Positions 1 through 64,000 of a stretch of 64,000 nt of DNA are shown one piece after another. The DNA is from an uncultured Algibacter sp. (GTDB taxonomy: Bacteria; Bacteroidota; Bacteroidia; Flavobacteriales; Flavobacteriaceae). Positions within the stretch are counted from its first letter, which is position 1; every line of letters begins with the position of its first letter. The stretch covers positions 1 through 64,000 of the forward strand of contig CANMZT010000012.1 of assembly GCA_947502405.1 (NCBI GenBank), written 5' to 3'. Both the position numbers and the translations under genes were made by a program. The notes beneath the pieces were generated by a model. It was not told the origin of the DNA, searched no databases, and saw only the letters and a program-made list of their open reading frames with translations.

Positions 1-1125
1 CTGTAGTCTGCTGGTACATTAATATTGCCATCTGGTGTAGCACTTATTGTAGCACTTCCATTAGTTAATACTACCGTGTCTGCATCTGCTGTAATTGTTC
101 CTGCATCTGCTGTACAAGCTTCTACCGTTACTGGCGCACCCGCTGCATCTAATGATGCACAGATTCCTGTGGCACCTACTAAGTTTAGTACATCTACACC
201 TGTTGTTACGCCTAACTCTACAATGCCTAAGTCTAAATAGTTTGCACTATCTTCTCTTCCATCATAAACTAATGTGTGAATCGTATATAATCCTGAACCT
301 TCTACCGTGAACTCTGGTGTAGCACTTACGTTTTCTATTACTAAGCCTGCTCCTGAAGTTAATACATAAATCTGACTGTAGTCAGTTGGCACATTAATGT
401 TGCCATCTGGTGTAGCACTTATTGTAGCACTTCCATTAGTTAATACTACCGTGTCTGCATCTGCTGTAATTGTGCCTGCATCTGCTGTACAAGCTTCTAC
501 CGTTACTGGCGCACCCGCTGCATCTAATGAGGCACAGATTCCTGTGGCACCTACTAAGTTTAATACATCTACGCCTGTTGTTACGCCTAACTCTACAATG
601 CCTAAGTCTAAATAGTTTGCACTATCTGCTCTTCCATCATAAACTAATGTGTGAATCGTATATAATCCTGAACCTTCTACCGTGAACTCTGGTGTAGCAC
701 TTACGTTTTCTATTACTAAGCCTGTTCCTGAAGTTAATACATAAATCTGACTGTAGTCTGCTGGTACATTGATGTTACCATCTGGTGTAGCACTTATTGT
801 AGCACTATCACCTACTAATGTTACTTCTGAAGCGTCAGCTGTTAATGTCCCAGCATCTGCTGAACAAAATTCTAAAGTAACCGAAACTCCTGTTACATCT
901 AAAGACGCACACAAATCATTTGCTGTTACTAGTGATAAAACATCACCACCAGTAGTTACTCCAAAATCTACTATGCTTAAATCTAAAAAGTTTGCACTAT
1001 CTTCTCTTCCATCATAGACTAAAGTATGAACAGTGTATTTTCCACCTTCTTCTACAGTAAAATTTGGTGTTCCGTTTACTTGCTCTATAACTAGATCATC
1101 TCCTGAAGTTAATACAAATATTTTA
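1..1125 (-). repeat. Tandem 375-bp coding repeats (three clear copies, more beyond the edge)
   Basis: The landmark CTGTAGTC/CTGTAGCC recurs at 1, 376, 751 and 1126, giving an exact period of 375 bp (125 codons) with no frame loss. Copies 1-375 and 376-750 differ at only about ten positions by eye. Copy 751-1125 is clearly diverged, and the sequence after 1126 keeps only part of the unit. The array probably continues left of the window. Confidence 0.93.
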
Positions 1126-1670
1126 CTGTAGCCATCTGGCACTACTACATTATCATTTGGATTAGCTTCTATGTTGCCTACACCTCCACTTACTGTGGCT
1201 GATATTCCACTAAAAGTACCTGCATCTGCTGAACATACAGTATCACCTAACGTGAAAGTTATTGTTTCAGTATCACAATGACCAATCGCAAAATCAAATC
1301 TAAATAAACTAACTGTTAATCTATACCTTCCATTACCAAGATTCCAAGGATGGTTTCCAGCTGGAAATGTATAGGGTAAAATATTTTCAGTAATACTATA
1401 AGTTGCTCCCGAATCCAAATTCTCGATTACATATCTTGCACTTTGGGAATGACCATCAATGTGAGTGTTGATGTAAAAGTTACTGGGTAAATCCTCAATG
1501 CTGTAAAATCCACCATCTGACAAAGTAGATGATTCATGCCCATTCGTAAATTCAAGTCCTTCAATATGCCCACAACTAATTTGAGCATAAGATTGGAATG
1601 AAAATAAAAGAACAAAGAAATAAAGTAGGTATCCTGATTTGGGAAATTGGTAAGGTAGTTTTAATTTCAT
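1..1670 (-). CDS. Large secreted repeat protein, N-terminal part (cut by window edge)
   Basis: The reading frame starts at ATG 1668-1670 and stays open to base 1 with no stop, so only about 556 N-terminal codons are visible. It begins with a basic stretch and a hydrophobic segment ending near SYAQ, a likely Sec signal peptide. A non-repeated domain follows, then 125-residue repeats whose conserved features are CSADAG or CTADAG, LTSG, TLVYDGR and DLG..V. Each repeat carries a pair of cysteines (in CxADAG and near CASLDA). This layout is typical of large flavobacterial adhesins exported by the type IX secretion system, which carry the sorting domain at the C terminus. That end is outside the window, so secretion by T9SS is inferred. 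The substrate or partner is unknown. Confidence 0.8.
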   Translation of the reverse strand, partial: MKLKLPYQFPKSGYLLYFFVLLFSFQSYAQISCGHIEGLEFTNGHESSTLSDGGFYSIEDLPSNFYINTHIDGHSQSARYVIENLDSGATYSITENILPYTFPAGNHPWNLGNGRYRLTVSLFRFDFAIGHCDTETITFTLGDTVCSADAGTFSGISATVSGGVGNIEANPNDNVVVPDGYSKIFVLTSGDDLVIEQVNGTPNFTVEEGGKYTVHTLVYDGREDSANFLDLSIVDFGVTTGGDVLSLVTANDLCASLDVTGVSVTLEFCSADAGTLTADASEVTLVGDSATISATPDGNINVPADYSQIYVLTSGTGLVIENVSATPEFTVEGSGLYTIHTLVYDGRADSANYLDLGIVELGVTTGVDVLNLVGATGICASLDAAGAPVTVEACTADAGTITADADTVVLTNGSATISATPDGNINVPTDYSQIYVLTSGAGLVIENVSATPEFTVEGSGLYTIHTLVYDGREDSANYLDLGIVELGVTTGVDVLNLVGATGICASLDAAGAPVTVEACTADAGTITADADTVVLTNGSATISATPDGNINVPADY

Positions 1671-1696
1671 GATACTTTTGTTTAAATTATTTTTTA

Positions 1697-1704
1697 CAAA
1701 GTTA
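1697..1704 (-). promoter_or_regulatory. -7 promoter box (TAACTTTG) of the repeat protein
   Basis: On the minus strand the sequence reads TAACTTTG, matching the Bacteroidetes TAnnTTTG -7 consensus, 26 bases before the ATG. No convincing TTG -33 box lies at the usual distance. The 250-bp gap 1671-1921 is very AT-rich and shows nothing else recognisable. Confidence 0.5.
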
Positions 1705-1921
1705 AACAAAAAAATTGTTTGTTTAACTTATTGTTTCTTTATTTAAACAAAAAATATATTCCTTTTATCGAAAAAAACACTAAAAATGTAGTGAGTTTCC
1801 CAATAAATAAGCGAATTATTAATAAAATTAATATTTCAAAAAAAACATATAATTGTTAAAAAAAAATTATTTAAGTCATTAAACAATTACTTTAAAATAA
1901 ATTTATGTTTAATTTTACATC

Positions 1922-2566
1922 ATGATTTTTGATAAAAACACTGCAAAGAAAACAGCTGAAGTTTTATTACAGATAAATGCAATAAAACTAAAACCAAATG
2001 ACCCTTTTACTTGGGCTTCAGGATGGAAATCTCCTATTTATTGTGACAACCGAATTATTCTCTCTTTCCCACCAATCCGAAACTATATTCGTGAAGTAAT
2101 GGGCAAACATATTGAAAAACAATATGGAAAACCAGATGTAATTGCTGGTGTTGCAACAGGTGCCATTGGTATTGGTATATTGGTTGCTGAATATTTAGGT
2201 CTCCCTTTTATATATGTAAGGCCAGACGCAAAGGGCCACGGACGTAAAAATCAGATTGAGGGGTTTATTGAAAGTGGTCAAAATGTAGTGGTTGTGGAGG
2301 ACTTAATTAGTACTGGAAAAAGCAGTTTAAATGCAGTTAAAGCTTTGAAAGAAGCTGGTATTAACGTAAAAGGCATGGTGGCTATTTTTACTTATGGTTT
2401 TGATGTTGCTGCTCATAACTTTAAAAAAGAAAACATCCATCTAAACACCTTAAGCGATTACGAAAACTTACTTGAAGAAGCCTTAGAGACTAATTATATA
2501 TCTGAAAAACAATTGCAAACATTATCAGAGTGGAATACTAATCCCAGTGAATGGAACGCTAATTGA
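1922..2566 (+). CDS. pyrE: Orotate phosphoribosyltransferase
   Basis: It transfers phosphoribose from PRPP to orotate to give OMP in cytosolic de novo pyrimidine synthesis. The 214-residue length fits the family. The substrate-binding segment FTWASGWKSPIYCDNR lies at residues 29-44, and the PRPP-binding motif VVVVEDLISTGKS at 122-134. The KGHGRKNQIEG stretch near 104-114 is the catalytic flexible loop. The C terminus contains two similar short segments (SEWNTNPSEWNAN). The gene is followed after 79 bases by an SRPBCC protein on the same strand, so they may share a transcript. Confidence 0.97.
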   Translation: MIFDKNTAKKTAEVLLQINAIKLKPNDPFTWASGWKSPIYCDNRIILSFPPIRNYIREVMGKHIEKQYGKPDVIAGVATGAIGIGILVAEYLGLPFIYVRPDAKGHGRKNQIEGFIESGQNVVVVEDLISTGKSSLNAVKALKEAGINVKGMVAIFTYGFDVAAHNFKKENIHLNTLSDYENLLEEALETNYISEKQLQTLSEWNTNPSEWNAN

Positions 2567-2645
2567 TATGAAATGTTTGCTGTTTAGTTATATAGCTGTC
2601 AATATTCACAACTAAGCAACTTAATAAACAACAACTTTAAACTTT

Positions 2646-3041
2646 ATGAATTTAGAATCTCCAAAAATTAATGTTGAAAAATCTCCTCAAGATGTTTTCA
2701 ACTTTTTAGCAGATATAAAAAACTTTGAATCCTTAATGCCTGAAAATATTAGCAAGTTTGAAGTTTTGGATGAAGACAAGTTTCTTTTTGCTTTAAAAGG
2801 CATGCCAGAAATTGTTCTAAAAAAGAAAGAAGTCATTGCACCAAATAAAATTGTTTTAGGTGCAGCTGGCGGGAAAATTGATTTTTCTTTGATTGCTACT
2901 ATCACTGAAACTAGCGACACATCTAGTGAGGTAAAACTAGATTTTTCTGGTGATTTTAACCCCATGATGGCTATGATGATTAAAAGCCCTATTAGTAAAT
3001 TTATTGAAACACTGGCAACTAATATTCCAAATGTAATTTAA
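2646..3041 (+). CDS. SRPBCC-fold (START/Bet v1-like) protein
   Basis: This 131-residue cytosolic protein has the pattern of a small SRPBCC domain: an N-terminal strand followed by a helix (SPQDVFNFLADIKNFESLMP), a run of alternating strands, and a long C-terminal helix (MMIKSPISKFIETLATNI). Members bind hydrophobic ligands or assist other proteins, and no specific function can be assigned. It lies downstream of pyrE, and its last 4 bases overlap the end of the convergent birA gene. Confidence 0.8.
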   Translation: MNLESPKINVEKSPQDVFNFLADIKNFESLMPENISKFEVLDEDKFLFALKGMPEIVLKKKEVIAPNKIVLGAAGGKIDFSLIATITETSDTSSEVKLDFSGDFNPMMAMMIKSPISKFIETLATNIPNVI

Positions 3042-3769
3042 TAAAGTAGTGTAATTTGTTTTAAATTAAATACTTTTAAAAGATTATCTTCTAACAGCAC
3101 TTTAAGCATTCCTGTTTCAGAAACACCTTTAATAATACCAGAAAACATAACACCTTCAGCATCTTTAAATGTTGAAGGCTTGTTTTTTCTAAAAAGATGT
3201 AATTCGTATGCTGTTCTTAATTCTTGGTATTTTTTTTCCTTAAGTAATAAAAAATAATCTTTAAGGTTATTAATAATCATAATGATTAGTTCATCTAAAT
3301 CATAATGCTGTCCTGAAATCAATTTCAACGATGAAGCCTTAGGAAGGTTTTTAAATACCGTTTGATTTACATTTAACCCAACACCTATAATTGTGCCATG
3401 TATCTTGCCATATTTCATGACATTTTCAATTAAAACACCACATATTTTTTTATCTGCTGACAAAATGTCGTTTGGCCATTTAACACTTATTTTGGGCACA
3501 GATAATTTGTTTAAAGTTTTAATAAGCGCCAAACTTATTACCATACTCACATAAAATGGTTCTTCTAATTCAAAATCCGCTAATCCTTTAAATACACTAA
3601 ACGTTAGGTTTTTAGATGTTTCAGATTCCCAAACAGTTCCCATTTGTCCACGTCCTTCTGTTTGACTTTTAGAAGAAATAGCCGTGTAATCATCGATTGA
3701 TTCTGTAGAATAAAGCCTTTTTAAATAACTATTTGTTGAATCGGTGGCATCAAGTTTGATTATACGCAT
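3038..3769 (-). CDS. birA: Biotin--[acetyl-CoA carboxylase] ligase
   Basis: It activates biotin with ATP and attaches it to the lysine of the biotin carboxyl carrier protein. The 243-residue protein is the short class I form without the N-terminal DNA-binding helix-turn-helix, so it should not act as a repressor. Visible motifs are the ATP/biotin loop GRGQMGTVW at 39-47, KWPNDIL at 97-103 and KICGVLIE at 108-115, followed by the small C-terminal SH3-like domain. It is divergent from rsfS, and the 94-bp gap holds the rsfS promoter. Confidence 0.95.
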   Translation of the reverse strand: MRIIKLDATDSTNSYLKRLYSTESIDDYTAISSKSQTEGRGQMGTVWESETSKNLTFSVFKGLADFELEEPFYVSMVISLALIKTLNKLSVPKISVKWPNDILSADKKICGVLIENVMKYGKIHGTIIGVGLNVNQTVFKNLPKASSLKLISGQHYDLDELIIMIINNLKDYFLLLKEKKYQELRTAYELHLFRKNKPSTFKDAEGVMFSGIIKGVSETGMLKVLLEDNLLKVFNLKQITLLY

Positions 3770-3835
3770 GGAAAGGTTATTATCTTACACTAAAATCTTA
3801 TGAATAATTTAAAGTATAAAGAACTAAAAAAATAA

Positions 3836-3843
3836 TAACTTTG
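3836..3843 (+). promoter_or_regulatory. -7 promoter box (TAACTTTG) of rsfS-ftsH
   Basis: TAACTTTG matches the Bacteroidetes -7 consensus and ends 20 bases before the rsfS ATG. No clear -33 TTG is seen. Confidence 0.5.
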
Positions 3844-3863
3844 CAATAAATTAAATTCAATTA

Positions 3864-4235
3864 ATGGCGAAACAAAAAATAAGCGCAGACCAATTAATAT
3901 CAGTTATAATCAGTGGGATTGAAGATGTTAAAGGTAAAGAAATAAACATTTTAGATTTAAGAGATATTGATAATACTGTTTGTGATTACTTTATTATTTG
4001 TGAAGGAACTTCAAATACACAAGTAAATGCCATTGTAAATTCTGTTCAGAAAAAAGTAAGTAAAGAACTTAAGGACAACCCTTGGCACACTGAAGGGGCA
4101 GATAATGCTGAATGGGTATTAATTGATTATGTAAATGTTGTTGTACATGTATTTCAAAAGCATATTAGAGAGTATTATGATATTGAAAGCCTTTGGGGTG
4201 ATGCAAAAACAACAGTAATAGAAACGAGTTACTAA
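3864..4235 (+). CDS. rsfS: Ribosomal silencing factor RsfS
   Basis: RsfS (DUF143/Iojap family) binds ribosomal protein L14 and blocks joining of the 50S and 30S subunits in slow growth. The 123-residue protein shows the family landmarks: DYFIICEGTSNTQV near residues 51-64, and the C-terminal block with AEWVLIDY and VVVHVFQKHIREYYDIE ending in LWGDA. It is 8 bases upstream of ftsH and very probably cotranscribed with it. Confidence 0.95.
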   Translation: MAKQKISADQLISVIISGIEDVKGKEINILDLRDIDNTVCDYFIICEGTSNTQVNAIVNSVQKKVSKELKDNPWHTEGADNAEWVLIDYVNVVVHVFQKHIREYYDIESLWGDAKTTVIETSY

Positions 4236-4243
4236 AAAAACAA

Positions 4244-6208
4244 ATGGCAAACGAAAAGAAAAATATAAAAGACAAAAAACCAAAATTCAGTCCATATTGG
4301 ATTTATGGTATATTAATAGCCCTATTTCTAGGTTATCAATTGTTTAGTGGTGGAAACTATCAAGATGCAAATAAAACAACACCCTCTGATTTCTTTAAGT
4401 ATCTTGAGGCTGGTGATGTTGAACGTGTAGATATTGTAAAAAACACACGCGTAGCTAAAGTATATTTAACCAAAGATGCTGAAGCTAAAGAGATCCATAA
4501 AGGTTCAAAACCACAAACATTTATTCCTTCAGCCACAGCTTTACCTAATTATAGATTTGAATTTGGTGATCTTCAGAATTTTGAAAATCAACTCAATGCA
4601 ATGACTGAGGATTTATCGGTAAAACCTATTGTTACCTTTGATACAGAAACCAACGATTGGGGTAATTTATTGATGGGTATCTTACCTTTTATTCTTTTGA
4701 TTGGTGTATGGATATTTATCATGCGAAGAATGTCTGGTGGTGCTGGAGGTGGTGCTGGCGGACAAATTTTTAATATTGGAAAATCCAAAGCTAAACTCTT
4801 TGATCAGAATACTGAAGTAAAAACAAGCTTTAAGGATGTTGCTGGTCTTGAAGGTGCAAAAGAAGAAGTTCAAGAAATTGTAGATTTCTTAAAATTTCCA
4901 GAAAAGTATACTACACTCGGTGGTAAAATTCCAAAAGGCGCACTACTTGTAGGCCCTCCAGGAACAGGAAAAACCTTGTTAGCAAAAGCTGTTGCAGGTG
5001 AAGCTAAAGTCCCTTTCTTCTCCTTATCTGGTTCGGATTTTGTTGAAATGTTTGTTGGAGTCGGAGCTTCTCGTGTTAGAGATTTATTTAAACAAGCTAA
5101 AGAAAAATCGCCATCAATTATATTTATTGATGAAATTGATGCTATTGGTCGTGCTAGAGGTAAAAATGCCATGTCTGGTAGTAATGATGAACGTGAAAAT
5201 ACCCTAAACCAGTTATTAACAGAAATGGATGGTTTTGGTACAAACACAAATGTTATTGTAATAGCAGCTACCAATAGGGCAGATATCTTAGATAAAGCCT
5301 TAATGCGTGCTGGACGATTTGATAGACAGATTTTTGTAGATCTGCCTGATGTAAGAGAACGTAAAGAGATTTTTGAAGTACACCTAAGACCACTTAAAAA
5401 AGCAAAAGATTTAGATTTAGATTTCTTATCAAAACAGACCCCTGGATTTTCGGGAGCAGATATTGCCAATGTTTGTAATGAAGCAGCTCTAATTGCTGCA
5501 AGAAATGGAAAGAAAGCTGTTGATAAACAAGACTTTTTAGATGCTGTAGATAGAATTATTGGTGGTCTTGAAAAGAAAAACAAAATTATTACACCTAGTG
5601 AAAAACGCGCAGTAGCATTTCATGAAGCTGGACACGCGGTTACAAGCTGGATGTTAGAACATGCAGCTCCATTGGTTAAAGTTACTATCGTACCTCGTGG
5701 GCGCTCATTAGGAGCAGCTTGGTATTTACCAGAAGAACGATTAATAGTTAGACCTGAACAAATGCTAGATGAAATGTGTGCCGCTTTGGGTGGTCGAGCT
5801 GCTGAAAAAGTGATTTTTGATAAAATATCAACAGGTGCGTTAAGCGACCTAGAAAAGGTTACTAAACAAGCCCGTGCAATGGTTACCGTTTATGGTTTAA
5901 GTGATAAAATAGGTAACCTCACTTATTATGATTCTTCGGGACAAGGTGAATATGGGTTTACTAAACCTTACAGCGAAGAAACAGCAGAACTTATAGATAA
6001 AGAAATATCTAGTATTATTGAAGAGCAATATCAAAGGGCTATAAAATTACTAGAAGCAAATAAAGATAAGCTAACAGAACTGGCTGAAGTTTTATTGGAA
6101 AAAGAAGTGATTTTTAAGGATAATCTTGAAAAAATATTTGGGAAACGTCCATTTGAAAAAGAACAACCTGAAAATAAAGAAATAGCCTTAAAAGACGAGG
6201 AGGAATAA
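4244..6208 (+). CDS. ftsH: ATP-dependent zinc metalloprotease FtsH
   Basis: This membrane-anchored AAA+ protease degrades membrane and short-lived cytosolic proteins. In order it has a charged N terminus, a first membrane helix (about 17-35), a periplasmic domain, a second helix (about 145-161), a Gly-rich linker, the AAA module with Walker A GPPGTGKT at 237-244 and Walker B FIDEIDAIG, the second region of homology ending RAGRFDR, and the M41 peptidase domain with the zinc motif HEAGH at 460-464. At 654 residues it is full length. The periplasmic domain has an insertion compared with E. coli, as is usual in Bacteroidetes. A strong terminator follows. Confidence 0.98.
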   Translation: MANEKKNIKDKKPKFSPYWIYGILIALFLGYQLFSGGNYQDANKTTPSDFFKYLEAGDVERVDIVKNTRVAKVYLTKDAEAKEIHKGSKPQTFIPSATALPNYRFEFGDLQNFENQLNAMTEDLSVKPIVTFDTETNDWGNLLMGILPFILLIGVWIFIMRRMSGGAGGGAGGQIFNIGKSKAKLFDQNTEVKTSFKDVAGLEGAKEEVQEIVDFLKFPEKYTTLGGKIPKGALLVGPPGTGKTLLAKAVAGEAKVPFFSLSGSDFVEMFVGVGASRVRDLFKQAKEKSPSIIFIDEIDAIGRARGKNAMSGSNDERENTLNQLLTEMDGFGTNTNVIVIAATNRADILDKALMRAGRFDRQIFVDLPDVRERKEIFEVHLRPLKKAKDLDLDFLSKQTPGFSGADIANVCNEAALIAARNGKKAVDKQDFLDAVDRIIGGLEKKNKIITPSEKRAVAFHEAGHAVTSWMLEHAAPLVKVTIVPRGRSLGAAWYLPEERLIVRPEQMLDEMCAALGGRAAEKVIFDKISTGALSDLEKVTKQARAMVTVYGLSDKIGNLTYYDSSGQGEYGFTKPYSEETAELIDKEISSIIEEQYQRAIKLLEANKDKLTELAEVLLEKEVIFKDNLEKIFGKRPFEKEQPENKEIALKDEEE

Positions 6209-6241
6209 TCTAAAACTTTTGTGTTTTGTTAAGCAAATGGT

Positions 6242-6282
6242 AAAAATCTTAAATTAATCGTAAGGTTAATTTAAGATTTTTT
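6242..6282 (+). terminator. Rho-independent terminator after ftsH
   Basis: A 16-bp perfect stem (6242-6257 with 6266-6281) encloses an 8-base loop. The right arm itself ends in T's. The stem is AT-rich, but its length makes it convincing. A -7 box begins directly at its end, so transcription appears to stop and restart here. Confidence 0.8.
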
Positions 6283-6289
6283 ATATTTG
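6282..6289 (+). promoter_or_regulatory. -7 promoter box (TATATTTG) for the LUD-cdsA-psd-ACBP operon
   Basis: TATATTTG fits TAnnTTTG and lies 40 bases before the ATG at 6330. It abuts the ftsH terminator, so any -33 element would lie inside the hairpin. Confidence 0.45.
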
Positions 6290-6329
6290 ATGAACATCGG
6301 AGGGAATTCGGTTAATAGCTTTACAATAA

Positions 6330-6938
6330 ATGAGTCTTTTTAGAAAAATTTTTGGTTCGAAATCTGATCGATCGGGTGAAGAATTAAAATCTAATGACCG
6401 TGGCAAATACATGCCTGAAGTCAAGCTGCCAATAGATGAAAGGTTTACCATAAACTTTAAGGCTAATGGTGGGAAGTTCTTGTATTGCGAAAATTTAAAT
6501 GAAATTTATAAAAATTTAGGTCATATTCTTGCTGAAAATGACTGGGAGGAAGAACTAGTTTTGTTGCTAGATTCGGAATTAGAAGATAAGTTTAAAAACT
6601 CAAATCTACTTTCTACAAAAAAAATAAGCGAAGCTACTTATTTCCTAACTACTTGTGAAAATTTAATTGCTAATGATGGTTCGCTGTTAATCTCATCAAA
6701 ACAAATTTTTGAAAAAAAACTACCAGAATTGCCTTTTAACTTCATTGTTTTTGCTACAACAAGTCAAATTGTTGATAATATTGGAGAAGGTTTACGTGGT
6801 ATAAAATCTAAAAACAGACAAAGAATACCAACAAATATCACGACCATAAAGCACTTTAAATCTGGAGATGAAAAAGATTTCCTAAGTTATGGTAGTAGTG
6901 CAAAAAACCTATACCTTTTGCTGTTAGAAGACCTGTAA
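6330..6938 (+). CDS. LUD-domain protein (LutC/YkgG-like)
   Basis: The 202-residue protein resembles the LUD family of LutC/YkgG proteins. It has a variable basic N terminus, then a Rossmann-like core with FKANGGKFLYCENLNEIY near 49-66, a segment around FLTTCENLIANDGSLLIS near 108-125, and PFNFIVFATTSQIVDNI near 136-152. In lactate operons LutC works with the iron-sulfur proteins LutA and LutB, but neither is nearby. Here it stands alone ahead of the phospholipid genes cdsA and psd, an arrangement I believe is common in flavobacteria. Its function in this context is unknown. Confidence 0.8.
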   Translation: MSLFRKIFGSKSDRSGEELKSNDRGKYMPEVKLPIDERFTINFKANGGKFLYCENLNEIYKNLGHILAENDWEEELVLLLDSELEDKFKNSNLLSTKKISEATYFLTTCENLIANDGSLLISSKQIFEKKLPELPFNFIVFATTSQIVDNIGEGLRGIKSKNRQRIPTNITTIKHFKSGDEKDFLSYGSSAKNLYLLLLEDL

Positions 6939-6939
6939 C

Positions 6940-7761
6940 ATGAAAGAAACATTTGTGCGATCACTTTCTGGTTTAATCTATGTTACTTTATTACTCATTT
7001 GTATTTGTTTCGAACAGACATTGATTGCGCTTTTTTTTGTATTTGGTTTAATCTGCATTGGTGAATTCAAAAAACTAATCCAACTTAAGAGCAATATTCC
7101 TTACTTAATATTTGTTCTACTTTACGCTGTTTTTGGTTATTGGCAAGCTGTTTTAAACACTAACAAAGGGCTAAATGAAGCGACTCAAATACTTATGGTA
7201 CTCTCCATTTTTGTGAATTTATTTTTAATAAAAGACTTGTTTTCTGGAAAAACTATTCCTCTTTTTAGTACTAAACGATTTTTACTTACTACATTCTACT
7301 TATCAAGTGCATTTGTTTTTTTAATTTTAATTGCGAATTATTTTGAGAACTACAATCCAAATATTTTGCTAGGTTCTTTTATCTTGGTTTGGGTAAATGA
7401 TTCTTTTGCTTATTTAGTTGGTAAAAACTTTGGCAAACAAAAGCTTTTCGAAATTATTTCCCCAAAAAAAACAGTTGAAGGTTTTCTGGGTGGTTTATTC
7501 TTTTCGTGCGTAGCAAGTTATTTTATAGCTACCTTTACAGCAACCTTAACTTTTACAAGTTGGCTAATACTAAGTATAATAGTTAGCGTTTTTGGAACTT
7601 TAGGGGACTTAATAGAGTCTAAGTTTAAAAGGCAAGCAAAAGTTAAAGATAGTGGTGTTATTATGCCAGGTCATGGCGGATTAATGGATAGACTAGATAG
7701 TATTATATTCGCGGCACCATTTATATATTTATTTTTAAGAATTTTGAACTATGTTTCATAA
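6940..7761 (+). CDS. cdsA: Phosphatidate cytidylyltransferase
   Basis: It makes CDP-diacylglycerol from CTP and phosphatidate in the inner membrane, the branch point of phospholipid synthesis. The 273-residue protein is almost entirely hydrophobic with about seven or eight membrane helices. The C-terminal family signature is clear: GDLIESKFKRQAKVKDSG followed by MPGHGGLMDRLDS, with the conserved metal-binding aspartates. It starts one base after the LUD gene stop and overlaps psd by 11 bases, so the genes are translationally linked. Confidence 0.95.
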   Translation: MKETFVRSLSGLIYVTLLLICICFEQTLIALFFVFGLICIGEFKKLIQLKSNIPYLIFVLLYAVFGYWQAVLNTNKGLNEATQILMVLSIFVNLFLIKDLFSGKTIPLFSTKRFLLTTFYLSSAFVFLILIANYFENYNPNILLGSFILVWVNDSFAYLVGKNFGKQKLFEIISPKKTVEGFLGGLFFSCVASYFIATFTATLTFTSWLILSIIVSVFGTLGDLIESKFKRQAKVKDSGVIMPGHGGLMDRLDSIIFAAPFIYLFLRILNYVS

Positions 7762-8404
7762 AGAAGGTCATAAAATTATAATTATAACACTAGTTGTAAT
7801 TGTTGGTTGTTTTCTACTAGTTGATAGCTTTATTAATATCACATGGTTAAGAACCATTGTTATGATAGCTTTATTAGTTTTTCTAATTTTAATATTGCAA
7901 TTTTTTAGAAACCCAAAACGTAATACACATCTCAATAGCAATCAAGTTATTTCACCTGTAGACGGAAAAGTGGTTGTAATTGAAGAAGTTTTTGAAAAAG
8001 AGTATTTTAATGAAAAACGATTACAGGTTAGTGTTTTCATGTCGCCATTAAATGTGCATGTTACACGCTACCCGATTGGTGGTAAAATTGTATTTAGCAA
8101 ATATCATCCGGGGAAATATCTTGTTGCATGGCACCCTAAAGCCAGTGAAGAAAATGAACGCACCACGGTAGTAGTTGAAAATGAGACTTACGGTAAAGTA
8201 CTTCACAGACAAATTGCTGGAGCTTTAGCGAAGCGTATTGTTAATTATGCTAAAGTTGATGAGAAAGCAATTCAAGGTAGCGAATCTGGATTTATCAAAT
8301 TTGGTTCTAGAGTGGATTTATTTTTACCTTTGGATACTAATATTAAAGTTGAATTAAACCAAAAGGTACGTGGTGGCGAAAGCGTTATTGCTGAAAACCA
8401 ATGA
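7751..8404 (+). CDS. psd: Phosphatidylserine decarboxylase (short form)
   Basis: It converts phosphatidylserine to phosphatidylethanolamine at the membrane. The 217-residue length matches the short proenzyme form. Two N-terminal membrane helices (about 7-25 and 32-51) precede the catalytic domain. VSPVDGKV-type sequence (ISPVDGKVVVIEE) and the block MSPLNVHVTRYP are present. The autocatalytic site is FGSRVD near residue 190, where the serine becomes the pyruvoyl group. It overlaps cdsA by 11 bases and the next gene by 4. Confidence 0.94.
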   Translation: MFHKEGHKIIIITLVVIVGCFLLVDSFINITWLRTIVMIALLVFLILILQFFRNPKRNTHLNSNQVISPVDGKVVVIEEVFEKEYFNEKRLQVSVFMSPLNVHVTRYPIGGKIVFSKYHPGKYLVAWHPKASEENERTTVVVENETYGKVLHRQIAGALAKRIVNYAKVDEKAIQGSESGFIKFGSRVDLFLPLDTNIKVELNQKVRGGESVIAENQ

Positions 8405-8667
8405 GTAATAAGGAGTTAGATAAAGAGTTTCAACAAGCAGTTGATCGTGTTAGTGCATATACTGATCCGTTTCCTGCTGATACACTTCTAAAACTCTATG
8501 CCTACTATAAAAAAGCTACAAATAATTATAACAGACCTAGAGGAAAAAAGGCAATTATAAACGCCTTTAAAACTAATGCTTTGTTTCAAGTTAAAGATAT
8601 TAGCGAAGACAAAGCTAAACGAGAATACATTAACTTAGTTAATAATTATTTCTTATACAGAGAATAA
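8401..8667 (+). CDS. Acyl-CoA-binding protein
   Basis: This 88-residue four-helix protein belongs to the ACBP family, which binds long-chain acyl-CoA esters. Landmarks are the helix around DKEFQQAVDRVSAY, the segment LLKLYAYYKKATNNYNRPRG (canonical LYxxYKQAT), and the C-terminal AKREYINLVNNYF helix (canonical A..YI..V). The usual KAKWDAW tryptophan region is replaced by KKAIINAFKTN. Its ATGA overlap with psd implies translation together with phospholipid enzymes, so a role in delivering or buffering acyl-CoA for lipid synthesis is a reasonable inference. Confidence 0.88.
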   Translation: MSNKELDKEFQQAVDRVSAYTDPFPADTLLKLYAYYKKATNNYNRPRGKKAIINAFKTNALFQVKDISEDKAKREYINLVNNYFLYRE

Positions 8668-8676
8668 ATTATTCGC

Positions 8677-11310
8677 CTAATTCAAGCTAGCTAAACTAGC
8701 TTTTAACGTATCAATTTTAGCCAAAGCATCTGCTTCTTTTTTCTTCTCGCTAGCCACAACTTGTTCTGGTGCATTATTAACAAAACGGTCATTAGATAGT
8801 TTTTTCTGAACCGATTTTAAAAAACCTTCTGTATAGTTTAACTCTTCTGTAAGTTTTTTTATTTCAGCTTCAACATCTACCGCTCCAACCATAGGAACAT
8901 AATACTCATTCGATTTCACTCTAAACGTTAAAGCCCCTTCAATAGCTTCGGATATGTTTTCAATACTCTCTAAGTTTCCTAACTTAGAAATAACACCGTC
9001 AAAGGTTGAACTTACTTTTTCATTATTTATCATTGAAAACCCAATAGAATCTTTAAATGCTATATTCTTTTGCTTTCTAATGTTTCTTATTCCAGAAATA
9101 ACCTCTGATGCAAAATTAAATTCAGTAATTAAAGCTTCATCTATAGCTTTACTTTCTGGCCATTTAGCAATAATTAATGCGTCATCAGATTTTCTTTTAG
9201 ACATGTATTGCCATATTTCTTCAGTTAAAAATGGCATAAACGGATGTAAGACTTTAAGATTATTTTCGAAAGATTGAATAACAGCTTTGTAAGTCTTTAT
9301 ATCAATAGGCTTTTGGTAAGCTGGTTTTATTATTTCTAATAGCCATGATGAAAAATCATCCATGATTAATTTATAGATTGCCATAAGAGCATCACTTAAT
9401 CGATATTTACTAAAGTGATCTTCTATCTCAACTAAAGTTTTTTGGAATTTAGCTTCATACCATTCCAAACCTACTTTTGCAGTTTCTGGTTGTGAAATTG
9501 TTTCATCTATTTCCCAACCTTGTATTAACCTAAAGGCATTCCAAATTTTATTAGCAAACCCCTTTCCTTGTTGGCAAAGCGCTTCATCAAATAACAAGTC
9601 GTTACCTGCCGCTGAGCTTAATAATAATCCAACACGAACACCATCTGCTCCATATTTTTCTATTAATTTTAGCGCATCAGGTGAGTTTCCTAACGACTTA
9701 CTCATCTTTCTACGCTGTTTATCACGCACTAAACCTGTTAAGTAAACATTTTCAAAAGGTTTTTCATCTTTATATTCATATCCAGCAATAATCATACGTG
9801 CCACCCAAAAGAATAAAATATCTGGCCCTGTTACTAAATCATTGGTTGGATAATAATACTTAATTTCCTCATTTTCAGGATTACGTATACCATCAAAAAC
9901 GCTTATGGGCCACAACCAAGATGAGAACCAAGTATCAAGAGCATCTTTATCCTGTTTTAAATCAGTGGTAGTAAGTTCTTTATTGTTTGTTTTCTGCTTA
10001 GCTTTTTCTAAAGCCTCATCTATAGTTTCAGCTACTACAAAATCTTCTTTTCCATTACCGTAATAGTATGCTGGTATTTGCTGTCCCCACATGAGTTGGC
10101 GAGATATATTCCAATCGCGAATATTTTCCATCCAATGGCGATACGTATTTTCAAACTTTTTTGGGAATAACTTAATGTCCTCATCTTGCAAAACTGCTTT
10201 AATGGCAGGCTTCACCAAATCTTCCATTTTAAGAAACCATTGATCACTTAACCGTGGCTCTATAACTGCTTTAGTCCTCTCTGAAGTCCCTACTTTATTA
10301 ACATGTGTTTCAGTTTTTACCAAAACACCGTTTTCTTCTAATTCTTTTACAATTTCTTTTCTTACTACAAATCGATCTTTCCCTTCATAATGTAATCCGA
10401 AACTATTTAAAGATGCATCTTCATTGAAAATATCAATAACTTCCAAATTATGCTTATCACCTAGATTTTTATCGTTTTCATCATGGGCTGGTGTTACTTT
10501 TAGGCAACCTGTACCAAACTCAACATCAACATAATCATCTTCAATAATCGGTACAACTCGATTACAAATAGGCACAATAGCTTTCTTTCCTTTAAGATGT
10601 ATAAAACGTTCGTCTGTTGGATTAATACAAATAGCTGTATCTCCAAAAATGGTCTCAGGACGTGTTGTAGCTATAGTTAGTTTATCATCACTTCCTTCAA
10701 TTTTATATTCTAAATAGTATAAGTTGCCTTGACGCTCTTCATGAATCACCTCTTCATCTGACAAGGTTGTTTTTGCCTCTGGGTCCCAGTTTACCATTCT
10801 GTAACCGCGATAAATAAGGCCTTTTTCATATAAATCAACAAAAACCTTTATCACTGCTTCACTCATGTCATCATCCATAGTGAATTTTGTTCTATCCCAA
10901 TCACAAGAACATCCCAATTTCTTTAGCTGTTCTAGAATAACGCCGCCGTATTCTTCAGTCCAATCCCAAGCATGTTTCAAAAATTCATCACGAGACAAAT
11001 TATTTTTATCAATACCTTGATCTTTTAGTTTTGCGACTACTTTTGCCTCAGTTGCAATTGATGCATGGTCTGTACCGGGCACCCAGCAAGCATTTTTACC
11101 CAATAAGCGTGCACGACGAATTAAAACATCCTGAATAGTGTTATTAAGCATGTGCCCCATGTGTAATACTCCTGTAACATTTGGAGGGGGAATAACAATA
11201 GTGTAAGGCTCTCTTTCATCTGGCTCTGAATGAAAATAATTGTTTTTCATCCAGTAATCGTACCACTTACTTTCTACCTGACTTGCATCATATTTTGATG
11301 GAATTTGCAT
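8677..11310 (-). CDS. valS: Valyl-tRNA synthetase
   Basis: It charges tRNA-Val and edits mischarged threonine. The 877-residue protein has the class I signatures HMGH (in [13 protein letters not shown]) and KMSKS (in RRKMSKSLG), the CP1 editing domain with [12 protein letters not shown], an anticodon-binding domain and the C-terminal coiled-coil arm. A longer frame could begin at TTG 11343, but that codon lies within a TACTTTTG promoter box. I therefore choose the ATG at 11310, which gives [13 protein letters not shown], the normal family N terminus. It converges on the ACBP gene with a 9-base gap. Confidence 0.97.
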
Positions 11311-11340
11311 GCTTTGGAATAGTTTTTGAATAATGATGTG

Positions 11341-11348
11341 CAAAAGTA
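11341..11348 (-). promoter_or_regulatory. -7 promoter box (TACTTTTG) of valS
   Basis: Minus-strand TACTTTTG fits TAnnTTTG and ends 30 bases before the ATG at 11310. It overlaps the alternative TTG start at 11343, which argues against that start. Confidence 0.55.
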
Positions 11349-11494
11349 CTTATATTTCTTTTTCTATAAAAACTATAAAAGGTTTATAAAACTTAAGAAA
11401 ATGAGAGTTTTTTATAGTTTTTGAAGAAAACCAAAGGAAACAGTACGTACTTTCATCTGAGTTAAATATGTTAATATCTCTGCATTACGTCTAT

Positions 11495-11502
11495 TATTTT
11501 TG
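11495..11502 (+). promoter_or_regulatory. Possible -7 box (TATTTTTG) upstream of the DUF1573 gene
   Basis: TATTTTTG fits the -7 consensus but would leave a 5' leader of about 110 bases before the ATG at 11617. No -33 TTG is seen at normal spacing. The 306-bp gap between valS and 11617 otherwise shows no gene and no repeat. Confidence 0.3.
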
Positions 11503-11616
11503 CAGGTTGTAGAAAAAGTGACTATGTTTGACTTGGTTAAAACACTAAAAACAACTATAAACTCCTGAATTGTAAGGAGTTTAAAAAACGAAGAAGAATA
11601 ACAAAAAAATAGAATC

Positions 11617-12033
11617 ATGAAACAATTAATTACTATTTTATTTATTGGTTTAGTTAGTTTTTCAATAAACGCACAAGCTAAAATTGAATTTAAGTCTGAA
11701 GTTATTGACTACGGAACAATAGAAAAAGGAGCTGATGGGGTTCGCGTATTTGAATTTACTAATACTGGAGATGAACCTTTAATAATATCCAAAGTATCTT
11801 CAAGCTGCGGATGCACTATTCCAAAGAAACCTAAAGATCCTATTATGCCAGGTGAAACGGGTGAGATTGAGGTAAAATACGATACTAAAAGAGTAAACCC
11901 AATTAGAAAAACAATTACAGTTATGTCTAATGCGGAAACACCTACGGTTGCTTTAAAGATTAAAGGCTTAGTTATCGACCCAAGTAAAGTTAGTGTATTG
12001 GATAAAAAAGAAAAAAGTGTAATGCAACAGTAA
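11617..12033 (+). CDS. Secreted DUF1573 protein
   Basis: The 138-residue protein starts with a signal peptide (MKQLITILFIGLVSFSINAQA) followed by a single immunoglobulin-like DUF1573 domain. The family hallmark is visible: DYGTIEKG near residue 31, FTNTGDEPL near 48, and SSCGCTIPKKP near 63-73 with its paired cysteines. Such proteins are common periplasmic or outer-membrane-associated proteins of Bacteroidetes with no established activity. It ends at a strong terminator shared with the convergent protease gene. Confidence 0.9.
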   Translation: MKQLITILFIGLVSFSINAQAKIEFKSEVIDYGTIEKGADGVRVFEFTNTGDEPLIISKVSSSCGCTIPKKPKDPIMPGETGEIEVKYDTKRVNPIRKTITVMSNAETPTVALKIKGLVIDPSKVSVLDKKEKSVMQQ

Positions 12034-12056
12034 GTTAATTACTAACAAATAATTTA

Positions 12057-12088
12057 AAGGCTCAAACAAATGTTTGAGCCTTTTTTTT
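12057..12088 (+). terminator. Terminator after the DUF1573 gene
   Basis: An 11-bp stem (12057-12067 with 12072-12082) with an AAAT loop is followed by a run of eight T's at 12081-12088. It separates two convergent genes. Confidence 0.9.
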
Positions 12089-13412
12089 AGAAGAGTTTCT
12101 GCAACTGAAAATAATAGCTTTGTACTATACCATCTCTATCAACTTTCATTTTTATTTTCTTTCCATGATAATCATAAAACACTTGCATAACCTCTTGTAA
12201 CGAAAGTTGATAAGTTTCTTTTCCATTAATTGTTAAAATAACATCTCCAACTTTTAATCCTGCTTGTTCAGCAGGTGAACCTTCTCTTAACTCAACAATA
12301 GCGTAAGCAGGTTTTAACGATAGTTTATATTGAGGATCTAAAATTATAGTATTATACTTATTTTGTGTATCGTTTCTTGGTGTTTTTAAACTTCTTTTAA
12401 CTTGTTTAACAATACGAACACCGTTATGCGCAAGTTCGATACCACTTTTGTTATAACTAAATTTTTCTTTGAAATTCTTGTTCTTGGTTAATATCATTGT
12501 AGCACGTTGGTAATCAAAAATTATATTAAATCGTTTTAAGATGTTACCAGAAATACTCCCATTTCTATCTCTAATTTTTGTTGCAAAAAGTACATTCTCT
12601 TTATTAGGAAATGCCACATTGGCATCTTCAATCACAAAACTTTTTAATGCTAATGCTTGTACCCTAGACCTTTTCCCGTATACGCTTCCATTAAGTCCAT
12701 GTCCTAGAAAATCGTTAAAGAACTTATCACTTGGCTTAATATCTAAGGTATCGTTCTCAAATAGCCACAAGGCATCACTACCACCGGAATCAATCAATAG
12801 TTTTACAGGTATTGTTCTATTTGCAATTTCTACCCTAGCATTCAAATAGGGCTTACCATTATAGAATTCTAAGTTAACTTTTTCACATTTCTTACATGGT
12901 TTGTGTTTAAAAACATCATGATTAGTTAGCTTTATGTATCCTGCCGAATAATTAACTTCAACAATCAAATCCTTAAATAAATCTAAACCTATAATACCAT
13001 GAATAGGAACCCCTAACCTTGGCGTGAAATTTAAATTATTGTTGAATACAGCATATAAATCCTGGTTAAGCTTTACAGCATCTCCTACTCTAAAAATATT
13101 ATTTGTGGATTTTAATGCTTCCACAGACTCACCTCCTCCTAAACCTCTTAAAAATATGGTTTCGGTATCTTTTATTTGTAGTGTATCAGAAACATTTAAA
13201 AAATTAAAAATGATTGGCTTACTCACACCTGTATCTAACAAAAATGATAAGGTTACTCCATTAATATCAACAGGAATTATAATTAAATTATTGATTAACT
13301 TAAATCTTATTTTATCCGATTGCTTCTTATTTTGAACAACAAACTTATCCTGAGAAAACCCCAAATAACTAAAAAAGAAAAAAAGGAATAAGAAAGAAAA
13401 CCATTTATTCAT
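12087..13412 (-). CDS. Secreted retropepsin-like aspartyl protease with C-terminal PDZ domain
   Basis: The 441-residue protein has a signal peptide (residues 1-20, ending GFSQ). It has two aspartyl-protease-like half domains, with LLDTGVS at about 59-65 and LLIDSGGSD near 205-213. A PDZ domain follows near 370-430 (SPAEQAGLKVGDVILTINGKE). Having two D(T/S)G motifs in one chain suggests an intramolecular pseudo-dimer as in pepsin. This is a common Bacteroidetes family (aspartyl protease with PDZ), presumably periplasmic or surface-exposed. Its substrate is unknown. Confidence 0.88.
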   Translation of the reverse strand: MNKWFSFLFLFFFFSYLGFSQDKFVVQNKKQSDKIRFKLINNLIIIPVDINGVTLSFLLDTGVSKPIIFNFLNVSDTLQIKDTETIFLRGLGGGESVEALKSTNNIFRVGDAVKLNQDLYAVFNNNLNFTPRLGVPIHGIIGLDLFKDLIVEVNYSAGYIKLTNHDVFKHKPCKKCEKVNLEFYNGKPYLNARVEIANRTIPVKLLIDSGGSDALWLFENDTLDIKPSDKFFNDFLGHGLNGSVYGKRSRVQALALKSFVIEDANVAFPNKENVLFATKIRDRNGSISGNILKRFNIIFDYQRATMILTKNKNFKEKFSYNKSGIELAHNGVRIVKQVKRSLKTPRNDTQNKYNTIILDPQYKLSLKPAYAIVELREGSPAEQAGLKVGDVILTINGKETYQLSLQEVMQVFYDYHGKKIKMKVDRDGIVQSYYFQLQKLF

Positions 13413-13535
13413 TTTAAAAAAAAGATTTATTGCTTAATCAATTTACAAATCTTTCCTCAGCTTTAATTATTTAGCTGGTTATTTTAAAAAAACTTTAAGA
13501 TAATTTTCTCAACTTTGTAACTTAAACTTTATAAA

Positions 13536-14726
13536 ATGCCAGCTATATCAAAAAAAGGGCATGATATGCCATCTTCCCCTATTAGGAAACTTGTTCCTTA
13601 TGCGGAACAAGCTACTAAAAATGGAAAAAGCATTTATTATCTAAATATTGGACAACCTGATATAAAAACCCCTGAAATAGCTCTAAACGCAGTTAAAGAA
13701 AATGATATAGAAATTTTATCTTACTCAAGATCTGAAGGCTCTGAAACGTACAGAAAAAAGCTAACCAAATATTATTCAAATAATAATATAAGAGTTGATT
13801 ATGATGATATAATTGTTACTACTGGAGGAAGTGAGGCTCTTCTTTTCACCTTTGGAAGTGTGATGGATGATGGTGATGAAATAATTATCCCTGAACCATT
13901 TTATGCAAATTACAATGGATTTTCTCAAGCATCAGGAATTAAAGTAGTTCCTGTAATATCTAAAATTGAAGATAATTTTAAATTGCCACCAATTGATGAA
14001 TTTGAAAAACTAATTACATCTAAAACCAAAGCTATATTAATTTGTAACCCAGGTAATCCTACTGGCTATCTATATTCTAAGGAAGAAATCCAAAAACTTG
14101 CTGCTATTGCTATAAAGCATGACTTGTTTTTAATTGCTGACGAAGTTTACAGAGAATTCACTTATGATGGAAACACACATTATTCTGTAATGCAAGAGAA
14201 CGGATTGGAAGATCATGCTATAATGATTGATTCCGTTTCTAAGCGTTATAGCATGTGTGGCGCTAGAATTGGTTGTTTGGTATCCAAAAATAAAAATGTT
14301 ATCCAAACTGCTTTAAAATTTGCTCAAGCTAGGTTAAGCCCTCCTACGTATGCTTTAATAGCTAGCGAAGCTGCTTTAAGTACACCTCAAAGTTATTTTA
14401 ATGATGTTATTGAAGAATATGTAGCTAGAAGAAATACACTTATATCAGAATTAAAAAAAATTGAAGGCATTAAAGTTGTTAAACCAAAAGGCGCATTTTA
14501 CTGTATAGCAGAATTACCAATTAAAAATTCTGATAAATTTGCACAATGGCTTTTAGAAGAGTTCTCCATTGATAATGAAACTATTATGGTGGCTCCAGCA
14601 GGTGGATTTTACTCCACACCAGGTATTGGTTTAAACCAAATACGAATAGCTTACGTACTTAAAAAAGAGAGCTTAATTAGGGCTGTTTATATTTTGAAAG
14701 AAGCTTTAAAAGTTTATAAAGACTAA
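13536..14726 (+). CDS. PLP-dependent aminotransferase, class I/II
   Basis: The 396-residue fold-type I enzyme resembles aspartate aminotransferases. Visible motifs are NIGQPDIKTP near 38, the nucleotide-phosphate loop TTGGSEALL, CNPGNPTGY near 169-177, and DSVSKRYSMCGARIG, where the SK lysine forms the Schiff base with pyridoxal phosphate. The C-terminal RIAYV arginine should bind the substrate carboxylate. The amino donor cannot be decided from sequence. Its stop TAA is directly followed by the GTG start of murB, so the two genes form one unit. Confidence 0.9.
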   Translation: MPAISKKGHDMPSSPIRKLVPYAEQATKNGKSIYYLNIGQPDIKTPEIALNAVKENDIEILSYSRSEGSETYRKKLTKYYSNNNIRVDYDDIIVTTGGSEALLFTFGSVMDDGDEIIIPEPFYANYNGFSQASGIKVVPVISKIEDNFKLPPIDEFEKLITSKTKAILICNPGNPTGYLYSKEEIQKLAAIAIKHDLFLIADEVYREFTYDGNTHYSVMQENGLEDHAIMIDSVSKRYSMCGARIGCLVSKNKNVIQTALKFAQARLSPPTYALIASEAALSTPQSYFNDVIEEYVARRNTLISELKKIEGIKVVKPKGAFYCIAELPIKNSDKFAQWLLEEFSIDNETIMVAPAGGFYSTPGIGLNQIRIAYVLKKESLIRAVYILKEALKVYKD

Positions 14727-15740
14727 GTGATTATTCAAGAAAACATATCTTTAAAACCTTACAATACTTTTGGCATTGATGTAAAAGCTAAACATTTTGT
14801 TTCAGTACATAACATTGATGATTTAAAACAGGTTTTATCGCTAAGTAAATATTCAAACAAACTTATTTTAGGCGGTGGCAGTAATATGTTACTTACTAAA
14901 AATTTTGATGGGTTAGTTATACACATCAATTTTAAAGGGATTTCTATAATTTCTGAAAATGATAACACTGTAATAATTAAGGCTAATGCAGGTGAAAACT
15001 GGCACAACTTTGTACTTTGGTGTATTGAAAATGGCTATGGCGGAGTTGAGAATTTGTCTTTAATTCCCGGTAATGTTGGTACTGCTCCAATTCAAAATAT
15101 TGGTGCTTATGGCGTAGAACTAAAAGATGTTTTTGAGTCTTGCGAAGCTATATCTTTAGAAACAAAATCACTACAATCATTTTCTAAATCTGATTGCAAT
15201 TTTGGATATAGAAATTCTGTTTTTAAACAAGAAGCTAAAGGTAAGTTTATAATAACTAGTGTTTGTTTTAAACTTTCAAAACAAAACCATAATTTGAATA
15301 TTAATTATGGTGCTATTTCATCTGAATTAGATCAGATGAAAGTGAGTCATCCAACAATCCAAGATGTTTCAAAAGCTGTTATCAGTATACGGGAAAGCAA
15401 ACTACCAAACCCCAAAAAAATTGGCAATAGCGGTAGCTTTTTTAAAAATCCTGTTATTTCAAAAACACTTTTTAACAATCTTTTAAAAAATTTTGAAGAT
15501 ATCCCTTGCTATCCTGTGTCAAAACAAGAAGTAAAAGTTCCTGCCGGTTGGCTTATAGAAAAAGCTGGTTTCAAGGGCAAACGCTTTGGAAATTATGGTG
15601 TGCATAAAAACCAAGCTTTAGTACTTGTAAATTACGGTGATGCTAATGGAACTGATATTCTTAACCTTTCAAAATTAATCCAAAAAACAGTTCATCGTCT
15701 TTTCGGAATTTCTATTGAAGCTGAAGTAAACATATTATAA
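14727..15740 (+). CDS. murB: UDP-N-acetylenolpyruvoylglucosamine reductase
   Basis: This FAD enzyme uses NADPH to reduce enolpyruvyl-UDP-GlcNAc to UDP-MurNAc in peptidoglycan synthesis. The 337-residue protein has the family start SLKPYNTFGI, the FAD-binding LGGGSNML, and NLSLIPGNVGTAPIQNIGAYG. It also has YRNSVFK of the type I (E. coli-like) loop, and GNSGSFFKNP with the catalytic serine. The start codon is GTG directly after the preceding stop. No ATG in frame lies nearby that would preserve the N terminus. Confidence 0.96.
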   Translation: MIIQENISLKPYNTFGIDVKAKHFVSVHNIDDLKQVLSLSKYSNKLILGGGSNMLLTKNFDGLVIHINFKGISIISENDNTVIIKANAGENWHNFVLWCIENGYGGVENLSLIPGNVGTAPIQNIGAYGVELKDVFESCEAISLETKSLQSFSKSDCNFGYRNSVFKQEAKGKFIITSVCFKLSKQNHNLNINYGAISSELDQMKVSHPTIQDVSKAVISIRESKLPNPKKIGNSGSFFKNPVISKTLFNNLLKNFEDIPCYPVSKQEVKVPAGWLIEKAGFKGKRFGNYGVHKNQALVLVNYGDANGTDILNLSKLIQKTVHRLFGISIEAEVNIL

Positions 15741-15755
15741 TCTAAAAGAAATTTC

Positions 15756-15763
15756 TAACTTTG
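15756..15763 (+). promoter_or_regulatory. -7 promoter box (TAACTTTG) before the ECF sigma/anti-sigma pair
   Basis: TAACTTTG lies 44 bases ahead of the TTG start at 15808 and fits the -7 consensus. No -33 box is evident at the usual distance. Confidence 0.45.
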
Positions 15764-15807
15764 ATAAAAAAGAATTATCAACTAAACACAGAAAAAACTA
15801 ACCTAAC

Positions 15808-16341
15808 TTGATATCACCAATAGAAAAGCAAATAGTTACTTTATTGCAAAATAGCGACAAAAAAGCTATTAGCTTACTTTATGAAAACTATGCAGATGCG
15901 TTATTTGGAGTTATTAAAAAAGTGATTTCTGATGATGATACTGCACAAGATGTTCTACAAGAAACTTTTGTGAAAATTTGGCGCTATGCTAAAAAGTACG
16001 ATGCTAGTAAAGCAAAATTATTCACTTGGTTGTATAGAATTGCCTATAATACCGCTATTGATAAAGTACGGTCTCAAAAAAATAAAAGTAACAACGAAGT
16101 CCAAATGGAGACTTCAGCCGTATATAAAGTAACATCCAACGAATTAAATCAGGATGTTTTAGATATAAAAAAACATCTAAGTAGCTTAGATGAGAAATAT
16201 CAAATAGTGATTAATGCACTCTTTTTTGAGGGCATGACGCAGCAAGAAGCTAGCGATGAATTAGATATTCCGTTAGGAACAATAAAATCAAGATTAAAAA
16301 TTGGATTACGTGAATTGAAAAAGATTTACGACCCTCAATAA
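15808..16341 (+). CDS. ECF-type RNA polymerase sigma factor
   Basis: The 177-residue protein has sigma region 2 (DALFGVIKKVISDDDTAQDVLQETFVKIW near 31-59) and region 4 with a helix-turn-helix (TQQEASDELDIPLGTIKSRL near 147-166). Region 3 is missing, as in all ECF sigmas. It starts at TTG. The anti-sigma gene begins 8 bases after its stop, so the activity of this sigma is probably held by that membrane protein until a signal releases it. The regulon is unknown. Confidence 0.93.
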   Translation: MISPIEKQIVTLLQNSDKKAISLLYENYADALFGVIKKVISDDDTAQDVLQETFVKIWRYAKKYDASKAKLFTWLYRIAYNTAIDKVRSQKNKSNNEVQMETSAVYKVTSNELNQDVLDIKKHLSSLDEKYQIVINALFFEGMTQQEASDELDIPLGTIKSRLKIGLRELKKIYDPQ

Positions 16342-16349
16342 ACACAGTC

Positions 16350-17138
16350 ATGAATGAGAAAATAACTACTTTTTTAAATTCTGGCCTATTAGAAAAATAT
16401 CTTTTAGGTGACACCACTACTGCTGAAAATGAAATGGTGGAGTCTCACATTGCAAGATACCCAGAAATCGAAAACGCCTACAATACGATGCAGCACAACC
16501 TAGAAGTGGTTGCAAAAACTAATGCTTTTGAAGCACCAAAACATATTTTAAATAATATTTTGGATGAGCTTGATGATGCACCTGTTGTAAAATTAAACAC
16601 CTCTATAAAGTACAAGAAGTGGTATAAATTTAGTGTTGCCGCTAGTATTGCAGCATTAATTTTTGCAGGTACATCTTACTTTTATTATAATCACAACCAA
16701 AAACTTGCAAACGAAAATCAAGTTGTAGTTGATGAATTATTTGATTTACGTAGTGATATCGAGCAGAATAACAAAATGCTTGATAAGGTTATGAGACAGC
16801 TTTTAAAGTTAAATAACCCTGAAACTGAGAAGTATATCATTAAAGGAAACGAGCGTGCAAAAGACTTAAAAACAGTTGCATATATTAACCCTAAAGAGAA
16901 AACATCTATGATTGATGTGGTTTCTCTTCCAGAATTACCAGAAGAACAGTGCTATCAAATTTGGGCAGAATTACAAGGTAAAATGGTTAATTTAGGTATT
17001 TTAGATAAAGCTGATAGAAAGCTTAGAAACATTCCTTACATGGAAGATGCACTTGCATTAAGTATAACTATAGAACCTAAAGGAGGTAATACTATTGCAT
17101 CTACACAAAACGCTGTAGCACAGATTAGTTTACAATAA
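16350..17138 (+). CDS. RskA-like anti-sigma factor
   Basis: The 262-residue protein has an N-terminal helical domain (LEKYLLGDTTTAENEMVESHIARYPEI) that fits an anti-sigma binding region but without a zinc motif. It has one membrane helix (about 92-110), a coiled segment, and an extracytoplasmic RskA C-terminal domain recognised by LPELPEEQCYQIWAEL and NLGILDKADRK. It presumably holds the adjacent ECF sigma factor at the membrane and releases it after regulated proteolysis. A strong terminator ends the unit. Confidence 0.9.
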   Translation: MNEKITTFLNSGLLEKYLLGDTTTAENEMVESHIARYPEIENAYNTMQHNLEVVAKTNAFEAPKHILNNILDELDDAPVVKLNTSIKYKKWYKFSVAASIAALIFAGTSYFYYNHNQKLANENQVVVDELFDLRSDIEQNNKMLDKVMRQLLKLNNPETEKYIIKGNERAKDLKTVAYINPKEKTSMIDVVSLPELPEEQCYQIWAELQGKMVNLGILDKADRKLRNIPYMEDALALSITIEPKGGNTIASTQNAVAQISLQ

Positions 17139-17161
17139 TTAATTATTTATAAAAAAAATTT

Positions 17162-17198
17162 AAAGCCTCATTTCACTAGTAAAATGAGGCTTTTTTTT
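17162..17198 (+). terminator. Terminator after the sigma/anti-sigma operon
   Basis: A 12-bp stem (17162-17173 with 17182-17193) has an 8-base loop and runs into eight T's. It also lies at the end of the convergent aquaporin gene. Confidence 0.9.
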
Positions 17199-17238
17199 AT
17201 AGTTTACTTTTCAATCTTTCTACTATATTACACCACTA

Positions 17239-17922
17239 TTATTTATCAAAAAGGGTTTTATGAATAAATCCAGCTACTATGGCACCAGCTATTGGAGCAA
17301 TCCAAAACAACCAAAGTTGAGCGGTAAACTCACCTCCTGCAAATAAAGCTTGACTTGTTGATCGCGCTGGATTAACAGAAGTATTTGTTATAGGAATACT
17401 AATTAAATGTATTAAAGTTAATCCCAATCCAATTGCAATTGGCGCAAACCCTTTAGGGGCTCTAGAATTTGTGCTACCAAGAATAATTAATAAGAAAAAC
17501 ATAGTTAGCAAAAACTCTGCTATTAAAGCTGCGGTCATGGAATAGCCATCTGGTGATAAATCACCATAACCATTAGCGGCAAAACCACCAATTGTAACAA
17601 AATCAGCTTTATTTGTTAAGATTAAATACAGCGCTGCAGCTGCAGCAAAAGCACCCAATAATTGAGAAATAATGTATCCTACTAAATCTTTAGCTTCAAA
17701 TTTACCACCTGCCCATAAGCCTAAAGACACTGCTGGATTAAAATGTCCTCCAGAAATATGGCCTACAGCATAGGCCATGGTTAAAACTGTTAAACCAAAA
17801 GCCAATGAAACACCTACAAAGCCAATACCTAAATCTGGGTAACCCGCTGCAAAAACAGCACTACCACAGCCTCCAAAGACAAGCCAAAAGGTTCCAAAAA
17901 ATTCTGCAAATAATTTTTTCAT
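17239..17922 (-). CDS. aqpZ: Aquaporin (MIP family)
   Basis: This 227-residue inner-membrane channel has six predicted helices and the two NPA half-helices that define the family, [11 protein letters not shown] near residue 62 and [13 protein letters not shown] near 182. The arginine after the second NPA and the histidine in the [11 protein letters not shown] segment match the narrow, water-selective filter of AqpZ rather than a glycerol facilitator. This points to water transport. Confidence 0.93.
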
Positions 17923-18033
17923 AATAAATAGTTTTAATCGGTTAGTATTTTAATGTATAAATATTAGACCCTAAACGGAAAATTAGTCACAAGTTTAGAT
18001 GGTTTTGCTTTTAATAATTATGAACTAAAACCC

Positions 18034-18041
18034 TATCTTTG
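18034..18041 (+). promoter_or_regulatory. -7 promoter box (TATCTTTG) for the 18064-21138 gene set
   Basis: TATCTTTG fits TAnnTTTG 22 bases ahead of the ATG at 18064. A TTTG at 18004-18007 lies 26 bases upstream, slightly further than usual for a -33 box. Confidence 0.5.
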
Positions 18042-18063
18042 TAGAAATAATTATTTACTCTCC

Positions 18064-18267
18064 ATGAAACTTCTATTAATAACCATAGTGCTTTTAGGAA
18101 TAGGTATAGCAGGAATTGCTATTAAAATTTGGGCGAAAAAAGACGGTAAATTTGCTGGAACTTGTGCTAGCCAAAATCCTATGCTTAATAAAGAAGGGGA
18201 AGCTTGTGGCTTTTGTGGAAAAACTCCAGATCAATTTAGTGATTGTAACGAACCTCAACACTCATAG
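18064..18267 (+). CDS. Small membrane-anchored cysteine-rich protein
   Basis: This 67-residue protein has one N-terminal membrane helix (about 3-24). A short soluble tail follows with cysteines in GTCASQNP, ACGFCGK and DCNE. The CxxC pair and the two flanking cysteines could bind a metal or form disulfides. I do not recognise a characterised family, although short proteins of this form do occur in flavobacteria. It lies 6 bases before a glycosyltransferase gene, so it is probably cotranscribed. A +1-frame overlapping ORF is a shadow. Confidence 0.7.
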   Translation: MKLLLITIVLLGIGIAGIAIKIWAKKDGKFAGTCASQNPMLNKEGEACGFCGKTPDQFSDCNEPQHS

Positions 18268-18273
18268 ATTTGC

Positions 18274-19386
18274 ATGGTTTTTCTTGATTTTGTATTCTAC
18301 GGGTATATTGCTGTAGTTATTATTCAAGTTGTTTATTATATTCTTTTCTTTGGGAAATTTGCATTTTCAAAGTCCAAAAATGTAGTTTCAAAAAACATAG
18401 CGGTTTCGGTTATCATTTGTGCTAAAAATGAAGCTGAAAACTTAGAACTTTTTCTACCATCAGTTATAAACCAAGAATATCCTGAATTTGAAATTGTTTT
18501 GATAAATGATGCTTCAAAAGATGATACGTTAAATATTATTCAAGAATATTCCAAACTGCACAGTAATGTAAAAGTTGTTAATGTAAAACCTATTGAAGCC
18601 TTTTGGGGTAATAAAAAATACGCATTAACATTAGGTATTAAAGCCGCTAAACATGATTTTTTACTGTTTACTGATGCAGATTGTAAGCCTGTTTCAAAAC
18701 ATTGGATTAAAGAAATGAGTGCGCATTTTAGTAATGAAAAATCTATCGTTTTAGGCTACGGTGCTTACTCAAAAGTTAAAAAATCGTTTTTAAATAAACT
18801 TATTCGTTTTGAAACGCTTATCACTGCGGTTAACTATTTTTCATTTGCTAAATTTGGCTTACCATACATGGGTGTTGGTAGAAACTTAGCATATACTAGA
18901 AAAGAGTTTTTTGATGCTAATGGCTTTATAAATCATATAAAACTTCGCTCTGGAGACGATGATTTATTTATAAATCAAATAGCAACACATAAAAATACAT
19001 CGGTTTGTTTCTCAAAAGATAGTTTTACAGAATCTACGCCTAAAAAAACTTTTAAAGACTGGTTTAAGCAAAAAAGACGTCATGTTTCAACGGCAATTCA
19101 TTATAAGAAACAACATAAAGCTTTGCTTGCTTTATTATATGTATCAAACTTCTTATTTTGGTTTTTAGGGGCTATACTTCTTGCCAATTTCTTTAAATGG
19201 AAAATAGTTCTTGGACTATTTATCCTAAGACTTATTCTTCAATATAGCATTATAGGAATATCCTCAAAGAAGCTAAATGAGACCGATTTGATTTTTTTTA
19301 TTCCGTTTTTGGAAGTTTTTCTCATTATAGCGCAATTAACTATCTTTATAAATAATCTTATTTCAAAACCTAACCATTGGAAATAG
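18274..19386 (+). CDS. Family 2 glycosyltransferase, membrane-bound
   Basis: The 370-residue protein has an N-terminal membrane helix, a GT-A domain and C-terminal hydrophobic helices (about 290-365). Motifs are VSVIICAKNEAENLE near 43-57, LINDASKDDT near 77-86, the DxD-type LLFTDADCKP near 130-139, and a KQKRRHVST block in the position of the processive-type (Q/R)xxRW motif. It likely adds a sugar to a lipid or polymer at the inner membrane, with acceptor unknown. Its end overlaps the following sigma factor start by 10 bases. Confidence 0.88.
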   Translation: MVFLDFVFYGYIAVVIIQVVYYILFFGKFAFSKSKNVVSKNIAVSVIICAKNEAENLELFLPSVINQEYPEFEIVLINDASKDDTLNIIQEYSKLHSNVKVVNVKPIEAFWGNKKYALTLGIKAAKHDFLLFTDADCKPVSKHWIKEMSAHFSNEKSIVLGYGAYSKVKKSFLNKLIRFETLITAVNYFSFAKFGLPYMGVGRNLAYTRKEFFDANGFINHIKLRSGDDDLFINQIATHKNTSVCFSKDSFTESTPKKTFKDWFKQKRRHVSTAIHYKKQHKALLALLYVSNFLFWFLGAILLANFFKWKIVLGLFILRLILQYSIIGISSKKLNETDLIFFIPFLEVFLIIAQLTIFINNLISKPNHWK

Positions 19387-19922
19387 AGGAAGCTATTAAG
19401 CGTGCTAAAGAAAACGACCAAAAAGCATTTAATTATTTATTAGATATTTATTGGGACGATGTTTATGGTTTTCAATTGAAACGTACTCATAATGAAAATG
19501 ATGCTGAAGATATTACCATTCAAACGTTCTCTAAAGCTTTTGATAAGATTAAAACCTATAAAGAATCCTACACCTTTAAAACGTGGTTAATTACCATTTC
19601 TAAAAATATACATATAGATTTATTACGGAAGGAAAAAAATTCGATTACCCAAGTGCTCTCAAAGGATGATCGTAAAGCTTTTGAAGTCTTAGACGAGTCA
19701 CCATCTGCTGAAGATAAATTAATAACAGAACAACATTTAGCTAAATTACTTAGAGACATTAAAAAGCTAAAACCCCATTATCAAGAAGTTATCAACTTGA
19801 GGTATTTTCAAGAATTGAGCTATAAAGAAATTTCTAAAGAGCTTGACGAACCCATGAATAACATCAAAGTAAAATTACTTCGTGCTAAAAAACTATTGGC
19901 TGAAATTATTATGGACAAATAA
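19377..19922 (+). CDS. Sigma-70 family (ECF-like) RNA polymerase sigma factor
   Basis: The 181-residue protein has region 2 (KAFNYLLDIYWDDVYGFQL ... DAEDITIQTFSKAFDKIKTYK) and region 4 (YQEVINLRYFQELSYKEISKELDEPMNNIKVKLLRAKK). Translation appears to start at TTG 19377, inside the end of the glycosyltransferase gene. No anti-sigma gene is adjacent, so its control is not visible. The Nramp-like transporter gene starts 1 base after its stop, which couples the two. Confidence 0.88.
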   Translation: MEIEEAIKRAKENDQKAFNYLLDIYWDDVYGFQLKRTHNENDAEDITIQTFSKAFDKIKTYKESYTFKTWLITISKNIHIDLLRKEKNSITQVLSKDDRKAFEVLDESPSAEDKLITEQHLAKLLRDIKKLKPHYQEVINLRYFQELSYKEISKELDEPMNNIKVKLLRAKKLLAEIIMDK

Positions 19923-19923
19923 T

Positions 19924-21138
19924 ATGATTGCCAAACTAAAAATTCTAGGTCCAGGACTTTTATTTGCAGGTGCAGCCATAGGTGTTTCACATTTGGTACA
20001 ATCTACCCGCGCTGGTGCAGATTTTGGTTTAGGCTTAATTTGGGCGTTGCTTTTAGTAAACCTTTTTAAATATCCGTTTTTCCAGTTTGGCCCGCGTTAT
20101 GCAACGGCCACAGGAGAAAGTCTATTGGACGGTTATCTTAAATTAGGAAAGGGCGTATTATTAGTATATTACATTATTAGTTTTGCCACTATTTTTACTA
20201 TTCAAACTGCAGTAACCATAGTTACAGCGGGTTTAGCCTCTTCATTATTTGGAGATTTTATAAGTATTGAAGTATGGACGGTTGTAATTCTTGCTATATG
20301 TTTAAGCTTACTAATTTTTGGTAAATACAAACTTTTAGATAGGATGATAAAAATTATAATCATCATCCTTACAATTAGCACACTAGTGGCTGTGACAATG
20401 GCGTTATTTAATAATACAAATGCAGTTTCTTTAAGGCAAATATTACCTGAGAACAGCATAGAAATAGCCTTTTTAATAGCCTTTATGGGATGGATGCCTG
20501 CTCCACTGGATATAGCAGTATGGCAATCGTTATGGTCTGTTGAAAAACAAAAAGCCACTAATAATTACAATACAAAATCGGCTTTATTTGATTTTAACGT
20601 AGGATACATCGGAACCATTGCTCTTGGTATTGGCTTTGTACTTTTAGGAACTTTAGTTATGTTTAATAGTGGTGAAACATTTAGCAATAAGACTACTGTA
20701 TTTTCTGGTCAGTTAATAAACATGTACACATCTAGTCTTGGAAATTGGGCTTATATTATTATTGGTATTGCCGCTTTTACTACCATGTTTAGTACAACTT
20801 TAACAACTTTAGATGCTTCTCCTAGAGCCATGGCCAAAACCACACAACTTCTTTTTAAAAAGGCCACTAAACTTAATTATGGTTTTTGGGTTGGCTTGCT
20901 TACTATTGGTACCATTGGTATCTTTTTCTTTTTAGCCTCAGAAATGGGTTTATTAATTAAGATTGCTACTATTTTATCGTTTATAACTGCTCCTTTTTAT
21001 GCAATTATTAACTACCTATTAATTTCTAGTAAGCACACACCAGAACATTGGCGACCATCCAAAACACTACATATTTTAAGTGTTTCTGGTATTATTTTTT
21101 TAATAGCATTTAGCATTTGGTTTTTAACAACACTTTAG
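19924..21138 (+). CDS. Nramp-family transporter with non-canonical metal site
   Basis: The 404-residue protein has about eleven membrane helices and begins with the Nramp-type block KILGPGLLFAGAAIG. The canonical helix 1 metal motif DPGN, eight residues after GPG, is replaced by GVSH. The helix 6 MPHN motif is replaced by MPAP within GWMPAPLDIAVWQSLW. The fold and family are clear, but classical manganese/iron coordination is not expected, so the substrate is uncertain. A longer frame from 19882 lies inside the sigma gene. ATG 19924 is the sensible start. Confidence 0.83.
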   Translation: MIAKLKILGPGLLFAGAAIGVSHLVQSTRAGADFGLGLIWALLLVNLFKYPFFQFGPRYATATGESLLDGYLKLGKGVLLVYYIISFATIFTIQTAVTIVTAGLASSLFGDFISIEVWTVVILAICLSLLIFGKYKLLDRMIKIIIIILTISTLVAVTMALFNNTNAVSLRQILPENSIEIAFLIAFMGWMPAPLDIAVWQSLWSVEKQKATNNYNTKSALFDFNVGYIGTIALGIGFVLLGTLVMFNSGETFSNKTTVFSGQLINMYTSSLGNWAYIIIGIAAFTTMFSTTLTTLDASPRAMAKTTQLLFKKATKLNYGFWVGLLTIGTIGIFFFLASEMGLLIKIATILSFITAPFYAIINYLLISSKHTPEHWRPSKTLHILSVSGIIFLIAFSIWFLTTL

Positions 21139-21207
21139 TTTTTACTGTATTTTTTAGCTTAACAAACGGTTGATTAATTTATTGCAATTATGAGTTGAAA
21201 TTCTGCA

Positions 21208-21310
21208 TTGCGTTAGGGATAGAGGCATTTGTTGAAGCTCTTTTTGTGTTGTTGCACCTATGCAACACAAAAAAGCGACTGCCGAAAGCCCGACCCTTGT
21301 GGTAACGCCC
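21208..21310 (+). repeat. Dispersed structured intergenic element, copy A
   Basis: It runs from TTGCGTTAGGGATAGAGGC to GACCCTTGTGGTAACGCCC. GCGTTA (21210-21215) can pair with TAACGC at the other end, and an inner hairpin brackets CTTTTTTGTG/CAACACAAAAAAG-type sequence. Related copies lie at 38622-38710 (+), 53592-53678 (-) and, broken, 28665-28820 (-). It sits just upstream of the lipA promoter. It may be a non-coding RNA such as the flavobacterial Flavo-1 family or a mobile palindromic repeat, and I cannot decide which. Confidence 0.7.
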
Positions 21311-21330
21311 AAATTTTTTTAAATAATGCG

Positions 21331-21338
21331 TATCTTTG
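21331..21338 (+). promoter_or_regulatory. -7 promoter box (TATCTTTG) of lipA-gap
   Basis: TATCTTTG fits the -7 consensus and ends 19 bases before the lipA ATG at 21358. It rules out the longer frame starting at 21229. Confidence 0.55.
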
Positions 21339-21357
21339 CACTCAATATTTTAGAGAT

Positions 21358-22236
21358 ATGAACAGCGAAACAGCTTCGAATATATTACCAGAGCGACAAG
21401 CGAAACCAAAGTGGCTTCGTGTTAAGCTTCCTACGGGAAAAAAATATACTGAACTTAGAGGTTTAGTGGATAAATACAAGTTGAATACCATTTGTACGTC
21501 TGGGAGTTGCCCAAATATGGGTGAATGCTGGGGTGAGGGTACTGCAACGTTTATGATTTTGGGTAATGTTTGTACGCGTTCTTGCGGGTTTTGTGGTGTG
21601 AAAACTGGACGACCTGAAACTGTGGATTGGGATGAACCTGAGAAAGTGGCACGCTCGATAAAAATTATGAAAATTAAGCATGCGGTTTTAACTAGTGTTG
21701 ATAGAGATGACCTGAAGGATATGGGAAGTATTATGTGGGCAGAAACGGTTAAAGCTGTGAGACGAATGAACCCTGAGACTACTTTAGAGACCTTAATTCC
21801 GGATTTTCAAGGCATTGAAAAACATATTGATAGAATTATTGATGTAGCTCCAGAGGTTGTATCGCATAACATTGAAACGGTACGACGATTAACTCGTGAA
21901 GTTAGAATACAGGCACAATACGACCGAAGTATGGGTGTTTTAAAATATTTGAAACAACAAGGGCAACGACGTACTAAATCTGGTATTATGCTTGGTTTAG
22001 GCGAAACACGTGAGGAGGTTATAGAAACGCTTCATGATTTAAGAGCCAACGATGTTGATGTAGTTACCATTGGTCAATATTTACAACCCAGTAAAAAACA
22101 TTTACCTGTAAAACAGTTTATTAACCCAGACCAGTTTAAGGAATACGAGGAGATTGGATTGGAATTAGGATTCCGCCATGTAGAAAGTAGCGCACTGGTT
22201 AGATCTTCATATAAAGCTCAAAAACACATAAACTAA
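21358..22236 (+). CDS. lipA: Lipoyl synthase
   Basis: This radical SAM enzyme inserts two sulfurs into octanoyl groups on lipoyl-dependent proteins. The 292-residue protein has the auxiliary cluster cysteines in [13 protein letters not shown] near 43-55 and the radical SAM motif CTRSCGFC near 70-77. It ends with the family RSS motif (LVRSSYKA). I start at ATG 21358, because an upstream frame from 21229 runs through a repeat element and a promoter box. gap begins 2 bases after its stop. Confidence 0.97.
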
Positions 22237-22238
22237 TT

Positions 22239-23255
22239 ATGATACGTATTGCTATCAATGGTTTTGGTAGAATAGGCAGACGTGTTTTTAGACTCCTTCA
22301 AAACTATGAAAACATGCAGGTTGTTGCTATTAATGATTTGTCGGATGCCAAAACACTGAGCCACTTATTAAAATATGATAGTATACATGGTATTTTTAAT
22401 GGTGATGTATCACATAGTAAGCAAACTATTATTGCCAATGAAATTAGTATCCCGCTTTTAAACAAAAACCATCCAAAAGATATTGATTGGACCTCTTTTG
22501 AAGTTGATTTTGTTATTGAGTCTACTGGTAAGTTTAAAATAGCCTCAGAATTACAGCATCATATAAATAATGGAGCTAAACGTGTGATTTTAAGTGTTCC
22601 GCCAGTAGAAGACGATATTAAAACAATCGTTTTAGGTGTTAATGATGCGAGTATTGATGGTAAAGAAACTATTATTTCTAATGCATCTTGTACTACAAAT
22701 AATGCGGCTCCCATGATTGATATTATCAATAAACTTTGCGGTATTAATCAAGCGTATATTACAACGGTACACTCCTACACTACAGATCAGAGTTTACACG
22801 ACCAGCCACATAGAGATTTACGTAGATCAAGAGCTGCAAGCCAATCTATAGTCCCCACTACTACTGGTGCAGCAAAGGCTCTAACAAAAATTTTTCCAGA
22901 ACTTTCTGAAGTTATTGGTGGTTGCGGTATTAGAGTTCCAGTAATAAACGGATCGTTAACAGATATTACATTTAATGTTAAGAAAACGGTATCAATAGAT
23001 GATATAAATAAAGCATTTAAGCACGCTTCTGAAACAAATTATAAAGGAATTTTAGAATATACTGAAGATCCTATCGTTTCAATTGATATTGTTGGAAACT
23101 CCCATTCTTGTATTTTCGATTCACAAATGACTTCCGTTATAGGAAACATGGTAAAAATTATTGGCTGGTATGATAATGAAACAGGGTATTCTACACGAAT
23201 AATTGACTTATTGTGTAATTTATCGGAAAAAAAGTGTCTTTTGTCGATAAAATAA
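22239..23255 (+). CDS. gap: Glyceraldehyde-3-phosphate dehydrogenase
   Basis: It oxidises glyceraldehyde-3-phosphate to 1,3-bisphosphoglycerate in glycolysis or runs the reverse step. The 338-residue protein has the NAD-binding GFGRIGRRVFR at 8-18 and the active-site SCTTN with catalytic Cys151. It also has the HSYT histidine segment, PTTTGAAKAL and WYDNETGYS. The sequence around HSYTTDQSLHDQPHRDLRRSR is more divergent than in a typical major GapA, so this could be a second paralogue. It is tightly coupled to lipA. Confidence 0.95.
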   Translation: MIRIAINGFGRIGRRVFRLLQNYENMQVVAINDLSDAKTLSHLLKYDSIHGIFNGDVSHSKQTIIANEISIPLLNKNHPKDIDWTSFEVDFVIESTGKFKIASELQHHINNGAKRVILSVPPVEDDIKTIVLGVNDASIDGKETIISNASCTTNNAAPMIDIINKLCGINQAYITTVHSYTTDQSLHDQPHRDLRRSRAASQSIVPTTTGAAKALTKIFPELSEVIGGCGIRVPVINGSLTDITFNVKKTVSIDDINKAFKHASETNYKGILEYTEDPIVSIDIVGNSHSCIFDSQMTSVIGNMVKIIGWYDNETGYSTRIIDLLCNLSEKKCLLSIK

Positions 23256-23256
23256 T

Positions 23257-23264
23257 TATATTTG
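23257..23264 (+). promoter_or_regulatory. Possible -7 promoter box (TATATTTG) of the hybrid kinase
   Basis: TATATTTG lies 19 bases before the ATG at 23284. A TTG at 23241-23243 is only 13 bases upstream, shorter than the normal spacing. Confidence 0.4.
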
Positions 23265-23283
23265 TCCGCAACATTATCTTAAA

Positions 23284-25524
23284 ATGTCCCAGATTAAAAA
23301 CTACATACTGATTGTTTTTATGCTAATCAGCATCACAGCTTTTTCACAGAAAGCTATTGATGAAGACCCTGAATTGGTACAAAACAATATTAACTACCGT
23401 ATTGCACAGTCTCAAACGGAGTTAGAGAATTATAATTACTATAAAGCCAAGAAGAATCTTGATGAAGCTTTAGAATTAGCTGAAAACGCTGGCAAGAAAA
23501 AAAGTCTTGGAATTATTTATGCCATAAAAGGAAGATTAGAGCTGATTATAGAGGAAGAGGATAAGGCCATAAAATCTTTAAATAAGGCTATTGAAATTCA
23601 ACGTATTATTAATGATAACGTAAATTTAGGGAACTCTTATAAGACGTTTGGTGATGTTTATCTAGCCAAAAAAGATTATTATTCTGCTTTAGACTCATAC
23701 ACGGCTGCAAAATCTAAATTTGAAGAAGAAGATTTAAATGAAGAACTAGCCGAAACCTTACTACAAGAAGGTAAAACATATAGTGAATTAAAAAATTACA
23801 AAAAAGCAAGAGATGTTGTAGAACAATCTTTAGCTATTTCTAAAAAGTATGATTATTTAAAAACGCAGAGCGAAGCATTAATTAATCACGCTAAAATTTA
23901 CAACAAACTAGGTAATAACGAAAAAGCACTCGAAGTTGCTTTGGCTGGTTTGAAAATTGCTAAAACTAATAGTTTTACTAACACGCTTAATGAAGGTTAT
24001 GCAGTGGTTAGTGATTTATATCATAACTTAGAAGAATATAAACTTTCTAGAGAGTACTTACAAACGCATTTAAACCTTTCTGATTCTATAAGGAGTTTAA
24101 CTCGGATTAACTCTTCAAGAAATCAAGAAACTGAATTTCGCTTAAACGAAGAAATTGAGAAAAATAAAGAAGTTGTACAGAAATTGGAGAAAGCTGAGGA
24201 TGATAAAAACCTAGGTACCTTAATCTCTATTTTAAGTGTGGCGCTAATTACTATTTTATCACTTTTAACCTTGTCACTTTATAAGAACAACAATATTAGA
24301 TTAAAGACCAATAACATGCTCCATAAAAAGAATGGAGAACTTATTATTGCTAAGGAAAAAGCTGAATTAGCTTCAAAAACAAAAGCCAATTTCCTATCTA
24401 CAGTTACGCACGAGTTACGTACACCGCTTTATGCTGTAACTGGTTTAAGTAATATGCTTTTAGATGAAAACCCAAGACCAGAACAAGTACAACATTTAAA
24501 ATCACTTAAATTCTCTGGAGATTACCTATTAACTTTTATTAACGATATCCTTCAAATTAATAAAATTGAAGCTAATAAAGTTGACGTTGAGCCTGAATCT
24601 TTCAATCTAAAAAAGAAAATTAACAACATCATTTTAGCGCTTAATAATCAAGCCCTAGATAATAATGTTAAAATCCATTTTGAATACGACCAAGACTTAC
24701 CTGAAAATTTTATAGCTGACCAATTAAAGATTTCGCAAATTTTAATTAACCTAGTTGGTAACTCCATTAAGTTTACCAAAGATGGTGATATTTGGATTCG
24801 TGTTTATAAAATTGAAGAAGAAGGCAAAACCTACACATTGCGTTTTGAAGTAGAGGATAATGGTATTGGTATTAGTCAAGAAAAACAAGACCATATGTTT
24901 GAGAGTTTCTCTCAAGGATCTATTCAAATTAACCGTAAATACGGTGGTACTGGTTTAGGACTTTCTATTGTTAAAGGTTTAATTGATATTTTAAAAGGTA
25001 AAATTTACGTAAAAAGTGAATTAGAAAAAGGAACAACGTTCTACTTTGAAATACCTCTTGAGCATACAACTATAGAAGAAGCTAAAGAAAACAAAGTTGC
25101 TTATTTTGAAGGTAATAAAGAAGATATAGATTTAAGTAAAGTTAAAATATTGGTAGTTGAGGATAACAAGATTAACCAAATGATTACCAAAAAGATTTTA
25201 ACTAAAATGGAACTTCATTGCGATATTGTTGATAATGGCGAAGCTGCTGTTGAAAGCATAAAAGCTAATGACTACAACATTATATTAATGGATATCCATA
25301 TGCCAGGAATAAGTGGTATTGAAGCCACCAAAAGGGTTAGAGCTTTTGATAAAGAGCTTACCATATTTGCACTTACTGCAGTTACCATTGAAGATAAAAT
25401 GCATGAGTTTGAAGAAGCTGGATTTACAGATATTATCCCTAAGCCTTTTAAACAAGAAGAGTTTGAGAAAAAACTTTATAATGCTCTAGCTGGTAAAAGT
25501 AAAGCGTCATCAACTAGTGCTTAA
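23284..25524 (+). CDS. TPR-containing hybrid sensor histidine kinase/response regulator
   Basis: The 746-residue protein has, in order, a signal peptide (ending AFSQ), about six tetratricopeptide-like repeats in the periplasm (roughly 35-285), one membrane helix (about 312-334), a HisKA domain with THELRTPL and phospho-acceptor His376, an ATPase domain (NLVGNSIKFT, DNGIGI, GGTGLGLSIV) and a receiver domain with VEDNKINQ and phospho-acceptor Asp670. No DNA-binding output domain is present, so the signal must pass to another protein or act by phosphotransfer. Its 3' end overlaps convergent lpxK by 11 bases. Confidence 0.93.
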   Translation: MSQIKNYILIVFMLISITAFSQKAIDEDPELVQNNINYRIAQSQTELENYNYYKAKKNLDEALELAENAGKKKSLGIIYAIKGRLELIIEEEDKAIKSLNKAIEIQRIINDNVNLGNSYKTFGDVYLAKKDYYSALDSYTAAKSKFEEEDLNEELAETLLQEGKTYSELKNYKKARDVVEQSLAISKKYDYLKTQSEALINHAKIYNKLGNNEKALEVALAGLKIAKTNSFTNTLNEGYAVVSDLYHNLEEYKLSREYLQTHLNLSDSIRSLTRINSSRNQETEFRLNEEIEKNKEVVQKLEKAEDDKNLGTLISILSVALITILSLLTLSLYKNNNIRLKTNNMLHKKNGELIIAKEKAELASKTKANFLSTVTHELRTPLYAVTGLSNMLLDENPRPEQVQHLKSLKFSGDYLLTFINDILQINKIEANKVDVEPESFNLKKKINNIILALNNQALDNNVKIHFEYDQDLPENFIADQLKISQILINLVGNSIKFTKDGDIWIRVYKIEEEGKTYTLRFEVEDNGIGISQEKQDHMFESFSQGSIQINRKYGGTGLGLSIVKGLIDILKGKIYVKSELEKGTTFYFEIPLEHTTIEEAKENKVAYFEGNKEDIDLSKVKILVVEDNKINQMITKKILTKMELHCDIVDNGEAAVESIKANDYNIILMDIHMPGISGIEATKRVRAFDKELTIFALTAVTIEDKMHEFEEAGFTDIIPKPFKQEEFEKKLYNALAGKSKASSTSA

Positions 25525-26512
25525 TAAAATCAGTTATAATTTTATTAAACTTCTTAGGATTATCAATGTTTACGGTAATGGGTAAGTAGAAAAGCTTTTC
25601 ACTCAATGTATCATACTGTTTCAATCTCATAAAATCCTTTTCAGTGGTAATAATTAAGTCTTTTTTCTCTAAGTCAGCTATATTATCTTTTGTGAAATCA
25701 TAGTGATCTTTAAAATTTAAATGATTAAAGCTTAATTGCTTTTCATTTAAAAAATTAACTAAAGGCATTGCATTTGCTATACCAGTTACTAAAGTAAAAG
25801 ATTCTAAACTGTCCAGAACCTTACTTTTTGTAGCAGAAAACAATGTATTTGAATAAGCAATAGAACTAAAAAACACCTGTTGATGTGGTTTAGGATCAAT
25901 CTGTTTTATTATTTCTACCTTTTCAGAAGCATTCAAAGTTTCAGGGCATTTAGTTACTACAATAATATCTGCTCGTTTTGCACCTTGTTGTGGCTCACGC
26001 AAATTACCCGTTGGTAAAACCATATCTTTAAAATATGGATTATCATAAGTAGTTAATAAAATATTCAAACCTGCTTTTACTTTTCTATGCTGAAAAGCAT
26101 CATCTAACAAAATGATATTCGGTTGTTTTTCATTTAAATTTTCAATACCGTTTCGCCTATCAGAATCTACAGCTACCAGAACATCATTTTTAAATTTTGA
26201 ATAAAATTGAAAAGGCTCATCTCCAATACTTTCAGCAGTAGCACTTACATCAGCTAATTGAAACCCTTCCGTTTTACGCTTATAGCCTCTACTTAATATG
26301 GCTACTTTATTATTATCTTTTAAAAGCCTGATTAAATACTCTATCATTGGGGTTTTTCCTGTACCGCCAACACTTAAGTTTCCAACACAAACCACAGGTA
26401 AACTATAAGAAGTCGATTTTTTAATCTTCCAATCGTATAGCTTATTTCGTAACCAAGTCACAAAAAAATAAATAGGAACTATGGGGAATAATATTTTTCT
26501 TAAAAGCTTCAC
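25514..26512 (-). CDS. lpxK: Tetraacyldisaccharide 4'-kinase
   Basis: It phosphorylates the lipid A disaccharide precursor at the 4' position at the cytosolic face of the inner membrane. The 332-residue protein starts with a hydrophobic membrane-associated helix. It has a P-loop VGNLSVGGTGKTP near 43-55 and the DDAFQHR motif (LLDDAFQHRK) of the family. It overlaps the end of the hybrid kinase gene by 11 bases in convergent orientation. Confidence 0.95.
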   Translation of the reverse strand: MKLLRKILFPIVPIYFFVTWLRNKLYDWKIKKSTSYSLPVVCVGNLSVGGTGKTPMIEYLIRLLKDNNKVAILSRGYKRKTEGFQLADVSATAESIGDEPFQFYSKFKNDVLVAVDSDRRNGIENLNEKQPNIILLDDAFQHRKVKAGLNILLTTYDNPYFKDMVLPTGNLREPQQGAKRADIIVVTKCPETLNASEKVEIIKQIDPKPHQQVFFSSIAYSNTLFSATKSKVLDSLESFTLVTGIANAMPLVNFLNEKQLSFNHLNFKDHYDFTKDNIADLEKKDLIITTEKDFMRLKQYDTLSEKLFYLPITVNIDNPKKFNKIITDFIKH

Positions 26513-26615
26513 AGCAACGAAATCATTATGACTTAATATTTACAAACGCCCAATATAATAATTATAACATCATAAAGATTACACCAGACCACTTTATGCG
26601 TAATAAATAATTTAC

Positions 26616-26641
26616 TTGTGAAAGTAATTATTTTATCTTTG
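26616..26641 (+). promoter_or_regulatory. Promoter of the Nif3-like gene (TTG ... TATCTTTG)
   Basis: A TTG at 26616-26618 is followed after 15 bases by TATCTTTG at 26634-26641, a good -7 box. The ATG at 26660 is 18 bases downstream. The longer reading frame that begins at 26618 would start inside this promoter and is rejected. Confidence 0.55.
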
Positions 26642-26659
26642 AATTTAAACAAAATACAT

Positions 26660-27754
26660 ATGATTGTACAAGACGTTATAAATCATTTAGAAGAACTCGC
26701 TCCTTTAGCTTACGCTGAAGATTTTGATAATGTAGGTTTGTTAGTTGGCAGTAAAACTCAAGAAGTAACAGGGGTTTTAGTTACACTAGACACGCTTGAA
26801 GCCGTTGTTGATGAAGCCATTGATGCTAATTGTAATCTTATAGTAAGCTTCCACCCTATTATTTTTAAAGGTTTAAAAAAACTCACAGGAAAAAATTATG
26901 TAGAGCGGGTGGTAATGAAAGCTATCAAGCATGATATTGCTATTTTTAGCATACACACCGCATTAGATAACGCACTACAGGGTGTAAATGATATGATTTG
27001 TAATCAGTTAGAATTGACTAACAAACGTATTTTAATTCCGCAAAGCGAAACCATAAAAAAATTAACTACCTATGTCCCAAAAGATGAAGCAGAACAATTA
27101 CGATCTGCGTTATTTAAAATTGGAGCAGGACATATTGGTAATTATTCTGATTGTAGTTTTAACGTAGAAGGTTACGGCACATTTAAAGGAAATAATGATT
27201 CCAATCCAACTAAAGGAAAAAAAGGCGAAACCCATACTGAGACAGAAACCAAAATCACCATTACTTACGCTAAACATTTAGAGTCGCAAGTTATTAAAAC
27301 ACTGTTTAAAACACACTCATACGAGGAAGTTGCTTATGAAACTATTACCCTAGAGAACAAAAACCAAAATATTGGTATGGGTATGATAGGAGAATTTAAA
27401 AATGCAATGGACGAATCCAGTTTTTTAAACCACCTAAAAACTAAAATGAAAACAGGAGGCATCAGACATTCATCATTTTTGAATAAAAAAATAAAAAAGG
27501 TAGCTGTTTTAGGTGGCTCGGGTAGTTTTGCCATTCAAGCCGCTATAGCTCATGCTGCTGATGCTTTTGTAACTGCCGATTTAAAATATCATGACTTTTT
27601 TACAGCCGAAAATCGTATCCTTTTAGCAGATATTGGACACTACGAAAGTGAGCAATTCACAAAAAACCTTTTAGTAGCCTATCTTACAAAAAAAATTACT
27701 AATTTTGCAATCATTTTATCAAAGACAAATACCAATCCTGTTAAGTATTTTTAA
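26660..27754 (+). CDS. Nif3-like dinuclear metal center protein (DUF34/NIF3)
   Basis: The 364-residue cytosolic protein belongs to the Nif3/YbgI family, which forms hexamers with a two-metal site. Motifs are AYAEDFDNVGLLVG near 17-30, the metal-binding HPIIFKGLK near 65-73 and HTALDNALQGVN near 100-111. The C-terminal block has LGGSGSF, ADAFVTADLKYHDF and DIGHYESE. A middle domain (about 130-240) is inserted, as in longer family members. Members have been linked to GTP cyclohydrolase-like activity and stress, but the physiological role is unclear. The gene is followed after 3 bases by a coiled-coil protein. Confidence 0.92.
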   Translation: MIVQDVINHLEELAPLAYAEDFDNVGLLVGSKTQEVTGVLVTLDTLEAVVDEAIDANCNLIVSFHPIIFKGLKKLTGKNYVERVVMKAIKHDIAIFSIHTALDNALQGVNDMICNQLELTNKRILIPQSETIKKLTTYVPKDEAEQLRSALFKIGAGHIGNYSDCSFNVEGYGTFKGNNDSNPTKGKKGETHTETETKITITYAKHLESQVIKTLFKTHSYEEVAYETITLENKNQNIGMGMIGEFKNAMDESSFLNHLKTKMKTGGIRHSSFLNKKIKKVAVLGGSGSFAIQAAIAHAADAFVTADLKYHDFFTAENRILLADIGHYESEQFTKNLLVAYLTKKITNFAIILSKTNTNPVKYF

Positions 27755-27757
27755 AGT

Positions 27758-28537
27758 ATGGCTAAAAAGAAAGAAGTAACTGTTGAAGAGCGTTTAAGAG
27801 CTTTATACGATTTACAACTCATCGATTCTCGTATAGATGAAATTAGAAATGTTCGTGGAGAACTTCCTTTAGAAGTTCGTGATTTAGAAGATGAAGTTGC
27901 TGGATTAAACATCAGATTAGAAAAACTTGTTGCTAATTTAGAAGTTATTGATAACGATATTGCTGGAAAGAAAAACTTAATTGAAGAATCTAAAGCTTTA
28001 ATTAAGAAATACAGCGAGCAACAAAAAAATGTTAGAAATAATAGAGAATTTAACTCTTTAACTAAAGAAGTTGAGTTTCAGGAACTAGAAATTGAATTAG
28101 CTGAAAAGCACATCAAAGAATTTAAAGCTCAAATCGAGCAGAAAAAAGAAGTGATTTCTGAAACTAAAGAACGTTTAAAAGAGCGTGAAAATCACTTAAA
28201 ACATAAAAAAGGCGAGCTTGATGCTATTTTAGCTGAAACTGAAAAAGAAGAGCAAGCTTTAATCGAAAAATCTGAAGCTTACAAACAGCAAATTGAAGAG
28301 CGTTTAGTTGCAGCTTACACCAGAATCAGAACTAATGTAAAAAATGGCTTAGCGGTTGTACCTATTGAAAGAGGTGCTTCTGGAGGATCATTTTTCACTA
28401 TTCCACCACAAGTTCAAGTAGAAATTGCATCACGTAAAAAAGTAATTACTGATGAGCACAGTGGTCGTATTTTAGTAGATGCAGCCTTAGCCGAAGAACA
28501 AAAAGCCAAAATGGAAAAAATGTTTGCAAAACTATAA
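27758..28537 (+). CDS. Coiled-coil protein of the zf-RING_7 (C4 zinc ribbon) family, ligands lost
   Basis: The 259-residue protein has a long charged coiled coil (about 12-185). A C-terminal domain follows whose layout matches the C4-type zinc ribbon of this family: SGGSFFTIPPQ in place of the CxxC pair, then HSGRILV in place of CxxCGRIL. All four expected zinc cysteines are absent, so the fold must be held without zinc. The partner Nif3-like gene lies 3 bases upstream, a pairing seen in many bacteria. The molecular role is unknown. A terminator follows. Confidence 0.85.
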   Translation: MAKKKEVTVEERLRALYDLQLIDSRIDEIRNVRGELPLEVRDLEDEVAGLNIRLEKLVANLEVIDNDIAGKKNLIEESKALIKKYSEQQKNVRNNREFNSLTKEVEFQELEIELAEKHIKEFKAQIEQKKEVISETKERLKERENHLKHKKGELDAILAETEKEEQALIEKSEAYKQQIEERLVAAYTRIRTNVKNGLAVVPIERGASGGSFFTIPPQVQVEIASRKKVITDEHSGRILVDAALAEEQKAKMEKMFAKL

Positions 28538-28580
28538 TTTTCAAAAACTCCTTTAGGCTACTAAAGGTTTCCATTAAACT

Positions 28581-28605
28581 GTCATTCCCATAAAAACGGG
28601 AAATC
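28581..28605. repeat. Solo palindromic repeat arm
   Basis: GTCATTCCCATAAAAACGGG plus a few bases resembles the arms found paired at 37700-37772 and 39261-39340. Here no matching inverted arm is seen nearby. Confidence 0.5.
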
Positions 28606-28623
28606 ATTTTCAATCATACAACT

Positions 28624-28653
28624 AAAGCCTTCAGAAATCTGGAGGCTTTTTTT
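28624..28653 (+). terminator. Terminator after the Nif3-like/coiled-coil pair
   Basis: A 9-bp stem (28624-28632 with 28641-28649, one G-T pair) with an 8-base loop is followed by seven T's in total. Confidence 0.8.
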
Positions 28654-28664
28654 ATGCAACATAA

Positions 28665-28820
28665 TTTGGGCGCTACCACAATCCCGATAGCTATCGGGAG
28701 GGCTTTCCACTATATTTTTTTAAAACGTCATTGTGAGGGCGGAACAACCGTAACAATCTGTTTATGTTTCTCAAGCTTTTAAAAAGGATGCAACTGCTCC
28801 CGATAGCAATTGGGACTAAC
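28665..28820 (-). repeat. Dispersed structured element, copy C, degraded and interrupted
   Basis: The left part (28665-28720) reads on the minus strand like the 3' half of copies A and B, with a CCCGATAGCTATCGGG palindrome in its loop. After about 65 bases of other sequence, a stretch ending GGGACTAAC at 28820 resembles the other end and contains CCCGATAGCAATTGGG. The middle includes CATTGTGAGGGCGGAAC... CAATCTG, another widespread repeat form. The 411-bp gap 28538-28948 therefore consists mainly of a terminator and nested repeats, and no gene is seen in it. Confidence 0.5.
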
Positions 28821-28948
28821 ATAAAAACTCACCCCTAGCCCCTCCAAGGAGGGGAATTCCAATCTTACTTTTAAGAATTTAAAAAAACTTTCACATAAAA
28901 CCATTTAAGGTTTTGTATTTTTAAACGTCTATTAGAAAAAGAAAAACA

Positions 28949-29611
28949 ATGAAAAATTATATCACCCTACTAATTATTGTATTAGCATTCAGTTGCCAAA
29001 ACAACGCACAATCAAATAAAAAACAACAAGCTGTTATAAATGCAGACCCTGTTGAAGTTCCCATAAAAAATGGAAAAGCCAGAGCCTATTTTGCAAGTGG
29101 ATGCTTTTGGTGTGTAGAAGCCATTTACGAAAGTGTAAAAGGTGTAGAAGAATCCATTTCTGGGTATTCTGGTGGGCATACAAAAAGGCCAACATACAGC
29201 TCAAGTAATACAGGTAGAACAGGACACGCAGAAGCTGTAGAAATTATTTACGACCCTAAAATTGTAAGTTTTGAAACTTTAGTAGATGTATATTTTGCAT
29301 CACAAAACGTAACGCAAGTAAACGGTCAAGGCAATGATAGAGGCTCGCAATACCGCTCTATTATTTTTTATCAAAATGAGGAACAAAAGCAAATCATTTT
29401 AAAAAAGAAAGCAGCATTAGCAAAACAATTAGATGTTAAAATTGCTGCCGAAGTTTACCCATTCCAAAAGTTTTGGGTAGCTGAAGATTATCATCAAGAT
29501 TATGAAAAACTGCACCCAAATCATCCGTATATTCAAAACGTATCTATCCCAAGATTAAACAGGTTTAAGGCTATTTTTCCTAAAAAGTTTTTGAAAGACG
29601 AAGCGCATTAG
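28949..29611 (+). CDS. msrA: Peptide methionine sulfoxide reductase MsrA, lipoprotein form
   Basis: It reduces the S-epimer of methionine sulfoxide in proteins. The 220-residue protein has a lipoprotein signal (lipobox AFSC, Cys16), so it should act outside the cytoplasm attached to a membrane. The catalytic motif GCFWC has its nucleophile at Cys52. Other family blocks are GYSGGHTKRPTYSS, GHAEAVEIIYDP, RGSQYRSIIFY, and the closing AEDYHQDY. No MsrB domain is fused and no msrB is adjacent. Confidence 0.95.
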   Translation: MKNYITLLIIVLAFSCQNNAQSNKKQQAVINADPVEVPIKNGKARAYFASGCFWCVEAIYESVKGVEESISGYSGGHTKRPTYSSSNTGRTGHAEAVEIIYDPKIVSFETLVDVYFASQNVTQVNGQGNDRGSQYRSIIFYQNEEQKQIILKKKAALAKQLDVKIAAEVYPFQKFWVAEDYHQDYEKLHPNHPYIQNVSIPRLNRFKAIFPKKFLKDEAH

Positions 29612-29673
29612 TAATACCTACCATTCTTAACTTGTTTTAGAATAAAGATTTTTAAAATATCCTTTTTATAGTA

Positions 29674-29754
29674 TGTCATGTAGAAATGAGTAACAACTGA
29701 GACATCTCATAGTCTTTAGCTTGATTATGCGATTTCTCCTGTTGTCGAAATGAC
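29674..29754. repeat. Paired inverted palindromic arms (diverged)
   Basis: The outer ends read TGTCATGTAGAAATG on the plus strand and GTCATTTCGACAACAGG on the minus strand, facing each other across a short spacer. The layout matches the arm pairs at 33961, 37700 and 39261, but the arms are more diverged. Confidence 0.45.
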
Positions 29755-29809
29755 TCAACTTCTAAAGTTTGACTTTGTCAGAAAAAAACGATAACTTCGT
29801 TTAACAACC

Positions 29810-29838
29810 GATAAGTTTCATTGAAACGGAAACTTATC
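29810..29838. repeat. Perfect 10-bp hairpin upstream of the cassette-like gene
   Basis: GATAAGTTTC (29810-29819) is repeated inverted at 29829-29838. A competing inner hairpin GTTTC/GAAAC is possible. It directly precedes TTGTAGGTA at 29845, the left inverted boundary of the possible cassette. Confidence 0.5.
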
Positions 29839-29862
29839 TATGCATTGTAGGTAATTTGAGGA

Positions 29863-30357
29863 ATGACAATCGACAGGAAAATAATCAAACTGATTTTAAT
29901 AGCCCTTTTCATCTTAATTGGAATTGGGGCTTTAATTGGAGCAATTTATTTGATTTGGATAACCGCATTCGGAATTGGTTGGAGTGGCGGAAAAACAACA
30001 ATATTGGAATTAATTTGGAAATGGAAAGGCTTTGTTCTGATTTCAATTTATTCATTTATAGCAAGTTTTGGACTTATTAAAAACAAAAAAATCGGAATTA
30101 TTTTAGGCTACGCAATAGCCATCGGTTTTTTGATTTTTACATTACTTGATATGACAACTTTTAGTAATGGAATATCCTCTATCAAATTCGTTGATATTTT
30201 GTGGGGAATTCTATTTTTAGGACTACCAATTTCGATTATAATTGGATTAACTAAAATCAAAAAGTCGTTAACTGAATTTAAAACATTGGAATATGTGACA
30301 AGTGGAGTTTTGACTTTTCTACTGTTTGCTTCATTCTATTTTATGATTGATAATTAA
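29863..30357 (+). CDS. Small polytopic membrane protein of unknown function
   Basis: The 164-residue protein has four likely membrane helices (about 10-32, 52-70, 77-95 and 105-125) and possibly a fifth at 143-161. I recognise no family. It has no operon partner. It lies between a 9-bp inverted pair TTGTAGGTA (29845-29853) and TACCTACAA (30363-30371) and is followed by a long folded sequence. This is the arrangement of a single-gene cassette, which would suggest acquisition by transfer. The ORF at 29856 in another frame is a shadow. Confidence 0.6.
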   Translation: MTIDRKIIKLILIALFILIGIGALIGAIYLIWITAFGIGWSGGKTTILELIWKWKGFVLISIYSFIASFGLIKNKKIGIILGYAIAIGFLIFTLLDMTTFSNGISSIKFVDILWGILFLGLPISIIIGLTKIKKSLTEFKTLEYVTSGVLTFLLFASFYFMIDN

Positions 30358-30362
30358 AAAAC

Positions 30363-30499
30363 TACCTACAACATTGTATAAAAATAATGCTTAAATTTAA
30401 TCCTAAATCAAAAGGTTAGTGCGTATTTGGTCACTCTGATTTTCCTGCGGAAAATCCTCGGACACAAAACCGCACTATTCTTATACGAGACCGTTAAAC
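30363..30499. repeat. Long imperfect inverted repeat, attC-like
   Basis: The arms GTATAA (30376-30381) and TTATAC (30481-30486) enclose AGTGCG (30418-30423) pairing with CGCACT (30471-30476), and a perfect inner hairpin GATTTTCC/GGAAAATC (30438-30445 with 30449-30456). The sequence ends at GTTAAAC (30493-30499), which fits the attC core consensus GTTRRRY. Similar long folded tails behind small orphan genes are, to my memory, frequent in flavobacterial genomes. Recombination activity is unproven. Confidence 0.55.
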
Positions 30500-30515
30500 G
30501 AACCTCCCAAAAAAT

Positions 30516-31316
30516 CTAAATTTTCACAGCCTTCAAAGTAAAAATCAAAGGATATAATTTATCTTTTGTAACAAACATCCCAGAATCCGTTTCTTTCAAA
30601 TTAGGCAACACATCATAAGGGCTTTCATCATATTCATTTAAATACTCAATATGCAAACCTGCATCAGTTAAAGCATTAACAACTTCACTTAACCCATGAT
30701 TCCAACCATATTCCTTACTTATCATTTTTGACTCTTCATCAGCATAAGTACCTTCATATTCTTCATAAATCACTTCATCCTGCATATAGCCATATTTCAT
30801 AATGGGTTTGTCTTCTAAATAATCAAACATCCAAACTATCGGGTGAAATTCAGCCATAAAAAATGTACCGCCTTTTTTTAACCGTTCAGCAATCATTTTA
30901 CCCCAAGGTTTTAAATCGGGTAACCAACCAATCACACCATAACTGGTAAAAACAATATCAAATTCGGCTTTTACATGTTTAGAAGTATCTAAAACATTAC
31001 AGCACACAAATTCAGCATCAAGCTTTAACTCATCATTTAATTGTTTGGCTAATTTAATGCCTTCATCACTTAAATCTACACCTGTACACTTAGCTCCCAT
31101 TCTACTCCAACTCAATGTATCTTGACCAAAATGACATTGCAAATGCAACAACGATTTCCCGTTTACATCACCCAAAGCATCCAACTCATAAGGCATTAGA
31201 GAAGAACTCCCATTTTTAAACCCCTCTAAATTATACATATCACTATTGGCATGTACTTTTACCTTGTTATTCCAAGTTACTTTGTTAGTCTCAAAATATT
31301 TGCTCTTATTAGTCAT
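30516..31316 (-). CDS. Class I SAM-dependent methyltransferase
   Basis: The 266-residue protein has a seven-strand methyltransferase core: motif I GKSLLHLQCHFGQDTL near 52-67, an acidic strand-2 end GVDLSDEGI near 80-88, CCNVLD, and FDIVFTSYGVIGWLP near 119-133. The substrate is not predictable; DUF/ubiE-like small-molecule enzymes have similar cores. The frame extends 2 codons to a TTG at 31322, but ATG 31316 is preferred. It is divergent from the lipoprotein gene at 31350. Confidence 0.82.
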   Translation of the reverse strand: MTNKSKYFETNKVTWNNKVKVHANSDMYNLEGFKNGSSSLMPYELDALGDVNGKSLLHLQCHFGQDTLSWSRMGAKCTGVDLSDEGIKLAKQLNDELKLDAEFVCCNVLDTSKHVKAEFDIVFTSYGVIGWLPDLKPWGKMIAERLKKGGTFFMAEFHPIVWMFDYLEDKPIMKYGYMQDEVIYEEYEGTYADEESKMISKEYGWNHGLSEVVNALTDAGLHIEYLNEYDESPYDVLPNLKETDSGMFVTKDKLYPLIFTLKAVKI

Positions 31317-31326
31317 CTCCAAATGA

Positions 31327-31334
31327 TATCTTTG
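31327..31334 (+). promoter_or_regulatory. -7 promoter box (TATCTTTG) of the lipoprotein gene
   Basis: TATCTTTG fits the -7 consensus and ends 15 bases before the ATG at 31350. Confidence 0.5.
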
Positions 31335-31349
31335 TAAAAAATCTAAATT

Positions 31350-31997
31350 ATGAAAAATTTACTAGTCGTTATTGGTTTAATATTACTTAGCTATTCTTGT
31401 AAACAAAAAGAAGACAGTGTATTGAGTAAACCTAAATTAAGTATTGCTGAAAAAATAGCCAACGCACACGGTTTTGAACATTGGAAAAACGTTTCTGAAA
31501 TTCAATTTACGTTCAACAAAAAAAGGAATTGGACATGGCATCCAAAAACAAAAGATGTTACCCTAATAACAGAAAAAGACACCATAAGCTATAATAGAAA
31601 ATCAATAGACAGTTTATCAAAAAAAGCAGACCGTGCTTTTATAAATGATAAGTTTTGGTTATTAATTCCATTCCAATTGGTTTGGGATGCTGGCACTACT
31701 ATTTCTGAACCTATTAAAGAGATAGCGCCTATAAGTAAAATTAAAATGAATAAAATTACACTTCTTTATGGTTCTGAAGGCGGTTATACCCCCGGCGATG
31801 CTTATGATATTTATTTTGAAGATGATTACATGATTAAAGAATGGGCCTTTAGAAAAGGAAATAAACCCAAAGCTGGATTAACAAATACTTTTGAAAACTA
31901 CAAAGATTTTAACGGCATAAAAATTGCACAAGACCATAAAAGAAATAAAGGTGATTGGAATTTGACACTTTCAGAGATTAGTGTGAAAATAAATTAA
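31350..31997 (+). CDS. Lipoprotein of unknown function
   Basis: The 215-residue protein has a lipoprotein signal with lipobox SYSC (Cys17), so it should be anchored in a membrane. The mature part is rich in beta-type segments (IQFTFNKKRNWTWHP, KITLLYGSEGGYTPGDAYDIYF, WNLTLSEISVKIN), similar in style to LolA-like or DUF6503-like lipid-binding folds, but I cannot assign a family. It is monocistronic, ending before a strong terminator. Confidence 0.7.
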   Translation: MKNLLVVIGLILLSYSCKQKEDSVLSKPKLSIAEKIANAHGFEHWKNVSEIQFTFNKKRNWTWHPKTKDVTLITEKDTISYNRKSIDSLSKKADRAFINDKFWLLIPFQLVWDAGTTISEPIKEIAPISKIKMNKITLLYGSEGGYTPGDAYDIYFEDDYMIKEWAFRKGNKPKAGLTNTFENYKDFNGIKIAQDHKRNKGDWNLTLSEISVKIN

Positions 31998-32092
31998 TAT
32001 TTTTTCATTTATGTGTAAGTAAAACATCTAAACACCGACCAAATACCGTATATAAAGTATAGTTTTTTCCGCATTATGCGCCTATATATATC

Positions 32093-32126
32093 AAAGCGTT
32101 TAAACCAATGGTTTAAACGCTTTTTC
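32093..32126. terminator. Bidirectional-type terminator between convergent genes
   Basis: A perfect 14-bp stem (32093-32106 with 32110-32123) with an AAT loop is followed by T's. It separates the lipoprotein gene from the convergent CDGSH gene. Confidence 0.88.
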
Positions 32127-32146
32127 ATTGTAATCTTATTAAACTT

Positions 32147-32566
32147 TTAGCCAGTAAATCCGTTTACTACATGTGCGCCATCACAATAAGGTTTATTTTT
32201 AGAAGCGCCACATCTACAAAACGCTGTGGTTTTATTCTTAATTTCAGAAGAACCATCTTTTGCCACAACATTTAAAGTACCATAAACTAATAACGGACCG
32301 TTTTCCAACACCTCAACTTTAGTTTCTAAAACCTCTGTAGATTTATCGCTTTCATCATTCATATAATAACGTAAAGCTCCTGATGGACATTGCTTTACTT
32401 GATTTATAATAGCTTCCGTTTTAGCTTCATCCATTTTAACCCAAGGCCTTAATCTGGGTCTAAAAACTTTTGGTAATCCCTTGGCACAAATAGCAGAATG
32501 AATGCATTTTTCTGCTTCCCAAACTACTGTTGTTTCTCCGTTTGAATACTCTTTAATTTTTGCCAT
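32147..32566 (-). CDS. Iron-sulfur protein with divergent ferredoxin and CDGSH-type domains
   Basis: The 139-residue protein has an N-terminal mono-cluster ferredoxin-like domain (Fer4_19 type) with CIHSAICAKGL near 21-31 and QCPSGALRYY near 59-68. A C-terminal CDGSH-type zinc-finger-like iron-sulfur domain follows, with CRCGASKNKPYCDGAH near 116-131, where three Cys and one His bind a 2Fe-2S cluster. Such fused proteins are widespread, and their redox role is not established. The gene is divergent from kynU. Confidence 0.9.
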   Translation of the reverse strand: MAKIKEYSNGETTVVWEAEKCIHSAICAKGLPKVFRPRLRPWVKMDEAKTEAIINQVKQCPSGALRYYMNDESDKSTEVLETKVEVLENGPLLVYGTLNVVAKDGSSEIKNKTTAFCRCGASKNKPYCDGAHVVNGFTG

Positions 32567-32651
32567 AGCTTTAAGTTTTTACTAAAGATACAAAAAAATA
32601 AAAGTGCTTATAGGGGCTTTTTTTAGGCTTTATTTCTAAATTTATATTGCT

Positions 32652-32659
32652 TATTTTTG
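32652..32659 (+). promoter_or_regulatory. -7 promoter box (TATTTTTG) of the kynurenine cluster
   Basis: TATTTTTG fits the -7 consensus. It overlaps the first possible TTG codon of the kynU frame (32657), so translation must begin downstream. Confidence 0.45.
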
Positions 32660-32683
32660 TTAGAAACCGAAAACCTGCACACA

Positions 32684-33952
32684 TTGTCCAACTATAAATT
32701 AGGTCTTGATTATGCTTTAGAACAAGACCAGAAAGATGAATTAAACGCATATAGAAATCAATTTTACATTCCAAAAGATAACTCTGGAAACGAACTGATT
32801 TACATGACGGGAAACTCCTTAGGTTTACAGCCAAAGCAGACCAAATCTTATGTAAACCAGGAGCTAAAAGATTGGGCAAATTTAGGTGTTGAGGGACATT
32901 TTGAAGCAAAAAACCCGTGGTTAGCTTACCACGAGTTTTTAACTGAAAATATGGCTAAAATTGTTGGTGCAAAACCTATTGAGGTTATTGTAATGAATAC
33001 GCTTACAGCGAACCTTCATTTTATGATGGCATCGTTTTACCAACCCACCAAGTCGCGCTACAAAATATTAATTGAAAGTGATGCTTTTCCATCAGATAAA
33101 TATGCTGTAGAATCGCAATTAAGACATCATGGATTTGACCATAAAGAAGGATTAATTCTTTGGAAACCACGAAAGGGTAAAGAATTATTGGATTATGAAA
33201 CTTTGGAAACCATTTTAAAATCTCATGGCGACGAGATTGCACTCATCATGATTGGTGGTGTTAATTATTATACGGGGCAGTTTTTCGATTTAAAACGCAT
33301 TACAGAATTAGGACACAATCATGGGTGTATTGTAGGTTTTGATTGTGCTCACGGCGCTGGAAATGTGGAACTGAATTTACATGACTCAGGAGCAGATTTT
33401 GCAGCTTGGTGTACTTACAAATATTTAAATTCTGGCCCTGGAAGTTTAGCAGGCTGTTTCGTTCATGAACGTCATGCATATCGTAAAGACCTAAACCGTT
33501 TTGCTGGTTGGTGGAGCCACAATAAACAAACGCGTTTTAATATGCGTGGTGAATTTGATCAGTTACCAGGTGCAGAAGGTTGGCAATTAAGCAACCCTCC
33601 TATTTTATCCATGGCGGCAATTAAATCTTCTTTAGATATATTTGCTGAAGTTGGCATAGAAAAACTTATCAAAAAGTCTAAAAAGTTAACAGGCTATTTT
33701 GAATTTTTACTAAACACTTTAGGAGAAGATACTATAAAAATCATAACACCTAATTCTCCAGATGAACGTGGGTGCCAATTATCCATTCAAGTAAAACATG
33801 CAGATAAATCTTTGCATGATAAGCTAACTGAAGCAGATGTGATTAGTGATTGGAGAGAACCCGATGTGATTCGGTGTGCTCCTGTTCCCTTATACAATTC
33901 TTTTGAGGATGTATATCGATTGGTTGAGAAGTTGAAAAGCATACTAAATTAA
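32684..33952 (+). CDS. kynU: Kynureninase
   Basis: This PLP enzyme splits kynurenine or 3-hydroxykynurenine into anthranilate or 3-hydroxyanthranilate and alanine. The 422-residue protein has YMTGNSLGLQPKQT, the PLP-phosphate region NTLTANLHFMMASFY, DCAHGAGN, and the Schiff-base lysine in WCTYKYLNSGPGS. GWWSH follows. The frame opens at TTG 32657, which overlaps a -7 box, so I choose TTG 32684 (SNYKLGLDYAL). It heads a plus-strand cluster with kmo, ridA, aldehyde dehydrogenase, SDR, haaO and decarboxylase genes. Confidence 0.95.
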   Translation: MSNYKLGLDYALEQDQKDELNAYRNQFYIPKDNSGNELIYMTGNSLGLQPKQTKSYVNQELKDWANLGVEGHFEAKNPWLAYHEFLTENMAKIVGAKPIEVIVMNTLTANLHFMMASFYQPTKSRYKILIESDAFPSDKYAVESQLRHHGFDHKEGLILWKPRKGKELLDYETLETILKSHGDEIALIMIGGVNYYTGQFFDLKRITELGHNHGCIVGFDCAHGAGNVELNLHDSGADFAAWCTYKYLNSGPGSLAGCFVHERHAYRKDLNRFAGWWSHNKQTRFNMRGEFDQLPGAEGWQLSNPPILSMAAIKSSLDIFAEVGIEKLIKKSKKLTGYFEFLLNTLGEDTIKIITPNSPDERGCQLSIQVKHADKSLHDKLTEADVISDWREPDVIRCAPVPLYNSFEDVYRLVEKLKSILN

Positions 33953-33960
33953 AACTTGAA

Positions 33961-34016
33961 TGTCTCATCCAGCACAGTCGAGAGATTTTAAAGGTCTCGA
34001 CTGCGCTCGACCAGAC
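33961..34016. repeat. Miniature inverted palindromic pair (56 bp), no gene inside
   Basis: The outer ends are TGTCTCATCCAGCACAGTCG on the plus strand and TGTCTGGTCGAGCGCAGTCG on the minus strand, separated by a few bases. Its right arm is identical over 27 bp (33992-34018) to the right arm at 36193-36219 that flanks a GIY-YIG pseudogene. It fills the kynU-kmo gap. Confidence 0.75.
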
Positions 34017-34024
34017 AAAAGAAC

Positions 34025-35422
34025 ATGAAAAAACAACAAAACATTTTAATAATTGGCGCAGGACTTTGTGGTTCTCTACTTGCATTGAGACTCGGACAAA
34101 GAGGTTACAATGTCTCTGTTTACGAAATGCGCCCTGATTTGCGGAAAACCGATATTAGTGCAGGACGCTCCATAAATCTAGCATTTTCAGACCGTGGTAA
34201 TAAAGCCATGAAACTTGTTGGTTTAGAAGAGAAAGTAAATGCTCTTTGTATTCCTATGCATGGTAGAATGATTCATGATGAACATGGTAATACATTTCAA
34301 TCGAATTATAGTGGAAGAAGCCATGAATATATCAACTCAGTATCTCGCGGAGATTTAAATGCTTTACTTTTAGATGAAGCTGAAAAACACGAGAACGTTA
34401 ATATTTATTTCAATAAAAAATGCAAATCGGTTGATTTTGAAAACACCACTGCACTTTTTAAAGATTACCATTCCAAGGATGAGTTTATTGAAGATGCCGA
34501 TATTATTATCGCAACAGACGGCGCAGGTTCTGCAATGCGAAAAAGTTATTATTTAGGAAAGAAGTTTTTATTTAGTTTTTCGCAAGCATACCTAACCCAT
34601 GGTTACAAAGAACTTAGTATTCTTCCTAAACCCAATGGAGATTATAAAACTCATAAAAATGCACTTCATATATGGCCTCGAGGAAGCTTTATGCTTATTG
34701 CCTTACCAAATTTAGATGGCAGCTTTACGGTTACACTTTTTCTTAGTTATGATGAAGGCACATACAACTTCAATAATCTAACAACTAAAGCCATTGTCTT
34801 AGAGTTTTTTAAAAAAGAATTTCCAGATGCTTTAGCTTTAATGCCTAATTTATTAGACGATTTCTTTACAAATCCAACAGCACCTTTAGGCACGATAAAA
34901 TGTTCACCTTGGCACTATAAGGGTAATACCCTTTTAATGGGCGATGCAGCACATGCAATTGTGCCGTTTTACGGACAAGGTATGAATGCTTCTTTTGAAG
35001 ATGTTGCTGAATTTGATGCCATTTTAGATAAAAATTTAGACGATTGGGAAGCTACTTTTAAAGCTTATGAAATAAAGCGTAAAAAAGATACAGATGCTAT
35101 TGCTGATTTGGCTATTGACAATTTCCATGAAATGAAAGGCCATGTAAATCAGACTGTTTTCCAAGAAAAGCGTAAATTAGAGATGGCTTTAGAAAAGAAA
35201 TTTCCAAATGCGTATTCATCTAAATATTCATTAGTAACTTTTAATGAAGATATAGGTTACAGAGAAGCGATGTTAAGAGGTCGTGCACAAGATAAAGCCA
35301 TTTTAAACATGCTTACTGATGGCATTATTAGTACGGACAGTAATCTAAAAGAGGTTTTAGAAAAGGTAAAACAAGAAACCGAAGCAATTCTTGAAGATGA
35401 TAGAATTGCTGGGTTAAAATAA
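34025..35422 (+). CDS. kmo: Kynurenine 3-monooxygenase
   Basis: This FAD monooxygenase hydroxylates kynurenine at position 3 with NADPH and oxygen. The 465-residue protein has the N-terminal dinucleotide motif [19 protein letters not shown] near 8-26, the [13 protein letters not shown] block, the mid DG motif ([10 protein letters not shown]) and the second FAD motif [16 protein letters not shown] near 304-317. The C-terminal region is less hydrophobic than the mitochondrial-membrane anchor of the eukaryotic enzyme. ridA starts 5 bases after its stop. Confidence 0.95.
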
Positions 35423-35427
35423 TAATT

Positions 35428-35829
35428 ATGAGCGACAAAGTAACTCCAAGAGGTGCATATCCCCACACAAAGCGGGTTGGCGATTTTATATTTGTATCTG
35501 GAACCAGTTCAAGAAGAGCAGATAATACCATAGCTGGTGTTGATATTATCGACGAGATGGGTACCAAGTATTTAAATATTGAAGTTCAAACTCGAGAGGT
35601 TTTAAAGAATATTGAAAAGAATTTAGCCAATGAAGGTGCCACTTTAAAAGATGTGGTTGATGTTACTTCTTTTTTAGTAAACATGAATGATTTTGCTGGT
35701 TATAATAAAGCATACGCAGAATTTTTTGACAAGGAAACAGGACCTACACGAACCACAGTTGCTGTGCATCAATTACCGCATCCAGATTTGGTTGTTGAGA
35801 TTAAGGTTGTGGCTTATAAAAAATCATGA
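35428..35829 (+). CDS. RidA/YjgF-family protein, probable 2-aminomuconate deaminase
   Basis: The 133-residue protein belongs to the trimeric RidA family. Landmarks are [22 protein letters not shown] near 8-29, a [12 protein letters not shown] helix, and [25 protein letters not shown] near 105-129 with the conserved active-site arginine. Generic RidA proteins hydrolyse reactive enamines, and a subgroup in aminophenol and 3-hydroxyanthranilate pathways deaminates 2-aminomuconate. Position between kmo and a 2-aminomuconate semialdehyde dehydrogenase candidate favours that role; this is inferred from context. Confidence 0.88.
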
Positions 35830-35841
35830 ATTTAACTAAAC

Positions 35842-36219
35842 TGTCCCCTCGAGCGCAGTCGAGAGGTTTCTTATGAAGACTTATTTTGTGTACATACTAA
35901 AATGTTCTGATGGACTAACATACACAGGAATAACAAATAATATTTCTAGAAGATTTGAAGAACATCAAAATGGCTTAAATAAAAATTGTTTTTACTTTTA
36001 AACGAAGACCTTTAGAACTTATTTTTCGACAAGAATTTAATAATGCAAATCAAGCTATATATTTTGAAAAGAAAATTAAAAAATAGAGTGGAAAGAAAAA
36101 ATTAGCTTTAGCAAATGACAATTTTGATATGTTAGAGATTTTAGCTGAATGCAGAAATGCTACACATTCAAAATATAAGCCAGAAAATAAATAGGTCTCG
36201 ACTGCGCTCGACCAGACAA
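35842..36219. mobile_element. Palindrome-flanked unit carrying a GIY-YIG pseudogene
   Basis: The left arm TGTCCCCTCGAGCGCAGTCG (from 35842) and the right arm, read on the minus strand from 36219 as TTGTCTGGTCGAGCGCAGTC, form imperfect inverted ends of about 27 bp around a broken GIY-YIG nuclease gene. The same arms without a gene form the 56-bp unit at 33961-34016. Mobility is inferred from the shared ends. No target-site duplication was established. Confidence 0.5.
35873..36194 (+). pseudogene. GIY-YIG nuclease-family gene, frameshifted and with a nonsense codon
   Basis: From ATG 35873 the frame reads KTYFVYILKCSDG then LTYTGITNNISRRFEEHQNG, a clear GIY-YIG domain. After the T5 run at 35989-35993 the frame shifts by +1, and the rest (KRRPLELIFRQEFNNANQAI, then FEKKIK) continues in the next frame. 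TAG at 36084-36086 replaces the tryptophan expected before SGKKKLAL. The last sense codons end at TAG 36192-36194, inside the right palindromic arm. Two separate lesions show it is inactive. An intact gene would encode about 106 residues of the UPF0213-like small nuclease family. Confidence 0.88.
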
Positions 36220-36259
36220 GCATTGAGTAATTTGAGAAAAGTATAGAATTAAATATAGA

Positions 36260-37699
36260 ATGGACATCCAAAACTTCATAAACGGCAAATTCGAAAATCC
36301 AATCTCAAATGAATGGATAGACAATTATTGTCCTGAAAACGGTGAAGTTTACGGAAAAACACCAAACTCTTCAAAATTAGATGTTGAAAATGCGGTTAAA
36401 GCTGCAAAAGAAGCTTTTCCTAATTGGTCTCAAACCACTTTAGAAAAACGTAGTAGCATATTAATTAAAATCTCAGAATTATTAGAATCGAATTTACAAC
36501 GCTTTGCTGAAGCAGAAAGTAAAGACAATGGTAAACCAATCAGTTTAGCAAAAGCAATTGATATTCCGAGAGCAGCAAGTAACTTTCGTTTCTATGCACA
36601 TGCTATAACTCAATTTGCTAGTGAGAGTCATGAAAGTGTAGGCCTGAACGCTATAAATTACACCTTACGTCAGCCTATTGGCGTTGTTGGTTGCATATCA
36701 CCTTGGAATCTACCACTCTATTTATTTACATGGAAAATTGCTCCAGCCCTAGCTGCTGGAAATTGCGTAGTTGCAAAACCTAGTGAAATAACACCTATAA
36801 CCGCCTTTTTACTTGGAGAAATTTGTAATGAAGCTAGATTACCAAAAGGTGTTTTAAATATTGTTCATGGCTTAGGAAACACAACAGGGCAAGCTATTGT
36901 TGAACACCCAGAGATTAAAGCCATTTCGTTTACCGGTGGAACAGTAACCGGAGCACATATTGCCAAAATTGCTTCACCAATGTTTAAAAAATTATCTTTA
37001 GAGTTAGGCGGTAAAAATCCAAATATCATTTTTGCTGATTGTGATTATGAAGATATGTTGTCTACTACTGTGCGTTCCTCTTTTGCTAATCAAGGACAAA
37101 TATGTTTATGTGGTAGTAGAATTTTTATTGAAGCCTCTATTTATGAAAAATTTAAAGCTGATTTTATTGAAAAAGTAAAAGCTTTAAAAGTTGGACACCC
37201 GTCTAATGAAGATACTGATGTTGGTGCTTTAGTTTCAAAACCACATTTAGAAAAGGTTATAAATTACATAGAGATTGCTAAAGAAGAAGGTGGAAAAATA
37301 CTTTATGGTGGAAAACAAGTCACTGTCGAGGGTTTTGAGAATGGTTATTATTTTGAACCTACCATTATTGAAGTAGAAACACACGAATGTAGAATAAATC
37401 AAGAAGAAATTTTTGGACCTGTTGTTACTATTATGCCTTTTGAATCTGAAGAAGATGTATTAACCATGGCAAACAAAGTGAAATACGGATTATCTGCAAC
37501 GTTATGGACAAACAATTTGAAACGCACCATGCGAATGAGTAATGCGTTACAAGCAGGAATTGTTTGGGTAAATACTTGGATGCTTCGTGATTTACGAACA
37601 CCATTTGGCGGTATAAAAGCTTCTGGTATTGGTCGTGAAGGCGGTTTTGAAGCTTTACGGTTTTTTACTGAAGCTAAAAATGTTTGCATAAAATACTAG
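36260..37699 (+). CDS. Aldehyde dehydrogenase, probable 2-aminomuconate semialdehyde dehydrogenase
   Basis: The 479-residue NAD-dependent enzyme shows PWNLPLYLFTWKIAPALAAG, KPSEITP, FTGGTVTGAHIA, ELGGKNPNII with the general-base glutamate, and GQICLCGSR with the catalytic cysteine. EEIFGPVV and the closing PFGGIKASGIGREGG are also present. The best pathway assignment is oxidation of 2-aminomuconate 6-semialdehyde, the product of the ACMSD decarboxylase in the same cluster. The closely related 2-hydroxymuconic semialdehyde dehydrogenases cannot be excluded from sequence alone. Confidence 0.92.
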   Translation: MDIQNFINGKFENPISNEWIDNYCPENGEVYGKTPNSSKLDVENAVKAAKEAFPNWSQTTLEKRSSILIKISELLESNLQRFAEAESKDNGKPISLAKAIDIPRAASNFRFYAHAITQFASESHESVGLNAINYTLRQPIGVVGCISPWNLPLYLFTWKIAPALAAGNCVVAKPSEITPITAFLLGEICNEARLPKGVLNIVHGLGNTTGQAIVEHPEIKAISFTGGTVTGAHIAKIASPMFKKLSLELGGKNPNIIFADCDYEDMLSTTVRSSFANQGQICLCGSRIFIEASIYEKFKADFIEKVKALKVGHPSNEDTDVGALVSKPHLEKVINYIEIAKEEGGKILYGGKQVTVEGFENGYYFEPTIIEVETHECRINQEEIFGPVVTIMPFESEEDVLTMANKVKYGLSATLWTNNLKRTMRMSNALQAGIVWVNTWMLRDLRTPFGGIKASGIGREGGFEALRFFTEAKNVCIKY

Positions 37700-37772
37700 T
37701 TCCCGCTAAGGCGGGAATCTCATAAAATGAATTATAAGTATTAACTAAAAAGATTCACGCCTTCGCGAGAAT
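37700..37772. repeat. Paired inverted palindromic arms between ALDH and SDR genes
   Basis: GTTCCCGCTAAGGCGGGAATCT and, inverted, TCATTCTCGCGAAGGCGTGA face each other across an AT-rich spacer of about 30 bases. Each arm is itself a hairpin. Confidence 0.7.
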
Positions 37773-37781
37773 GAAAAAATT

Positions 37782-38564
37782 ATGGATTTAAAACTTAATA
37801 ACAAAAACGCCTTGGTTTGCGGTAGTACACAAGGTATAGGAAAAGCCACTGCCATGGCATTAGCTGCAGAAGGTGTTAACGTAACGCTTGTTGCGAGAAA
37901 CAGAGAAAAACTTAAAGCAGTTTTAGCTGAATTACCAGACCATAGAAACCATAGTTATATTGTTGCAGATTTTTTGAACCCTAGAGAACTGCAAGAACAG
38001 ATTATAAAATTTATTGAGAAAGAACATGGCTTTCATATTGTAGTGAATAATACTGGTGGCCCCAGAAGTGGAAATATTTTAACTGCAAGTTTGGAAGCTT
38101 TTGAAAATGCTTTTACCATGCATTTAAAATGTAACCACCTTTTAGCACAAGCTACTATTCCTTTTATGAAGGCAGAAGGTTTTGGAAGAATTATTAATGT
38201 AATTTCAACATCAGTAAAAGAACCAATACCGGGACTTGGTGTGAGTAATACTATTAGAGGTGCAGTTGGAAATTGGAGCAAAACCTTATCTATAGAAGTT
38301 GCAGAGTTTGGGATTACAGTAAACAACGTGCTTCCTGGTTTTACAGATACAGAACGCTTAACTGAAATTATTAATATTAAAGCGAATATTGAGGAAAAAT
38401 CTATTGAGGAGATGACAGAGATAATGAAAAATTACACGCCTGCAAAACGCTTTGCCAAACCTGAAGAAACCGCCAATGCTATTACATTTTTAGCTAGTGA
38501 GGCTGCTGGATATATTAATGGAATTAATATTCCTGTGGATGGCGGACGCACCAAATCTTTATAA
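37782..38564 (+). CDS. Short-chain dehydrogenase/reductase
   Basis: The 260-residue Rossmann-fold oxidoreductase has the cofactor motif GSTQGIGKATA near 14-24 and NNTGGPRSG near 89-97. The expected YxxxK catalytic pair is altered: the region reads STSVKEPIPGLGVSNTIRGAVGNWSKTLSIE, in which no tyrosine occupies the usual position and N/R stand near the lysine site. The C-terminal glycine-rich block NGINIPVDGGRTKS is normal. Its place in the kynurenine cluster suggests a step in 3-hydroxyanthranilate or aminomuconate handling, but none is established. Confidence 0.85.
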   Translation: MDLKLNNKNALVCGSTQGIGKATAMALAAEGVNVTLVARNREKLKAVLAELPDHRNHSYIVADFLNPRELQEQIIKFIEKEHGFHIVVNNTGGPRSGNILTASLEAFENAFTMHLKCNHLLAQATIPFMKAEGFGRIINVISTSVKEPIPGLGVSNTIRGAVGNWSKTLSIEVAEFGITVNNVLPGFTDTERLTEIINIKANIEEKSIEEMTEIMKNYTPAKRFAKPEETANAITFLASEAAGYINGINIPVDGGRTKSL

Positions 38565-38621
38565 TAATTTAACTATGATAACTTTAATAGAATTTAAGGT
38601 GTTTGTATATTAGTAAGGAAT

Positions 38622-38710
38622 TTGCGTTAAGGATAGAAGCGGCATCCTTTTTTGCTTTTTCTGCAAAAAAGATATAGCGGATAGCCTGACCCCTTTTCGG
38701 GGTAACGCCC
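38622..38710 (+). repeat. Dispersed structured intergenic element, copy B
   Basis: It runs from TTGCGTTAAGGATAGAAGC to CCCCTTTTCGGGGTAACGCC. GCGTTA (38624-38629) pairs with TAACGC, an inner CTTTTTTGC/GCAAAAAAG-type hairpin is present, and GACCCCTTTTCGGGGT is a third hairpin. It ends 13 bases before the haaO ATG, so it would be in the haaO leader if the cluster is transcribed through. Confidence 0.75.
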
Positions 38711-38723
38711 AAAACATGAAACA

Positions 38724-39257
38724 ATGAGTACATTATTTCCTCCGATAAATTTTAAAGCTTGGATTGAAGAAAACAGGCATCTTTTAAAGCCTCCTGTTGG
38801 TAATAAAGTGGTTTGGAAGGATGGGGATTTTATTGTGATGGTTGTTGGTGGACCGAATAGCAGAAAGGATTATCATTACAATGAGACCCCCGAGTTTTTC
38901 TATCAGGTTGAGGGTGATATTGTTTTGAAGGTTATTGATAAAGGGACTCCGAAAGACATTCATATAAGAGAAGGCGAGATATTTTTGTTACCACCAAAAG
39001 TGCCACATTCTCCTCAACGAGGTGCTAATACGGTAGGTTTGGTTATTGAATATCCTAGAGAGAAAGGTGTTAAAGATGCGTTACTTTGGTTTTGTGAAAA
39101 TTGTGTTACAAAACTTTACGAAGAGGATTTTACCTTGGATAATATTGAGACTGATATGCCTAAAATTTTTGATAAGTACTATGGTGATAAAACCAAACGT
39201 AGTTGCCCAAATTGTGGTGAAATTATGGAGCCTCCAAAGAAGGTTAAAATAGATTAA
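38724..39257 (+). CDS. haaO: 3-hydroxyanthranilate 3,4-dioxygenase
   Basis: This iron(II) cupin enzyme opens the ring of 3-hydroxyanthranilate to 2-amino-3-carboxymuconate semialdehyde. The 177-residue protein has the cupin core with GGPNSRKDYHYNETPEFFYQ, carrying a histidine and glutamate of the iron site, and LLPPKVPHSPQR with a further histidine. A C-terminal rubredoxin-like site follows, with CENC near 127 and CPNCGEIM near 163, typical of the bacterial enzyme. The ACMSD decarboxylase is next downstream. Confidence 0.95.
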   Translation: MSTLFPPINFKAWIEENRHLLKPPVGNKVVWKDGDFIVMVVGGPNSRKDYHYNETPEFFYQVEGDIVLKVIDKGTPKDIHIREGEIFLLPPKVPHSPQRGANTVGLVIEYPREKGVKDALLWFCENCVTKLYEEDFTLDNIETDMPKIFDKYYGDKTKRSCPNCGEIMEPPKKVKID

Positions 39258-39260
39258 CAT

Positions 39261-39340
39261 TGTCATTCCTACAAAAGCAGGAACCTTAGACATAACAACT
39301 TAATTTTAAAAAAATAGATTCCTGCCTTAGCAGGAATGAC
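39261..39340. repeat. Paired inverted palindromic arms between haaO and ACMSD genes
   Basis: TGTCATTCCTACAAAAGCAG and, inverted, TGTCATTCCTGCTAAGGCAG bound a 32-base AT-rich spacer. The right arm contains the ATG at 39336 that would otherwise be taken as the start of the next gene. Confidence 0.75.
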
Positions 39341-39344
39341 AAAA

Positions 39345-40430
39345 ATGGAAAAACGCAAACTTAGAATTAATGGTCATTCTCACTTGTTGCCTTACCCTGA
39401 AGAAATACCTGAATTCATGCGTGAAAAAGGTATTTTTTGGGTAGATAAGGATAGGAAATTCATGCTACAAAAAGGGTGGAAACGCCCTGTTACGGATTCT
39501 AGTTTTTTCTTAAATGAAAAATTGGAGTGGATGGAGCGCAACAAACTAGACCATGCTGTTGTGCTTAATTTATCACAATTATACGGTAATGGTTTGCGTG
39601 TTGAGGAAATGAAAAAAGCCTTACGTTTTCAGAATGATTTTAATGCGCGTATACAGCATGAACACCCAAGCAAATTTACTTGTGGTTTTGTAGTACACCC
39701 TGCGTTTATTAGAAGTGCTTGTTGGGAAATTGAACGTTGTGTAGAAAACCATGGTTTACAACTCCTCTGTTTACCTACGCATTATATGGACACTATTGGT
39801 ACTTGGCGCTGTATTTTTGATGAGGAAAATGAACCCCTTTTTGAATTGGCTGACAAATACAATCTTGCTGTTGAAATACATCCTTATGATGGTGAAAAAT
39901 TTATAAAACTTGAAAATACCTCATGGCGTTTTCATTTAATTTGGATGTTGGCGCAATGTGCTGATGCCTATCACTTTTTAACATTAAATGGGTATCAGGA
40001 TAAGTTTCCGAATATGCGTACCTGTTTTGCTCATGGTGGACAACTAGCACAAATTAATTTAGGACGCCGTATTCAAGGTTTTGATGGTAGGCCAGATTTA
40101 TTTGAAGGTAAACACCACCCTAGAAAAGCCGTGGGACATAAAAATATTTTCTTTGACACTTTGGTACATGACACTGGCGGTTTAGAGTTACTAATTAGAA
40201 ATCATGGCTCTAAACAGGTTATTATGGGATTGGACGACCCTTATCCATTAGGTGAAATGGAGAGCGAACCCCAATCATCTTACCCAGGGAAATTATTAGA
40301 TTTGGCTATTGAACGCAATATTATTACTGAAAAAGAATATGATGCTATTTGGGAAGATAATGTGATACAGTGGTTGTGTGGTGATAACGAAGCTGCTAAA
40401 CAAAAGTTTATTAGTAGGGTTTTAAGTTAA
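39345..40430 (+). CDS. 2-amino-3-carboxymuconate-6-semialdehyde decarboxylase (ACMSD)
   Basis: This zinc-dependent amidohydrolase-superfamily enzyme decarboxylates ACMS to 2-aminomuconate 6-semialdehyde. The 361-residue protein has the N-terminal metal pair in GHSHLLP (residues 8-14), EIHPYD, the catalytic histidine in FAHGGQLAQINLGRR and the aspartate in MGLDDPYPLGE. The ATG at 39336 lies inside a repeat arm, so I choose ATG 39345 (MEKRKLRING). It is the last gene of the kynurenine cluster and ends at a hairpin. Confidence 0.93.
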   Translation: MEKRKLRINGHSHLLPYPEEIPEFMREKGIFWVDKDRKFMLQKGWKRPVTDSSFFLNEKLEWMERNKLDHAVVLNLSQLYGNGLRVEEMKKALRFQNDFNARIQHEHPSKFTCGFVVHPAFIRSACWEIERCVENHGLQLLCLPTHYMDTIGTWRCIFDEENEPLFELADKYNLAVEIHPYDGEKFIKLENTSWRFHLIWMLAQCADAYHFLTLNGYQDKFPNMRTCFAHGGQLAQINLGRRIQGFDGRPDLFEGKHHPRKAVGHKNIFFDTLVHDTGGLELLIRNHGSKQVIMGLDDPYPLGEMESEPQSSYPGKLLDLAIERNIITEKEYDAIWEDNVIQWLCGDNEAAKQKFISRVLS

Positions 40431-40436
40431 AAAAAC

Positions 40437-40473
40437 ATAAAGTCCTATTTTAACTATAAAAAAAGGACTTTAT
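40437..40473. terminator. Hairpin between convergent ACMSD and M16 genes
   Basis: ATAAAGTCCT (40437-40446) and AGGACTTTAT (40464-40473) form a 10-bp stem with a 17-base AT-rich loop. No long T run follows, so it is a weaker terminator candidate. Confidence 0.55.
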
Positions 40474-40507
40474 GAACTATAGCTTGAGGTGTAATTTTAT
40501 TTTCTGA

Positions 40508-43357
40508 CTATTCCTTTGATTCTGTTAATAGTTTAGCAATTAAACTTGGTGTGCCAACATATTTTTTTGCTATTTTCTTTATATACTTTGGAGTTATTTC
40601 AGATAGCTTCTCTTCGTAATCACTTAAATCTTTAAAAGGCTGATTCCAGTAAATTTTATTATACATATGGGTAAGCCAAAACCTATTAGTTTCCAATGCT
40701 TTTTTTCTATTTAAAACCCAATTCTTTTTAACACCAGCTACTTCTTTTTTTGTTGGGCCTTCTTTTAAAAATTCGTTTAACACTTTTAAGCTTTCTTCTT
40801 CTAAAACATTTATATTATCTGGAGAACAAGTAAAGTCAATAGATGCTGAGTATTTAGAGTATGGTCTTCTTATATGCCTAATACTTGCTCTTACAGAGTA
40901 TACACCTCCTTTTTCTTCTCGAATTTTATCTCGTAATCTGGTTTTAAATATTTGACCAAACATTTTTAAAGCATCACTTTCTTTTTTTACATGTTTTGCT
41001 TCTGTTTCAAATTTAATTACTAATGTAGCTTTTTCTTCCAAACCTTTTTGCACTTCTACACGCTCACCTGAAAGTATGTTTTTGTAAGAAGACAGTTTAT
41101 AATCTTCTCTTTCATCAGTACTTGGTAATGATGCTATGTATGTTTCGGCCAATGCTTTTAGTAAATCTTCGTCAAAATCGCCAACAAAGAAGAAATTAAA
41201 ATCTCCTGCATTTTCAAAACGCTCTGTATATGCTTTATATAAAGAAGTATAAGGTACTGAATCTAGCAAATGTATGACCTTCTCATTGTCGTTCATGTTT
41301 ACATATCTGGGGTTTCCTGCTTGAGTTATTTTACTAATCTCTGATGAAAAAATAACGCTAGGGCTTAAGGTTCTATTTTTAGATGCTTCTTTAATTTTAT
41401 TTACATAAGTAGCATACATTTTTTCGTCTTTATTAAGACTTGTAAAATTCAAATAGATTAATTTAAACATGGTTTCTAAATCTGCAGCTCTTGCAGACCC
41501 TTTTAAACCCTCGTCGTAAGTAGAAATTGAAGGAGTAACTCTTACTTTTTTACCTGCAAGAAATTTAGATAACTCATGACTTTTAAACCCGCCAATACCT
41601 GCAACTCTTACAATAGGCATTAACTGCCCTACGCTCTTAATTTCCTCATCAGACATTAATGAGTTACCGCCATAGCTAAAAGCTCTAAATGTTACTTTCT
41701 CTGTATCAAAATCTGTTTTTTTATAGTAAATTTTAGCACCATTACTTAATGTTATTTTTTTAATACCGTATAATTCTGTTTCTTCTGAAACGATGCTCCC
41801 TTTTGGCGCTAAGTTTTTTATTAATTGGTTACCTAATTCCTTAGGAATATATTTAGTAATCGTGCTATCTTTCTCTGCTTCTTGTATTGTTTGAAGTAAT
41901 TCCTTTTCTGTAGGTAATACCAAATCTTCTTTTTCTGGTGCGGTAAGTATTAATACCCTGTTATCTTTATGATAATATTTATCAAACATAACTTTTACAT
42001 CGTTCAAATCAATTTGAGGAATAATACTTTTATAAAAATTATATCTCCAATCTTTAGAATATAGCACCCAATCGTTTTTAAATTCCTGCTCCAAAAGACC
42101 TAAATACCTTGAAGAGTACCAATCATCTTTACTCTCTAAAAAGGTTTCATTACTAGCAAGCATATCTTTTTTTGTTTGATCAAGCTCATCAATTGTAAAA
42201 CCAAAACGTTTAACACGCTCAAGCTCCATAACCATATGCTTTAACGTGTTTTTTACACCTGCCTCACTTGAAGAAGCTGAGATAGAAAATTTACCATGAT
42301 ATTTACTTAAAGTACCTCCTAATCTAGAACCTGCACCAATAAATGGCGGTGTATCACTATTAGATAACTCCACTAGCCTTCTATTAATCATAGAAAGCAT
42401 CATACGCTTTATAATATTCTCTTTTTGATTCTTTAGTAAAAAATGTTTATGTTTTATTGGCCTTGGGTTAATAAAATCAAAACTTAAAGAAGTCATTGTT
42501 TTTTCAGGATCTGTAATAACCTTTATACGGGTTTCTTTATGGTAAGGCACACTATCATAAGCAAATAACGGTTTTGGGTTTTCTGGATTGGTTAATTTTG
42601 AGAAGTGTTTTTTAATTTTGCTCTCAGCATAGTCAGAATCTATATCTCCTGCCACAACAATGCCCATTAAATTTGGGCGATACCAATCATTATAAAACCT
42701 ACGTAAATCATCAGTTTTAAAGTTCTTGATGCTTTCTATTTTTTCATCAGAAAAATATCTTAACTGTGGCATACCGTCGTAAATAAACTTTACACTTTCA
42801 GTACCAACACGGTTACTACTGCCAAGTCGGGCTCTAAATTCTTCTAAAACCACAGGGCGTTCGTCATTAATAGCTTGGTCTTCCAATAACATATTATGCG
42901 CCCAATCTTCAATAATTTGAAATGCTTTATCAACCTTTTTTAAATCTTGGCTAGGTATTTTCAATTTATAAACCGTTTCTTCAATGCCCGTATGTGCATT
43001 TAAATCTGCGCCAAAAGTCATACCAATACTTTCTAAATACTTTATAAGTTTATCCTTTTTAAAGTTTTTGGTACCATTAAACCCCATATGTTCTAATAAG
43101 TGGGCTAAACCTTGTTGAGAATCATCTTCTTGCAAATGGCCTACTTTTATAATTAAGCGAATGTTTACAATCTCTTTTGGTCTATCATTTTCTTTTATGT
43201 AGTATTTGAGTCCGTTTTGTAATTGACCTCTTATAGCAGAAGTATCCTTTGGGATTTTGCTTTCCAAATCGTATTCAAAAGAATTATTTTGTGAGTTTTG
43301 TTGAGAAAATACTAATGTGGTAGTTAATAAAAGGAATAAGGCTAATAATTGTTTCAT
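40508..43357 (-). CDS. Secreted M16-family (pitrilysin/insulinase) metallopeptidase
   Basis: The 949-residue protein has a signal peptide (ending VFSQ) and two M16 repeats. The first carries the inverted zinc motif HLLEH at residues 86-90 (AHLLEHMGFNGT) and the third ligand glutamate in the GIEETVYKLKIP segment. The second half (about 520 onwards) is the inactive partner domain with the KGLEEKATLVIKFE-type block. It should act in the periplasm or at the cell surface on peptides. It is transcribed alone, with lytTR genes upstream on the same strand. Confidence 0.92.
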   Translation of the reverse strand: MKQLLALFLLLTTTLVFSQQNSQNNSFEYDLESKIPKDTSAIRGQLQNGLKYYIKENDRPKEIVNIRLIIKVGHLQEDDSQQGLAHLLEHMGFNGTKNFKKDKLIKYLESIGMTFGADLNAHTGIEETVYKLKIPSQDLKKVDKAFQIIEDWAHNMLLEDQAINDERPVVLEEFRARLGSSNRVGTESVKFIYDGMPQLRYFSDEKIESIKNFKTDDLRRFYNDWYRPNLMGIVVAGDIDSDYAESKIKKHFSKLTNPENPKPLFAYDSVPYHKETRIKVITDPEKTMTSLSFDFINPRPIKHKHFLLKNQKENIIKRMMLSMINRRLVELSNSDTPPFIGAGSRLGGTLSKYHGKFSISASSSEAGVKNTLKHMVMELERVKRFGFTIDELDQTKKDMLASNETFLESKDDWYSSRYLGLLEQEFKNDWVLYSKDWRYNFYKSIIPQIDLNDVKVMFDKYYHKDNRVLILTAPEKEDLVLPTEKELLQTIQEAEKDSTITKYIPKELGNQLIKNLAPKGSIVSEETELYGIKKITLSNGAKIYYKKTDFDTEKVTFRAFSYGGNSLMSDEEIKSVGQLMPIVRVAGIGGFKSHELSKFLAGKKVRVTPSISTYDEGLKGSARAADLETMFKLIYLNFTSLNKDEKMYATYVNKIKEASKNRTLSPSVIFSSEISKITQAGNPRYVNMNDNEKVIHLLDSVPYTSLYKAYTERFENAGDFNFFFVGDFDEDLLKALAETYIASLPSTDEREDYKLSSYKNILSGERVEVQKGLEEKATLVIKFETEAKHVKKESDALKMFGQIFKTRLRDKIREEKGGVYSVRASIRHIRRPYSKYSASIDFTCSPDNINVLEEESLKVLNEFLKEGPTKKEVAGVKKNWVLNRKKALETNRFWLTHMYNKIYWNQPFKDLSDYEEKLSEITPKYIKKIAKKYVGTPSLIAKLLTESKE

Positions 43358-43439
43358 GTTTATTTTAATTGTTGCTTTTGGTAAGTTAAATACTCCATCG
43401 TTAAGAGCTTACAAGTTAGTGTATTTATTGTAATAAAAG

Positions 43440-44201
43440 TTACACGTTTATCCAGTTTTTTATTTTTTCTAAATAACTTCTACCAGTCGTTATTTGTGTT
43501 CTTTTATTATTACTTAATATGACAAGGTATCTGCTATTGAAATATTTTTTAACCTCTTCTACAAGATTAGTGTTTATAATATTAGCACGGTGTACCCTTA
43601 AAAAATGATTAGGTAATTTCTGTTCTAATTGCGATAAAGATTTTTCGGTTATAAAATGGTCCGTATTAGTAAATAAAGTTACATACTTATCGGTAGCTTC
43701 AAAGTAAAACACATCATCTAATTTTATAAAAATAATGCTGTCTCCCTTTTTTACTGTTATGGAAGTCATCATTTCAGCGGCTCTACTTTCATTTAAGGTT
43801 TTTATAACTTCCAGTATATTCTGTGGTCTTTGGTTTATATTAAACTGTTTTAATTTATTGATGGTTTTTTCTAAACGTTCTATCCTCACGGGTTTTACTA
43901 AATAATCTATACTATTGGTTTCAAAAGCTTTTAACGAATATTCATCGTGTGCCGTACAGAATACTATTAACGGGATTTTTTCTAAATGTTCAATAAGCTG
44001 AAAACCTGTTAATCCAGGCATTTCTATATCCAAAAATATTAAATCTGGCTTTAAAAGTTCTATCCGTTGTTTTGCGTCATTTCCATTTTTAGCAAAACCA
44101 ATAATATTAATCGTTTTAGGAAAATTTAAAAGCAATGTTTCTAGACGTGTTCTGGCTAAGGGTTCGTCGTCTATTATTAAGGTTGAATAGGTTTTATTCA
44201 T
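43440..44201 (-). CDS. LytTR-family DNA-binding response regulator
   Basis: The 253-residue protein has an N-terminal receiver domain with IIDDEPLAR near 10-18, phospho-acceptor aspartate in PDLIFLDIEMPG near 53-64 and the conserved lysine in DYLVKPV. The C-terminal LytTR domain starts near 148, with VFYFEATDKYVTLFT and FLRVHRANIIN. Its partner sensor kinase ends 1 base before its start, so the pair forms a two-component system of LytS/LytR type. Confidence 0.94.
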   Translation of the reverse strand: MNKTYSTLIIDDEPLARTRLETLLLNFPKTINIIGFAKNGNDAKQRIELLKPDLIFLDIEMPGLTGFQLIEHLEKIPLIVFCTAHDEYSLKAFETNSIDYLVKPVRIERLEKTINKLKQFNINQRPQNILEVIKTLNESRAAEMMTSITVKKGDSIIFIKLDDVFYFEATDKYVTLFTNTDHFITEKSLSQLEQKLPNHFLRVHRANIINTNLVEEVKKYFNSRYLVILSNNKRTQITTGRSYLEKIKNWINV

Positions 44202-44202
44202 C

Positions 44203-46164
44203 TTAATTTATGTTTTTTATTGTGATAAATATCTCTTTTTTTGGTGTATTTGCCCAACTTAATGTAGCGTTTTCTCCATAGCTTAATCGAAGTAAATCAT
44301 AAATGGTTTGTAATCCATGTCCACTAACTAAACTATCTGGGAAATCAGGACCGTTATCACGAACCGTTATAGTGATATCTGATTTTTTTTTAATAATTTT
44401 TAATTCAATTTCACCATCATTTTCAATTTTGGATATACCATGTTTTACAGCATTTTCTATTAAAGGCTGAATAAGAAACATAGGGATTTCGATCTCTTTC
44501 AAACTTTTATCTACTTCAATATTAAAATTTAAACGGTCTGCAAAACGGACTTGCTCCACTTCTAAATAGTTTTTAATCATATCGACCTCATCACCAATAG
44601 TACTATTCTTTTTACTTTTTCGGTTTATAGAATATTTAAACAAATCAGATAACGATAATACCATTTTTTCTGTTTTTGCTCCATCAATTTGTGCTAAACT
44701 AGCAATAGAGTTTAAGGCATTGTATAAAAAATGTGGGTTTATTTGAGATTGTAATAGTTTGATTTCGGCTTGCGCATTTATTTCTTTTAGCTGACTTAAT
44801 TCGATGTTTTTTTGTTTTATTAGATTTTCTGAGAAGTGGTCAAGGTATAATAAAACACCTCGTCCAAGTGACAAAAGAATAGCTATTATGAAAGGTGGGG
44901 AAGATAAAAACCACAAAAAAGATGGAGACGTTGTAGTTATTAAAAAATGAGTTTCCTTGCTGTAAATATTGTATAAAATTGTTGGAGCTAAAAAAGCCAA
45001 TAATGTAAAACTCGTTTTTAACACAAGTTGTGGAACAAAACTCATGTTTTTTTTAATAATATATTTATCGAAACCCCATAACAACAGTGAGATAATTAAA
45101 GCGTCTCTTATAAGTCGAGAGAATGTAGTTGTATAAGATTCTATATAAAAATGAATCCCCGTATTAAAATAATTATAAATCAACTTAATATTAGAAATAC
45201 ATATTAAGGTAATGATAATCGGCACAAAATAACTTAAATATTTTATTTTGTATTGCCGCTTATATAAAGTACTAAAAGCTAGAAAAAAGAATATAATAAC
45301 CAAAAAAGCACATGTCCAATTTGCCAGTAGCTTTGGTCTTTCTTTTTTTTCAAAAATACTAACAACCTCCATTGGATACGCTTTATGCATATATGCTCTA
45401 TATTCTTGAATTAAAGTTGGAGAATATAATTTCTGCAATAAAAATTCATCATATTCAGTAAACTCTAGATGTTCTGGTGAAGGCTTGTTACCATTAAGCA
45501 TAGCGCCTTTTACATCGAACTCGTCATTTATTCGTTCTTTAAAAAGATGGGCGTAAGATAGTCTCCTAACTAAATAAAGCCGTATCATTTCTTGCCTTTC
45601 TTTTTGAGTTTGACTTTTATGAAATTTAAACGAGAATTGATAAGTATTAGATTTAAACAGCCCTTTTGGACTTAATATTTCTAAAAACTTTTTATCATCC
45701 AATTTATAGGCCTCATCTAAAGAATCAACATCTATAATATATAAAGAAAAAGCTCGACTAGACAAGTAAGAATACTTGTAACCCCTTACTTTTTTATTTT
45801 CTAACGTATTTGAAACTAACAACCCTAACCCTGTGTAGTTTCTAAAAAAATCTATTTTGTTAGGTATTATCTCCCTCAATTCTTTAAAAACATTTTCGGT
45901 TGCTTTTCTATCAATAGGTTTAGCATTATACAATTCTATTAATATTGGGCCTGAATGTTTATTTATCTTTTCTGTTTCGCCATCAAAAACACGTTCTTTT
46001 ACATATTCCCACTTATCAATTTTAGACAAATCTGGAAATCGCTTTTCAGGATCATATTTAATGACTTTTATTTTTTTATTTTGACTTTTAATAGAACCCG
46101 AAATCACAAAGATTGGAATCGCTATAAGAATAAGAACAAGACATAACAACACAATTTTCTTCAT
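44203..46164 (-). CDS. LytS/YehU-type sensor histidine kinase
   Basis: The 653-residue membrane kinase has an N-terminal membrane helix, a large extracytoplasmic region (about 25-285) of unknown sensing function, several membrane helices (about 285-440), and a kinase domain of the His_kinase family. The phospho-acceptor histidine lies in QINPHFLYNALNSIASL near 473-489. The ATPase N box reads FLIQPLIENAVKHGI, and the G box includes GHGLQTIYDLL. It pairs with the adjacent LytTR regulator. Confidence 0.92.
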   Translation of the reverse strand: MKKIVLLCLVLILIAIPIFVISGSIKSQNKKIKVIKYDPEKRFPDLSKIDKWEYVKERVFDGETEKINKHSGPILIELYNAKPIDRKATENVFKELREIIPNKIDFFRNYTGLGLLVSNTLENKKVRGYKYSYLSSRAFSLYIIDVDSLDEAYKLDDKKFLEILSPKGLFKSNTYQFSFKFHKSQTQKERQEMIRLYLVRRLSYAHLFKERINDEFDVKGAMLNGNKPSPEHLEFTEYDEFLLQKLYSPTLIQEYRAYMHKAYPMEVVSIFEKKERPKLLANWTCAFLVIIFFFLAFSTLYKRQYKIKYLSYFVPIIITLICISNIKLIYNYFNTGIHFYIESYTTTFSRLIRDALIISLLLWGFDKYIIKKNMSFVPQLVLKTSFTLLAFLAPTILYNIYSKETHFLITTTSPSFLWFLSSPPFIIAILLSLGRGVLLYLDHFSENLIKQKNIELSQLKEINAQAEIKLLQSQINPHFLYNALNSIASLAQIDGAKTEKMVLSLSDLFKYSINRKSKKNSTIGDEVDMIKNYLEVEQVRFADRLNFNIEVDKSLKEIEIPMFLIQPLIENAVKHGISKIENDGEIELKIIKKKSDITITVRDNGPDFPDSLVSGHGLQTIYDLLRLSYGENATLSWANTPKKEIFITIKNIN

Positions 46165-46319
46165 AACCGTAAATTTAACTATTAAAACACCCTAAATAAA
46201 CTTTTAAATATTGGTTGGTAAAACTAATTTCTGACGAACTGCAAATAGGATTTACAAGTTGCTCAAAAAAGTAATATTTTTGGTTTACAAATAAGATCTT
46301 TAGACCTAAAATAAGAACT

Positions 46320-46964
46320 ATGCACTTTATTCCAGAAGAATTAGACGACTACGTGGTTTCTCACTCTGAGAATGAACCCGAATTATTACAACAACTTAAC
46401 AGAGAAACATACCAGAAAATTTTACAACCTAGGATGTTAAGTGGTCATTACCAAGGTAGGCTTTTAAGTATGATTTCAAAATTAGTAAATCCAAAAAACA
46501 TCTTAGAAATTGGCACTTACACAGGGTATTCTGCATTGTGTTTAATGGAAGGTATAAAAAGTAATGGTATACTCCATACCATAGACATTAATGAAGAACT
46601 TGTTGATTTTCAACGCAAATATTTTGATAAATCTGGCTATGGAAAACAAATTTATCAACATCTGGGAAATGCATTAGATATTATTCCCAAACTAGATACG
46701 ACTTTCGATTTAGTTTTTATTGATGCCGATAAGGAAAACTACTCAAACTATTTCAATATTATTATTGATAAATTAAACTCTGACGGAGTTATTTTATCAG
46801 ACAATGTACTTTGGAGTGGTAAAGTTTTAGATACTAAATTTAAAAAAGAGGATACTTCTACACCAGCTTTAATAGCTTACAATAAGTTACTTAAAGAGGA
46901 TAAAAGAGTAGAAACAGTTTTGCTACCTGTTCGAGATGGTTTGACGATTAGTAGAAAAATTTAA
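46320..46964 (+). CDS. Class I O-methyltransferase
   Basis: The 214-residue protein matches the metal-dependent catechol/caffeoyl-CoA O-methyltransferase-like family. It has KNILEIGTYTGYSALCL near 58-74 (motif I), TIDINEELVDFQRKYF, FDLVFIDADKENYSNYF with the metal-binding aspartate near 136, and SDNVLWSGKV. The acceptor is unknown. Its end overlaps the convergent tatA gene by 4 bases. Confidence 0.92.
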   Translation: MHFIPEELDDYVVSHSENEPELLQQLNRETYQKILQPRMLSGHYQGRLLSMISKLVNPKNILEIGTYTGYSALCLMEGIKSNGILHTIDINEELVDFQRKYFDKSGYGKQIYQHLGNALDIIPKLDTTFDLVFIDADKENYSNYFNIIIDKLNSDGVILSDNVLWSGKVLDTKFKKEDTSTPALIAYNKLLKEDKRVETVLLPVRDGLTISRKI

Positions 46965-47248
46965 AATCTACGTTTTACTGAACCTGTAAAATCATCAATA
47001 TCGTCTTTTACTTTATCGAGTTCTTTTTTTACATCTTTGGTTATGCTGGTATCTATACCGTTATTTTCAGCAGTTTTAGTGATTTCGTGTTTTATATCGT
47101 TGGTAGCATCTTTAAGTGTGCGCATGCCTTTACCTAATCCACGGGCTATTTCAGGAAGTTTATCAGCTCCAAATACCATAATGGCTATAAATAGTATAAA
47201 CGCTATTTCACCACCACTAATAAATAAAAATGTTGCTTGCTGTATCAC
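46961..47248 (-). CDS. tatA: Twin-arginine translocase subunit TatA/TatE
   Basis: The 95-residue protein has one N-terminal membrane helix (about 8-27), the hinge FGADKLPEIARGLGKGMRTLKDA with an amphipathic helix, and a charged C-terminal tail. TatA oligomers form the pore that exports folded proteins. No tatC is within the window. Confidence 0.92.
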   Translation of the reverse strand: MIQQATFLFISGGEIAFILFIAIMVFGADKLPEIARGLGKGMRTLKDATNDIKHEITKTAENNGIDTSITKDVKKELDKVKDDIDDFTGSVKRRF

Positions 47249-47296
47249 AGTACAAATATAGTGAGTTGTTTTATTATCAAATGAAATTATTGAAAT

Positions 47297-47327
47297 AAAA
47301 AAGCCGATTTTAACAATCGGCTTTTTT
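47297..47327. terminator. Symmetric terminator upstream of tatA and downstream of the M1 peptidase
   Basis: A perfect 13-bp stem (47297-47309 with 47315-47327) with a 5-base loop has A and T runs at both ends, so it can act on the minus strand after the peptidase gene. Confidence 0.85.
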
Positions 47328-47343
47328 ATTTGGGTGTTGGTTT

Positions 47344-49605
47344 TTAACCTTTTACTTTATCCTTAAACTTATCAAACTCACTATCTTCAACTTTTCTAGG
47401 CCATGAGTTATTTGACATATCAACATCAGCCAATTCTAAATCTGGGTCTACCATAAACCCTTTAATTGGCTTATCTGATCTAAAAACTTTTTTAACCTCA
47501 TGCTCGTTATATCTCCATATCTGTGCTGGATATGTTTTTCTTTCTTTTGAACCATCTTCATATTCTATTTCAAGAATAATTGGCATAACTAAACCTCCTG
47601 GTTTCTCAAAAGTTACCTCGTAAAAATAATTAGGTGCTTTTCCTTTTAATCGAGCTTTATCTTCTTCTGGAAGACTATTAATATACGCTTCTAAAAATTT
47701 AAAATCTGAAACGCTTTTTGCATCAGCTGGTATTTTTCCATCTTTAGCCTCAGCATAATAAACTAATTTGTCTTTATAATCATCAAGATTCATTCTATAC
47801 TTTTCAGCTGTTTCTTTAGCTAATTCAGTTGGTTTATCTGTTAAGTAATATTGCTTAACGTCTTTAACTCCAATATCCGTATAATCAGTTGTGTAAAACC
47901 ATCCTCTCCAGAACCAATCTAGATCCATAGCCGAAGCATCTTCCATCGTTCTGAAAAAATCAGCTGGTGTTGGGTGTTTAAACATCCAACGTTGTGAATA
48001 TGTTCTAAACGCATAGTCAAATAATTCTGGTCCCATAATAGTTTGTCTCAACATATAAAGACCTGCAGCTGGTTTTGTATATGCATTTGGTCCAAACTTA
48101 TGTACATAATCTCCTTGAGACATAATAGGTGAGAGATAATTTTGATCTCCTCCCATATAAGGCACAATATCTTTTGGAAGGTTTCCTGTGATAAAATTAG
48201 GGTCGTAGTCCAACTCCGCTAAAGTTTCAACAAACGAATTAATACCTTCATCCATCCAAGTCCATTGGCGCTCATCACTATTTACAATCATTGGAAAGAA
48301 GTTATGACCTACTTCATGTGTTATAACCCCAATCATACCTCTTTTTAATCTTTCAGAATAGGTTCCATCTGGTTTTGGGCGTCCGAAGTTAAAACAAATC
48401 ATAGGGTATTCCATACCCATTTGAGCATGCACCGAGATGGCTTTACTGTAAGGATAATCAAAGGTTAATTTTGAGTACTCTTCAAGTGTGTTTGCTACAA
48501 CTCGTGTTGAGTGCTCTTCCCATAATGGGTTACCTTCTTTTGAATATAAAGAAATAGCCATTACGGAACGTCCATTTATATCAACAGCCATAGCATCATA
48601 TATAAACTTTCTTGAGGTAGCAAAAGCATAATCTCTAACATTTTTAGCTTTAAAATGCCATGTCTTTTCTTTCGTACTTCTTTGTGTTTCTGCTTTTTCA
48701 GCTTCTTCTTGCGTTACGATAAACACTGGGTTATCAAACGTTTTTGTAGCTTTATTGTAGCGTTTAAGTTGCTCTTTGGTAAAACATTCTTTTCTGTTTT
48801 GCAACTCTCCTGTAGCTTCTAACATGTGGTCTGCTGGCACTGTAATTTTTACATCAAAATCTCCAAACTCTAAAGCAAATTCACTCCTACCCCAGAATTG
48901 CATGTTTTGCCATCCTTCAACATTATCATAAACACATAATCTTGGATAAAACTGAGCTATTACATAAGTATTGTTTCCATCAGGAAAAGCTTCAAAACCA
49001 GACCTTCCTCCTTCTAGTATATGATTATTTACATTATACCACCATTTAATTTCAAATTTAAAAATCTCTCCTGGTGCAAGAGGTTTAGCTAAGTTTATGC
49101 GCATCATGGTTTGATTTATCATAAATGGTAAATCTGAACCATCTTCATTCTTTACATATTCAATATTAAAACCACCATCAAAACGTTCTTTCAAGTTGGC
49201 TTTAGTAAAAGAACTAGGACCGTTAAAGGCAGCATTAAAACTTTCAGAATTAATATCTGGTGTTTTTGAGTCTTTAGCCCTCATATTTTGGTCTAACTGA
49301 ACCCACAAATATTCCAAATAATCTTTAGAGTTATTGTGGTATGTTATTTTTTCATCACCGAAAATCTGACTTTTATTTTCGTCTAAACGAAGATTCATAA
49401 CATAATCAACTTGTTGTTGTGTATAGGCATGACCAGGAGCACCTGAAGCTGTTCTAGTTTCATTTGGCGTAGCCAAAACATCTTTCATTTGTCTAAATTT
49501 GTTCTGGTCTGTGTGACCTTGTTGTCTTTCCTTGGTTTGCTCTTGAGCAAAAACTCCAGAAAAAAGAAATACAAATGATAAGAACAGATAAGCGTGTTTT
49601 TTCAT
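47344..49605 (-). CDS. Secreted M1-family zinc metallopeptidase
   Basis: The 753-residue protein has a signal peptide (ending VFAQ), an N-terminal beta domain and the gluzincin active site HEVGH at residues 430-434, with the third ligand glutamate in WMDEGINSFVE about 19 residues later. The classical GAMEN exopeptidase motif is replaced by QMGMEYPM, as in this Bacteroidetes subgroup. It probably processes peptides outside the cytoplasm. It lies at the end of a run of minus-strand envelope genes. Confidence 0.92.
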   Translation of the reverse strand: MKKHAYLFLSFVFLFSGVFAQEQTKERQQGHTDQNKFRQMKDVLATPNETRTASGAPGHAYTQQQVDYVMNLRLDENKSQIFGDEKITYHNNSKDYLEYLWVQLDQNMRAKDSKTPDINSESFNAAFNGPSSFTKANLKERFDGGFNIEYVKNEDGSDLPFMINQTMMRINLAKPLAPGEIFKFEIKWWYNVNNHILEGGRSGFEAFPDGNNTYVIAQFYPRLCVYDNVEGWQNMQFWGRSEFALEFGDFDVKITVPADHMLEATGELQNRKECFTKEQLKRYNKATKTFDNPVFIVTQEEAEKAETQRSTKEKTWHFKAKNVRDYAFATSRKFIYDAMAVDINGRSVMAISLYSKEGNPLWEEHSTRVVANTLEEYSKLTFDYPYSKAISVHAQMGMEYPMICFNFGRPKPDGTYSERLKRGMIGVITHEVGHNFFPMIVNSDERQWTWMDEGINSFVETLAELDYDPNFITGNLPKDIVPYMGGDQNYLSPIMSQGDYVHKFGPNAYTKPAAGLYMLRQTIMGPELFDYAFRTYSQRWMFKHPTPADFFRTMEDASAMDLDWFWRGWFYTTDYTDIGVKDVKQYYLTDKPTELAKETAEKYRMNLDDYKDKLVYYAEAKDGKIPADAKSVSDFKFLEAYINSLPEEDKARLKGKAPNYFYEVTFEKPGGLVMPIILEIEYEDGSKERKTYPAQIWRYNEHEVKKVFRSDKPIKGFMVDPDLELADVDMSNNSWPRKVEDSEFDKFKDKVKG

Positions 49606-49717
49606 AGTTGTTTTTTTATTTGATTTTAGAAAAAAATATGTTTTTTACAACTTTCGTTAGAAGATTGTTATAAAAAGTTATCGAAAATACTAAATTACAT
49701 AATGAGTATACTAGCTT

Positions 49718-50221
49718 TTAATCAAATTTTAACAAAGCATTAGGATTTTCAGAAGTAAGAATGACACTTTTATTTTTAGAGTTTATTTTTGTTTTAATAA
49801 TATTTTGCTGGTCCTTTTGTAAATCGAATAAAGCACGATTTGCAACTTGAAAAGACTCTATACTTTTTATATTTTCAACTTCTAGATAACATTTTACAAT
49901 ATCACCTTCATATTCTTTACCAATAAAATTGAATGTAACAGCTTCATTATTAACAACTAACTCTATGCTGTTTTTCAAATACTTAAACATATAATTATCA
50001 ACCTGTTCGGGATTATGTTCATCAACAAGCACAATATCTTCATCATAATTTTGCTTAAGCACATTTTCAAAATCATCAATAAATAATCTAGACGTAATCT
50101 GAAGAGATTGCTTTTCCTTTATGTAATTAATTTGAGTAACACTTACATAATATTTATGCATCGAGGTGAATGCAAAAAGCGGCAACACTAGAATTAACAA
50201 AAAAACTCTTAAAGACTTCAT
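49718..50221 (-). CDS. DUF6702-type secreted protein
   Basis: The 167-residue protein has a signal peptide (ending AFTSMHKYY) and a beta-rich mature part. It is recognised by HKYYVSVTQINYIKEKQSLQ near 22-41, the SRLFIDDFENVL segment, YMFKYLKNSIEL, and FIGKEYEGDIVKCYLE. It matches a flavobacterial family usually found next to M1 peptidase and CarboxypepD_reg genes, exactly as here. Its function is unknown. Confidence 0.82.
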   Translation of the reverse strand: MKSLRVFLLILVLPLFAFTSMHKYYVSVTQINYIKEKQSLQITSRLFIDDFENVLKQNYDEDIVLVDEHNPEQVDNYMFKYLKNSIELVVNNEAVTFNFIGKEYEGDIVKCYLEVENIKSIESFQVANRALFDLQKDQQNIIKTKINSKNKSVILTSENPNALLKFD

Positions 50222-50282
50222 TATTATGATTTAAAGATTACTAAAATACTCCTTTTGGTTTTCAAAAAGCATTCCAAAATGA

Positions 50283-51083
50283 TTATTTTTTTTCAAAATC
50301 AATATTATCCAAGTATTGTATATACTTCATTCTAAGAAAAATTAAAACCTTAAAATCAGTTTGGTTTTTACAATGCTTAATAAAATTTTCATCATCAGCA
50401 CAGAAATAGAAAAAATCCATCTTTAAATCTTCTTTCAAAGGGTTTGAAGCAAAAAAATCTTGGGAGAGTCTTGCTTTTATACTTTGCATTAACTTTTCTC
50501 TTTCTTCTATTTCAACTCGGTTTTTAAGTTTTTTTGTTCTGCCGCTAATACCATTAAGGATAGGATTTAATGGAATACCTCCTGTTAATGCTCCAAGTAA
50601 CATTTTAGGCTTAAATTCTCCTGCTTCACTCAAACGGCGTTCACTTTGCGTGGCAGGTTTACCTGTATAACCAGGAATACCAACATCGTAGAAATTAATT
50701 GGTGGACTACCTTCAACATTTTGTATGTCTGATAATAGGTCTCCAGTTAAAACCTTACCCACAATAACTTCGTCTAGTTCATTAATCTGATTATCCAACT
50801 GTACTAAAATAGCCTGATTTGAAATCATTTCTTTTGTAACAATAACTTCTTTTAGCTTATGCTGTATGGATGAAAAAGACAAAGTATCATTTAATTTTGC
50901 AGTAATTGTAAAACGACCAACCTCGTCAGTAATAGTAAAAACTTGAGCACCCTTATTAATTACATGAATATTTTCTGAATTGGTTTTACTTTTTACACTT
51001 CCGAATAATTCTATAGATTGCCCATAAATTGTATTAAAACCAATCAAAATAAATATTAAAAAAAGACGCTTACTCTTTTTCAT
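50283..51083 (-). CDS. CarboxypepD_reg-like domain protein, paralogue 1
   Basis: The 266-residue protein has a signal peptide (ending IYGQS), then a carboxypeptidase-regulatory-like beta domain (about 23-110) ending in INELDEVIVGKVLTGDL. That ending resembles the N-terminal part of TonB-linked receptors. A C-terminal region of unknown fold follows. The last stretch lacks membrane helices, so it is probably periplasmic. It overlaps the upstream paralogue by 14 bases, indicating one operon. Confidence 0.78.
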   Translation of the reverse strand: MKKSKRLFLIFILIGFNTIYGQSIELFGSVKSKTNSENIHVINKGAQVFTITDEVGRFTITAKLNDTLSFSSIQHKLKEVIVTKEMISNQAILVQLDNQINELDEVIVGKVLTGDLLSDIQNVEGSPPINFYDVGIPGYTGKPATQSERRLSEAGEFKPKMLLGALTGGIPLNPILNGISGRTKKLKNRVEIEEREKLMQSIKARLSQDFFASNPLKEDLKMDFFYFCADDENFIKHCKNQTDFKVLIFLRMKYIQYLDNIDFEKK

Positions 51084-51882
51084 CTTGACGCTCTAAAAAC
51101 AATTTACTTTGTTTTACTAAAAATTCTATCAGGTAGATTTTATTTTCTGGCTTAAAAAGCTCCTCTGAAATACCATTGTTTTCAATAAATACTAGAAATT
51201 GAGGTAATTTTTCCTCCGGAATATCAAACTGCTCCTTAATATCATTTGAAGTAAAAACATCTAGTAAGCCTTTTGGTTTTTTATACGTATACCCTACAAA
51301 AATATCTTTTTGAAGTTTTAACTTTTTTTTTGATTTAATTAGTAAACCAGCAATCTTCAATAAATTAGGCATGTATTTACGGGCATTAGGATTTGTAATA
51401 GAAGTAAGATGATCTGAAACAACCGAATTATCAAAGGCTTTATCATCATTATATTCAAAATCCACATCCATATTACCCATGTCAATACTAATAGGTTTTA
51501 CAGTTTTTACATTTGCAATATCTGTTTCAATATTACCCGTTAATCCAGAAGAAAGTGTAACAGCATCCAGTTGATTTACTTTTTCAATTAATTGAATCTT
51601 TAGTTTTTTAGAAGCTATGATGTCGGCATCAATAGTAATACTAACTGTTTGAAATTGTAATGCCGAAATTTGTATTTCATCATTTAAAGCTACCATTAAT
51701 TTAAATTCTCCATCAACATCTGTAATAGTTCCTTTACTTGACGATTTATTAAATATTGTAACCGCTTCAACATCATTCTTATCCGAAAACAATATGCCTT
51801 TAACCTCAACTCTATTAACAGATTGACCAAATATATTCAAAGGCAGCAAAAACAAACCTGCAAATAAAAATACGCTCCTCAA
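51070..51882 (-). CDS. CarboxypepD_reg-like domain protein, paralogue 2
   Basis: The 270-residue protein has the same layout as its neighbours: signal peptide (ending IFGQS), a regulatory-like beta domain (about 25-115) with FNKSSSKGTITDVDGEFKL, and the block KVNQLDAVTLSSGLTGNIET. The only workable start is TTG at 51882, since a stop lies three codons upstream. The C-terminal half contains LPNLLKIAGLLIKSKKKLKL and a PEEKLPQFLVFIE segment seen in related form in paralogue 3. Function unknown. Confidence 0.78.
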   Translation of the reverse strand: MRSVFLFAGLFLLPLNIFGQSVNRVEVKGILFSDKNDVEAVTIFNKSSSKGTITDVDGEFKLMVALNDEIQISALQFQTVSITIDADIIASKKLKIQLIEKVNQLDAVTLSSGLTGNIETDIANVKTVKPISIDMGNMDVDFEYNDDKAFDNSVVSDHLTSITNPNARKYMPNLLKIAGLLIKSKKKLKLQKDIFVGYTYKKPKGLLDVFTSNDIKEQFDIPEEKLPQFLVFIENNGISEELFKPENKIYLIEFLVKQSKLFLERQDEKE

Positions 51883-51981
51883 ATTAGTTTAATTAGAGTA
51901 TAAAGAACGTATTTCAAATCTTAAAGAAAACGTAAATAGCTTGTAATGTTTTGTTAAAAGGGCGTTTTAGCAGTTTTGCTT

Positions 51982-52776
51982 TTAGCTTTGAAGAAACTCA
52001 ACACTCTTTTTATTTAGAAGCTCCAGAAATTCCATTTCCTTGCCATAGTTAAGTAACGAAAAGTCAAAATCGTCACTTTCAACAAATCTTATAAACTCTT
52101 CAACTCTATGCTCTGGAATATTAAAATTATCAACTAAGAATTCTGATCCAAAATAATATTTTATCGATTCAATTGGCACATCAGGCACACCAACTTTCTT
52201 TTTATCCTTTACTTCAGACCTAAATAAAGGCAGTAACAATTGGTCTACTACATTAACAATATTTAGTCCATTTACCATTGGTTGGTGTTGTCTATCAATA
52301 GTAACGTTATCAACTTCAGTTTTATAATCTTTTTCAAAACCATATTCCTTACTATGCTTAACACCAAAATACAAAGCATCTAACTTGGGTTTAAAAGGTG
52401 TAGTAGCTTCCAAATCGGTATCTAAATTCCCAGTCAACCCTTTAGTAAATACAATAACCTCATCTAATTTATTAATCTCTTCAATCAAAAAGAGCTTCAT
52501 TTTTTTTGATTTAAGAATGTCCTTATTAACCTTAAAACTAATATTTTGATATTGTAAAGCGCTAACTTCAATATTATCATTTAGAGTCACTTTTAATTTA
52601 AACTCACCATTATCGTCTGAAATAGTACCCTGATTAGATGAAGTATTAAAAATAGTTATACCAGAGATATCGCTACCTTCAACAATAATTTTACCCGAAA
52701 CTTCTACTCTAGTCACAGACTGTGACACCGCACTAACCGAATAAACAAACAATAATAGAAGAATAAATTTTTTCAT
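51982..52776 (-). CDS. CarboxypepD_reg-like domain protein, paralogue 3
   Basis: The 264-residue protein has a signal peptide (ending AVSQS), then the regulatory-like domain with FNTSSNQGTISDDNGEFKLK and the INKLDEVIVFTKGLTGNLDT block. A C-terminal half follows with IPEHRVEEFIRFVESDDFDF, which is the counterpart of the closing segment in paralogue 2. The frame extends 5 codons to a TTG at 52791; ATG 52776 gives a normal signal peptide. It is the first gene of the three-paralogue set. Confidence 0.78.
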   Translation of the reverse strand: MKKFILLLLFVYSVSAVSQSVTRVEVSGKIIVEGSDISGITIFNTSSNQGTISDDNGEFKLKVTLNDNIEVSALQYQNISFKVNKDILKSKKMKLFLIEEINKLDEVIVFTKGLTGNLDTDLEATTPFKPKLDALYFGVKHSKEYGFEKDYKTEVDNVTIDRQHQPMVNGLNIVNVVDQLLLPLFRSEVKDKKKVGVPDVPIESIKYYFGSEFLVDNFNIPEHRVEEFIRFVESDDFDFSLLNYGKEMEFLELLNKKSVEFLQS

Positions 52777-52878
52777 ATTTTTTATTTTCAAATTACTACT
52801 TTAATTTCTTAATCTAAAGTAAAAGTCATCAATTTTTTTAATGCTAGTAATTAATTAGTTTTATACAAACTTAAATTT

Positions 52879-53586
52879 ATGAAAAATATAATTATCGCTA
52901 GTACCTCAACAGTCCACGGAAGCGGGTATTTAGAATATATTTTACCAGAGTTAAAAGTATTTTTCAAAAGCGTCAAAACCATTCTTTTTATTCCCTATGC
53001 AAGACCAAGCGGCATCTCGCATAACGATTATACAGCTATAGCAAAAAAAGCTTTCAATAAAATTGATATAAACGTAAAAGGCATTCATGAGTTTGAAAAC
53101 CCATTAGAAGCCATAAAAAAAGCAGAAGGCATTTTCACAGGCGGTGGCAATACTTTTGTACTAATTTCTCAACTCTATAAAAACAATCTTATTACTACAT
53201 TAAAAGAAACGGTACAAAACGGCACGCCCTATTTAGGCACAAGTGCCGGGAGTAACATATGCGGTTTAACTATAAAAACTACTAACGATATGCCTATCGT
53301 TTACCCACCAAGTTTCAATGCACTTGGGCTGGTTCCTTTCAATATAAACCCCCATTATTTAGATCCCGATACCAACAGCACTCACATGGGCGAAACCCGA
53401 GAAACAAGAATTAAAGAATTCCATTGCTACAACACCCAACCCGTTATTGGTCTTAGAGAAGGCAGCTGGTTACACGTTAATAATAACTCCATAATCTTAA
53501 AAGGTAAACTAAGCGCCCGTGTTTTTGAATACAACAAACCGCCTTACGAAATCAATTCTAGCACACAGCTAAACCAACTCAACTAA
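52879..53586 (+). CDS. pepE: Dipeptidase E (peptidase E)
   Basis: This cytosolic serine peptidase cleaves Asp-X dipeptides. The 235-residue protein has the family blocks FIPYARPSGISHNDY near 36-50, GIFTGGGNTFVLI near 85-97, and the nucleophile serine in GTSAGSNICGL near 121-131. MPIVYPPSFNALGLVPFNINPHY carries the conserved histidine. It is preceded by no clear promoter box and followed by repeat copy D. Confidence 0.93.
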   Translation: MKNIIIASTSTVHGSGYLEYILPELKVFFKSVKTILFIPYARPSGISHNDYTAIAKKAFNKIDINVKGIHEFENPLEAIKKAEGIFTGGGNTFVLISQLYKNNLITTLKETVQNGTPYLGTSAGSNICGLTIKTTNDMPIVYPPSFNALGLVPFNINPHYLDPDTNSTHMGETRETRIKEFHCYNTQPVIGLREGSWLHVNNNSIILKGKLSARVFEYNKPPYEINSSTQLNQLN

Positions 53587-53591
53587 AATAA

Positions 53592-53678
53592 TTTGGGCGT
53601 GCCCCTAAAGGGTCGGGCTTTCCGCTACAAGTCCTCGCTCGTACCTCGCTGTGGGCTTTCCACTACTATCCCTCACGC
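53592..53678 (-). repeat. Dispersed structured intergenic element, copy D
   Basis: On the minus strand it reads from GCGTGAGGGATAG to GCCCGACCCTTTAGGGGCAC and GCCCAAA, matching the ends of copies A and B. The middle hairpin region is replaced by other sequence containing a second GTGGAAAGCCC-like block. It lies between pepE and the tRNA-Gly gene. Confidence 0.65.
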
Positions 53679-53761
53679 GGGCATATCTGCTAGCAGCAAA
53701 CATAAAATTAAGGCAAAACTTATCCGCATAAAAAAAGCCTCATATTTCTATGAAGCTTTTG

Positions 53762-53834
53762 AGCGGGAGACCAGGTTCGAACTGGCGACATTCAGCTTGG
53801 AAGGCTGACGCTCTACCAACTGAGCTACTCCCGC
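53762..53834 (-). tRNA. tRNA-Gly (anticodon TCC)
   Basis: On the minus strand the sequence starts GCGGGAGTAGCTCAGTTGG and ends with the complementary CTCCCGC. The acceptor stem is 7 bp, the D arm has GCTCAGTTGGTAGAGC, the anticodon stem-loop CAGCCTTCCAAGCTG gives TCC, and the T arm is CCAGTTCGAACCTGG. The CCA end is not encoded. The antisense ORF covering it is spurious. Confidence 0.97.
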
Positions 53835-53886
53835 CTTTTAATTCCGTTGCAAATATATAAACAGTTTCTGCTTCTACAAGAAAAAA

Positions 53887-54312
53887 TTACAGCTTTTTTA
53901 AAAAATGATACCCCAAAATATTAAAGCCTTCGTTATAATAAAATTTATGGGAAGGGTGGTTACTCACATAAGTATTTAGTTCTATGGTCTCTACGTTTTT
54001 TTTAGATACATATTTATAAATCCAATCAAAAAAACGTTTACCTAAACCTTGTCCTCTATAACCATCATCAATAAAAACATGATCTGCCTCAACACTTCTT
54101 CCAGAATAGTGTCTGGTGCAGTACCACAAGCCACAAACACCAATCAATTTACTTCCATCGTAAATAACAGCACATTCGTAGTTTTGAGTTATCATTTCTG
54201 CAAAACGCTCCTTCAGTATAGCTTCAGATACTTTAAAATCATTTAACTTTTGCACCAAAGGTATTACCAAGTTAATATGTTCTTTTTCTATGATTTTAAA
54301 TTCAATCGCCAT
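53887..54312 (-). CDS. GNAT-family N-acetyltransferase
   Basis: The 141-residue protein has the acetyl-CoA loop DDGYRGQGLGKRFFDW near 82-97 and the preceding strand SVEADHVFI. The C-terminal strand pair has NHPSHKFYYNEGFNILGYHFLKK. The family acetylates small molecules or protein N-termini, and the substrate is unknown. It is divergent from the second GNAT gene with only 14 bases between them. Confidence 0.9.
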   Translation of the reverse strand: MAIEFKIIEKEHINLVIPLVQKLNDFKVSEAILKERFAEMITQNYECAVIYDGSKLIGVCGLWYCTRHYSGRSVEADHVFIDDGYRGQGLGKRFFDWIYKYVSKKNVETIELNTYVSNHPSHKFYYNEGFNILGYHFLKKL

Positions 54313-54326
54313 AAAATAAGTTTTAA

Positions 54327-54836
54327 GTGAAGGTAATAATTCTTAAAAATATTTTAAGTTTGAAAAGCATAAAATCAAAATTCATTAAAACTTCAAACTA
54401 CATAATAAAACAGATAGCATCTAATGAAACACACACTGTAAGGCACCCCATTTTAAGAACTAAAAAACCTATAGAATCATGTGTTTTTGATGGTGATGAT
54501 CTGGAAACCACAGTACACTTAGGCCTCTTTATTAATAACAGTTTGGTAGGAATAAGTTCTTTTTTTAAAAAATCAAACCCAGCTATTTCTGCAAAAACAG
54601 CACAATATCAATTACGAGGAATGGCTGTTTTAAAAACTTTTCAAGGTAAAGGTTTGGGGCATATACTTTTAGAACATGGAGAAAATTTACTAAAAGAAAA
54701 GCACATTAAAATATTATGGTGTAACGCCAGAGAAGTAGCCATTAATTTCTATAAGAAAAACAATTACAAAATTATTGGAGAGGCATTCATCATAAAAGAT
54801 ATTGGCTTACACTACACTATGCATAAAAGCCTGTAA
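54327..54836 (+). CDS. GNAT-family N-acetyltransferase
   Basis: The 169-residue frame has the core QYQLRGMAVLKTFQGKGLGHILLEHGE near 92-118 (acetyl-CoA loop QGKGLG) and WCNAREVAINFYKKNNYKIIGEAF near 129-152. The N-terminal block ETHTVRHPILR followed by ESCVFDGDD resembles GNATs that normally start close to KQIASNETH. The start is therefore unclear: GTG 54327 or TTG 54360 are possible. TAAGTTTG at 54355-54362 could be a promoter box, which would argue for an even later, non-ATG start. Confidence 0.85.
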   Translation: MKVIILKNILSLKSIKSKFIKTSNYIIKQIASNETHTVRHPILRTKKPIESCVFDGDDLETTVHLGLFINNSLVGISSFFKKSNPAISAKTAQYQLRGMAVLKTFQGKGLGHILLEHGENLLKEKHIKILWCNAREVAINFYKKNNYKIIGEAFIIKDIGLHYTMHKSL

Positions 54837-54927
54837 GCCTAAATTAAAGCAAGTGACTTAATTAAAAATTTAGTGTCACATTGTTATTACCTAAATTTTT
54901 GTAATTTTAGTTACTAATTTTTTTATA

Positions 54928-55695
54928 ATGAGAGGAAGAAATCTAAAATTTAGGCTACTAATTGGAGTTGCTATAGCTCTGTTTTTTGTTTTTAAAAGAT
55001 GTAGCCAAAGAGAAGAGAACCCATATACAGGCAGGATGCAAACCATATCTATGACTCCTGATAAAGAGATTGCCATAGGTTTACAAAGTGCTCCACAAAT
55101 GGCTCAACAACATGGGGGTTTACATCCAAATAATCAATATCAAGCATTAGTTGATAATGTTGGAAATAAATTAGTTAACAACAGTATTGCAAGACAAACA
55201 CCATATAAGTACGAGTTTCACTTGTTAGCAGACCCAAGAACTATTAATGCATTTGCTTTACCTGGAGGTCAAATATTTATAACTCACGCACTTTTTTCAA
55301 AATTAGAAAACGAAGACCAGTTAGCTGGTGTTTTAGGACATGAAATTGGACATGTTTTAGGCAGGCACAGTGCAGAACGTATAGCAGAAAGTGAATATTG
55401 GCAAGGATTAGCAACAGCAGGCTCTGTTGGTGCAGACATGGGAGGTTTAGTAAGTGGTATTGGCCAACAAACCCTTCTAACTAATGGACGTGATGATGAA
55501 TTAGAAAGTGACGACTTAGGTGTACGGTTTATGATTAAGGCGGGATATAACCCAGAAGAAATGATTGGTGTTATGGAAATTTTAAAAGCCGCTGCGGGTC
55601 CTAATCGTGTACCAGAATTCCAAAGCACACATCCTGACCCCGATAATAGAATTGAAAAAATTGAAGCTGCGATTGAAAAATATCGAAATCAATAA
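54928..55695 (+). CDS. M48-family zinc metallopeptidase
   Basis: The 255-residue protein has one N-terminal hydrophobic segment (about 8-22) followed by basic residues and a cysteine (FKRCSQ), so it is membrane-anchored or exported. The zinc motif HEIGH is at 138-142 and the third ligand glutamate lies in DDELESDDLG near 190. FALPGGQIFIT and the closing STHPDPDNRIEKIE fit periplasmic BepA/LoiP-type peptidases. A role in outer-membrane protein quality control is inferred from those relatives. Confidence 0.92.
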   Translation: MRGRNLKFRLLIGVAIALFFVFKRCSQREENPYTGRMQTISMTPDKEIAIGLQSAPQMAQQHGGLHPNNQYQALVDNVGNKLVNNSIARQTPYKYEFHLLADPRTINAFALPGGQIFITHALFSKLENEDQLAGVLGHEIGHVLGRHSAERIAESEYWQGLATAGSVGADMGGLVSGIGQQTLLTNGRDDELESDDLGVRFMIKAGYNPEEMIGVMEILKAAAGPNRVPEFQSTHPDPDNRIEKIEAAIEKYRNQ

Positions 55696-55701
55696 AATAA
55701 C

Positions 55702-55727
55702 AAAGCCTCGTTATACGAGGCTTTTTT
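55702..55727 (+). terminator. Terminator after the M48 peptidase gene
   Basis: A 9-bp stem (55702-55710 with 55716-55724) with a TTATA loop is followed by T's. Confidence 0.85.
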
Positions 55728-55766
55728 TGTGAGTGACTAACTCAAATAATTATTTTAATATCATAA

Positions 55767-56174
55767 TTATTTATTTCTTTTTTTAGCTTTTGCGTCAGCC
55801 AAGGCTTTTACCAAAATAGTTTCAGCATCCTTCGCACCATGCAATTGTGCATATTTTAAAGCAGTCATTTTTTTATCAGACTTCGCTTTTAAATTAGCAC
55901 CATGTACAATTAAAAGTTCTAGAATATCTGTTCTGTTAAACTTTGCAGCATACATTAATGGTGTCATTCCGTTAGATTTTGCATTTACATCTGCCCCTCT
56001 ACTGATTAATTTCTGTACAGTTTCTAAATCTCCTTTAGCGATAGATACACAGAAAGAATTCACTTTAAAAAAAGCTTCAACTTCATAGTTAGCAGTAGTG
56101 TTCGTTGGTGTTGCATTTACTGATACAATTGAAAAGCATAATGCGATTGCGGAAATAATGATTGTTTTTTTCAT
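55767..56174 (-). CDS. Secreted ankyrin-repeat protein
   Basis: The 135-residue protein has a signal peptide (ending SVNATP). Two to three ankyrin repeats follow, with DLETVQKLISRGADVNAKSNGMTPLMYAAKFN and RTDILELLIVHGANLKAKSDK, and a basic C terminus (KAKKRNK). It is likely a periplasmic binding module with an unknown partner. It is divergent from gpmI with an AT-rich gap. Confidence 0.88.
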   Translation of the reverse strand: MKKTIIISAIALCFSIVSVNATPTNTTANYEVEAFFKVNSFCVSIAKGDLETVQKLISRGADVNAKSNGMTPLMYAAKFNRTDILELLIVHGANLKAKSDKKMTALKYAQLHGAKDAETILVKALADAKAKKRNK

Positions 56175-56392
56175 GATGAAAGATTTTAATTTGATTATTG
56201 ATTTACGTTTTTTGATATACTAAATAGACGATATAAATTTCAATCTGTTACACAAAAAAATATTTATAACACATTTTTAACATTTATTAAACAAATATTA
56301 ACGAAAACGTTTTCTTTCATAAATACTAACATAATCCCTATTAATTAAGGGTTTTCAGAGTTTTTTTTAGCACCATTTTATTTAAACTTATG

Positions 56393-56400
56393 TATCTTTG
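56393..56400 (+). promoter_or_regulatory. -7 promoter box (TATCTTTG) of gpmI
   Basis: TATCTTTG fits the -7 consensus and ends 24 bases before the ATG at 56425. The rest of the 250-bp AT-rich gap 56175-56424 shows nothing further. Confidence 0.55.
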
Positions 56401-56424
56401 CTTAGTTTAAAATTTTAACAAAAA

Positions 56425-57939
56425 ATGAACAAAAAAGTAATTTTAATGATACTTGATGGATGGGGAAACTCTCCAGATCCTAAAGTTTCAGCTATCGATC
56501 ATGCCAATACTTCTTTTATAGATTCCCTTTATAAAAATTACCCTTATGCTACCCTCAGAACTGATGGTTTGCATGTTGGATTACCAAAAGGGCAAATGGG
56601 AAATAGCGAAGTTGGACATATGAATTTAGGTGCTGGTAGAATTGTTTATCAAGATTTAGCTAAAATTAACCTAGCTATTCAGCAAGATACTTTAAAGGAT
56701 GAAAAAGTATTAGTTGACGCTTTAAAATATGCTTCAAATAATAATAAAAATGTTCATTTCTTAGGATTATTAAGTAATGGTGGGGTTCATGCTCACACCA
56801 GTCATTTAAAAGGGTTTATAGATGCTGCTAATAAAGCTGGGGTAAATTCTTTTATCCATGCTTTTACTGATGGAAGAGATGTAGACCCAAAATCTGGTAA
56901 AGGTTACATTGAAGATTTAGAAAGTTACATTAAAAACACTAATGCAAAAATAGCAACTGTAACAGGTAGATATTATGCTATGGATAGAGATAAACGTTGG
57001 GAACGTGTTAAACTTGCCTATGATGCAATTGTAAGTGGGGTTGGCACAAAAACAACAAATCTTTCATCGGCCATACAAGAGAATTATAATAACGATGTTA
57101 CTGATGAGTTTATTAAACCACTAATAGTTACCGATAACAATAATGAACCAGTTTCAAAAATTAAAGAGGATGATGTGGTAATCTTCTTTAATTTTAGAAC
57201 AGACAGAGGTAGAGAGTTAACAGAAATGTTAAATCAAAGAGACTTCCCTGATTACGGCACTAAAAAATTAAATTTATATTATGTAACTATAACTAATTAT
57301 AGTGATGCATTTGAAGGTATTAAAGTAATATTCAATAAAGATAATATTACAGAAACATTAGGTGAAGTTTTAGCAAAAAACAAAAAAAAGCAAATTAGAA
57401 TTGCTGAAACTGAGAAATATCCGCATGTCACATTTTTCTTTTCTGGAGGACAAGAAGTTCCCTTTGAAGGTGAGTCCCGTATTCTTAAAAACTCTCCAAA
57501 AGTAGCTACTTATGATTTAAAGCCAGAAATGAGTGCTTATGAACTAACTGATGCCCTGATACCAGAATTAAAAAAAGCAGAAGTTGATTTTGTATGTTTA
57601 AACTTTGCAAATGGTGATATGGTAGGACATACAGGTGTTATGGAAGCAGCCATAAAAGCTTGTGAAGCTGTTGATGAATGTGTAAAGAATGTTGTTACTA
57701 CAGGTTTAAATAATGGATATACAACACTTCTTATTGCGGACCATGGAAATTGTGAAACCATGATTAATCCTGATGGCACACCAAATACGGCGCATACAAC
57801 AAATCCAGTTCCTATTATCTTAATTGACAACGATCTTACTGAAATAAAAGATGGTGTTTTAGGAGATGTTGCACCTACAATTCTAAAGCTTATGAATGTT
57901 GAGCAACCAGAAGCTATGACTCAGCATCCTTTAGTTTAG
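56425..57939 (+). CDS. gpmI: 2,3-bisphosphoglycerate-independent phosphoglycerate mutase
   Basis: It interconverts 3- and 2-phosphoglycerate in glycolysis using two manganese ions. The 504-residue protein has ILDGWG with metal ligand Asp11 and GQMGNSEVGHMNLGAGR with the phospho-acceptor Ser61. It also has HAFTDGRDVDPKSG, RYYAMDRDKRWER, and the C-terminal metal-site block CLNFANGDMVGHTG and ADHGNCE. It is full length. Confidence 0.97.
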   Translation: MNKKVILMILDGWGNSPDPKVSAIDHANTSFIDSLYKNYPYATLRTDGLHVGLPKGQMGNSEVGHMNLGAGRIVYQDLAKINLAIQQDTLKDEKVLVDALKYASNNNKNVHFLGLLSNGGVHAHTSHLKGFIDAANKAGVNSFIHAFTDGRDVDPKSGKGYIEDLESYIKNTNAKIATVTGRYYAMDRDKRWERVKLAYDAIVSGVGTKTTNLSSAIQENYNNDVTDEFIKPLIVTDNNNEPVSKIKEDDVVIFFNFRTDRGRELTEMLNQRDFPDYGTKKLNLYYVTITNYSDAFEGIKVIFNKDNITETLGEVLAKNKKKQIRIAETEKYPHVTFFFSGGQEVPFEGESRILKNSPKVATYDLKPEMSAYELTDALIPELKKAEVDFVCLNFANGDMVGHTGVMEAAIKACEAVDECVKNVVTTGLNNGYTTLLIADHGNCETMINPDGTPNTAHTTNPVPIILIDNDLTEIKDGVLGDVAPTILKLMNVEQPEAMTQHPLV

Positions 57940-57991
57940 TTATGATTAAAAAATTAGTGTAACTTTACAATAGATTAATGCCTTAAATTAA

Positions 57992-58396
57992 ATGAATTTT
58001 AACGATACACTTATTATTGCTGTAGATTTTGACGGTACTATTGTTGAAGATGCTTACCCGAAAATTGGCAAACCTATTTTATTTGCTTTTGAAACTTTAA
58101 AAAAGTTACAAGAAGAAGGACATCGATTAATATTGTGGACCTATAGATGTGGTGATAAACTAGATGAAGCTGTTAAATTTTGTGAAGATAATGGTATTCG
58201 TTTTTATGCTGTTAATAAAAGTTTTGCCGAAGAAGAATACACAAATGATATTAGCAGAAAAATAAATGCAGATTTATTTATTGACGATAGAAATATTGGT
58301 GGTTTCCCTGGTTGGGGAGAAGTATATCAAATGCTAACAAATTCAGAACCTCCAATACCACAGAAAAAGAAAGGCTTTTTTGGGTTGTTTAAATAA
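57992..58396 (+). CDS. HAD-like hydrolase of the BT0820 type
   Basis: The 134-residue protein has the HAD nucleophile motif VDFDGTI with Asp12 and Asp14, the LILWTYRCGDKLDEAVKFC segment that carries motif II, and LFIDDRNIGGFPGWGEVY with the motif IV acidic pair. It lacks a sizeable cap domain, which suits small phosphatases acting on large or open substrates. The substrate is unknown. The tail ends in the basic KKKGFFGLFK. Confidence 0.88.
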   Translation: MNFNDTLIIAVDFDGTIVEDAYPKIGKPILFAFETLKKLQEEGHRLILWTYRCGDKLDEAVKFCEDNGIRFYAVNKSFAEEEYTNDISRKINADLFIDDRNIGGFPGWGEVYQMLTNSEPPIPQKKKGFFGLFK

Positions 58397-58418
58397 GTTG
58401 CGTTTTTAAGTATCTTTG
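58385..58418 (+). promoter_or_regulatory. Promoter of map (TTG ... TATCTTTG)
   Basis: TATCTTTG at 58411-58418 is a good -7 box 19 bases before the ATG at 58438. A TTG at 58385-58387 lies 23 bases upstream, within the usual range for the -33 element. Confidence 0.55.
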
Positions 58419-58437
58419 CTCCCCTATTACTATTTTT

Positions 58438-59256
58438 ATGATTATTGTTAAAACAAGAGAGGAAATTGAATTAATGCGCGAAAGTGCATTAATCGTATCT
58501 AAAACCTTAGGTGAGTTAGCCAAAGCTATTAAACCAGGAGTTACGACACTTCAATTAGATAAAATTGCTGAAGAATACATTAGAGATCATGGAGCAATTC
58601 CAGGTTTTTTGGGGTTATACGACTTTCCTAATACACTATGTATGAGTCCAAATTCTCAAGTAGTACATGGCATCCCTAATGGAGAGCCTCTTGTTGAAGG
58701 CGATATTATTTCTATAGACTGTGGTGCTTTAAAAAATGGATTCTATGGTGATCATGCTTACACATTTCCTGTTGGTGAAATTGACCCTGAAACAGAAAAA
58801 CTACTTCAAGTAACAAAAGAATCTTTATACGTTGGTATCAGAGAATTTAAAGCTAATAATCGTGTTGGCGATGTAGGTTATGCTATTCAAAAATATTGTG
58901 AAGCTCATGGTTATGGTGTTGTTAGAGAACTTGTAGGCCACGGATTAGGCAGTAAAATGCATGAAGACCCTGAAATGCCAAATTATGGTAGGCGTGGAAA
59001 AGGAAAGAAATTTGTTGAAGGCATGGTGGTTGCCATTGAACCTATGATAAATATGGGTACGCATCGCATCAAACAACATAGAGATGGCTGGACAATTACC
59101 ACCCAAGACAATAAACCGTCTGCGCATTTTGAACATGATGTTGCTCTACTAGACGGAAAGCCAGAACTACTTTCTACTTTTGCATACATATATGATACTT
59201 TGGGTATTGAAAGTGATGAAGAAGATGAGTTTCGTCAAGAAGCTTTAGTGCTTTAA
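58438..59256 (+). CDS. map: Methionine aminopeptidase type I
   Basis: It removes the initiator methionine from new proteins. The 272-residue enzyme has the metal ligands in SIDCGALKNGFYGDHAYTFP (two aspartates), ELVGHGLG (histidine), VAIEPMIN (glutamate) and HFEHDVAL (glutamate). The DxxG and HG...MHEDP landmarks are normal. The following methyltransferase gene starts at the last base of its stop codon (TAATG), so translation is coupled. Confidence 0.96.
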   Translation: MIIVKTREEIELMRESALIVSKTLGELAKAIKPGVTTLQLDKIAEEYIRDHGAIPGFLGLYDFPNTLCMSPNSQVVHGIPNGEPLVEGDIISIDCGALKNGFYGDHAYTFPVGEIDPETEKLLQVTKESLYVGIREFKANNRVGDVGYAIQKYCEAHGYGVVRELVGHGLGSKMHEDPEMPNYGRRGKGKKFVEGMVVAIEPMINMGTHRIKQHRDGWTITTQDNKPSAHFEHDVALLDGKPELLSTFAYIYDTLGIESDEEDEFRQEALVL

Positions 59257-60020
59257 TGAAACGTTTTTTCAAACTCATACTAAATACAATTCCAAGACCT
59301 TTATTAATAAGGTTAAGTTATATAGCACGTCCTATTTTAGCTTTCTTCTTAAAAGGGAATAAATTTACCGACCCAATTGATGGTAAAAGCTTTAAATCGT
59401 TTTTACCTTATGGCTATGGTACACAAAGGAATAATGTATTATCACCTTCAACACTTTCATTGGAAAGACACAGGTTATTGTGGTTGTATCTACAAAATGA
59501 AACCCATTTTTTTTCTAAAAAATTAAAAGTTTTACATTTTGCCCCTGAACAAGCATTTTATAAACGTTTTAGAAAGCTAGACAATTTAGATTATGTAACC
59601 ACAGATTTAAATTCGCCATTAGCCGATGTTAAAGCAGACATTTGTAACCTTCCATTTAAAGATAATGAATTTGATGTTGTCTTTTGTAATCATGTTTTAG
59701 AACATATTCCTGATGATACAAAGGCTATGCATGAGTTACATCGTATCCTAAAAGTTGGTGGCTGGGGAATATTTCAAATTCCTCAAGATTTAAATCGAAA
59801 TACAACTTTTGAAGACAACACGATAACTGATAAAAAAGAACGCGCTAAAATTTTTGGTCAATACGATCATGTTCGCATTTATGGACGAGATTATTTTGAT
59901 AAGCTTCGCAGTATAGGTTTTAAAGTTGAACAAGTAGATTATACAAACACACTTTCATCAGAAGAAATAGAAAAATATTGCTTAGCAAAAGGTGAAATTA
60001 TTCCTGTGGTTTACAAATAA
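59256..60020 (+). CDS. Class I SAM-dependent methyltransferase
   Basis: The 254-residue protein has an N-terminal hydrophobic segment, then a Methyltransf_11 core. The N-terminal part of that core reads KVLHFAPEQAFYKRFRKL (motif I unusually lacking a GxGxG glycine pattern), followed by ADVKADICNLPFKDNEFDVVFCNHVLEHI and HRILKVGGWGIFQIP. The HxLEH and KVGG blocks are typical of glycolipid or sugar-linked methyltransferases. The substrate is unknown. It is coupled to map, and apbE converges immediately at its end. Confidence 0.85.
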   Translation: MKRFFKLILNTIPRPLLIRLSYIARPILAFFLKGNKFTDPIDGKSFKSFLPYGYGTQRNNVLSPSTLSLERHRLLWLYLQNETHFFSKKLKVLHFAPEQAFYKRFRKLDNLDYVTTDLNSPLADVKADICNLPFKDNEFDVVFCNHVLEHIPDDTKAMHELHRILKVGGWGIFQIPQDLNRNTTFEDNTITDKKERAKIFGQYDHVRIYGRDYFDKLRSIGFKVEQVDYTNTLSSEEIEKYCLAKGEIIPVVYK

Positions 60021-60998
60021 TCAACTTTCAGGAAAACCGTTTAAAGCTAAAGTTTCAAATTCTTTATTTTCATTTTCAAAAATTAAGAACACTTTCAATT
60101 CAGGATGCCTCTTTAAAAAAGTCTTTATTCTATCAACCCCCATAGATTTGAATGCTGTAGCATATGCATCAGCAGTCATACAATCATTTGCAATAACTGA
60201 AATACTTAATAAGTTCGTTTTACTAGGGTAACCTGTTTCAGTATTAATTATATGTGCGTAACGATTCCCATTTTCATCAATTTTAAACTTTCTATAAGTA
60301 CCAGATGTGGCCATTGCTTCATCTTTCAATGATATTGCTTTTAATATAGACTTTCCTCCTTCAAAATTAGGTTCTTCAACCCCTACTTTCCATTTACTTT
60401 GTTTCTCAGCATTTATCCCTTTAACCCTTATTTCTCCACCAATTTCAACTAAATAATCACTAATATTTTTATTTTCTAAAAATTCACCAATTACATCTAC
60501 ACCATACCCTTTTGCTATGGCATTAAACTCCAAATATACGTTTGGGTTAGATTTTCTTATCGTATTCTCATGTCTATACGTTTTATCAAACCCCACATAT
60601 TGCATTAAGCTATCAATTTTCAAACTATCAACAACTTCAATAGTATGTTCTGCACCAAATTTCCATGCATTAACAACGTTTCCTATAGTAGGATCAAATG
60701 CACCCTCTGTTTGACCAAAAACATCTTTAGAAGCATCGTAAACCCTTATAAAGTGTTCGTCTATTTTGAAGGATTCGTTTCGATTAAGTTTAGAAATATC
60801 TGAATCATATTGATAAGTTGACATGGACTTATTAATATCACCAAACAAGCTATCAAACTCCTTTTGAAAATTTTCATCCGAATCATAAATAATAGAATAG
60901 CTAGTTCCGAAAACTGTTCCAGAAATTTTTGTGTTTTTGTGTTCCCGCTTACAAGAAAATAAAGCAACAACGGAACATAATACTATTAAAATTCTCAT
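60021..60998 (-). CDS. apbE: FAD:protein FMN transferase, lipoprotein
   Basis: It attaches FMN by a phosphoester bond to threonine or serine in flavoproteins such as NqrB/NqrC of the sodium pump. The 325-residue protein has a lipoprotein signal (lipobox LFSC, Cys16), so it works outside the cytoplasm. Family motifs are MSTYQYDSDISKLN near 58-71, LEFNAIAKGYGVDVIG near 150-165, EIGGEIRVKG, ATSGTYRKF and the metal-site region TADAYATAFKSMG. It follows the small conserved gene at 61015 by 16 bases. Confidence 0.95.
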   Translation of the reverse strand: MRILIVLCSVVALFSCKREHKNTKISGTVFGTSYSIIYDSDENFQKEFDSLFGDINKSMSTYQYDSDISKLNRNESFKIDEHFIRVYDASKDVFGQTEGAFDPTIGNVVNAWKFGAEHTIEVVDSLKIDSLMQYVGFDKTYRHENTIRKSNPNVYLEFNAIAKGYGVDVIGEFLENKNISDYLVEIGGEIRVKGINAEKQSKWKVGVEEPNFEGGKSILKAISLKDEAMATSGTYRKFKIDENGNRYAHIINTETGYPSKTNLLSISVIANDCMTADAYATAFKSMGVDRIKTFLKRHPELKVFLIFENENKEFETLALNGFPES

Positions 60999-61014
60999 AA
61001 AACAAAAGCAGTTT

Positions 61015-61392
61015 CTAATTCAAATTAGTTTCTAAAACTTGAATACCATTGTATTCTAACAAATAATCTTGATCTAAATAAATAGGTTCTTTTTCACCTT
61101 CAGTACTCCCTATACCAACTCCAGCATATAAAACCTTTGCATCTTTATCTCTTGCATGCTTTTTAAAAGATTCCATCCAAACCACATCATAATTATTTGG
61201 GTTTTCTGGCAGAATTACGGCTCGAACAATAACAAAATAATACTGTTTGTTTTTATCCATGCATACAAACTGCGGATGTTTTTTTAACTTACTATTTACA
61301 GCTATAAACTCAAACCCACGTTGCTCCAAATCTTTACCAACATGATTCATTGCAAGGTTATGTAATTCTTGTTCGGTTAATGGTTTACTCAT
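61015..61392 (-). CDS. Conserved small protein of unknown function, linked to apbE
   Basis: The 125-residue protein is soluble with alternating helices and strands (LEQRGFEFIAVNSKLKKHPQFVCM, KQYYFVIVRAVILPENP, AKVLYAGVGIGS). I do not recognise a defined domain. I recall homologues in Bacteroidetes being labelled as related to sodium-pumping NADH:quinone reductase because they lie near nqrF and apbE, but nothing here shows an iron-sulfur or flavin site. It lies 16 bases upstream of apbE on the same strand. Confidence 0.72.
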   Translation of the reverse strand: MSKPLTEQELHNLAMNHVGKDLEQRGFEFIAVNSKLKKHPQFVCMDKNKQYYFVIVRAVILPENPNNYDVVWMESFKKHARDKDAKVLYAGVGIGSTEGEKEPIYLDQDYLLEYNGIQVLETNLN

Positions 61393-61553
61393 ACTGCAAA
61401 AATACTATAAAACAAGAACTGATGATGACATTTTAAAATTGTTTCGATGAGAAGGTATAAACACATGCTAATATGATATAAATTAATAAAACTTTATGAA
61501 AAAAATTAAGTAAAAGTAGATAACCGAAAAATTAATCCTTTGGCAGTGAAGTA

Positions 61554-61584
61554 TTTGTTGTAAAATGAAATAATTGTATATTTC
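61554..61584 (+). promoter_or_regulatory. Promoter of the sigma/TPR operon (TTTG ... TATATTTC)
   Basis: TTTG at 61554-61557 is followed after 19 bases by TATATTTC at 61577-61584, one base off the TAnnTTTG consensus. The ATG at 61601 is 16 bases downstream. This is the best full two-box promoter seen in the window. Confidence 0.6.
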
Positions 61585-61600
61585 CTCTAGCTATTAATTC

Positions 61601-62170
61601 ATGAGGAAATCAGTACAATATTCTAATCAATCAGAGCTTGTTAACGCTATAAAATCAAACGATTCTAGCGTAATAAAAAAGTTTTATACAGAGAATTATA
61701 AAAAAGTTGAACTTTTAATTCTTAAAAACAGTGGCTCTATTGAATACGCTAAAGATATTTATCAAGATGCTTTTATTACGGTTTGGACCCATATAAAAAA
61801 CGATAAATTTACACCAAAGAATGAAACAGCTTTACAAGGGTATCTTTATACAATATCAAAAAACAAATGGATGGATGTTTTAAGATCTAAATCTTTTAAA
61901 AATTCTAAGCTATTAAATTATGAAATTTTAGACTTTATAGAGAATGAAGATAACGAAAACGCTGATTTAAAAAACAATAAACTAAAATTAACCATGTTAG
62001 CCTTTAAAAATTTAGGGCAACCATGTAAAGAATTATTAAACACATTTTATTTTGAAAAAAAGTCTTTAAAAGAAATTGCTTCAAAATTAAAAATAGAAGA
62101 AACCACAGCGCGCAATAAAAAATACAGATGTATGGAAAAACTACGTGCTATGGTTTTAGCCTCAAAATAA
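61601..62170 (+). CDS. ECF-type RNA polymerase sigma factor
   Basis: The 189-residue protein has region 2 (YAKDIYQDAFITVWTHIKNDKF near 47-68) and region 4 with KSLKEIASKLKIEETTARNKKYRCMEKL near 155-182. No typical anti-sigma follows. The next gene encodes a membrane protein with an N-terminal helical domain and TPRs, which may take that part. The gene heads a plus-strand operon that runs off the window. Confidence 0.9.
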   Translation: MRKSVQYSNQSELVNAIKSNDSSVIKKFYTENYKKVELLILKNSGSIEYAKDIYQDAFITVWTHIKNDKFTPKNETALQGYLYTISKNKWMDVLRSKSFKNSKLLNYEILDFIENEDNENADLKNNKLKLTMLAFKNLGQPCKELLNTFYFEKKSLKEIASKLKIEETTARNKKYRCMEKLRAMVLASK

Positions 62171-62177
62171 TTTCAAA

Positions 62178-62921
62178 TTGAAAAATAATAGCAACGACAT
62201 ATCACAAGAATTATTAGAAATCATAGAAAGCTATATAAATGGCTCTATGAATACTAGGGAATTGAATGATTTTAATCAACTTCTCGAGCTTGATGATGAG
62301 TTTAAAACAAAAGTTGAAGATGTTAAAACGATGCTTTTAGGGATAGAAAATCAATCGCTAAAAGAGCAACTTGATGAAATTCATAAGGACATCCCTAAAA
62401 CTAAGGTTAAAAAATCTAAAGATAAAAAAGTAAGGTATTTATATTACAGTAAATTTGCTGCTGCAGCGGCATTAATTATAGCTGTAGGTAGTATTTGGTT
62501 TTTTAGCACACCACAAAATGAAAAACTTTATTCCAAACATTTTAAACCAGACCCAGGATTACCAACTACCATGAGTAGCACCAATAATTTTGATTTTTAC
62601 GATGGCATGGTAAAATATAAGCATGGTGATTATGACATCGCAATTGATAAATGGAAAACTTTGAATGAAAATAGCCCTGAAAACGACACAATAAACTACT
62701 TTTTGGGTGTTGCATTTTTAGCTAATAAAAATGTACCTGAAGCTATTCCGTACTTAGAAAATGCTGCTGAAGCTGAAGACAACTTTGCTTTTTTAAACGA
62801 CACTTACTATTATTTAGGTTTGGCTTACATGAAAGAAGGAAATATTGAGTTAGCAAAAAAGAATCTCGAATTAAGTAATACCAAAAAGAGTGAGGAAATT
62901 TTATTAAAACTCACAAACTAA
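62178..62921 (+). CDS. Membrane protein with C-terminal TPRs, possible anti-sigma partner
   Basis: The 247-residue protein starts at TTG 62178, 7 bases after the sigma gene. It has an N-terminal helical domain (ESYINGSMNTRELNDFNQLLELDDEFKTKVED) of the type seen in anti-sigma factors, one membrane helix (about 94-110), then two to three tetratricopeptide repeats (FYDGMVKYKHGDYDIAIDKW, NYFLGVAFLANKN, YYYLGLAYMKEGN). By position and topology it could hold the sigma factor at the membrane. That role is inferred. Confidence 0.82.
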   Translation: MKNNSNDISQELLEIIESYINGSMNTRELNDFNQLLELDDEFKTKVEDVKTMLLGIENQSLKEQLDEIHKDIPKTKVKKSKDKKVRYLYYSKFAAAAALIIAVGSIWFFSTPQNEKLYSKHFKPDPGLPTTMSSTNNFDFYDGMVKYKHGDYDIAIDKWKTLNENSPENDTINYFLGVAFLANKNVPEAIPYLENAAEAEDNFAFLNDTYYYLGLAYMKEGNIELAKKNLELSNTKKSEEILLKLTN

Positions 62922-62922
62922 A

Positions 62923-64000
62923 ATGTTTATTGCTAAAAAGCACATCAAAAACTTATTTTTCTCACTTCTAGTGCTGATAAGTACCTCTGCCGCAGCACAA
63001 AACAAGTCTATTTCTGATATATCATACATCAAAAAGCTTTTAAAACAAGATTCTACCAATAAAGCTAAAACTGAATTAAGCAAACAAATAGATTTTTTTA
63101 TATCTCAAAAAAACTATGATACTCTAGTAGATTATTTGAGTGTAATGGGTAATATAAAGTCTCAAAAAAGAGAGTTTAACGAAACAGTAAAAGTTGCTGA
63201 AGATATAGTTACGTTTATAAAAGAATCTGAAAACCCTGAGACTATAAAAGAAGCACTATTGGGGCTTTCAAATTTATTTTTCAATGCAAGAGATTTCACA
63301 AGAAATTATAAAACAAATATAGAAGCACTAGAATACGCTAAAAAAATTAAGCCCGAAAAGGCTTCAGACTTGTCAAAAATTGAATATAATTTAGGAACAA
63401 TAGCTATAAACCTAAATAATTTACAACTTGCAAAAGAACATCTTTTTCAATCAAAAAAAATATTAGAAACGAATCCTGATATTGAAAAAGAACAGTTTTA
63501 TCTCACCTATAACTCATTAGGAAGAATAAAAGCATCCTTATTAGAACTAGATAGTTCTTCGTTTTACTATAATAAATCTCTGAAGATTTTGAATAATATG
63601 GGAGATACACCCATCAATAAATATTACCGTGCTGCAATAGTAAAACAAAATATTGCTCTTAATTTATTTAATTCGGGGAAAATTGAAGCATCTATAAAAA
63701 CAGGAAAAGAAGCGGTATTAAAATTTCAAGAATTCTTAAACACCTCTGATAACGAAGCAAAAAAGATTCGTGCAAGAAGGTTTCGTTTGTCTGCAATAGA
63801 TAATTTAGGTGGTTTTTATTCTGGTATTGGAGACAATAAAAGCGCAGTAGATGTTTTAACATACTCATACAATGAAAAACTAAAAGTGTTTAGTGAAGAC
63901 GATCCTAACGTTATAATATCTACATTAATTTTAGGTCATGTAAATCTTATTGCAAAAAACTTTGAAGATGCTGGAACATTTATTGATAAGGGGTTAAAAC
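62923..64000 (+). CDS. Secreted TPR protein, N-terminal part (cut by window edge)
   Basis: The frame opens at ATG 62923, 1 base after the previous stop, and stays open to the window end (359 codons). A signal peptide (ending TSAAAQ) is followed by several tetratricopeptide-like repeats (IEYNLGTIAINLNNLQLAKEH, YLTYNSLGRIKASLLELDS, AIVKQNIALNLFNSGK, TLILGHVNLIAKNFEDAG). In Bacteroidetes, sigma/TPR operons of this layout often end with a TPR-CHAT protease protein. The C terminus is outside the window, so this cannot be checked here. Confidence 0.85.
   Translation, partial: MFIAKKHIKNLFFSLLVLISTSAAAQNKSISDISYIKKLLKQDSTNKAKTELSKQIDFFISQKNYDTLVDYLSVMGNIKSQKREFNETVKVAEDIVTFIKESENPETIKEALLGLSNLFFNARDFTRNYKTNIEALEYAKKIKPEKASDLSKIEYNLGTIAINLNNLQLAKEHLFQSKKILETNPDIEKEQFYLTYNSLGRIKASLLELDSSSFYYNKSLKILNNMGDTPINKYYRAAIVKQNIALNLFNSGKIEASIKTGKEAVLKFQEFLNTSDNEAKKIRARRFRLSAIDNLGGFYSGIGDNKSAVDVLTYSYNEKLKVFSEDDPNVIISTLILGHVNLIAKNFEDAGTFIDKGLK

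Follow-up and report, generated by a model that had tools for sequence, protein, structure and literature searches.

A GIY-YIG nuclease gene enclosed by palindromic arms in Algibacter as a candidate minimal mobile element with REP-like ends

The small GIY-YIG nuclease gene that we have analysed in the genome of an uncultured Algibacter sp. lies, as a broken copy, between two inverted palindromic arms, and closely similar arrangements recur around related genes in other members of the Flavobacteriaceae and beyond. We consider it likely that the unit REP-GIY-YIG-REP, about 380 bp long, constitutes a minimal mobile element, with gene-less dimers of the same palindromes as its non-autonomous form and an Slx1-like nuclease as the enzyme of the CGTC-tagged REPs. 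The architecture, its breadth, the matching of enzymes with arms and the presence or absence of the element at orthologous sites are shown by the sequence comparisons presented below.

The window locus and its nuclease

The stretch of DNA under study, hereafter called the window, comprises 64,000 nucleotides (assembly GCA_947502405.1, contig CANMZT010000012.1, positions 1 to 64,000), and its relevant features are collected in table 1. An initial annotation, made from the sequence alone, had described a GIY-YIG gene interrupted twice, by a frame change at a T5 run and by a TAG, and enclosed by imperfect inverted arms of which the right one overlaps the end of the gene; both claims held, the coordinates being confirmed by direct reading and the two arms being 87% complementary over 23 nt. 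It had also claimed that the right arm is repeated over 27 bp at the close of a unit without a gene, and indeed positions 36193-36219 (27 nt) equal 33992-34018 letter for letter, the unit measuring 57 bp instead of 56; the 81-bp dimer of another arm family had been missed. The names of the flanking genes are provisional: we take those on either side of the element to be RidA-like and aldehyde dehydrogenase-like, and that beside the 57-bp dimer to be kynurenine monooxygenase-like.

Table 1. Coordinates of the element and associated features in the window
Feature	Position	Strand	Remarks
Left arm, palindrome with TGTC tag outward (S-type, REP-like)	35842..35869	+	Read directly; same arm type flanks the G121 orthologue
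GIY-YIG nuclease gene, broken	35873..36194	+	Start codon 35873; frame change at T5 run 35989-35993; TAG 36084-36086; final stop 36192-36194; PF01541 profile
Right arm, palindrome with tag outward (...GACA)	36193..36218	-	Overlaps the GIY-YIG stop codon (36192-36194)
Gene-less dimer of the window element's two arms, 57 bp	33961..34017	.	Upstream gene on one side, kynurenine monooxygenase-like gene on the other
Gene-less dimer, T-type arm family (TGTCATTCC...GGAATGACA), 81 bp	39261..39341	.	
RidA-like gene, left of element	35428..35829	+	Marker of orthologous junction
Aldehyde dehydrogenase-like gene, right of element	36260..37699	+	Marker of orthologous junction

The nuclease copy in the window is dead: its PF01541 score is 35.3 bits, with internal stops, while its orthologue in the congeneric genome G121 is open over 106 aa (L153:1893-2213, minus strand), scores 65.3 bits and, apparently intact, is flanked by arms of the same type. 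The gene-less unit at 33961-34017 is predicted to fold as one long hairpin and in folding beats each of 200 shuffles (z -4.0); the left arm alone folds slightly better than shuffles (z -1.7, with 13 of 200 shuffles as good) and the right arm alone is no better than shuffles (z 0.2). With up to three mismatches, the core TCGACTGCGCTCGA occurs at four sites of the window against 0.66 expected, a number reached by none of 100 shuffles, and CGACTGCGCTCGA has 15 copies in the 3.79-Mb genome, its reversed control having none. A generic scan of the window for hairpins tagged with GTC was unspecific, giving 6 hits against 13, 10 and 11 for control tags. Both these core shuffles and the controls with open reading frames (ORFs) described below reject a chance association; the placement of the GIY-YIG gene between inverted arms in the window is real.

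The protein consists of a bare GIY-YIG domain of about 100 residues. In an alignment of 40 proteins, residues Y22, G24, T26, R32 and E69 are invariant and H36 is nearly so; the orthologue and its relatives thus carry the Y, R, H and E of catalytic type that define a GIY-YIG enzyme, the window copy itself being broken. The AlphaFold2 model has a mean pLDDT of 91.6. UPF0213 was the sole match at E <0.001 in the fold search (E 1.3e-4), followed by weak matches to Slx1 chains (E 0.025-0.14), and the profile search ranked UPF0213, Slx1 (E 9e-5), endonuclease II, I-TevI (listed as intron-associated endonuclease 1) and UvrC in this order, so that UPF0213 and Slx1 nucleases are the closest to the element's protein in both folds and profiles. 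Slx1 depends on Slx4, and its role in repair is exerted on branched DNA, in line with the titles of the matching structures. The match of protein P0001 to TIGR01453 lies under the cut-off of the latter. The gene does not qualify as a homing endonuclease residing in an intron, intein or conserved gene target, for at both sites compared it lies in intergenic DNA, flanked by palindromes; nor does it encode the HUH tyrosine transposase of a REPtron, being a PF01541 GIY-YIG gene (this applies to the gene and not to the RAYT content of the whole genome). A defence system was considered too and rejected, as of three proteins only one had PADLOC matches, and these were weak and partial.

Palindromic arms beside related genes

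The PF01541 profile finds 11 places in the window's genome, and the flanks were inspected at eight of them (L001-L007 and the window copy). Clear facing arms are present at L002, L003, L004, L005 and the window copy; L001 and L006 sit among repeats with GTCATT ends, and L007 has no such facing arms. The small GIY-YIG gene of this last locus (G000:C13:45195) is a different one and lacks CGTC-type arms, having on both sides, as judged by eye, a repeated terminator-like palindrome followed by an apparent tRNA 3' end.

Three broader samples bear on the frequency of this arrangement. The set of named genomes was obtained with the L003 protein as query and includes the 80 best-scoring among 167 named loci, almost all of them from Flavobacteriaceae; four of the 80 were left out for short flanks. 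Taking an inverted pair scoring at least 28 between the 150-bp flanks as arms, these are present at 61 of 76 genes and at only 8 of 515 other ORFs taken from these loci, and the eight armed controls correspond to two GIY-YIG genes, three 23S_rRNA_IVP genes, one DUF559 gene and two other genes. The family set was picked by protein score only: 59 genomes of the family, the window's included, contributed 102 non-redundant loci. Of these, 101 could be placed, L007 being left out because no query matched it. At an arm score of at least 26, arms were found at 64/101 genes versus 1/74 control ORFs, leaving 37 genes without an arm pair at this threshold. By best-matching subfamily (T, S, N, S2, K, T2 and F are labels coined in this analysis), the armed genes are 22/33 for T, 22/31 for S, 11/19 for N, 2/7 for S2, of which five are thus among the genes lacking arms, 2/4 for K, 3/4 for T2 and 2/3 for F. 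An earlier flank test, in which mismatched flank pairs served as the null, placed 23 of 37 loci above the 95% point and eight above the 99% point; this null is inflated because arms are common to several loci, and therefore ORF controls were used later.

The third sample covers other replicons, with 16 loci read among 34 plasmid-collection records having a homologue and chosen to span genera (Spirosoma again belongs to Bacteroidota). Scores of at least 34 are reached by 10/16 genes against 2/26 control ORFs, and scores of at least 26 by 12/16 against 3/26. On inspection, eight of the 16 loci carry a CGTC-type REP on either side of the gene, the tags pointing away from it, namely those of Rhizobium CIAT894, Shinella (two), Neorhizobium, Azospirillum, Aeromonas caviae, Novosphingobium and Sphingobium. 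In S. meliloti and Neisseria the gene is also bordered by hairpins on either side, but in a different orientation, with tags not outward, Sinorhizobium K101 has a hairpin upstream of the gene only, and among the 16 loci read no tagged pair is present in Planktothrix, R. tumorigenes, Photobacterium, Spirosoma and Sphingomonas. The homologue on the Planktothrix agardhii plasmid (L136), which lacks tagged arms, has as neighbours an MmeI-type restriction gene on one side and the DISARM gene drmA on the other. In Azospirillum lipoferum AZO_p3 (L144), the GIY-YIG gene has a whole REP dimer on each side and is located between sufB and sufC, and at L100 (flanks of 5001-5294) both REP arms share the same long extra loop, as if copied from each other.

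The association between GIY-YIG genes and palindromes is hence established as sequence statistics. The initial annotation had proposed such a link for flavobacteria, a scope that proves too narrow, since the range extends to other replicons, including those of Pseudomonadota. It would have been refuted if nuclease genes usually lacked arms, an outcome that failed to appear in either the named or the family set; the association is supported, while the moving of palindromes by the nuclease remains an inference, with the standing of a strong hypothesis.

What kind of palindrome are these arms? CGTC-tagged REPs have a CGTC, TGTC or CCTC tag, a stem of 8-9 bp opening with AT, a loop of 4-5 and a CCA tail, occur mostly as dimers, and include dRS3 of Neisseria as well as RPE-4 and RPE-6 of Rickettsia (PMC3733652). 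The taxa common to that paper and our arm sample are Azospirillum lipoferum, Novosphingobium aromaticivorans, Sinorhizobium meliloti and the genus Neisseria. The T-type arms, with the layout TGTC-ATTCCTGC-loop-GCAGGAAT-CCA, and the eight proteobacterial loci agree with this description in tag, stem, loop, CCA-like tail and dimers, although Novosphingobium and Sphingobium deviate on the AT start. The tag, unpaired at one end, and the dimer arrangement are as expected for CGTC REPs. The S-type arms of the window differ in having a shorter and imperfect stem, and do not meet the stem definition: the predicted stem of the left arm opens with C-G pairs, with a loop of 6 and a weak fold. We call them REP-like because their tag and dimer layout match while the stem does not; that they belong to the CGTC superfamily is possible and unproven. 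A further difference is that no dedicated transposase is given for CGTC REPs, whereas here a GIY-YIG gene lies between two REPs.

The tags mostly point away from the gene. Among the named loci with arms (n = 66), left arms have 60 outer GTC versus 2 inner GAC and right arms 56 outer GAC versus 8 inner; in the family set with arms (n = 64), outer versus inner tags number 34 versus 8 on the left and 35 versus 13 on the right. For pairs with a gap of at most 100 nt in the fetched loci, the outward, inward and same-direction counts are 48, 26 and 20 for T, 9, 3 and 10 for S, and 8, 7 and 17 for N; the tag-outward preference of dimers is thus clear for T, modest for S and nil for N.

Other observations emerged from the same loci. 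An S-type REP core lies in an apparent coding region at L272:493-526 (G000:C13:24099), a situation recalling the RPEs of Rickettsia, and is found at the same place with altered sequence in G041, G126 and G121. Genes of the 23S_rRNA_IVP / TIGR02436 four-helix-bundle family also lie between inverted arms of their own (L104:6661-7014, L057:582-896, L112:166-513; also L128 and L287), with 5/9 distinct genes in the fetched loci scoring at least 26. A DUF559 gene between palindromic arms of CACCTCCCTTT type (L119:614-976) represents a third small gene family so arranged, as a single case.

Arm types, dispersed repeats and orthologous sites

Across the 64 armed loci, the similarity of arms between genomes follows that of the proteins with rho 0.594 (permutations: mean 0.000, sd 0.025, none of 2000 as high). 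S enzymes have S arms in 18/22 cases and N enzymes N arms in 10/11, while the 22 T-assigned genes are mixed, with 12 T-like arms, five N-like, three of another type and two unclassed. In the arm-type tree, built with 66 typed named loci (14 of the 80 were omitted, the left arm being untyped or the protein shorter than 85 aa), the two left-arm types of one subfamily are separated on the protein tree by a single change (support 99/93; 0/500 shuffles). Each enzyme subfamily tends toward its own arm sequence, and part of this match is plain co-inheritance, as predicted by a single moving unit.

Copies away from the enzymes give a less sharp picture. Among 120 genomes of the family, T-type repeats are present in 35, S-type in 55 and N-type in 52, the reversed controls giving 0, 1 and 0 sites; the window's genome has 22 exact T-type sites, of which four flank GIY-YIG genes. 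At least four repeats occur in 8/12 genomes with a close T enzyme versus 3/63 without a match, 15/21 versus 12/71 for S, and 7/17 versus 3/64 for N. Taking the three repeat families together, 44/73 genomes with an enzyme of the three subfamilies have at least three copies of one of them, versus 7/47 without, kinship being uncorrected. The second refuting outcome, palindromes equally common in relatives devoid of GIY-YIG genes, is thus not observed when judged by subfamily; all 120 genomes have some PF01541 match. After subtraction of two copies per close enzyme, performed by hand for T and S only and again without correcting for genome kinship, an excess remains in 5/12 versus 8/108 genomes for T (p 0.003) and 13/21 versus 22/99 for S (p 0.001).

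This evidence does not extend to specificity at the genome level, which is weak: non-cognate correlations between enzymes and repeats (rho 0.23-0.43) are nearly as strong as cognate ones (0.42-0.48), and genome copy numbers do not prove specificity. Moreover, a close T enzyme is missing from 6 of the 11 genomes with at least eight T repeats (one of the six, G005, retains a broken relative); G075, G081, G095, G097 and G115 are rich in T repeats and lack such an enzyme. Among the 22 genomes with at least eight S repeats, 7 give no match of S type at 1e-12. The window's genome has, at 1e-12, only the broken S enzyme, yet 13 S cores outside that element, as would be expected once the enzyme has been lost.

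Orthologous sites provide a different kind of evidence (the window's genome is G000 in these comparisons). The junction between the RidA-like and aldehyde dehydrogenase-like genes was compared in four genomes: it measures 433 bp in the window and 432 bp in G121, which has the apparently intact orthologue, shrinks to a 3-bp gap in G124, another congeneric genome, and is occupied by 126 bp of other sequence in G123. G000 and G041 carry the L002 element, which G121, G127 and G125 lack and in place of which G126, G120 and G122 have another insert; this insert carries a 23S_rRNA_IVP / TIGR02436 gene in G126 and G120, with an internally shortened copy in G122. Gene-less dimers vary likewise. At the site of the 57-bp dimer, the genes overlap with neither gap nor insert in G121, G124 and G127, and other sequence lies in G041, G126, G123, G120 and G122, ending in a T-type REP in G041 and G126. 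A T dimer at C13:25826 is shared by G000 and G041 but missing from G126 and G121. One intergenic site is occupied by an S dimer in G000 and by T dimers in G041 and G126, with a remnant left in G121, and therefore such sites are reused. The comparison of occupied with empty sites, which had been suggested together with the initial claims, thus did find empty orthologous sites; no target-site duplication was seen by eye at the four sites compared, the edges being uncertain by some bases. Mobility of the element is probable on these grounds, which are comparative only.

Competing readings, mechanism and significance

Three other explanations deserve consideration. REP dimers could be older and spread by something else, with a selfish nuclease gene of homing type cutting them and inserting between their halves. 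The location of the gene exactly between two facing REPs, the resemblance of gene-less dimers to the element minus its gene and the whole dimer on each side of the Azospirillum gene speak for this possibility, and GIY-YIG domains are classic homing enzymes. Nevertheless we regard it as unlikely, for at the two gene-bearing sites gene-free relatives show an empty junction (G124; G121, G127, G125) or other inserts (G123; G126, G120, G122) and never a gene-less dimer, while gene-less dimers appear and vanish on their own. Alternatively, another enzyme might spread the REPs, and the small nuclease genes would ride along as passengers or be tolerated beside them, a view compatible with the several repeat-rich genomes that lack a close enzyme and with the similar non-cognate correlations. 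Against it, the 2013 survey did not find CGTC REPs to be associated with genes for transposases (PMC3733652), and a single gene family with conserved residues of catalytic type recurs between arms in both Bacteroidota and Pseudomonadota, its arms following the subfamily; we hold this reading to be improbable. That the hairpins are merely terminators or regulators of the gene's own transcription is practically ruled out: one terminator-like hit overlaps the left arm (35848-35863), but terminator-like sites in the region are at chance number (2 versus 1.5 expected) and the arms also occur elsewhere as gene-less dimers and singles.

We thus return to the mobile element as the preferred reading. 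The window locus would be a decayed copy in which two outward-tagged palindromes of CGTC kind have the space between them filled by the GIY-YIG gene of about 100 residues, and the gene-less pairs (57 and 81 bp in the window) would relate to the full element as REPINs do to RAYT genes. The palindromes may extrude, forming hairpins or a cruciform; near the junction of tag and stem the Slx1-like nuclease would then introduce a nick, which would free a hairpin-ended copy or make a break, and host replication or recombination would then install a new copy. A branched-DNA nuclease acting on extruded palindromes is a natural reading by inference, and the hairpin of the gene-less dimer may be a plausible substrate. 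However, cleavage of REPs by the nuclease, excision, insertion and the route of copying are all inferred in the absence of biochemical data, and the insertion step remains unexplained because no GIY-YIG enzyme is known to us to perform strand transfer.

The analogy with RAYT enzymes that had been drawn at the outset is apt, since CGTC-tagged REPs have been reported to lack, apparently, a dedicated transposase (Di Nocera et al. 2013, PMC3733652). The element shares with REPtrons and REPIN-RAYT systems of GTAG REPs a small enzyme gene flanked by REPs, gene-less dimers and the matching of enzyme and repeat, but has a GIY-YIG nuclease instead of an HUH tyrosine transposase and the tag GTC instead of GTAG. 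With MITEs and insertion sequences it has in common terminal inverted repeats, full and gene-less forms and presence or absence at orthologous sites; it differs in showing no target duplication and in having a GIY-YIG nuclease as its sole gene. We count it as a variant of the REP-plus-enzyme kind that is new in its enzyme class, because this class is unrelated to the known REP enzyme. No earlier report of a link between GIY-YIG and REPs was found in the titles and abstract starts of the open-licence PMC literature searched (preprints excluded), and GIY-YIG is not mentioned in PMC6006769 or PMC10969869.

A bolder interpretation, to which we lean by a narrow margin, is that small stand-alone GIY-YIG nucleases are the missing enzymes of CGTC REPs and define a new class of transposable element (about 380 bp) relying on a structure-specific nuclease in place of a transposase; as 23S_rRNA_IVP four-helix-bundle and DUF559 genes are laid out in the same manner, it would then exemplify a more general principle. 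Bacterial genomes commonly contain palindromic repeats as non-coding features, and for one of the two large REP superfamilies the partner enzyme has been reported missing (PMC3733652). The candidate proposed here is testable, with a protein of about 100 residues and a substrate of about 27 nt, and would bear on the dRS3 and RPE repeats. If the proposal is true, these bacteria would harbour a transposable element whose sole enzyme is an Slx1-like nuclease.
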